Origin: a virus
Length of the DNA stretch: 25,871 bases
Direction: 5' to 3' (one strand)
Virus record (IMG/VR): IMGVR_UViG_3300042914_001327
Coordinates: 1 to 25,871 of that record
A program made the position numbers and the translations under genes. Shown in pieces: positions 1-25,871 of this stretch; position 1 is the stretch's first letter; each line of letters begins with the position of its first letter. Below the pieces are notes generated by a model that was given only the letters and a program-made list of their open reading frames with translations, was not told where the DNA came from and searched no databases.

Positions 1-494
1 ATGTAAGGCAATCCATTTTCAGTCCCAACGCCAACAACAGTTGGTGTTAATCCACCCGTTACATTCCAGTTAGTCGGCAAAGTACTTGGTGAAGTACTTG
101 CACCTTGCATAGTACTATTACGCAAACTATTGGTTCTCTGCGGTTCTAACAACAATGCGGGGCAACTACCATACATATAGGATAAACGTGGTACGTTAGC
201 CGCAACACTACCAATATTGCCATCAGATTGCGTTCTATTTGCTACACTATTTCTTGACCAAGTTAAATCGCCGTTGCCATTGGCGGGTAATTCAGCATAG
301 ACAACACCTGCTTTGTAACCGCTTGGGATTAATAATAATGATGCGGATTGCAATAATGAAGACGCTGCGGCAACACACGATAATGCTTCCACCGTTCCAC
401 CATCGGCAATCACACGGGTGTTGTATTGCTGCCAAAATGCAGGAAAAGCACCTCTCCCAATGCCAATTCCGATACCGTTGCCGATTCCAAACAT
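1..494 (-). CDS. Tail fibre / phage appendage protein, C-terminus cut by window edge
   Basis: The reading frame opens with ATG at 494, one base after the stop of the preceding gene, and runs off the left edge, so only about 164 N-terminal residues are visible. It starts with a Gly/Ile-rich stretch. At residues 77-122 it carries the pattern LTWSRNSVANRTQSDG...VAANVPRLSY...LLLEPQRTN. This pattern recurs in tail-fibre or head-spike-like structural proteins of Bacteroidota phages and usually precedes carbohydrate-binding beta domains. Its place as the last visible gene of the tail module, after the large tail-tip protein, fits a receptor-binding or distal appendage role. The exact function is inferred; the diagnostic C-terminal part is missing. 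Confidence 0.75.
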   Translation of the reverse strand, partial: MFGIGNGIGIGIGRGAFPAFWQQYNTRVIADGGTVEALSCVAAASSLLQSASLLLIPSGYKAGVVYAELPANGNGDLTWSRNSVANRTQSDGNIGSVAANVPRLSYMYGSCPALLLEPQRTNSLRNSTMQGASTSPSTLPTNWNVTGGLTPTVVGVGTENGLPY

Positions 495-495
495 A

Positions 496-777
496 TTAAT
501 ATCCGATTACTGTTCCGCTCGACGTAACAAATCCGACAATTTTCTGAGCCTTACCAGCGGGGAGATATGTTCCAGCCTTTACGGTAACGCCCGATAATCC
601 CCTTGCTGAAAGCACATTGGTTCCAGAACTTGCGTTGTCGGATTGTACGGAAAATGAAGTAAATACAGTATCTTCATGCACTACAATTGCGTCATAACTT
701 ACGCCAGTAACTGTGCTTGCTGCATGAAATTTAAAGCCTTGTGAGCCTACCGCGATATCAATTGATGGATTTGCCAT
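496..777 (-). CDS. Small structural-region hypothetical protein (93 aa)
   Basis: I do not recognise a named family. The 93-aa protein is rich in Val, Ser, Thr and Gly and predicted to be mostly beta (for example AGTYLPAGKAQKIVGFVTSSG near the C-terminus), with no membrane segment or cysteine. It lies between the 816-aa tail-tip gene and the fibre-like gene, with one base to the latter, so the two are probably co-translated. A promoter-like TAATTTCG box sits only four bases before its ATG. Its position suggests a small tail or fibre accessory protein such as a decoration or fibre-attachment subunit; this is inference from context only. Confidence 0.7.
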   Translation of the reverse strand: MANPSIDIAVGSQGFKFHAASTVTGVSYDAIVVHEDTVFTSFSVQSDNASSGTNVLSARGLSGVTVKAGTYLPAGKAQKIVGFVTSSGTVIGY

Positions 778-781
778 AGTG

Positions 782-789
782 CGAAATTA
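782..789 (-). promoter_or_regulatory. Promoter -7-like box (TAATTTCG)
   Basis: TAATTTCG differs from the Bacteroidota -7 consensus TAnnTTTG at one position and ends four bases before the ATG at 777. No TTG is seen 19-21 bp upstream, so support rests on the box and on its spacing, which is shared with several other genes here. Confidence 0.35.
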
Positions 790-820
790 AACCAAGGCAC
801 TTCGCTAATTGTTGCAAGTC

Positions 821-3271
821 TTACACCACCGCGATAATAAACCACTTTGACCCGTTGCTTTGAATAGTCTTAGATTCGTACTTGCTGCCTAGCGTAGTGG
901 TTGCCCCGTCGTTTATCAAAAAAGTTCCAGCGTTAATAGTTACGGTGTGATTGGACGCTGTTTTAATAAAACTATACTTCTTTCCCATGCTTTCATTTGC
1001 CGCTGGAAGATTGACCGTGATATTGCCGTCTGTGGTGTCGCAAGTTATAAGTTCGTAACCGTTATTAAGCGTATGCGTTCCAGTCGTATAGTTTAGCGGC
1101 GCGCCGTGTTCCTGTAAATGATATTTAATTTCTTCGGTAGTGTTGTCATACTGCAACATCATTTCCCACCGCTTGTTTAACGTCGGCTGCGATGTTGGTG
1201 CTCCGTCTGCATCGTTAACTAAATACTCTAGCATTGTAGACGGTAGCATGGAAATCATGGATTGATAGTTGTTAACTTGCGTTTCAATCAGGTTAACGCG
1301 ATCGCGTAAAATATCGCCTTGCGTACTTGCAATACGCAAACCCTCGCCCGTGGTTGTGGTGTTCGTGTAAACAGGTGTAACTGCCAACCATTCGCCCTCC
1401 CAGATATCGAGTCGCGGATTGAAACTAACCCCATTTAATACCCATGTGTAGGAATCGAAGTACAACGATTTAACCAAATCCAAACTACCTGAATCAATCC
1501 AACTGCCACGAATGACCTGTAAAAAATCAGCGTACAAAGACGATAACCCAACGCCTAACATTTTGGTCGGCGTGCCTTTGGTTATTGAATCCCAACCACC
1601 GTAGAACTCATTAGCTATTACCCATTGAGTACCATCGTTTGCCCATATATTCCCAACGCCGTATTTGTTTCCAGAATAGTAATATTTTGGCTTTAATTGC
1701 ACCTTAGTTGAGTTTACCGAATTGGTCGTTCTCGGTGTAAAATCCTCGGAAATATCCCATACAAAATCAGGGTTTTGATAGTCCGAAGATTCCGCAAAAG
1801 CCACTTGAATGCTGCCCCAATAACTTACGTCGAACACGGCGGGTGTACTCCATTTAGGTGCTTGATTTGCAGGACGCAACAACTTGGGTAGATTGTTCTG
1901 ATAGAGCAATTGAGTTATGGATTGAACGCTATCAATCTTAACCTTTAGAATATTGTAACCTGCAGGCGGTGTTGTGCATTGCTTTTCGAACTTGTAAGTT
2001 ATCCAATTGCCCTGCAAATTGGCTATGTCCACTTTTTCAACGCCCTTGGGTACTGTCGTTGCCGTAATCCAATAACCGTCTGAATCTAAAATCTTAATTC
2101 CACCGCTTCCATTTTCAAGCCATATCATCAGCTTGTATTCGTAACTCACACGGGAATTAGAAACACTTGCGGGGAAATTCGACTTTACAACCACCTTTAC
2201 TTTCAACGGGTGTTCGTCTGGCGTGCTTCCCGTAGGAATGTCGGTTGCGATTAATTCCAGCGCGGTTGTAGTTCGATTTGGGCGCGTTCTAATTATCGAA
2301 GCGGTGTTAATGCGCTCCGTATCAATCGTCAATAACTTAAATGCAGGTTGATAGGTTAACGTTGGTTTTGCCTGCCATTGTGGCCGATTTGGTAGTGTCC
2401 CTAATGCTTGCCTATGACTGTAGGCTCCCGTGCCTTGATAACCAAGTGTATAGTTGTAACGTCTGTATGGGATTGTGGAACCACTGTAAGCCGCAACATC
2501 AGTAAGCCAATATCCGCCGTTGGCGTGCATAAATCGCGTGTTGAATATCTCGCAAACCTGCTCTAGTGCTTGACGGCAATTCACCATGTTTAAGTCATAG
2601 TACCAATTAGCCGCTAGGTCGATTGCCTTAACGTCTTGAAATGGGTCATAATCCTCTAGGAATGTATTGATATTTAAGCGCAGCATATCCACCCCTTTAC
2701 GAAATCCGTCGGCCGCGTACGTAGATTGCGCGTCGAAGAAGTAGTAATCCGTTTTGCCTAGGTATGGCCAATATTCATGCAATTCCAATTCCTGCAAGCA
2801 CTCGCGAAATAGTACGTTAACTTGAATGTAACCATCGCTAAACCAACTTGCTTTCACATTGTACCCATCCAGCAATTCCAGCCCGTCCACAGCCGTCAAT
2901 TGTATTATTGGTTTGCTGTCTATTCCCTCGCGAAGTCGCTGCATTTGGTCGGCTAATATTCGACCGACAAAAAACAAATCACTGCCTCGCCAAACGACCA
3001 TCGTCCAGTAGGTTTCGGCTTGCGTTTGGATTGCCAAAAACGCATCCATAACCGTCTGATTCGGAATTACAAAGTTTGCAGTTACTCTGCTGGACTTAAT
3101 GCGGTTTTCGTGCCACTTGCTACCCTCGCCCTCGCGGTCTAGCGTGAACCCCTCGCCCGCTAACTTTAGCTCTGTTCCTGTTGTCGCGCTGCCTGTTGGC
3201 GCATCGTGTATCTCCACTTTCCAAGTGGTATTATTGAAGCTCTTAAATTCTCCGTAGTATTTGCGTGCCAT
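821..3271 (-). CDS. Large tail-tip / baseplate-type tail protein (816 aa)
   Basis: This 816-aa protein directly follows the tape measure gene; its ATG overlaps the tape measure stop (TAATG). This is the usual place of the distal-tail/tail-associated (Dit/Tal-like) proteins of siphophages. The N-terminal 150 residues (MARKYYGEFKS..., then RVTANFVIP, ETYWTMVVWR, LTAVDGLELLDGYN) resemble the beta-rich start of tail-tip proteins in Bacteroidota phages. The last about 80 residues (THTLNNGYELITCDTTDGNITVNLPAA and on to FIIAVV) look like a beta appendage domain common at the C-terminus of phage fibres. No peptidase motif is visible. A role in the tail tip and host contact is a confident inference; precise homology to Dit or Tal is not shown. 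Confidence 0.75.
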   Translation of the reverse strand: MARKYYGEFKSFNNTTWKVEIHDAPTGSATTGTELKLAGEGFTLDREGEGSKWHENRIKSSRVTANFVIPNQTVMDAFLAIQTQAETYWTMVVWRGSDLFFVGRILADQMQRLREGIDSKPIIQLTAVDGLELLDGYNVKASWFSDGYIQVNVLFRECLQELELHEYWPYLGKTDYYFFDAQSTYAADGFRKGVDMLRLNINTFLEDYDPFQDVKAIDLAANWYYDLNMVNCRQALEQVCEIFNTRFMHANGGYWLTDVAAYSGSTIPYRRYNYTLGYQGTGAYSHRQALGTLPNRPQWQAKPTLTYQPAFKLLTIDTERINTASIIRTRPNRTTTALELIATDIPTGSTPDEHPLKVKVVVKSNFPASVSNSRVSYEYKLMIWLENGSGGIKILDSDGYWITATTVPKGVEKVDIANLQGNWITYKFEKQCTTPPAGYNILKVKIDSVQSITQLLYQNNLPKLLRPANQAPKWSTPAVFDVSYWGSIQVAFAESSDYQNPDFVWDISEDFTPRTTNSVNSTKVQLKPKYYYSGNKYGVGNIWANDGTQWVIANEFYGGWDSITKGTPTKMLGVGLSSLYADFLQVIRGSWIDSGSLDLVKSLYFDSYTWVLNGVSFNPRLDIWEGEWLAVTPVYTNTTTTGEGLRIASTQGDILRDRVNLIETQVNNYQSMISMLPSTMLEYLVNDADGAPTSQPTLNKRWEMMLQYDNTTEEIKYHLQEHGAPLNYTTGTHTLNNGYELITCDTTDGNITVNLPAANESMGKKYSFIKTASNHTVTINAGTFLINDGATTTLGSKYESKTIQSNGSKWFIIAVV

Positions 3272-5520
3272 TATCCCCTAGAATAGTCGTTGTTGTGTTT
3301 CTGTAAAATTATAGCCAAATCGCGGCCGCTTATATGGGTAGTTGCTATGTAACCGCCATCGTTGCCGCCGCTTCCAATAATATCTTTCAATTTGTTTAAT
3401 GGTGCAATAACCTCGGGATTGCTACGCGCTCCGGGATATTCACCCATTAATCCCAATGTAGGTCCGTAAACAATACCCCCGTCGGCGAATTTTTGTGTGG
3501 CTATTTTGGAAACGTTTGCCAAACCTGCGGCAACTGCTGCACCTGCGGCAACGCCACCTCGAACGGGCGACGATGGGTCTGGCACTGGCATAAATTGCGA
3601 TTGGTACGCTAACTGCGCACTAAAATAAGTTGATATTAACGCTTGGGCTAAACTCAATGCCTTTGCACGTTTTGCCTGTTTCCTCGCCGCTTCATCCCCT
3701 TTGCCAACAATGGCATCGTTAAACGCTATCACTGCTTGACTGTATTGCGCAAACATATCCGCTTGAAATTGCAATTGCCTCATACGGCTTTCATTTGCTT
3801 TTTGTTCGTCGGTTTTGCGGAAACTTTCCTTAATCGCGTTTTCGGCGGCTGCTTGGGCTTGCACCAATGCCAAGGTATCTTTACCCGCTTTTTTTGCATC
3901 CTCAATTAACTTGGTATAATGCGAAGTAGTTTCAGCCAATTCCAGGGCGCGTTTTTGGTCTTGCGTTACCGCTGTGGCTTTTGCTATATCGGTTTCCAAT
4001 TGTAGCAAATCTTTGGCGCGTTGTTCCGCGTCTCGTTTTTCTTTTTCTTCGGCGGCGGATTTTTTGTTGTTGTAATCGGTTCTAACCTTATCCAGTGCCG
4101 CGTTTCTTAATTTGTTAATTTCAATTTCGGTATATCCCTGCTCTTTTAATTGCTTAACTTTTGTTGCAAATGCTGCATCTTCGGCTTTGACCAAAGCTTC
4201 AAGCGTACCGTCATTAATAGCTAATAGCGCAGCTTGACGGTCAAGTGTGTAGTCAACAACTTTTTTTGTTTCATTTTCTTTTTTCTTACCGCTATCCACT
4301 ACAGCGTCGGCGCTTAATTTCTCCGCGGATATTAAATCCGTAATCGCTGCAATCTGTTTGTCTATGCCATCAATCTGCGTTTTCGTAGCTTTGGCGTTCG
4401 TCTTTGCAGTCTCTTCGACTTGCCTTGCATATAAGCCAGCCCCTGCTGCGAATAAATCTGCTGACTTTTTTTGTGCCGCTTCTAAGTCTTTAGTTTGCTT
4501 TAATTCAAGTTCAAATTTTTTCGCGCTTAGTTCTGCAATTTTATCATAGGCTGCTTTTGCCTTGGCGTTCTTAATTATCTCCGTAGTTAAATTAGCAGTG
4601 GCTTGCTTTAATTCGTAAGCCCCTACTTTTTCCAACTTTTGATTTGCTAAAAAATTAGGATATATTTCCTGAATCTGTTTAAGCGCGTCGCGCCGTGTTG
4701 ACATTTTTTGTGTCAAGTCGCCAACAACTGCAATCAGAGGTCCTATATTTTTATACTCTTCTTTAAAATTGTCGCTTGCATTTTTTGCAACATCAATCAG
4801 AGGCCGCTGTGCTTGCGCTGCTTTTTCGGCTGCCTCTCTCATTGAGCGCATTTTTTCTACAAGCATAGCAATTCCAACAATAGCCGCGCCTACTCCCGTA
4901 GCTAATAAAGCCGCTTTCATTCCTGTTAGCCCTCTAATTGACATCATAATGGTGCTGTTGTATGCATCTTGTATGGCTTTGGTTACTCCTATTCTTACGG
5001 CTGATTCAGCTTGCAATGCATTTTGTATTTCCTGCAATGAGCTAAGCACTAGCATAGTGCCTTGTAACTTAACCATTGTTTTTTGAAGGTCTTCGTATTC
5101 AATCCCAAGTGCAGCCATTGAACCCTCTACAACCCCAAAGCCTGCCGCTAGTGCCTGCGCTCCACCTATTGCGGCATCAAGTCGCCTTGTATCACTAGCA
5201 AAATACCCAATCTCCGCACGGGTATCGCCAATTTCGTCCTGCATCCTACCCGCTTCACGAATAAATTGGTTTGCCATGTCGGCAAATGCAGGACCCATCG
5301 CACGGGCTTCCATAGCCATAGTTTGCAATTGCCTAACTACTCGCGCGGTCGGCTTAGATTTTGCAAGCGCATCAAGTCGTTTTTGTATGTCTTTTGCAGC
5401 TTCGGCAACCTCCGTGGACATTTTCTGTCCCGATTGTTGCATCATAACCACGGCGTCGTCAAAGCCTTTTTTTAAGGCTGTAATATCCGCTCCAATTGCT
5501 ACGTTTAATTTGTTTGCCAT
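3271..5520 (-). CDS. Tail tape measure protein
   Basis: The tape measure fixes tail length and is ejected with the DNA. The 749-aa protein is Lys/Ala/Glu-rich and largely helical with long coiled coils (about residues 20-130 and 360-600). A hydrophobic stretch lies near residues 195-225 (AALLATGVGAAIVGIAMLV). The C-terminus is typical: QAKRAKALSLAQALISTYFS, an Ala/Gly-rich segment, then FADGGIVYGPTLGLMGE and NPEVIAPLNKL. This pattern is found in many siphophage tape measures. The gene lies between the tail terminator-like gene and the tail-tip gene, in the expected order. Start ATG is 2 bases after the previous stop. The short length predicts a relatively short tail. Confidence 0.93.
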   Translation of the reverse strand: MANKLNVAIGADITALKKGFDDAVVMMQQSGQKMSTEVAEAAKDIQKRLDALAKSKPTARVVRQLQTMAMEARAMGPAFADMANQFIREAGRMQDEIGDTRAEIGYFASDTRRLDAAIGGAQALAAGFGVVEGSMAALGIEYEDLQKTMVKLQGTMLVLSSLQEIQNALQAESAVRIGVTKAIQDAYNSTIMMSIRGLTGMKAALLATGVGAAIVGIAMLVEKMRSMREAAEKAAQAQRPLIDVAKNASDNFKEEYKNIGPLIAVVGDLTQKMSTRRDALKQIQEIYPNFLANQKLEKVGAYELKQATANLTTEIIKNAKAKAAYDKIAELSAKKFELELKQTKDLEAAQKKSADLFAAGAGLYARQVEETAKTNAKATKTQIDGIDKQIAAITDLISAEKLSADAVVDSGKKKENETKKVVDYTLDRQAALLAINDGTLEALVKAEDAAFATKVKQLKEQGYTEIEINKLRNAALDKVRTDYNNKKSAAEEKEKRDAEQRAKDLLQLETDIAKATAVTQDQKRALELAETTSHYTKLIEDAKKAGKDTLALVQAQAAAENAIKESFRKTDEQKANESRMRQLQFQADMFAQYSQAVIAFNDAIVGKGDEAARKQAKRAKALSLAQALISTYFSAQLAYQSQFMPVPDPSSPVRGGVAAGAAVAAGLANVSKIATQKFADGGIVYGPTLGLMGEYPGARSNPEVIAPLNKLKDIIGSGGNDGGYIATTHISGRDLAIILQKHNNDYSRG

Positions 5521-5522
5521 TT

Positions 5523-5963
5523 TTAAGTTGGTTTTACTCGATTGTATCCAATAATGTAATCTTGCGCCACTTGGTAAACTCCAGCAAAGTCGGCTTCATC
5601 GTCCGACATTTGTACTTCACCATCATAGAAAATCTGATTTACCTTGAATGTTGATATGGTTGCGGGAAGTGCAGCGGCTTTTAATTCCATTGCAGCCCTT
5701 ACAAGTAAGGCAATACTATTTGCTTTTTCAAATCCACTCACGCCTCCAGCATCAGCCGCAAAAATTGACACTTGCACGCGGATAAAATCCAGTGTACTGA
5801 TTTGGTCTTTGGTATTCATGGGAGTTACGCTCACTTGGTGGTATGCGATTGCAGGAAAGTTCGTGCCGTGTAGAATCCGCAAAGGGAATATCTTATTACT
5901 TACCTCCGTGGTTAACGGGCTGTAATTGCTTAAGATATTGTAAATTACATTAGTAATTGCCAT
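5523..5963 (-). CDS. Tail terminator/completion protein, DUF3168-like (146 aa)
   Basis: The likely start is the ATG at 5963 (MAITNVIYNIL...), ten bases after the preceding stop. A longer frame from 6005 would add 14 residues but overlap the upstream gene by 32 bases. The pattern MAITNVIYNILSNYSPL, then KIFPLRI, FPAIAYHQVS, and later DFIRVQVSIFA...ANSIALLVRAAMEL, matches the layout of DUF3168 tail completion proteins (HK97 gp10/SPP1 gp17-type neck or tail terminators). These proteins cap the tail tube and join it to the head. Its place is unusual: it lies after the tail chaperone and right before the tape measure, whereas terminators usually precede the tube gene. Confidence 0.65.
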   Translation of the reverse strand: MAITNVIYNILSNYSPLTTEVSNKIFPLRILHGTNFPAIAYHQVSVTPMNTKDQISTLDFIRVQVSIFAADAGGVSGFEKANSIALLVRAAMELKAAALPATISTFKVNQIFYDGEVQMSDDEADFAGVYQVAQDYIIGYNRVKPT

Positions 5964-5973
5964 GAATGCAAAT

Positions 5974-6300
5974 TTAAGCCTCGGCAGGTGGTACAATGTT
6001 GCCAAATGAAGCGATTTTTAACGGGCGTTTAAAATCAAACGCATCATTGGGAATAGTCTTTGGTAACGCCTTGGAAACCTCATCCCAATCAACAATATTA
6101 GATTTATCCCAATCAAACCGTATAAAATCAGTTTCTCGAAGTTGCCGTTTGGTTTGGCTTTGCACTAAGGCGTAAACCTGCCATCTAGCGCGTTCCCAAT
6201 CATTTTGGTATTGCCTCTTTTGCGCTTTTCGCATGCCGTGCAAGCGGTGCATAAAATAGTCGGGGGTGAACCTGCCAAATTCCGATTCGCTTGCCCCCAT
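5974..6300 (-). CDS. Tail assembly chaperone T-like domain, expressed by -1 frameshift
   Basis: Seen alone this is a 108-aa frame from ATG 6300. The same frame is open upstream, without a stop, to the slippery site at 6366-6372 inside the preceding chaperone gene. The 22 residues before the ATG read ANSQSRGAILTWRQLKRIAYGE and join smoothly to MGASESEFGRFTPDYFMHRLHG. The stretch ILTWRQLKRIAYGEMGxSExEFGRFTPDYF is the conserved core of phage tail assembly chaperone second domains (lambda T, rcc01693-like). The core straddles the ATG, so initiation at 6300 would give a truncated domain. The functional product is therefore probably a 254-aa G-T fusion that recruits tube subunits to the tape measure. 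Confidence 0.8.
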   Translation of the reverse strand: MGASESEFGRFTPDYFMHRLHGMRKAQKRQYQNDWERARWQVYALVQSQTKRQLRETDFIRFDWDKSNIVDWDEVSKALPKTIPNDAFDFKRPLKIASFGNIVPPAEA

Positions 6301-6335
6301 CTCTCCGTAGGCTATGCGCTTTAATTGCCGCCAAG

Positions 6336-6737
6336 TTAAGATTGCGCCTCTTGACTGGCTATTGGCTTTTTTTCTTCAGGCGTATTTTCGTCATCGTCTG
6401 AATGGTTGAAGCCTGTATAAGCGATAACAAATTCGGTAAATGCTCCAAGTATTTCATGGGCTTTCCTGATTTTGCGCCCTAATTCGCGGACTTGGTAAAA
6501 CGGTTTTTGTTTTTCCGGGTAAATATCAGCATATTCGTTAATCCCGTGGAATGCGCAAATCAATGCCATGTCCATAACCTTGGAGAGTTTAACTGCGTCC
6601 ATATTGGTAATGTCCAAATGCTGGCCAATATTCTCAAAGTCCAAATTCAAATCGGACATAATCGCCTGAATGGAATTGAAATTAAATTCCATGTGGTAAG
6701 TGGTGCCGCCTAATACAATTGTCGGGTGTGGTTTCAT
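6336..6737 (-). CDS. Tail assembly chaperone G-like protein
   Basis: This 133-aa protein begins KPHPTIVLGGTTYHMEFNFNSIQAIMSDL. It has the form of siphophage tail assembly chaperones: an N-terminal beta pair followed by helices, and a polar, acidic C-terminus (SDDDENTPEEKKPIASQEAQS). It lies between the major tail gene and the tape measure, where lambda G and its relatives sit. The 0-frame stop is nine codons after a canonical A AAA AAG slippery heptamer; a -1 shift there makes the longer G-T form. A promoter-like TATCTTCG box lies five bases before the ATG and a terminator upstream of it. The unshifted form should be the abundant one, as in lambda. Confidence 0.85.
   Translation of the reverse strand: MKPHPTIVLGGTTYHMEFNFNSIQAIMSDLNLDFENIGQHLDITNMDAVKLSKVMDMALICAFHGINEYADIYPEKQKPFYQVRELGRKIRKAHEILGAFTEFVIAYTGFNHSDDDENTPEEKKPIASQEAQS
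6366..6372 (-). promoter_or_regulatory. Programmed -1 ribosomal frameshift slippery site (A AAA AAG)
   Basis: On the minus strand the 0-frame codons GAA AAA AAG give the exact A AAA AAG heptamer used in dnaX and in many phage G-T genes. After the shift, reading resumes at GCC and stays open through 22 codons into the frame annotated at 5974-6300. No strong downstream pseudoknot was worked out by eye. Confidence 0.8.
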
Positions 6738-6742
6738 ATACG

Positions 6743-6750
6743 CGAAGATA
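6743..6750 (-). promoter_or_regulatory. Promoter -7-like box (TATCTTCG) of the tail chaperone gene
   Basis: TATCTTCG is one base off TAnnTTTG and ends five bases before ATG 6737. A TTTTTG that is part of the upstream terminator T-tract lies 18 bp before it and could serve as the -33 element. Confidence 0.4.
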
Positions 6751-6763
6751 CGGAATCCGTAAG

Positions 6764-6792
6764 CAAAACAAAAAGGAGGCTATTGCCCCCTT
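6764..6792 (-). terminator. Rho-independent terminator after the major tail gene
   Basis: On the minus strand, AAGGGGGC and GCCTCCTT pair over 8 bp (one G-U) around a 4-base loop (AATA), followed by TTTGTTTTG. It lies about 80 bases past the end of the major tail gene and would stop most transcripts before the chaperone gene. Confidence 0.75.
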
Positions 6793-6874
6793 AATGCCTA
6801 TGAACGATAATAAGAAAATGGTAGTTGTGATTGCGTTTGCGCTGGGCTGGGTTGCCCGCTATGACTAAGCTACT

Positions 6875-7309
6875 TTAGAAAGTTCCAAAAGTAACGGCGC
6901 CTGTAATTTGCAATGAGCAAGTAAAAGAAGCTGCATCGTTCTGTGGTGCGGACAATTCCAAGTTGGACACGTAAACCTCCGCGGACGTTTTCACATCCCC
7001 CGTTACGTTTGAACCCCAAACAGCTAACAAGGTAGTTCCTGCCACTAGTTTATCCATTAAATCTTTGAAGGAATACGCTCCACTTCCGACGCTTCCATCT
7101 TCCTCAAAACGACCATCAACGGAAATAGTGCCGCCCTTTTCGCCTGCCAAAAACTCTTTCCAGCCTGCTGAATCTTTAGTTGTAACCTCGATCATGTCGG
7201 AGGCTAGAGATAATGAGTGTGAAGTAGCATTCGCAACCTTGGTCAAAGTGCCGCTAATGTCTGCATATAGTCCAATAATAGTACCGTTTACAATTCCTGT
7301 TGTAGCCAT
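6875..7309 (-). CDS. Major tail (tube) protein
   Basis: The tube protein polymerises into the tail shaft. The 144-aa product matches the short major tail proteins of the TP901-1/Phage_tail_2 kind: an N-terminal beta pair (GTIIGLYADISGTLTKVANA), the SLASDMIEVTTKDSAGWKEFLAGEKGGTISVDGRFEEDG region with the conserved DxIEVTTKDSxGWKE pattern, and a C-terminal beta segment ending CSLQITGAVTFGTF. A TAAATTTG box ends four bases before the ATG and a terminator follows the gene, so it can be made as a short, abundant transcript of its own. The neighbours (gp10-like protein upstream, chaperone downstream) are as expected. Confidence 0.9.
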   Translation of the reverse strand: MATTGIVNGTIIGLYADISGTLTKVANATSHSLSLASDMIEVTTKDSAGWKEFLAGEKGGTISVDGRFEEDGSVGSGAYSFKDLMDKLVAGTTLLAVWGSNVTGDVKTSAEVYVSNLELSAPQNDAASFTCSLQITGAVTFGTF

Positions 7310-7313
7310 GTTT

Positions 7314-7321
7314 CAAATTTA
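7314..7321 (-). promoter_or_regulatory. Promoter -7 box (TAAATTTG) of the major tail gene
   Basis: A perfect TAnnTTTG match ends four bases before ATG 7309 in the 43-base intergenic gap. No TTG is found at the usual 19-21 bp upstream; the nearest is 26 bp away. Confidence 0.5.
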
Positions 7322-7352
7322 GGTAGGTGGAGTGTTTGTAAGTGTTGCAAAA

Positions 7353-7799
7353 TTAGGTCATTTTAAAACCTTGTTTTTTTGCCTCCTCGCGAACTGTAAC
7401 CAAAACAGCATTCATAACCCCGCTAGTTACTTTTTCGCGGTTCTGGTCAAGTGCTGGACGCATAAATGGACGCGGTTTTAATACACCCCTATACGCTCCG
7501 TTGTCGGTTATTCGCGGCTCGGTGCCGTACTCAAAGAATATCCCTAAAAAGTAATTGTAAAATTCCTGACGTAGCCCAATCAATACTTGACTTCGGTACT
7601 TGTTATCTTTGTCGGTAATAAATCCAATTGAATCGCGAAGGTTTCCAGTGTCAACCGGTACATGTGCTTTTGCAGTATCAATTACTACTTGCGATTCGCG
7701 TTTGATGCGATTTTGTAGTTTTTCAGTTTCAATGTTTGCCCCTATGGCTTCCAAGGACTTCACAACTTCGGGGATTCCCGTAACTTTTCCAAATGCCAT
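7353..7799 (-). CDS. HK97 gp10-like neck/tail-completion protein
   Basis: The 148-aa protein shows the HK97 gp10 family pattern: a short N-terminal helix region (GIPEVVKSLEAIG), AKAHVPVDTGNLRDSIGF at about residues 43-60, IGLRQEFYNYFLGIFFEYGT, and KPRPFMRPALDQNREKV near residues 107-123. The VDTGNLRxSI, FxEYGT and RPFMRPAL motifs are hallmarks of the family, which acts at the head-tail junction or as a tail completion protein. Its ATG follows the preceding stop by one base, so it is translated with the head closure gene. Confidence 0.9.
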   Translation of the reverse strand: MAFGKVTGIPEVVKSLEAIGANIETEKLQNRIKRESQVVIDTAKAHVPVDTGNLRDSIGFITDKDNKYRSQVLIGLRQEFYNYFLGIFFEYGTEPRITDNGAYRGVLKPRPFMRPALDQNREKVTSGVMNAVLVTVREEAKKQGFKMT

Positions 7800-7800
7800 G

Positions 7801-8124
7801 TTATTGAGTTAATTCGCACAATAATTCTTGATACATTTTGCGGCCTTTGACTTCGGAAATGGACAAAATATTGAAGTACAACCCATCGTGTAATATCCTA
7901 TCGCGCACCGTTACGGCCGAATTATAGCGAATAGTAAAAGTGTAAATCTGTTTATTTTCCCTGCGATCGGCGTTTACGGATTCTTGCGCGCTTGGTTGTT
8001 CTTTGCGGTTTGCCCAAATCGTTTGGTAATTGCTCCACGTCGGTAGCCTTGCACCGCTAGAAGTACTCACGGCTTGCGTAGCGCGTTGAATCGTGATTCT
8101 GATATCGAATATTCCTGCATTCAT
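7801..8124 (-). CDS. Head closure / head-tail joining protein (SPP1 gp16-like)
   Basis: The 107-aa all-beta protein has the Phage_H_T_join pattern: MNAGIFDIRITIQRAT at the start, a tryptophan region WSNYQTIWANRKEQPSAQE, the ESVNADRRENKQIYTFTIRYN strand and RDRILHDGLYFNILSI, ending in a short strand. These proteins plug the portal-connector channel and provide the tail docking surface. The start overlaps the connector gene stop (TAATG at 8124), which indicates translational coupling. Order and size match the HK97/SPP1 neck module. Confidence 0.88.
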   Translation of the reverse strand: MNAGIFDIRITIQRATQAVSTSSGARLPTWSNYQTIWANRKEQPSAQESVNADRRENKQIYTFTIRYNSAVTVRDRILHDGLYFNILSISEVKGRKMYQELLCELTQ

Positions 8125-8756
8125 TACAATAACTGCATTGCGCGATATGGGTCAAGTAGGAAGTTGACGGCAAAGGGCATGTCGTTGACGGTACCAAGCA
8201 CAACACTTGCTCTATTATCATACCACCCCGAAATCAGCATTTTTGCCGCTGTAATTATATCGTCGGGAACGCTTCCAAGTTCGTAACCCTCTTTTGCCGA
8301 TACAATGTACTTAACTTCGTTATCGCTCAAATCGCTAGGTACATCAGTAACCACAATCTTACAGCCCATTGCAGGCAGTTTTAACGCGGTTGGATTATTC
8401 CATCCTGTACTCGGCATAGTTGCCGACGCCTCGGACGTGTTCACGTAGCTTAACGCGTCGATGCTAGTCAAATAAGTTGCCATTTGCAAGTAGTTTCCCT
8501 GGGCGTAGTAAGTACCCGTTAACGGATTTACTACGCTGGGCAAGCCTTGCAGGCCGTCGAATTCTACCTTTACATTTGCGGACAAAATTGAATATCCTAC
8601 ATACGTGTTGATTGACTTAAATGCCGCGCGAATTAAGGCGGCAATAGTGTTATCTTCCTCATTGGAATCAACCTTGCACCAGAGTTTTGCATCGGCAACG
8701 GTTAAGACTTCCAAAGGACTTACAATCTGTGATATAATTCTACGGCCTACTTGCAT
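8124..8756 (-). CDS. Head-tail connector (gp6 / phiE125 gp8-like adaptor)
   Basis: This 210-aa protein carries the usual N-terminal signature of the connector family: SPLEVLTVADAKLWCKVDSNEEDNTIAALIRAAFKSINTYVGY at about residues 13-55, two helices flanking a D/E-rich loop. The C-terminal helix contains SVPDDIITAAKMLISGWYDNR, another typical element. The rings formed by these proteins attach below the portal. It follows the small acidic protein by three bases and overlaps the head closure gene start. A middle segment (about 65-150) is more variable and beta-rich, making the protein longer than minimal HK97 gp6. Confidence 0.88.
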   Translation of the reverse strand: MQVGRRIISQIVSPLEVLTVADAKLWCKVDSNEEDNTIAALIRAAFKSINTYVGYSILSANVKVEFDGLQGLPSVVNPLTGTYYAQGNYLQMATYLTSIDALSYVNTSEASATMPSTGWNNPTALKLPAMGCKIVVTDVPSDLSDNEVKYIVSAKEGYELGSVPDDIITAAKMLISGWYDNRASVVLGTVNDMPFAVNFLLDPYRAMQLL

Positions 8757-8759
8757 GAC

Positions 8760-9074
8760 TTAGCAAAGTTCGGCAATTTGCAGCTTAATCAAATACTCGG
8801 CTTGCGCTTCGGGTAATTCTGCAACATCGCCAACGTTGTACGATAAATTGTAACCCATCGGAGATTTAACAAATTTAACGGACATTTTAGGGGATTTGCT
8901 ACTAAACTCGGGTAGTTCTTCCACTTCGGTAGCAGTTTCTTCTACGGTTAAGGTAGTTTCCTCTACGGCTGGCGCAACTTCATCCACTTGGGGCGCGGGC
9001 GCTGTTTCATCGATTTTGGCACTCAAATCTACATCATCGGTAAATTCGGGCGCGGTATTCTTTTTTGTACTCAT
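8760..9074 (-). CDS. Small acidic protein with C-terminal phage head-region domain (104 aa)
   Basis: Residues 1-58 are low-complexity and acidic, with repeated VEE/VDE and Pro (APAPQVDEVAPAVEETTL, then TVEETATEVEELPEF), probably unstructured. The last about 40 residues (MSVKFVKSPMGYNLSYNVGDVAELPEAQAEYLIKL) form a compact motif of the kind GY..GDVAELPE.QA..LI, often seen in small proteins next to phage capsid genes. The function is unknown; a capsid-associated or head-assembly role is inferred from the place right after the major capsid gene. A terminator and a TATATTTG box separate it from the capsid gene, so its expression is uncoupled. Confidence 0.75.
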   Translation of the reverse strand: MSTKKNTAPEFTDDVDLSAKIDETAPAPQVDEVAPAVEETTLTVEETATEVEELPEFSSKSPKMSVKFVKSPMGYNLSYNVGDVAELPEAQAEYLIKLQIAELC

Positions 9075-9081
9075 GGTGATT

Positions 9082-9089
9082 CAAATATA
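9082..9089 (-). promoter_or_regulatory. Promoter -7 box (TATATTTG) after the capsid terminator
   Basis: A perfect TAnnTTTG match ends seven bases before ATG 9074 and begins right after the T-tract of the capsid terminator. A -33 TTG is not visible at the normal spacing. Confidence 0.5.
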
Positions 9090-9092
9090 AAA

Positions 9093-9121
9093 CAAAAAGG
9101 GGATTCTTCCGAACCCCCTTT
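9093..9121 (-). terminator. Strong rho-independent terminator after the major capsid gene
   Basis: On the minus strand an 11-bp stem (AAAGGGGGTTC with GAATCCCCTTT, one G-U) closes a GGAA tetraloop and is followed by a T-tract (TTTTTG, counting the last stem bases). It starts about 33 bases past the capsid stop. Confidence 0.88.
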
Positions 9122-9153
9122 AAGTCATTATGAAAACCCTAACAAATTATCAA

Positions 9154-10506
9154 TTAGGCAGTTTTTGCATCCTTGATCAAGGCAAATGCAGTTGGCTTCT
9201 GAACCAAAGCATCAGTGTAAGCGCACGCGATAATTCTATCGGTACCTTTCAAACCTTGGGTGTATGGGTCAACTGTAACCTCAATAGCACCCCACTGGCC
9301 TAACATCAAGTAAGAGAAATCACCGGCGATTAACGCTGATAAAATACTAGTTGATGCGCCTTTGCTTAGGTTGCTTGGTACATTGCTAGAGTACAACGCT
9401 GGCGAACCTGCAAGTACATTAGGAATCAACTTGTCAACCACAAAGTTACCTTCGACGCCGCTAGTCTGTACGGGCGTACCCATCAACTTGGCTTTTACCT
9501 TGTTGTTAGTAATATACTTGAAGTTAAACGCGTCGTTTCCTTCTACGCTTCCCATTAAGTTTAAAACGTCCTGATAGGTCAAGAAAGCACCATCAGCATT
9601 GGTTGAGTTGGAGGCAGCATTTCCAGCGTAGAACACAGGAACGCTAGAGTTTGCCAAAATACCAGTAGGCTCATTAGACCCACCGCCTTTAATGGCAGCT
9701 CTTTCCCATCCAATTGCAATCGCGTTTAACAATTTATCCATAACCCAGTTAGACACGTCTTGGCTAGACTGTCTCTTTAACTGCCATGAAATGTCGGTGT
9801 AAGCGGTCAAACGCTTAGGTGACATAGTCAATGCGCTGAAAGTAGAAGCCAATTCGGCGGCATCACCTGTTTCGGTGTTGTATGAGGCAACTCCTAAAGC
9901 GGAATCAACAGGAAACTGAATGTTGCCACTCAAATTACCCATGAAGGTTGCACCCGCTTCGCCTAAAATCATTCTAGGCTTTAAAAAGTCAACGATTGAA
10001 CCAACGATAGTTGGAACTAAAAAACCACCTGCAGAATTAGTGCCAGCGGTTTGAGCTGCACGCTTTTCTGCACGTTTCTGCGCTTGGTAAGCGAAGAATC
10101 CAGTCGGAACCAATACGGAACGGCTGTCCACGTTCAAGTCACCGCCTGCGATTTTGTTTTCTTCTTGTCCAAGCTCGTGCAAAGCTGCGATTTCCTTGCT
10201 CATCCCGCGGCTGTTTACGCCGTTTAGCACATCTCCGAAGTTAACACTACGGTAAATCTTTTCGATTTCCTTAGATTCGCCTTCGTCACCACCACCATAA
10301 ATGGGGGTTGGGTTGCCTTTTGAACGCTCAATGATTTCAGCGGCTTCGATTTCAGCATCCAATTTAGAACGCTGCTCGTTAATTTCAGTAACTCGAGCCA
10401 CTTCCTGCTCGGTCATTCTGCGCTTTTCCGCGCTGATTTTAGCGGAAAGTTGGTCTAATTCCTGAATCAGTCCGTTGCGCTCTTCTTTTAATGCTTTGAT
10501 ATTCAT
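9154..10506 (-). CDS. Major capsid protein, HK97 fold
   Basis: The 450-aa protein begins with an about 65-residue charged coiled coil (MNIKALKEERNGLIQELDQL and on), the scaffold-like delta domain that the prohead protease normally removes. The shell domain follows, with AGGFLVPTIVGSIVDFLKPR near residues 163-182, then SGNIQFPVDSALGVASYNTET. The LTMSPKRLTAYTDISWQLKRQS, WERAAIKGGGSNEPTGIL and LMLGQWGAIEVTVDPYTQ elements are typical of HK97-type Phage_capsid proteins. The gene follows the protease with one base between stop and ATG, and a strong terminator follows it. Confidence in family is very high; the cleavage site was not determined. Confidence 0.96.
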   Translation of the reverse strand: MNIKALKEERNGLIQELDQLSAKISAEKRRMTEQEVARVTEINEQRSKLDAEIEAAEIIERSKGNPTPIYGGGDEGESKEIEKIYRSVNFGDVLNGVNSRGMSKEIAALHELGQEENKIAGGDLNVDSRSVLVPTGFFAYQAQKRAEKRAAQTAGTNSAGGFLVPTIVGSIVDFLKPRMILGEAGATFMGNLSGNIQFPVDSALGVASYNTETGDAAELASTFSALTMSPKRLTAYTDISWQLKRQSSQDVSNWVMDKLLNAIAIGWERAAIKGGGSNEPTGILANSSVPVFYAGNAASNSTNADGAFLTYQDVLNLMGSVEGNDAFNFKYITNNKVKAKLMGTPVQTSGVEGNFVVDKLIPNVLAGSPALYSSNVPSNLSKGASTSILSALIAGDFSYLMLGQWGAIEVTVDPYTQGLKGTDRIIACAYTDALVQKPTAFALIKDAKTA

Positions 10507-10507
10507 T

Positions 10508-11152
10508 TTAAAATTTTGATTTAGTAATCTGCAACAAATCTACGTCGGCCAAATATTCGTCATGTTGCAAGTTTTGCTCTTGCTTTAACGCCTCGGTACG
10601 CTCTTCCATTAACTTGGCGTTTCGCGCTTCGGTCATGGTTTCCTCGTATGCTGGATAAGTCACTGGGCTAACATCGTACAATTTGCCCACTTTGGTAATC
10701 TTACGCAAATACCCATCACCGTATTTCTCGGATTTTGCCCATGAGTATTCCGCAATAGTGAACGCAAATGAGGATTGAGAAATGTCGCCGCGCATGATTG
10801 AGCGCGCCACTTGCAAATGCAATGGGTTTTTGTAGTCCGCGTCATACTCGTATTCCAACTCACCATTGCCACCAATTGACAATCGGCAAGTGCCTGACTT
10901 GGTACGGCCTAAGATTAATTCTTCCTCATGGTTGAACAGACAACGGCAGTCTAAGTCGCTGGCGTTAACTGCATCGTCAAACGCGCCGGGCATGATAACT
11001 TCCTCGTACCATCCCATATCGGTAACTTGGTTAACGACGGCTGCAACGCCGCCAAATTTATCGGGCATTTCTTCGCCGTCTACCATTGCTCGCTTTTCAG
11101 CGGCTGGCTTAATGGTGCCTATTTTACGAATTTCTATATTTGAGTTTGTCAT
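10508..11152 (-). CDS. Prohead protease, HK97 family (peptidase U35)
   Basis: This serine protease matures the procapsid by cutting the capsid delta domain and itself. The 214-aa protein contains the EEVIMPGAFDDAV segment (50-63), the catalytic His in CLFNHEEELILGRTKSGT (His75), the Ser motif GDISQSSFAF (122-131, probable nucleophile Ser127 or Ser128) and the LYDVSPVTYPAYEET segment (158-172), all family hallmarks. The C-terminal tail (from about 180) is charged. The start overlaps the end of the portal read-through frame (ATGA at 11152-11149). Order portal-protease-capsid is standard. Confidence 0.95.
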   Translation of the reverse strand: MTNSNIEIRKIGTIKPAAEKRAMVDGEEMPDKFGGVAAVVNQVTDMGWYEEVIMPGAFDDAVNASDLDCRCLFNHEEELILGRTKSGTCRLSIGGNGELEYEYDADYKNPLHLQVARSIMRGDISQSSFAFTIAEYSWAKSEKYGDGYLRKITKVGKLYDVSPVTYPAYEETMTEARNAKLMEERTEALKQEQNLQHDEYLADVDLLQITKSKF

Positions 11153-11160
11153 TGTATTAA

Positions 11161-11187
11161 TTGCTGTGGTTGCTGTAGTTGCTGTGG
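11161..11187 (-). repeat. Three 9-bp repeats between portal and protease genes
   Basis: The + strand reads TTGCTGTGG, TTGCTGTAG, TTGCTGTGG in tandem. On the minus strand, in frame with the portal gene past its TAA, they encode PQQ LQQ PQQ. Confidence 0.8.
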
Positions 11188-12486
11188 TTATTGCGTAATT
11201 AAATCCTGGTTATTCCCCTCGGGGTTGTTGTTCTTTTGGCTCGCGCTGTTTAACTGCTCAATCTTCGCGTCTATGTAGTCGTTAAACTTGCTCGTTGGGA
11301 TTAAGTTCAATTGCATGTAGTATTCGTCTCCATTATCTCTATCCTCCATATCTTCCAGACGGCGAATTTCGTTTGAATTTAAAACGCCGATTTGGATAGC
11401 CTTGGAATAGAACTCCATACGCGCGGACGATTTTGCCCGAAGCATGGAATTGAAATTAAACTTAAAATAGTGGTTTGGCTTTTCGGCCTCCTTCAACAAC
11501 TTTCGCTCCAGTTCTTCCTGAATAACAATCGCGTATTTGCTCAAAGTCGTTGCGTAGAAATGCTGTAATAATTCCTCAATATCCGCGGTTCCAACTTCCG
11601 CGTCAATTAAAGCGGCTGGCACTCCAAACATTCGCGCAATATCCTTGTCGGAATACTTCATGGTTTCAATGAACTGCGCTTCTTGTGGTGTCATGGAAAT
11701 TTTATCAATTTCGGCTCCAAGTGGAAGCGCGGCGGTTAACTGATTCCCGTTGATAACGTTTTCCAGGGACTGGCGTAGCGTGGTACGCTGGTTGTCCTCT
11801 AATTTGGCTTGGGTTTTAACTAAAAATTTAAGCGAACCCGTCTTGTAAATTTTGGCTTGACTAGATTTTGCCGCCAATGTTATACCCAAGGATTGCGCAA
11901 ATTCCTGAATCGGTGACTTACCCATGTAGGGCGTATCGGAACAAAACACTTTAAAATGCAATACGTTTTCAGCATCGTATGTTTTCGCACCCGAAGTGTA
12001 CTGTAATTTGCCTGTTTCTTTGTCCATTGTTACCCGTGTTTGGTCGGGATTCAACGGCCATGCACCAATAGGGTTGCCGTATTGGTCGCGCGTAATAGCC
12101 GCGTAAGAATTACCGCGATACGCCAAGCACAATGCGATCCAGTTTAGAAATTCTGATTTATTCTGATATGAATTTGGCTCATTGAGCAACTTAATTGCGT
12201 TTAAATCAAATACAGCTTTGCGGCTTCCATTTTCTTCTTCCCGGTACAGGCGAAGCGTCATATTGCTTACTCCGTCCGCAATTTTTGCCACACAATCTTT
12301 AACCGCTGCAATTTGCAAGGCAGTTGTAGTGGTAACGGCTTGGCCTGAATCGTTGGCACCTCCGAAGATTCCAGAAAGCGCGTCGATTAACCATTGTGCT
12401 GGGTTGCTCAATGAGGATTCTTGCGACCGTTTCTGTATCTGCTTGTTGCTAACTCGTTTAAATTCTATGCCTAAAAGTTTGGCCAT
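11188..12486 (-). CDS. Portal protein, HK97 family
   Basis: The portal forms the dodecameric channel at the capsid vertex and docks the terminase. The 432-aa product has the Phage_portal layout: an N-terminal ALQIAAVKDCVAKIADGVSNMTLRLYREEENG (about 56-87), LLNEPNSYQNKSEFLNW, AYRGNSYAAITRDQYGNPIGAWPLNP, and VLHFKVFCSDTPYMGKSPI. The stem/crown part has KYSDKDIARMFGVPAALID and NSNEIRRLEDMED near the C-terminus. The C-terminus ends in a Q/N-rich tail at a TAA; the frame stays open for 12 more codons (PQQLQQPQQLIQ) up to a TGA that overlaps the protease ATG. A TTATTTTG box ends five bases before the ATG. Confidence 0.95.
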   Translation of the reverse strand: MAKLLGIEFKRVSNKQIQKRSQESSLSNPAQWLIDALSGIFGGANDSGQAVTTTTALQIAAVKDCVAKIADGVSNMTLRLYREEENGSRKAVFDLNAIKLLNEPNSYQNKSEFLNWIALCLAYRGNSYAAITRDQYGNPIGAWPLNPDQTRVTMDKETGKLQYTSGAKTYDAENVLHFKVFCSDTPYMGKSPIQEFAQSLGITLAAKSSQAKIYKTGSLKFLVKTQAKLEDNQRTTLRQSLENVINGNQLTAALPLGAEIDKISMTPQEAQFIETMKYSDKDIARMFGVPAALIDAEVGTADIEELLQHFYATTLSKYAIVIQEELERKLLKEAEKPNHYFKFNFNSMLRAKSSARMEFYSKAIQIGVLNSNEIRRLEDMEDRDNGDEYYMQLNLIPTSKFNDYIDAKIEQLNSASQKNNNPEGNNQDLITQ

Positions 12487-12547
12487 GCTTGCAAAATAAG
12501 CCTATGGCATGGTTGCAGTTGTTGCAAATTGCGCAACCGCGTACTAA

Positions 12548-12751
12548 TTACAACCGCTCAATTCGTAAATCACGCGATAATAATGCGCGAAATACCGCGT
12601 AAGTAGAGAATTTGTTTTTTGCCGCGCCCGTCTTTTTCTTGTAAATTTCCTCCGCTGCCAAATAAGCGTCTTGGTACGATTTGTTTTCCTTGTTGCCGAG
12701 TTGTTCGTAGTAGACCACGTAGAAATCTTGACGGGTAAAAATGGTTGACAT
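12548..12751 (-). CDS. Small hypothetical protein between terminase and portal (67 aa)
   Basis: The 67-aa, charged, helical protein reads MSTIFTRQDFYVVYYEQLGN... and ends with NKFSTYAVFRALLSRDLRIERL. Small proteins with a Y(S/T)xYxxFRxxLSR-type end occur beside terminase genes in Bacteroidota phages, but I know no defined function. A longer overlapping frame in another phase (12544-12852) runs into the terminase coding sequence and was left out. The leader upstream of the ATG contains two tandem copies of an 11-bp unit. Possible roles are DNA binding or packaging accessory; both are guesses. Confidence 0.65.
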   Translation of the reverse strand: MSTIFTRQDFYVVYYEQLGNKENKSYQDAYLAAEEIYKKKTGAAKNKFSTYAVFRALLSRDLRIERL

Positions 12752-12758
12752 GGCTGGT

Positions 12759-12780
12759 GGGGTATGAATGGGGTATGAAT
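12759..12780. repeat. Tandem 11-bp direct repeat (GGGGTATGAAT x2)
   Basis: Two exact adjacent copies lie in the 34-bp gap between the large terminase stop and the 67-aa gene. They may be a recent slippage duplication. Confidence 0.85.
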
Positions 12781-12785
12781 GGGGG

Positions 12786-14435
12786 TTAAATATCGTCTAC
12801 ATAAAAATCCTGTTCGACCGCGTTGGCTTGTTGCTGTTCGGTTGCCATCCAACTGCCCAATGCCATAACCATACTCACAGGTCCGTCAACCTTATCAGCC
12901 GACTTTTTCTTATTGATTTTAATGTTGCCTTCGGGCGTAGTTTCCAAAGCTACGTTTGCAATCATCCAACGGGTGACGGGATTTGCTTGGTAAATAAGAG
13001 TTCGATTGCGAATCAGTCGTTCAATTTCCTTGGTTGGCGGTGACATGTAGCTGATAGTCTGGCGGTACGGCGCGCATTCAAACCCGTTTTGTTCAAGTTT
13101 CACAATCAAACTGTTACTGTTCCATTTGTCGTATGCAAGTAGTTTGAAGTCGTACACTTCCTGCAATTCAAGCATTTTCAAGTAAATATATTCGTAGTCT
13201 TGTACATTCCCGGGCGTTGTGAGGATATAACCATCTCGCGCCCATTGCCTGATTGAATCGCCGCTTTGGTCGTTTCTGCTTTTTAAGGCATCTTCCGGTA
13301 GGAAGTAGTACGTTTTCATGAACATACTATTCGGCCAAAATAGTGTCAACGCCGTGAAATCGCTGACGCTTGCTAAGTCCAAGCCTGCATAACATTCGCC
13401 TTCGGCTTCGTCGTTTTCAACTAAAATCGACCTCCAATCTTCGTCTTTAATCCACACGTCCGCTGCGTCCGTCCAGACGTTTAACAGCTTAGTTTTAAAT
13501 TCAACCTCCTTGGTGCCGCTTTGCATCGCTTCGGTTAACGCTTGTTGCACAAATTTAGGCTGTACGCTTATGCCCCAATTGGGATTTGCTTTCGCCCAAA
13601 CTTTGGAATCCTTCCAATCGTCCGTTTCGTCAAGAGTGTAAATTACCGTAAACAAGTCATCGTCCTGAATACGGCCATTTAAAACGTTGACGCAATGTTG
13701 GCGGTGTTTGTAGCACGGCGAAGTAATACGGAATCCTGCGGTTGTAATCGTGAATAACAACGGTTGTACTCTAGATCCCATCGAGTTTCGAATAACGTTG
13801 TACGCTTCGTCCGTTTGATGCGCATGGTATTCATCGACAATCGCAAAATGGGTATTTAGGCCGTCCTGCTTTTCGGGATTCCATTCAAGCGGTTTGTAAA
13901 TCGAATTATCAAACCGTATAATGCGATTGTTCTTCGAGAAAAACGGCTCAACACCTCCCTCGAGCAACCATTTTGACGCGTTACACTGGCGGTACGATTC
14001 CTCAAAAACAATGCTGGCTTGGTCTAACTTAGTCGCTACGGAGTAGACTTGCGCGGCCGCTTCGCTATCGGCGATTAAGCCGTACAATGCAATCGCGCTG
14101 GCAAGCGTTGATTTACCATTCTTACGCGGTACTTCCACATAAGCACGGGTAAATCTTCGCAGGTGCGAATCGGCGCGAAGCCACCCAAATAAGTTGGCTA
14201 CGATATAATGTTGCCACGGTTCCAATAGGAATTTGCTACCTTGGTACTTCCCGACCGTGTGCGGTAATTCCTGAATGAAGTTAACCGCGTGTTGATAGTG
14301 GTCGTTTGAAAACAAAATATCAGCGCGTTTGAAATCAGACAAAAAGCGAACACACGATTTAATCGTATGTTGGCAGGCTACTATTCGACCTGCTATCACG
14401 TCCTCTGCATATTTCAACGCTGGATTTTGCACCAC
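12786..14435 (-). CDS. terL: Terminase large subunit (ATPase-nuclease)
   Basis: TerL drives DNA into the procapsid and cuts it. The 549-aa protein has the Terminase_1 (HK97-like) design. The ATPase carries Walker A PRKNGKST at 103-110, Walker B HFAIVDE at 196-202 and the coupling motif FTITTAG at 228-234. The RNase H-like nuclease carries acidic residues in GLDLASVSDFTAL (Asp353), LAYDKWNSNSL (Asp436) and KSADKVDGPVSMVMALG (Asp517). The length is normal for the family. It overlaps the upstream 83-aa gene closely (one base apart). Together with the P27-like small subunit and a nearby HNH protein it suggests cos-type packaging as in HK97; this last point is inference. Confidence 0.97.
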   Translation of the reverse strand: MVQNPALKYAEDVIAGRIVACQHTIKSCVRFLSDFKRADILFSNDHYQHAVNFIQELPHTVGKYQGSKFLLEPWQHYIVANLFGWLRADSHLRRFTRAYVEVPRKNGKSTLASAIALYGLIADSEAAAQVYSVATKLDQASIVFEESYRQCNASKWLLEGGVEPFFSKNNRIIRFDNSIYKPLEWNPEKQDGLNTHFAIVDEYHAHQTDEAYNVIRNSMGSRVQPLLFTITTAGFRITSPCYKHRQHCVNVLNGRIQDDDLFTVIYTLDETDDWKDSKVWAKANPNWGISVQPKFVQQALTEAMQSGTKEVEFKTKLLNVWTDAADVWIKDEDWRSILVENDEAEGECYAGLDLASVSDFTALTLFWPNSMFMKTYYFLPEDALKSRNDQSGDSIRQWARDGYILTTPGNVQDYEYIYLKMLELQEVYDFKLLAYDKWNSNSLIVKLEQNGFECAPYRQTISYMSPPTKEIERLIRNRTLIYQANPVTRWMIANVALETTPEGNIKINKKKSADKVDGPVSMVMALGSWMATEQQQANAVEQDFYVDDI

Positions 14436-14687
14436 TTAGAATATCAGATAGTCTGGGTTTCGCGTTAAGAAATCAACCGCTTGTTGCGCCTTGACTTTGC
14501 TCGGGTAAAAATGCGCATCAATTGCAAGCTCGCAAATTTGCCCAGATTTGGAAACGTAAAAATCACCAAACATTACAACATAAGCGTTGTTGAACGGTTC
14601 AACGCGAAGCGACTTGGTTTCGTCATGGGGTAGCACCTCGGCGTAGGTTGGTTGCCTCTTTGGTATTTCAATTTTCTTTTTTGCCAT
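14436..14687 (-). CDS. Hypothetical protein between terminase subunits (83 aa)
   Basis: I do not recognise the family. The 83-aa protein starts with a basic tail (MAKKKIEIPKRQ), followed by an alpha/beta stretch (NAYVVMFGDFYVSKSGQICELAIDAHFYPSKVKAQQAVDFLTRNPDYLIF). It sits between the small and large terminase genes and ends one base from the latter's ATG, so a packaging-related role is plausible. A TAACTTCG box lies four bases before the ATG; it overlaps the small terminase stop codon. Confidence 0.7.
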   Translation of the reverse strand: MAKKKIEIPKRQPTYAEVLPHDETKSLRVEPFNNAYVVMFGDFYVSKSGQICELAIDAHFYPSKVKAQQAVDFLTRNPDYLIF

Positions 14688-14691
14688 AGTA

Positions 14692-14699
14692 CGAAGTTA
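14692..14699 (-). promoter_or_regulatory. Promoter -7-like box (TAACTTCG)
   Basis: It is one base off TAnnTTTG, four bases before ATG 14687. The TAA is also the stop codon of the upstream gene, so chance is more likely here than at the other boxes. Confidence 0.25.
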
Positions 14700-15002
14700 C
14701 GAAACTTTTGGTTTCGCGCGTAGCACTTCCAATTTGCTTACTTTGGGTTCGGGGATGGGTTCAACATTCTTTGCAAGTCTGCGCCCCTTTTGCGTTATTC
14801 CCAAAGCTACGCCCAACTCCATCATGTTTTTAAGCCGCTGGGTATCGCGAAAACACTCGTAAACCTTGCTTTCGAATATGTACGCTTCCAGAAATGGGCG
14901 GTCAATTTCGCGATAATTTGCGCCCAACTCTTTTGCCAACGCGTCAATTTCAGCCTTGGTAACTTCAAAATTTAGTTTATGTATGTCCTCTTTTTTAGGC
15001 AT
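14697..15002 (-). CDS. Probable terminase small subunit (P27-like)
   Basis: This 101-aa protein lies first in the packaging operon, where TerS is expected. Its central part (about residues 25-85) reads LGANYREIDRPFLEAYIFESKVYECFRDTQRLKNMMELG followed by GITQKGRRLAKNVEP. This fits the P27/Terminase_4 layout: a DRxxLExY helix, a second helix, then a (T)xKGxxxxNP-like end; here the NP is NVEP. It is shorter than typical P27 proteins (about 130-160 aa), mostly lacking the N-terminal part and the end helix. TerS recognises the packaging site and activates TerL. The assignment rests on context plus weak motif similarity. Confidence 0.6.
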   Translation of the reverse strand: MPKKEDIHKLNFEVTKAEIDALAKELGANYREIDRPFLEAYIFESKVYECFRDTQRLKNMMELGVALGITQKGRRLAKNVEPIPEPKVSKLEVLRAKPKVS

Positions 15003-15041
15003 TTTTTGTGTATAATTTAGTGGAATTTATGTAAAAATAGG

Positions 15042-15059
15042 CTTTCATGTGTGTGAAAG
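15042..15059. promoter_or_regulatory. 18-bp dyad CTTTCA-N6-TGAAAG, possible operator
   Basis: A perfect 6-bp inverted repeat with a 6-bp spacer sits 40 bases before the small terminase ATG. Its size is typical of a dimeric regulator site or of a TerS site; neither is shown. Confidence 0.4.
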
Positions 15060-15129
15060 TGATGGCCTTGCGGTTTAACGTGCTATTTTTCAATAAGTTA
15101 CACCCACTACGGGGGTCAAATGGTTTTTA

Positions 15130-15137
15130 CAAAGTTA
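15130..15137 (-). promoter_or_regulatory. Promoter -7 box (TAACTTTG) for the terminase/late operon
   Basis: A perfect TAnnTTTG match on the minus strand lies just downstream of the conserved 70-bp element and gives a leader of about 120 bases before TerS. No TTG lies 19-21 bp upstream. Confidence 0.45.
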
Positions 15138-15145
15138 CTTCCCCT

Positions 15146-15215
15146 ATTCTTTTACTTATAATTATTTATTTTTTTTTATAAAAGATAATAGAGAAACAGT
15201 CCATCTACACACAAT
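15146..15215 (-). repeat. 70-bp conserved upstream element, copy A
   Basis: It aligns without gaps to 18621-18690 with about 54 of 70 identities. The best block on the minus strand is GACTnTTTnnCTATTATC followed by TTTAT and an A-rich stretch. It ends just before a TAnnTTTG box, as copy B does. Confidence 0.75.
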
Positions 15216-15547
15216 TAGGGGGTGGAAGTGGAGTTTGGTGTAGCTATCTTACTCTCCTTCGCCGACTTCTTATTGTGGCATGAGTTGCATAGCCCTTGAA
15301 TGTTATTCAAATCGTACATCTCGCCGCCTAATCGTATTGGCTTGATATGGTCTGCCACTGTCGCGGCGTTACGCTTGCAATCGGTACACATCGGATTCGC
15401 CCGCAATACTTGTAAGCGGACTTTCCTCCATAGCGCGTTGTTGTACGGCTTGTTGTGGTCGGCGGTTCGCTCGTTATGGTTGTGCTTGGTTGCGCTTGGT
15501 TCGGCGTGGTGTCCGAAGCGTATCGGCTTCTTGTTTACGGTTGGCAT
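15215..15547 (-). CDS. HNH endonuclease
   Basis: The 110-aa form from ATG 15547 (MPTVNKKPIRFGHHAE...) is preferred. A longer frame from 15613 would overlap the start of the divergent nuclease gene. The domain has a first zinc pair Cys54/Cys57 (CTDC), the HNH core ADHIKPI (Asp66-His67), LNNIQGL (Asn81-Asn82), and the second zinc pair plus final His in CNSCHNKK (Cys87, Cys90, His91). Stand-alone HNH proteins next to the terminase genes take part in cos cleavage in HK97-type phages, which would fit here. It lies on the minus strand upstream of TerS. A homing role is an alternative. Confidence 0.85.
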   Translation of the reverse strand: MPTVNKKPIRFGHHAEPSATKHNHNERTADHNKPYNNALWRKVRLQVLRANPMCTDCKRNAATVADHIKPIRLGGEMYDLNNIQGLCNSCHNKKSAKESKIATPNSTSTP

Positions 15548-15586
15548 GGGGTTGGGTTGGCGTTTGGTCGCTTGCTGTTTCCTCCG

Positions 15587-15594
15587 TAAATTTA
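15587..15594 (+). promoter_or_regulatory. Promoter -7-like box (TAAATTTA) with TTTG at -33
   Basis: TAAATTTA lies four bases before ATG 15599. A TTTG ending at 15566 sits exactly 20 bp upstream, matching the Bacteroidota TTG-N19-21-TAnnTTTG layout except for the final base. Confidence 0.5.
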
Positions 15595-15598
15595 CTAC

Positions 15599-15976
15599 AT
15601 GAAAACCACTCAATCAATTACCGATTCAGAAGAACGAATTCAAGCGCAATGCTTCCAATGGTTCTGGAATACATACCCGCAATATCGCGGCTTGCTATGC
15701 TACAATCTCAATAACAGCCGCGATGCTAAGCACGGCCATAAGAATCAGCAATTAGGTCTAATCCCCGGGCGTTCTGATATGGCTTTGTACCTATTCGGCA
15801 AGGCGTATATGATTGAGTTTAAAAAGGAACTAGGCAGACAATCTCCATCGCAACGAGAATGGGAAGAACTGGTATTGCACCACGGTTTTACTTACGTTAT
15901 AGTTCGGTCACTATCGGAGTTCCAGCAATATATCTGGGAAGTATTATTAACCGCTAATCGTACATCAGCGTTATGA
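15599..15976 (+). CDS. VRR-NUC domain nuclease
   Basis: The 125-aa protein is a minimal VRR-NUC (PD-(D/E)XK) nuclease, a family that cuts branched DNA in phage recombination and replication. Visible core residues: an early ERIQAQCFQWFW helix, GLIPGRSDMALY with Asp60, MIEFKKE with Glu73-x-Lys75, and QSPSQREWEELVLHHG with Gln81/Gln85, then YVIVRSLSEF. This is the complete catalytic set for stand-alone phage VRR-NUC proteins of about 100-130 aa. It is transcribed rightward against the surrounding leftward genes and overlaps the next gene by four bases (ATGA), so these form a two-gene unit with their own promoter-like box. Confidence 0.9.
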   Translation: MKTTQSITDSEERIQAQCFQWFWNTYPQYRGLLCYNLNNSRDAKHGHKNQQLGLIPGRSDMALYLFGKAYMIEFKKELGRQSPSQREWEELVLHHGFTYVIVRSLSEFQQYIWEVLLTANRTSAL

Positions 15977-16185
15977 CAATCCAAGACTTGCGCATCGGCG
16001 AATCAGATTTCATTGCAAACGGCGTACATTTTCGCATATTGGCCGCAAATAGTAACTGGGAATATACCGTGTTAAACGTGGCTACTAAAGCGCGTAAAGA
16101 GGGCGTGCGTTTGCTTGGCGTACAGATAGAACGTTATACCGGTAAAAATACGTTGCATAGGGAGTTGGTTAAGGCTGTGCGTTAA
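15973..16185 (+). CDS. Hypothetical protein coupled to VRR-NUC (70 aa)
   Basis: I do not recognise it. The 70-aa basic protein (MTIQDLRIGESDFIANGVHFRILAA...) looks like a small beta-rich domain with a basic C-terminal helix (TLHRELVKAVR). Its start overlaps the VRR-NUC stop (ATGA), a strong sign of coupled translation. Its end overlaps the end of the convergent primase-helicase gene by 17 bp. A DNA- or RNA-binding partner of the nuclease is a guess. Confidence 0.65.
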   Translation: MTIQDLRIGESDFIANGVHFRILAANSNWEYTVLNVATKARKEGVRLLGVQIERYTGKNTLHRELVKAVR

Positions 16186-18487
16186 GTAGCTTCAAATAGT
16201 AACCGCCTCGATCACGGTCAACGTGCCACTCTCTCGCATCGTTCTTAATAAATAACCCAATCCAAGACCCCCACTTTTTATTGGTCAACTTGCTATATTC
16301 TTTATGAGTTTGCTGGAACACTTCCAATAAGGCTTTATAGTAAATTGCGCCAAACGTGTCAAACTGATAATCCTCCATAAATTCCACGAACTCGCTGCAC
16401 GTTTCCTGAATATAGCGTTTACGGCTTGCATTTTCCAACGGAGCCGCAACCAATCCACTTTCTAAATAGTTTTGGAGATTGAACACCATAAAGTTATCAA
16501 ATCGGTTCCAGTCGGCCTCGTTCCAATCGTCAAACAACAACCGCCCGTATTGTTGTATCGGGGTTCGTTTTGCGTTGAAATACTGGAAAAACTCTATTTC
16601 GTGCCGTCTACGTTCGTGGCTGTGCCCAGTGCCTTTGATGATATAATTTGTCGTTATCAGTATCTTCGGACTTCGCTCAAACGGGATAAATATTTCATCT
16701 TTGTTTTTTCGGTTCACCGTTACTCCCTCCGTAATCAATGGGAATAAATCCTCAAAATTAAAGTTCCTGCGAACGTCATCAAATGCCAACACTTGACTAT
16801 CAATACTAACACGCTGATAAACAAAATCGCCTTTGTTATCGTATTTTTTGCCATCAATAACAACCACATTTTTAAAGGCTTTCAACGCATTAATCATAAT
16901 TGACTTACCGCTTCCGCCATTCGGGTTATCGTCAATTTCCTGATCATTGAATATTATCGCTTTTTGATGCGTTTTGTCCTTATACGAATGTATCAAATAC
17001 CCCAGCGCGGTGCTAAGCGCATTCATGCGAAGAGCGTCACCATCGCAAACACGGTGACATAAATCCGCAAAATCATTATCAATAGCTTCGGTTTGCTTCC
17101 AATTCCGCTGAATTATCTGACGCTCCCAGATAAAGCCATTAATATCAATGTAGCTGATTAATTGCGTATTGTTTTTGCTGATTTTCAAAACGCCATTCAG
17201 GAAGGGAATAAAGGCCGTGTCTTTAGTATCCTGCAAAATTTTAACGTCGATTGATTTGAGCAAAGTCAAAAACTGGTCGGTAAACATCGAACTATTTTTT
17301 GAGCAATAATTAAACACGTTGGGTTCCTTTTCTTCCAAATAGTCCAATATGTATTCCTTAATCAACGCCGCCGAACTGAACGACAAAATGTTCGATTTAA
17401 CTTTTACAAAGGTCGGAATTAACGCCCCTTCCGGGAAGTACTTAAAAAATCCTGAATCTTCCAAAAACCGCTTAAATTTTAGGCTATCAATTGAAATCTT
17501 GCCTTTGTTGTCAATCGCCCAAAATATATCGTTTGTAGTGTTGCCCATTATTTCGGCCAATACTTCGTCGGTGATATTGTACTTCGCTTTAATTTCGTCC
17601 GTCGGCTGTTTGCTTTTTAAGGCTGAAACAACCAATTTTCGCCTACGGTCATCCTCAAAATACTTGCTTTGAAAATTGCCACGGGAATATGCCGAACGAA
17701 CAACCTGCAATAATTCAGCATCGCTAAAGTCGTCGTTAATTATGTAGGCTTTTGTGAAGTCAAAACAATAGTCCTGATTCACCCCGTAATCGCAACACGA
17801 AATGGCAAATTTGTAAATGCTATCGTTTCGATTCCCCTTGGAATAAGGAAACTTTTTATCCAGCCATTTAAGCAATCGTTCGCAATTTACCCCGTCATCA
17901 GTGATAGGGATTTGCGCGGGTCGTTCCGAATATCTGTATCCGTCGTCGCTATCGTATCCCTCAAACGGTACAGCATCCCAATTGACGTATAAATCAGGGT
18001 CGTAGGAAACAAAACACAATCGGCTAATATTGCTATTTTTCGTATCAAAATACGGGTTGTTTACGTATTCGCCGTATGCCTTAAATCGCTTTCGGTAATC
18101 GTCTTTGCTCGACTTCGGTATGCTCACAACCGCCTTGATTCCATCGCCCGAAGGTGAACGAAATAACATTACCGTATGTTTATCGTTTTTAAGCCAATCC
18201 CAAATGACTTGGTAATCTTCATCGGGCAGATGGTCGTAGTCGGTAATCATTAGCCCCGAGGCTTCCTGTATATCGTTGTCGTTACGGTTTACCGCTACGC
18301 CTCCAAATAAGACCGCGTGAAGCTTCTTTTTGGCTTCGTCATATTCAGCTTTAGGAAGTGTCCTAATATGCTCAATTTCGGCCTTATATGAATTTTTAAG
18401 GCGTTGCGCAACTTCTTCCAAGGTAAGGTCAAACGCCTTTGTAGTTCCAATTACGCCAGCAAAAACGGAAATTTTAGTTTGTTTCAT
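16169..18487 (-). CDS. Primase-helicase: VirE/BT4734-type N-domain with SF3-like helicase
   Basis: The 772-aa protein probably primes and unwinds DNA at the phage fork. The N-terminal part (about 1-180) is of the BT4734/VirE-N type, a primase-like fold, with a DxD-like LMITDYDHL (79-87), SPSGDGIKAVVSI (111-123) and SRLCFVSYDPDLYVN (155-169). Residues 205-270 resemble a PriCT-type helical segment. The C-terminal ATPase shows Walker A NPNGGSGKS (521-529), Walker B VLAFDDV (567-572), a sensor PKILITTNY (607-615) and an Arg-rich ERRRHEIEF (625-633), as in phage SF3/DUF5906 helicases. Upstream lies the 372-bp control region with iterons and a promoter box. Very good confidence for the helicase half, good for the primase half. 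Confidence 0.9.
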   Translation of the reverse strand: MKQTKISVFAGVIGTTKAFDLTLEEVAQRLKNSYKAEIEHIRTLPKAEYDEAKKKLHAVLFGGVAVNRNDNDIQEASGLMITDYDHLPDEDYQVIWDWLKNDKHTVMLFRSPSGDGIKAVVSIPKSSKDDYRKRFKAYGEYVNNPYFDTKNSNISRLCFVSYDPDLYVNWDAVPFEGYDSDDGYRYSERPAQIPITDDGVNCERLLKWLDKKFPYSKGNRNDSIYKFAISCCDYGVNQDYCFDFTKAYIINDDFSDAELLQVVRSAYSRGNFQSKYFEDDRRRKLVVSALKSKQPTDEIKAKYNITDEVLAEIMGNTTNDIFWAIDNKGKISIDSLKFKRFLEDSGFFKYFPEGALIPTFVKVKSNILSFSSAALIKEYILDYLEEKEPNVFNYCSKNSSMFTDQFLTLLKSIDVKILQDTKDTAFIPFLNGVLKISKNNTQLISYIDINGFIWERQIIQRNWKQTEAIDNDFADLCHRVCDGDALRMNALSTALGYLIHSYKDKTHQKAIIFNDQEIDDNPNGGSGKSIMINALKAFKNVVVIDGKKYDNKGDFVYQRVSIDSQVLAFDDVRRNFNFEDLFPLITEGVTVNRKNKDEIFIPFERSPKILITTNYIIKGTGHSHERRRHEIEFFQYFNAKRTPIQQYGRLLFDDWNEADWNRFDNFMVFNLQNYLESGLVAAPLENASRKRYIQETCSEFVEFMEDYQFDTFGAIYYKALLEVFQQTHKEYSKLTNKKWGSWIGLFIKNDAREWHVDRDRGGYYLKLLNAQP

Positions 18488-18600
18488 TTAATTCTTGCAA
18501 ATAAAAAACCCCATCAGATTTGCGGCGGTAGGAGCGCACACAAACCCAACAGGGCAATATCTTTTAACTATCGGAACCTCCTACGCTCCAGTTAACAATT

Positions 18601-18608
18601 CAAATATA
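18601..18608 (-). promoter_or_regulatory. Promoter -7 box (TATATTTG) for the primase gene
   Basis: A perfect TAnnTTTG match reads toward the primase-helicase, leaving a leader of about 110 bases. It directly follows the conserved 70-bp element. No TTG at the -33 position. Confidence 0.45.
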
Positions 18609-18620
18609 GCCTAATCTCTA

Positions 18621-18690
18621 TTTCTTTTACTATTAATTTTTTTAATTTTTTCATAAAGGATAATAGCAAAATAGTCAATCTTCACAAAAA
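18621..18690 (-). repeat. 70-bp conserved upstream element, copy B
   Basis: This is the partner of 15146-15215 in the same orientation, about 77% identical without gaps. It is followed downstream (leftward) by a TAnnTTTG box within 20 bp. Confidence 0.75.
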
Positions 18691-18700
18691 ATGTAGATTA

Positions 18701-18848
18701 TGTGAACATAAACGTGAACATTGAACCCCAATAAAAATGCGGGCTGTGAACATTGTGAACTTTGAAACTTGATTTTTCGACCCCCCCCCCTTAAAATAAG
18801 AAGTATAAAAAGGAAGAATAGGGCATTTTCAATGTTCACATGTTCACA
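18701..18848. repeat. Iteron-like TGTGAACAT repeats, direct and inverted
   Basis: Copies on the + strand: 18701-18709 (TGTGAACAT), 18713-18721 (CGTGAACAT), 18745-18753 (TGTGAACAT) and 18754-18762 (TGTGAACTT). Reverse copies (ATGTTCACA) lie at 18832-18840 and 18840-18848. Six 9-bp sites in 148 bp, two of them directly abutting, are far above chance. Centre distances are 12, 32 and 9 bp for the direct set. Confidence 0.8.
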
Positions 18849-18859
18849 CAGGTATAAAT

Positions 18860-19108
18860 TCATACCAACCACTCCGCTAAATACATCCCGAAAAGACTGC
18901 CAAATGCAGCCCCAAGCGCATAAATTACTTTATCCAATTCGCTGCCAAATGCGGCACGCTTAACGTTCATCGTCCAAATGTAGGAAATTCCAAACGCGGC
19001 CAAAAATACCAATTCTGGGCGATGCTTGGCAAGGAATATGGTGTTTACTGACACTAAGCATATTTGAAGGAATGCGGTGAAAAATAGTTTAAGTCTGCCG
19101 TGATTCAT
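18860..19108 (-). CDS. Small membrane protein with three predicted membrane segments (82 aa)
   Basis: The 82-aa protein has hydrophobic segments at about residues 7-26 (LFFTAFLQICLVSVNTIFLA), 33-47 (LVFLAAFGISYIWTM) and 60-80 (KVIYALGAAFGSLFGMYLAEW), separated by charged turns (KHRPE, NVKRAAFGSELD). Proteins with the (F)xxSYIWxxNVKRxAFG...YALGAAxGS pattern recur in Bacteroidota phages, without known function. It is translated last in the early operon: its ATG overlaps the helicase stop (ATGA). A role in membrane association of replication or superinfection exclusion is speculative. Confidence 0.78.
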   Translation of the reverse strand: MNHGRLKLFFTAFLQICLVSVNTIFLAKHRPELVFLAAFGISYIWTMNVKRAAFGSELDKVIYALGAAFGSLFGMYLAEWLV

Positions 19109-20541
19109 AGTTTCACCTCCCTATCCGCAAATTTCCCATTCATCAAAGCATCAATCCTACGCGCAATATAGGCCCGCTTGTAACCCTGCTCCTTCCAGTA
19201 CCTATCTAACTCGGCGCGCTTCCCAGAATGCCATAAAACAGCCTCAAAAAAGTGTTTTTTGTACGCCTTGAACGCAACTAATTCGGCCAATTCCCCGACG
19301 GTCAACGAATACAATCTACGCCCCGCCAATCTCTTTATATCTTGTAAATTCATAGCTTCTAATTCTCCTTCTAAAACGCGCTTAACGCTGATTGCAAACT
19401 CAAATCCGCAATACTTGCACTTACGCGCCGAACTCGGGATAAACGCTGCACACTGGCTACATTGCTTGTTGTTTGCCATTCCCGCGGGTCGCATCCGTTC
19501 CGGTTCAAAAAATATCTGCCTCCAATTCAACGGCCTATCCCAAAATCCCATTCTTACCGTGTTCTGTCCGTAATCCCAAACGCGAAATATTCCGCCCTTC
19601 GATTCAGTCGGTCGCGACCCCCGCCCCACCATTTGATGGTACAATGCCAAGCTGCCACACGCGCGATTCAGCACAACCAAATTAATATCTGGACAATCAA
19701 ATCCCGTTGTCGCAATTCCACAGTTAACCAACACTCCACACGCGGCCGCTTTGTATTCCAAAAACACCTTATTTCGTGCCGCTTTGCCCATTTTAGAATG
19801 CACACAAAACACCCTTGCTGCTAGCACCTCGCTTTGCAGCTGTTCCGCAAGTTCTACGCTGGATTTGATGGAAGCGCAAAACACAATGGCTTTAGCGTTC
19901 CAAGCCTCGTTTTTTATAAAATCCTGTATAATTCCACCCCTCACCTTTGCCGTGTTAAATAGCACGTCTTGACTGTGAGTCGTGTAATCTTCGCCTTTGA
20001 ATTCCAAGGCGGTAAAATCCGAAATTAATTTAGATTGATACACAATCGCGCGGCATAAATAGCCCTGCTTCTGCAGTTCTGATATGCTTACAGGGCATAC
20101 AATCTCATTGTACCAATTCGACATCGACGGCTTTGTTATCGGGGTAGCCGTAGCCCCTAATATGTACAGCCCATTTGGTGCTGTTTCTACAATTTTCTTA
20201 AAATTCCCGATATGGGCTTCGTCAATAATTAGAAAATGGAAACGGCTCAACAATTCGGGATCTGATTTTATTCGATTCCAAAACGTTTCCACCATTTCCA
20301 CTTCTAACTTACCCGGCATAGCCTCCACCCTAGATTGATAACTCATCGCTTGGGTTTTTAATTCCGTACGATGCGTTAAAATCAAAACATTACGCCCACC
20401 CAAGGCCGCGCCGCTAGCCATTTGGGAAAATATTATCGACTTCCCTGCTCCCGTCGGCAAACAAATCACAACTTTTTTGTGCAATTTAAATGCTTCACGG
20501 GTGAGGCTAATAGAATCGGCTTGATATGGGCGTAATTGCAT
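19105..20541 (-). CDS. SF2 DEAD/DEAH-type DNA helicase with C-terminal zinc ribbon
   Basis: The 478-aa protein is an SF2 helicase of the RecG/UvsW-like, RAD3-like ResIII type common in phages. Motifs: Q-like LRPYQAD (3-9), Walker A PTGAGKS (29-35), Ia LTHRTEL (55-61), DEAH (107-110), GATATP (129-134). The second RecA domain has AIVFCASI, VFCVHSKMG, VLVNCGIATTGFDCPDI and motif VI QMVGRGSRP (303-311). A zinc knuckle follows (Cys361, Cys364, Cys375, Cys378), then a helical tail. It probably remodels forks or branched recombination intermediates, with SSB, the RecE-like nuclease and VRR-NUC as partners. The start is three bases after the clamp-like gene. Confidence 0.92.
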   Translation of the reverse strand: MQLRPYQADSISLTREAFKLHKKVVICLPTGAGKSIIFSQMASGAALGGRNVLILTHRTELKTQAMSYQSRVEAMPGKLEVEMVETFWNRIKSDPELLSRFHFLIIDEAHIGNFKKIVETAPNGLYILGATATPITKPSMSNWYNEIVCPVSISELQKQGYLCRAIVYQSKLISDFTALEFKGEDYTTHSQDVLFNTAKVRGGIIQDFIKNEAWNAKAIVFCASIKSSVELAEQLQSEVLAARVFCVHSKMGKAARNKVFLEYKAAACGVLVNCGIATTGFDCPDINLVVLNRACGSLALYHQMVGRGSRPTESKGGIFRVWDYGQNTVRMGFWDRPLNWRQIFFEPERMRPAGMANNKQCSQCAAFIPSSARKCKYCGFEFAISVKRVLEGELEAMNLQDIKRLAGRRLYSLTVGELAELVAFKAYKKHFFEAVLWHSGKRAELDRYWKEQGYKRAYIARRIDALMNGKFADREVKL

Positions 20542-20543
20542 GG

Positions 20544-21113
20544 TTAGTTTTCGTTGTCGCGCCCCTGCAATACAGGCATGATTATTGCCGTTTGAATATC
20601 CATTGTATCGTAGGATGAAAACACTCTAATATGCTTGTTTTCGCCTGCAAATTGCATCACCAAAGCACCCGAACTGTAAGACAAGTCCAATACATTTTCA
20701 AGCAATTGTAATTGCTTTGGATTAAAGCTAATTTGTCGCATTTCAACATCTACGTTATGCGCTTTCAAAACTGCCTCCATATTTGGCATTGTACAATTTG
20801 CAGAATACTCAAACTCACACCACGCTTTGCCGTCGCTGGCAATAATTCCGCTTTCCTTAAATTCAATTGATTTAAATTTCCAAAGCTGCTTTAACAAATC
20901 AATGTGAAAATTTTTACCCTCAATAATTGCTTGTTGTTCGGGTTCAATTTCGTGAATTTCTGTTAAAGATTGCTTGACTAAAATTGTGGCATTTGTTGCG
21001 TAAACGTAGCCATTTCTTACATAAGCATGTTGCAGTTCGTTACGAAAATCATCGTTGTACAACGCCTTGAATAACGGGGTTTTAAACCCTCCAATTTTCT
21101 TAAAATTTTTCAT
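20544..21113 (-). CDS. Possible sliding clamp (DnaN-like) protein (189 aa)
   Basis: The 189-aa protein lies between the coiled-coil and helicase genes. Two features recall DNA polymerase III beta clamp domains: the segment AYVRNGYVYATNATILVKQSL (about 29-49), close to the clamp pattern vrdGxvyATNGxxl, and the C-terminus TAIIMPVLQ, which mirrors the conserved IMPVxL end. The size suits one and a half to two clamp domains, which would then trimerise or dimerise to form a ring. No polymerase is seen in the window, so a host polymerase may be recruited. This call is structural intuition from short motifs and needs a profile search. Confidence 0.5.
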   Translation of the reverse strand: MKNFKKIGGFKTPLFKALYNDDFRNELQHAYVRNGYVYATNATILVKQSLTEIHEIEPEQQAIIEGKNFHIDLLKQLWKFKSIEFKESGIIASDGKAWCEFEYSANCTMPNMEAVLKAHNVDVEMRQISFNPKQLQLLENVLDLSYSSGALVMQFAGENKHIRVFSSYDTMDIQTAIIMPVLQGRDNEN

Positions 21114-21128
21114 AGTTTATTTGATTAA

Positions 21129-21596
21129 TTAATTTTGATTCCCCTTCTTCCTCGCCCTCACCCGCGCCGCCGAAGCTCTGCGAATTTCCTTAGTTTTTTC
21201 TACGCGGTTGGATAGTTCTTCGCAACGCTTCACTAATTCAGTGTTATCATGCGCTAACGATGCAATTTCCTCACGCAATTTTACATTTTCGGCGTGCAAA
21301 TGCTTCCCCTCTGCTTTCAATCTCGCCACCTCATCAGACCACGTATTTTGCACGTCTGCTTTTTCTCTCCAAATCTTCCCCGACTGGCGTTCCTTTGCAA
21401 GCTCATCCCTAAGCCTCGTTGTCTGCTCCATCTCAAGTTGCAAGTTGACTAAATGCGACCTAGTCTGCTGCTTTTCAGATTCTAAAAGCGTAACATAATA
21501 GGCATTGTCTTTTTTGGCATTCTCTAACTGCCATTGTTTGTAAATCGCAACCAATACCGCAATGATACAGGTTACTAGTATAATATTTGTTATCAT
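21129..21596 (-). CDS. Membrane-anchored coiled-coil protein (155 aa)
   Basis: The N-terminus (MITNIILVTCIIAVLVAIYKQWQL) is a single hydrophobic segment of about 18 residues. It is followed by an unbroken charged, heptad-like coiled coil (about 27-140) and a very basic end (RRASAARVRARKKGNQN). The form resembles inner-membrane spanins (Rz-like) or other phage membrane-anchored coils. The basic residues just after the membrane segment and at the C-terminus favour a cytoplasmic C-terminal part, against a spanin. It overlaps the preceding gene by four bases (ATGA). Function unknown. Confidence 0.75.
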   Translation of the reverse strand: MITNIILVTCIIAVLVAIYKQWQLENAKKDNAYYVTLLESEKQQTRSHLVNLQLEMEQTTRLRDELAKERQSGKIWREKADVQNTWSDEVARLKAEGKHLHAENVKLREEIASLAHDNTELVKRCEELSNRVEKTKEIRRASAARVRARKKGNQN

Positions 21597-21970
21597 GGTT
21601 TTACTTCTATTTGGGTACCGCTTTGCCCGTTCTCTTGTCCTCCGCTTCCGTCCTCCTGGTTATCCTGTTTCCTAAAATGCTTCGCCAATTCGCGGTGAAA
21701 GTTTACAATTGAAACCTGCAAACACTTCCAATGCACGTACACGGCTAATCCAGTACTTGCGCCCTTGGCATCGTGGTAAATCGCAAAGAAATTTTGAAAA
21801 CAGATTGCGTCCACTTTTGAATCAAATGTTCCGCGTAGTTCGCCATTGCTATCGTACACGGTATATTTGTCTAGCCCGTTTTTAATCGTCTTATAAACAG
21901 TCATATTCTCGTACTTAATCGCTTTGGCGGCTTGCTCTACTTCCTCGTTGGTGATGGTTAATTTTGCCAT
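21593..21970 (-). CDS. Hypothetical early protein (125 aa)
   Basis: I do not recognise it. The N-terminal part (MAKLTITNEEVEQAAKAIKYENMTVYKTIKNGLDKYTVYD) is alpha/beta. It is followed by a beta-rich middle with an amphipathic helix (LAVYVHWKCLQVSIVNFHRELAKHF) and a low-complexity Gly/Gln/Asn/Glu tail (about 105-125). Its stop overlaps the ATG of the membrane-coil gene (ATGA), so the pair is co-translated. Context suggests an early, host- or replication-related protein; nothing more can be supported. Confidence 0.7.
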   Translation of the reverse strand: MAKLTITNEEVEQAAKAIKYENMTVYKTIKNGLDKYTVYDSNGELRGTFDSKVDAICFQNFFAIYHDAKGASTGLAVYVHWKCLQVSIVNFHRELAKHFRKQDNQEDGSGGQENGQSGTQIEVKP

Positions 21971-21974
21971 GCTC

Positions 21975-22547
21975 TTACTTCTTGCTTAAACTAATCCTCT
22001 CAATCCCATCAGCAACCTCGATTTTGACAACACCACCGAGGAAACTAGCAATTACGGCAACCATGCTTTTAACCGCTTCCGCATCTTCATAGGCGAACAT
22101 CAGCTCATTATTGCAATATACTTTGACATAATCTGTACTATCCTCTACAATCCTAAAATTTATATTCTCTGGGTGAATAGCCCAACTTGCATTTGAAGCC
22201 AATCCCGTAACCATATACCCCAAATTCACATGCTTAAGGGCTTCGGACAATGACGGCCATTTTGCACCTAGCGTGTTATTGTCGTACACAAATCTGTAAT
22301 ACTTATCGGGCGTTTCGGTTTTGCGTAATGGTTCGAGTAATTTACAACGCTCCAGTGGCAACTCTCCATCCCCTGCCTGCATCGCCTCATAGGCATCAAA
22401 CAAACCCATATCAATTGCGGAATACAGGCAGTCCGCGCCCTGTATATGCCAATAAGATTCTAGCCCGTCACTACATAGACGGTAATTAATTACATTTCCG
22501 TCTAATGAGGCGTGAAGTAAGTCGGTTGTGTAGGTTAGTGTTTTCAT
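21975..22547 (-). CDS. Hypothetical early protein (190 aa)
   Basis: The start is placed at ATG 22547 because a clear Shine-Dalgarno (GGAGGTGG) lies just upstream and the ATG overlaps the stop of the small lipoprotein-like gene (ATGA). A frame from 22577 would add ten poor residues (MCMRFAGGGE). The 190-aa product contains SYWHIQGADCLYSAIDMGLFDAYEAM, LLEPLRKTETPDKYYRFVYD, and a C-terminal helix-strand part (AYEDAEAVKSMVAVIASFLG). No known domain was recognised. It belongs to the early operon. Confidence 0.72.
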   Translation of the reverse strand: MKTLTYTTDLLHASLDGNVINYRLCSDGLESYWHIQGADCLYSAIDMGLFDAYEAMQAGDGELPLERCKLLEPLRKTETPDKYYRFVYDNNTLGAKWPSLSEALKHVNLGYMVTGLASNASWAIHPENINFRIVEDSTDYVKVYCNNELMFAYEDAEAVKSMVAVIASFLGGVVKIEVADGIERISLSKK

Positions 22548-22720
22548 CTCACCACCTCCAGCGAATCGCATACACAAATTTTCTTCACCATCTTACTGCT
22601 AGTAATTGGATCGTAATACTTGTAGGTTATCACATGCGATTTTACGCACTTGGTTCGGGTGCAATTCCCAAGGCATAAAACCACGATGGTAATTGCGGAC
22701 AATGTAAATAGTTTTTTCAT
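22544..22720 (-). CDS. Small lipoprotein-like protein (58 aa)
   Basis: This 58-aa frame begins MKKLFTLSAITIVVLCLGNC: two lysines, a 15-residue hydrophobic core and a Cys at position 20 (with another at 16), the layout of a lipoprotein signal peptide, although LGNC is a loose lipobox. The mature part has further cysteines (25, 49, 51; KICVC near the end) and a basic segment. The stop overlaps the ATG of the 190-aa gene (ATGA), which strongly supports that it is translated. It follows directly after the tRNA-like element. Possible roles include outer-membrane spanin or superinfection exclusion; neither can be shown. Confidence 0.68.
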   Translation of the reverse strand: MKKLFTLSAITIVVLCLGNCTRTKCVKSHVITYKYYDPITSSKMVKKICVCDSLEVVR

Positions 22721-22724
22721 AATG

Positions 22725-22788
22725 TGGCGGCAAGTGGGGGAATCGAACCCCCGTTGTCCCTCATAGGTTGCAGGTACCTACACTTGCC
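22725..22788 (-). tRNA. tRNA-like element lacking a D arm (CCA encoded)
   Basis: On the minus strand a perfect 7-bp acceptor stem (GGCAAGT with ACTTGCC) is closed by a 5-bp T stem (GGGGG/CCCCC) with a classic T loop TTCGATT and by a 3' GCCA. Only 29 bases lie between the 5' acceptor strand and the T arm, against about 42 in a normal tRNA. They include a 5-bp stem (TAGGT/ACCTA) with a 7-base loop ACCTGCA, anticodon-arm-like but without U33 (CTG would be the central triplet). It may be a degenerate tRNA, a D-armless tRNA or a tRNA mimic. A separate hairpin (GCTCG/CGAGC) lies directly 5' of it. Confidence 0.55.
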
Positions 22789-22812
22789 ATTTGCTCGTCT
22801 TTCCGAGCTGTA

Positions 22813-23055
22813 TCACTCCACCCCTGCCGCGTATTCAAGCCTTGCCGTACTCTCAGAAATTCCTAATCGTTGCGCAATTGCCATAAACGATAACCCGTAA
22901 TCTTCCCGAAGTATTGCAACCGCATATCCTCGAGTTGTAAAGCCGTCCAAACCCAAGTGCAAATCCTGCGCGGTCGGCGTTATCACCTCCACGGGTTCCG
23001 CACTTGCAAGTTCTGGGCGCGTTGAGTTTTCGGATATGAAATTGTAGTAGTTCAT
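22813..23055 (-). CDS. Small helix-turn-helix protein (80 aa)
   Basis: The N-terminal half (1-42) is polar and probably flexible. The C-terminal half, GYAVAILREDYGLSFMAIAQRLGISESTARLEYAAG (about 43-78), has the shape of a resolvase/sigma-type helix-turn-helix: a first helix, LSFMAIAQRLGIS as helix-turn, and ESTARLEYAAG as recognition helix. It is thus a likely DNA-binding regulator of early genes. Its start overlaps the stop of the upstream membrane protein (ATGA). The tRNA-like element follows about 25 bases after its stop. Confidence 0.7.
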   Translation of the reverse strand: MNYYNFISENSTRPELASAEPVEVITPTAQDLHLGLDGFTTRGYAVAILREDYGLSFMAIAQRLGISESTARLEYAAGVE

Positions 23056-23267
23056 CCCAACAACTTCCCCCTATACATTTTCTTGCTTTCGCGGTGAACG
23101 TGCTGCATCGTCTGATTAAATCCTGCAATGGGCTTATCGCGCTCAAATTGGTACGGTTGTGCTTCTGGAAGCTCTTTGCTGGCGTTTAACTTTTTCCAAG
23201 CCTTGTGCATTAAAAATGCCACAGGCAAGCTGATGGGATACAGTAGTAGAAATTCTATTGGTAACAT
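23052..23267 (-). CDS. Small membrane-anchored hypothetical protein (71 aa)
   Basis: The N-terminal MLPIEFLLLYPISLPVAFLMHKAWKK is a single predicted membrane segment with positive charges after it, followed by a basic soluble tail (HVHRESKKMYRGKLL). I know no named family. It is the first gene after a 95-base regulatory gap and overlaps the HTH gene (ATGA). The membrane topology by charge would be N-out, C-in. A leader of about 15-21 bases and an operator-like array suggest it heads a controlled transcript. Confidence 0.68.
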   Translation of the reverse strand: MLPIEFLLLYPISLPVAFLMHKAWKKLNASKELPEAQPYQFERDKPIAGFNQTMQHVHRESKKMYRGKLLG

Positions 23268-23288
23268 AGTTTGTGTTGTTTGTTGATT

Positions 23289-23321
23289 CGAAATTAATAT
23301 TATTTTTCTATTTAAAACAAA
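23289..23321 (-). promoter_or_regulatory. Promoter TTTG-N21-TAATTTCG for the membrane/HTH gene pair
   Basis: On the minus strand TTTG (23321-23318) is followed after 21 bases by TAATTTCG (23296-23289), one base off TAnnTTTG. The ATG at 23267 would have a short leader. Confidence 0.55.
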
Positions 23322-23355
23322 TTATTTCTAAAAATAGAAATTTATTACATTTCTA
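23304..23355. promoter_or_regulatory. Operator-like ATTTCTA/TAGAAAT half-site array
   Basis: The ATTTCTA motif occurs at 23324-23330, in reverse as TAGAAAT at 23335-23341 (a perfect dyad with 4-bp spacer), again at 23349-23355, and as TTTTCTA at 23304-23310. The sites flank and overlap the promoter, next to the Cro-like HTH gene. Confidence 0.55.
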
Positions 23356-23362
23356 TGACAAT

Positions 23363-23572
23363 CTAAACCCGTTCGCTTTTTACCTCCTCCAACGCCTTTT
23401 TCAACTTCCCCACTACTTCCAAGTACTTGGGAGGTTGCTGCTCCCATCTGGAAATTAACGAACGACTTACGCCCGCTTTTTGGCACAACTTCGTCAAGCT
23501 CGTTTTATTTTTTATGCACTCAATTTTAATTTCTTGAATTGTCATTTTGCTTTCCCTTTCGCTCTCTTTCAT
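23363..23572 (-). CDS. Cro/CI-like helix-turn-helix regulator (69 aa, or 60 aa)
   Basis: The protein carries a typical five-helix XRE/Cro fold core: IKIECIKNKTSLTKLCQKAGVSRSLISRWEQ, with SLTKLCQKAGVSRSLISRWE as the helix-turn-helix, followed by a helical C-terminus (LEVVGKLKKALEEVKSERV). Two starts are possible: ATG 23572, three bases after the ssb stop, and ATG 23545 (MTIQEIKIECIK), preceded by an AAGGGA Shine-Dalgarno-like run and closer to the usual family start. The second seems more natural, but the longer form cannot be excluded. It probably binds the half-site array just downstream and controls the early transcript. Confidence 0.82.
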   Translation of the reverse strand: MKESERESKMTIQEIKIECIKNKTSLTKLCQKAGVSRSLISRWEQQPPKYLEVVGKLKKALEEVKSERV

Positions 23573-23575
23573 CTC

Positions 23576-24055
23576 TTAAAACGGCAACCCGTCACCGCCT
23601 CCACCATTCCAATTGCCTTGCTGCCCAAATTGCGGTTGCTGCCCCTGCCCCGCCGTTTGCGCCCAAGTAGTTGCCTGCCCTGCTGGCACTCCTTGCGCTG
23701 GCACTCCCTGCCCCTGCCCCTGCCCCTGCGCTTGCCCCTGCGCGCTTCCTAGCAATTCCAACTCATACACGCGGCAAGCAAGCGAACTAATTTTATTCCC
23801 GTCCTGACCATTGTACTCGTTAATATATGGCATGCCCTCGATCAAAACTTTTTGACCCTTCACTAAGTATTGAGCCACCGCCGTACTGCCTCCCTGTTTA
23901 ACGTACTTATTGCAATTTATCCAAGTAGTTTTTGATTCCCCATTAGCCGCCTTAGAAGTATGCGCAACCGAAAAGCCGATAATAGAATCCCCATTTTGTA
24001 GCTGCGAAATTTTGGCATCCTGCCCTAAATTCCCTGTGATTAATATTTTTAACAT
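23576..24055 (-). CDS. ssb: Single-stranded DNA-binding protein
   Basis: SSB coats single-stranded DNA at phage forks. The 159-aa protein has the OB-fold (about 1-105): MLKILITGNLGQDAKISQLQNGDSIIGFSVAHTS, then TTWINCNKY, VAQYLVKGQKVLIEGMPYINEY and ACRVYELELLG. The linker is a low-complexity Gln/Gly repeat (QGQAQGQGQGQGVPAQGVPAGQ) coded by a tandem 6-bp array. The C-terminal tip is GDGLPF, close to but not the usual acidic DDLPF, lacking most of its negative charge. It is the first gene of the leftward early operon; a TATATTTG box lies five bases before its ATG. It is divergent to the RecE-like gene. Confidence 0.95.
   Translation of the reverse strand: MLKILITGNLGQDAKISQLQNGDSIIGFSVAHTSKAANGESKTTWINCNKYVKQGGSTAVAQYLVKGQKVLIEGMPYINEYNGQDGNKISSLACRVYELELLGSAQGQAQGQGQGQGVPAQGVPAGQATTWAQTAGQGQQPQFGQQGNWNGGGGDGLPF
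23701..23741. repeat. CCCTGC hexamer tandem repeat in ssb linker
   Basis: About six imperfect copies of a hexamer (Gln-Gly codons on the minus strand). A site prone to copy-number slippage. Confidence 0.8.
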
Positions 24056-24060
24056 GTTTG

Positions 24061-24068
24061 CAAATATA
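24061..24068 (-). promoter_or_regulatory. Promoter -7 box (TATATTTG) of ssb
   Basis: A perfect TAnnTTTG match ends five bases before the ssb ATG at 24055. A TTG lies 22 bp upstream, one base longer than the usual spacing. The transcript would be leaderless or nearly so. Confidence 0.65.
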
Positions 24069-24101
24069 ACAAATTATTTCTTAAATTAAACAAAAAATTT
24101 G

Positions 24102-24132
24102 TTGTAAATAAAAATATTATACCATAGATTTG
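24102..24132 (+). promoter_or_regulatory. Promoter TTG-N20-TAGATTTG of the RecE-like gene
   Basis: TTG at 24102-24104 and TAGATTTG at 24125-24132 are separated by exactly 20 bp, a full match to the Bacteroidota sigma-ABfr consensus. The ATG follows the box after seven bases, so the leader is at most a few bases. Confidence 0.8.
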
Positions 24133-24139
24133 CAAAACT

Positions 24140-24955
24140 ATGACGGTAGAAAATATTAAATTTGTTGACCAATGGAGCGATGAGCCTAGGTTAACACGAA
24201 TCAGTCCAAGCGGATTGAAAAAAATGAAGGAAAGCCCGATGACTTATTGGGATAATTACGTAAACCCTGACCGACCCGAGAAAACAGAAACCCAGTCTAT
24301 GCGATTTGGTTCAGCGACACACATGTATTTGAATCAACGCGATGACTTCCACAAAAAATACATGGTTGCGCCTAAGTTCGACCGACGAACTAATGACGGC
24401 AAACGCTTAGCGTCTGAATGGGAGGCACTTGCGGCTGCTAATAACGCCACGATTATAACAGAGCCTGAAATGGAATCGGTAAACCTAGCTTCCGAAGTTG
24501 TGAAATTTTCACCGCTGGCAAATCGGATTATATCCAGTTTGTCAAATGTTGAACAGAAAGTAGAATTTAACCACAATAGACGGTTAATCCTGGACGGGAT
24601 TTGCAAAGAGTTTAAATCAGTTGTGGAGGTTAAGACCACCAAAGACGCAAGTCAAGCAGGCTTTGCAAAAGAGGCGGCCAATTTAGAGTACTTCATGCAA
24701 CTTGCCGACCAAGTACGCGCCACGGGATCCGATGGTGCCATAGTAATTGCGATTGAAAACAAACGACCGTATAATATCAATACATTTTTTATCGCAAGCG
24801 ATGACCCAGCATTGACGGTTAACTATGAGTTAATTGATTTACACGTTGCACGTTGGGAGGAATGCAAATTGAAGTATGGTGAATCGCGCTGGCCTTCGTA
24901 CACCGACGGCAAAGAGTTTATCCAGTTGAACGCGCCTAAGTGGTATTTTTTGTAA
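24140..24955 (+). CDS. RecE-like exonuclease (PD-(D/E)XK, DUF3799-like)
   Basis: This 271-aa protein resembles the nuclease domain of RecE/exonuclease VIII, which resects 5' ends for single-strand annealing. It begins with the family element ISPSGLKKMKESPMTYWDNYV (21-41), followed by RFGSATHMYL with His61. It continues with a strand NVEQKVEF, the catalytic Asp152 in LILDGIC, Glu163-x-Lys165 in VVEVKTT, and YFMQLADQVRA with Gln187. This is the expected order H-E-D-ExK-Q. A RecT-type annealase partner is not in the window, but it may lie just past the right edge. It heads the rightward operon and is paired with the divergent ssb. Confidence 0.85.
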   Translation: MTVENIKFVDQWSDEPRLTRISPSGLKKMKESPMTYWDNYVNPDRPEKTETQSMRFGSATHMYLNQRDDFHKKYMVAPKFDRRTNDGKRLASEWEALAAANNATIITEPEMESVNLASEVVKFSPLANRIISSLSNVEQKVEFNHNRRLILDGICKEFKSVVEVKTTKDASQAGFAKEAANLEYFMQLADQVRATGSDGAIVIAIENKRPYNINTFFIASDDPALTVNYELIDLHVARWEECKLKYGESRWPSYTDGKEFIQLNAPKWYFL

Positions 24956-24965
24956 GGGGGCAGTT

Positions 24966-25220
24966 ATGAGCAATAAAAAAGAACAAACGACAGTTGAGTG
25001 GTACACACATAGGCTGTATGAAATTGAAATAGCATATAACCAAGGTGTAATTGATACCGAGGTTTATGCCAAATCAAAGACGCACGCATTAGAACAAGCC
25101 AAAGAAATGGAGAAAGAAAAAATGACTAAAGCGTGGAAAGCAGGGGATGGGCAACACGATAAAGTTGCAGATAAATTAGCAGAACAATGGTACGAACAAA
25201 CCTACGGAGGTAACAAATGA
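24966..25220 (+). CDS. Small charged hypothetical protein (84 aa), duplicated downstream
   Basis: The 84-aa helical protein (MSNKKEQTTVEWYTHRLYEIEIAYNQGVIDTEVYAKSKTHALEQAKEMEKEKMTKAW...) belongs to a kind of small protein seen in multiple copies in Bacteroidota phages, of unknown function. A GGGGGCAGTT sequence precedes its ATG and serves as Shine-Dalgarno. The same 18 bases (24956-24973) recur at 25833-25850 before a second copy, so the gene is tandemly duplicated around the Cys-repeat gene. Its stop overlaps that gene's ATG (ATGA). Confidence 0.8.
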   Translation: MSNKKEQTTVEWYTHRLYEIEIAYNQGVIDTEVYAKSKTHALEQAKEMEKEKMTKAWKAGDGQHDKVADKLAEQWYEQTYGGNK

Positions 25221-25846
25221 ATAAAGAAACACAACAAATTGACGGTTATTGGGTAATTGGCTCAAATAAATGGAATGCGTCCATTTACACACAAGAGCAA
25301 GCCGAGAAGTATTCAAAAACTTTAATTAATTGCCAAAACTGTATCAATTGCAGTTCTTGCAGTGATTGCAGTTTTTGCAGTGATTGCCGTTCTTGCAGTT
25401 ATTGCCGTTCTTGCAGTGATTGCCGTTTTTGTCGTTCTTGCAGTGATTGCCGTTCTTGTCGTTCTTGCAGTGATTGCCGTTTTTGCAGTTCTTGCAGTTC
25501 TTGCAGTTCTTGCAGTTCTTGCAGTTCTTGCAGTTCTTGCAGTTCTTGCAGTTCTTGCAGTGATTGCCGTTCTTGCAGTTATTGCCGTTCTTGTCGTTCT
25601 TGCAGTGATTGCAGTGATTTTAAAACAAATCCACAACGCATCACATCCTCATTTTTAGGTAGCAGAAATTCACAAACAACTTATTATTGGGATGATAAAC
25701 GCGAACAAATTATCTGCGGTTGTTTTAAAGGCACTTTAGAAGAATTTGAGGAACAAGTCAAAATAACTCACGGAGATAATGACTTTTCAAAAGGATATTT
25801 TAAATGGATTGAATTAGTTAAAATGTACAGAGGGGGGCAGTTATGA
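25217..25846 (+). CDS. Cys-triplet repeat protein (209 aa)
   Basis: Residues 39-132 contain 32 cysteines in strict xxC triplets (SSC, SDC, RSC, SYC, RFC). The flanks are non-repetitive: an N-terminal domain (GYWVIGSNKWNASIYTQEQ and on) and a C-terminal one (TTYYWDDKREQIICGCFKG, then EEFEEQVKITHGDNDF), which look like a known phage architecture of unknown function. The repeat is coded by 9-bp units, eight of them identical (25487-25558). Such a continuous CxxC ladder could bind several metal ions or form a solenoid; neither is shown. It overlaps both neighbouring genes (ATGA), so it is translated as part of the operon. Confidence 0.88.
   Translation: MNKETQQIDGYWVIGSNKWNASIYTQEQAEKYSKTLINCQNCINCSSCSDCSFCSDCRSCSYCRSCSDCRFCRSCSDCRSCRSCSDCRFCSSCSSCSSCSSCSSCSSCSSCSSCSDCRSCSYCRSCRSCSDCSDFKTNPQRITSSFLGSRNSQTTYYWDDKREQIICGCFKGTLEEFEEQVKITHGDNDFSKGYFKWIELVKMYRGGQL
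25331..25612 (+). repeat. 9-bp repeat array coding xxC triplets
   Basis: About 31 nine-base units (AGTTCTTGC and variants with GAT, TAT or TTT in the second codon, CGT in the first). Units at 25487-25558 are eight exact copies in a row. The other reading frames stay open through the array, which explains the spurious long frames on both strands. Confidence 0.95.
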
Positions 25847-25871
25847 GCAACAATAAACAACAAACGGCAGT
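25843..25871 (+). CDS. Second copy of the small duplicated protein, cut by window edge
   Basis: Only the first nine codons are visible (MSNNKQQTA...), matching MSNKKEQTT at 24966. The ATG overlaps the stop of the Cys-repeat gene, and the preceding GGGGGCAGTT is identical to that before the first copy. Confidence 0.75.

Follow-up and report, generated by a model that had tools for sequence, protein, structure and literature searches.

Two adjacent genes on the minus strand of a virus record, from an uncultured phage, raise the question of whether they are expressed as two separate proteins or are joined into one by a change of reading frame. The record, 25,871 bases in full and referred to here as the window, carries a siphovirus-type module on its minus strand with genes for a terminase, a portal, an HK97-type protease and capsid, and a tail tube protein (PF06199), followed by the two genes in question, here G and T, a tail-terminator-like gene (PF11367, window 5523-5963), the gene for the tape measure protein and, further downstream, one large gene. 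G and T come after the gene for the major tail tube protein and before that for the tape measure, with the terminator-like gene alone separating T from the latter. An earlier note on this DNA had proposed that G and T are fused by programmed frameshifting. The fusion appears to be correct and is well supported as a prediction, and it is almost certain that a one-base backward slip of the ribosome joins the two genes.

Table 1 Features of the predicted G-T locus and its partners in the window
Feature	Position	Strand	Basis
G-like tail assembly chaperone gene (predicted), zero-frame product, 133 aa	6336..6737	-	ORF; after tail tube gene; homologues
Slippery heptamer A_AAA_AAG, then CC	6366..6372	-	sequence; kept in L012-L015
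22 codons of the -1 frame from slip to first ATG, ANSQSRGAILTWRQLKRIAYGE	6301..6366	-	reading frame; alignment; substitution pattern
T-like domain, -1 frame, 130 residues after shift, and stop codon	5974..6366	-	phrog_16333 E 9e-14; alignment
G-T fusion, 254 aa, predicted	5974..6737	-	joined frames
Major tail tube protein; upstream neighbour, predicted T-domain partner	6875..7309	-	PF06199 E 1.8e-16
Tape measure protein; predicted G-domain partner	3271..5520	-	PHROG tape-measure families E 7.6e-06 to 1.9e-05

The slippery site and both frames can be seen directly in the DNA, and the geometry given in the earlier note was reproduced on recalculation. The string AAAAAAG lies in the phase A_AAA_AAG within the 133-aa gene and is followed there by nine codons (PIASQEAQS) and a TAA stop, the -1 frame contains no stop in the 22 codons that lead from the heptamer to an ATG at 6300 and runs on to its end at 5974, and G joined to the -1 frame gives 254 aa. 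A TGA stands in the -1 frame just 5′ of the heptamer, the two frames overlap by 40 nt, and between the upstream stop and 6300 the T frame of the window contains no ATG, GTG or TTG. In the gene list of the window, A_AAA_AAG occurs in frame at 4 of 7,647 codon positions and any XXXYYYZ at 45, and the chance of finding one in the overlap (about 13 codons) is roughly 0.7% for A_AAA_AAG and 8% for any XXXYYYZ. At these rates, the heptamer alone is moderate evidence and only moderately surprising, and its strength comes from its position and its conservation in relatives.

Relatives were collected by a T-domain alignment scan, from which 80 loci were retained. Contigs from separate metagenomes with 100%, 95%, and 74% identity in G kept both the heptamer and the -1 relation, and loss of the heptamer was looked for in close relatives, where it was found to be kept in L012, L013, and L014/L015 with flanking proteins intact. 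Conservation of the heptamer itself, which the earlier note had put forward for comparison, therefore holds for close relatives, whereas distant homologues (32-39%) carry another slippery heptamer. One of these, L016 (G 32% and T about 43% identity), has G_GGA_AAG, the heptamer of lambda, and a large environmental clade (G 36-39% identity) reads NNG GGG GAG TAA, that is, G_GGG_GAG. In this clade GGGGGAGTAA is invariant in 69 of 69 sequences and the bases preceding it vary. The three heptamers share the same columns in an ungapped DNA alignment, which shows replacement and not loss of the site and supports the view that these relatives retain the frameshift while the slippery sequence changes. 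G_GGG_GAG does not conform strictly to XXXYYYZ, and re-pairing from GAG to GGA would require a G:U pair. Such re-pairing has been argued for GGGGGAA in actinobacteriophages (PMC10885494), whose chaperone 'fivetwo' sites, described with PRFect, resemble G_GGG_GAG; these belong to a different heptamer and phage lineage, and the likeness concerns the environmental relatives and not the window. Searching the literature for GGGGGAG in connection with frameshifting and tails gave no relevant paper. A genome scan with the window-type T as query found no host genome, and it is distant relatives only that point to a Bacteroidota host for the window phage, which we infer on that basis.

The segment ahead of the ATG bears on whether T is entered from G. 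It had been claimed to hold a conserved part of the T domain, ILTWRQLKRIAYGE, and indeed its protein sequence is conserved between lineages and its DNA changes as a coding sequence does, with substitutions clustered at third positions of T-frame codons. Across the 69 environmental sequences, the variable columns number 3/0/9 at codon positions 1/2/3, counted over 20 codons that lie wholly downstream of the G stop. Coding evolution where there is no start codon argues that ribosomes enter the T segment from G, and this evolutionary pattern supports translation of the downstream frame ahead of any start codon. A separate T product made from the ATG at 6300, perhaps translationally coupled to G and with no fusion, could draw on the GGAGAG that precedes this ATG 35 nt past the G stop and on L014, an exception with a TTG overlapping its G stop. 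The 22 conserved upstream codons with no start codon in the window speak against it, as does the alignment, in which ATG 6300 is not kept in distant homologues, and we regard separate initiation as very unlikely. A sequencing error or a decayed gene as the source of the frame break is less probable still, to the point of being negligible. Homopolymers such as the one at the junction are error-prone in assemblies, but the same break recurs in contigs of several other metagenomes at 74-100% identity, which argues against error or decay, and the -1 relation is also found in relatives without an A run.

The remaining alternative keeps the fusion and changes the machine that slips, with RNA polymerase adding an A to some transcripts on the A7 of the window. 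An A run does exist at this junction, runs of A9 or A8 stand at the junction of Bacteroidales T-domain relatives, and A9 is a known slippage length (PMC5009743). The window's A7, however, is below the usual A8-A9 threshold (PMC3711429), and at the same site the other two lineages closest to the window carry GGGAAAG and GGGGGAG, in which the homopolymers are too short. Because these G-containing heptamers are unfit for RNA polymerase slippage, ribosomal slippage is preferred for the window; transcriptional slippage is improbable here, and a ribosomal -1 slip on A_AAA_AAG very probably yields the 254-aa G-T fusion beside the 133-aa G. The majority of ribosomes would read the G-like protein through to its stop, and a minority would move one base back on the heptamer, where two lysine tRNAs would re-pair from AAA-AAG to AAA-AAA, and would then proceed in the T frame to give the fusion. 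As in lambda, free G would coat the tape measure protein and a few G-T molecules would bring the tail tube protein to it. The sequence itself shows the site, the frames, the coding character of the segment ahead of the ATG and the exchange of heptamers; that slippage occurs, its rate and these binding roles we infer.

Elements that might stimulate slippage were also sought around the site. The heptamer of the window is followed directly by CC, the most shift-prone 3′ dinucleotide after A_AAA_AAG in E. coli (PMC5009743). A hairpin lying about 6 nt 3′ of the heptamer (GCCA..UGGC) did not exceed shuffled sequences in stability (z -0.3), equally stable windows are not unusual in the region (14-20% at offsets 5-6), and RNAalifold found no covariation. 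A hairpin near +6 was predicted in several members and was rejected as a stimulator, being no better than shuffles and without covariation, and no Shine-Dalgarno-like stimulator was evident upstream of the heptamer. E. coli dnaX uses the same A_AAA_AAG (PMC5009743) and yields a truncated protein at about 50%, aided by established stimulators on either side of the site; in the window, no stimulator of either kind has support.

A Pfam and NCBIfam search with the window's own proteins produced no significant hit among curated tail chaperone profiles, Pfam TAC included. All 14 T-domain members tested matched phrog_16333, a PHROG with no assigned function, and PF09550 (Phage_TAC_6) matched weakly in 2 of 14 members of the T family (E down to 0.038). 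Profile searches with G gave weak matches only, none convincing, and the predicted structures were too weak for a fold search (pLDDT 53 for G and 61 for T). The tail chaperone label was thus given on the basis of the neighbourhood, the frameshift architecture, which is widely conserved in long-tailed phages (PMC5009743), and the weak TAC_6 resemblance in relatives; gene position and relatives support the prediction that the G/T pair is a tail assembly chaperone. The pair is of the already known lambda G/GT kind and likewise has predicted short and fused products. It differs from lambda in having A_AAA_AAG in place of G_GGA_AAG, in that no similarity of its proteins to curated profiles of lambda-type G/T could be detected, and in the terminator gene that follows T ahead of the tape measure gene. 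As the principle is known, novelty is low, and more interest attaches to the slippery sites that have replaced one another.

Among isolated phages, gp19/gp20 of Cellulophaga phage phi39:1 (KC821626) stand in the same gene order and include a homologue of the T domain at 31% identity. As the earlier note had expected of ordinary annotation, GenBank lists the homologues of phi39:1 and of Bacteroides phage Bacuni_F1 as two separate hypothetical proteins each; in both phages T stands directly before the tape measure gene, unlike in the window. The phi39:1 junction (L008, KC821626.1 2453-2470) has an A8 run with T at +1/-2 as deposited, compared to A7 and -1 in the window, which may be a really different shift or a homopolymer error. 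Virion notes from MS/MS are attached to the upstream gp14-gp18 and the downstream gp21 and gp22 and are absent on gp19/gp20, as would be expected of chaperones, which leave the tail and are missing from virions.

Members of the T family in Bacteroidales genomes and in gut phages follow a small gene placed where G would be, with an A run at the junction. These junctions (L096-L131, L123, and L009-L011) are mostly A9, and they were analysed after the pattern had been seen, taking the longest run near each junction. Seventeen distinct junctions, validated with a G profile built in this analysis, have exactly A9 and T at -1, across all three codon phases (9, 5, and 3 cases), and five further loci read by hand (L114, L116, L120, L127, and L128) agree. 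Only 20 A9 runs occur in 233 kb of Bacteroidales loci on both strands, nearly all of them at the junction. Since six to eight As, according to the phase, would be enough for a -1 heptamer, the constant A9 suggests slippage by RNA polymerase, a lead noticed post hoc; the threshold of 8-9 As is reached by these relatives and not by the A7 of the window. Runs of A8 come with T at +1/-2 in L096, L101, L119, and phi39:1 and with T at -1 in L105. The usual +1/-2 relation is expected if mixed-length slippage tolerates mutations in run length, and the A8 runs may also be homopolymer sequencing errors. Homologous dnaX genes use either ribosomal or transcriptional slippage (PMC3711429), and among the papers searched none was found that describes A9 transcriptional slippage for tail chaperones. 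It is a tentative reading, somewhat short of an even chance, that one chaperone family has kept its fusion and switched mechanism, with a ribosomal -1 slip in the window lineage and environmental relatives (A_AAA_AAG, G_GGA_AAG, and G_GGG_GAG) and polymerase slippage on exactly A9 in Bacteroidales phages. Samples at the order and phylum level gained few extra junctions. Two loci with seemingly long T frames, considered as natural in-frame fusions, were set aside, L110 because its upstream sequence is unlike a real protein and L111 because its G match is in another frame with T at -1. Separately, L107 and L119, two loci of one genome (G009), have near-identical junctions with A10 and A8; the A10 run of L107 joins both frames, and its upstream gene looks disrupted.

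These results add a predicted chaperone family in which a PHROG with no assigned function is the sole match of the T domain and which annotation has split in isolated Bacteroidota phages. They also offer a set of natural variants of one recoding site, in which several heptamers have replaced one another with the fusion apparently kept, allowing the rules of slippery-site replacement to be tested directly, and the same set possibly includes exchanges between ribosomal and transcriptional slippage. Elsewhere in the window, a 772-aa protein (16169-18487) has a partial match to NF040562 (CRISPR-associated primase-polymerase) well under the cut-off and is probably a phage primase-helicase, and a predicted 209-aa protein (25217-25846) consists mostly of cysteine-rich, CxxC-like tandem repeats.
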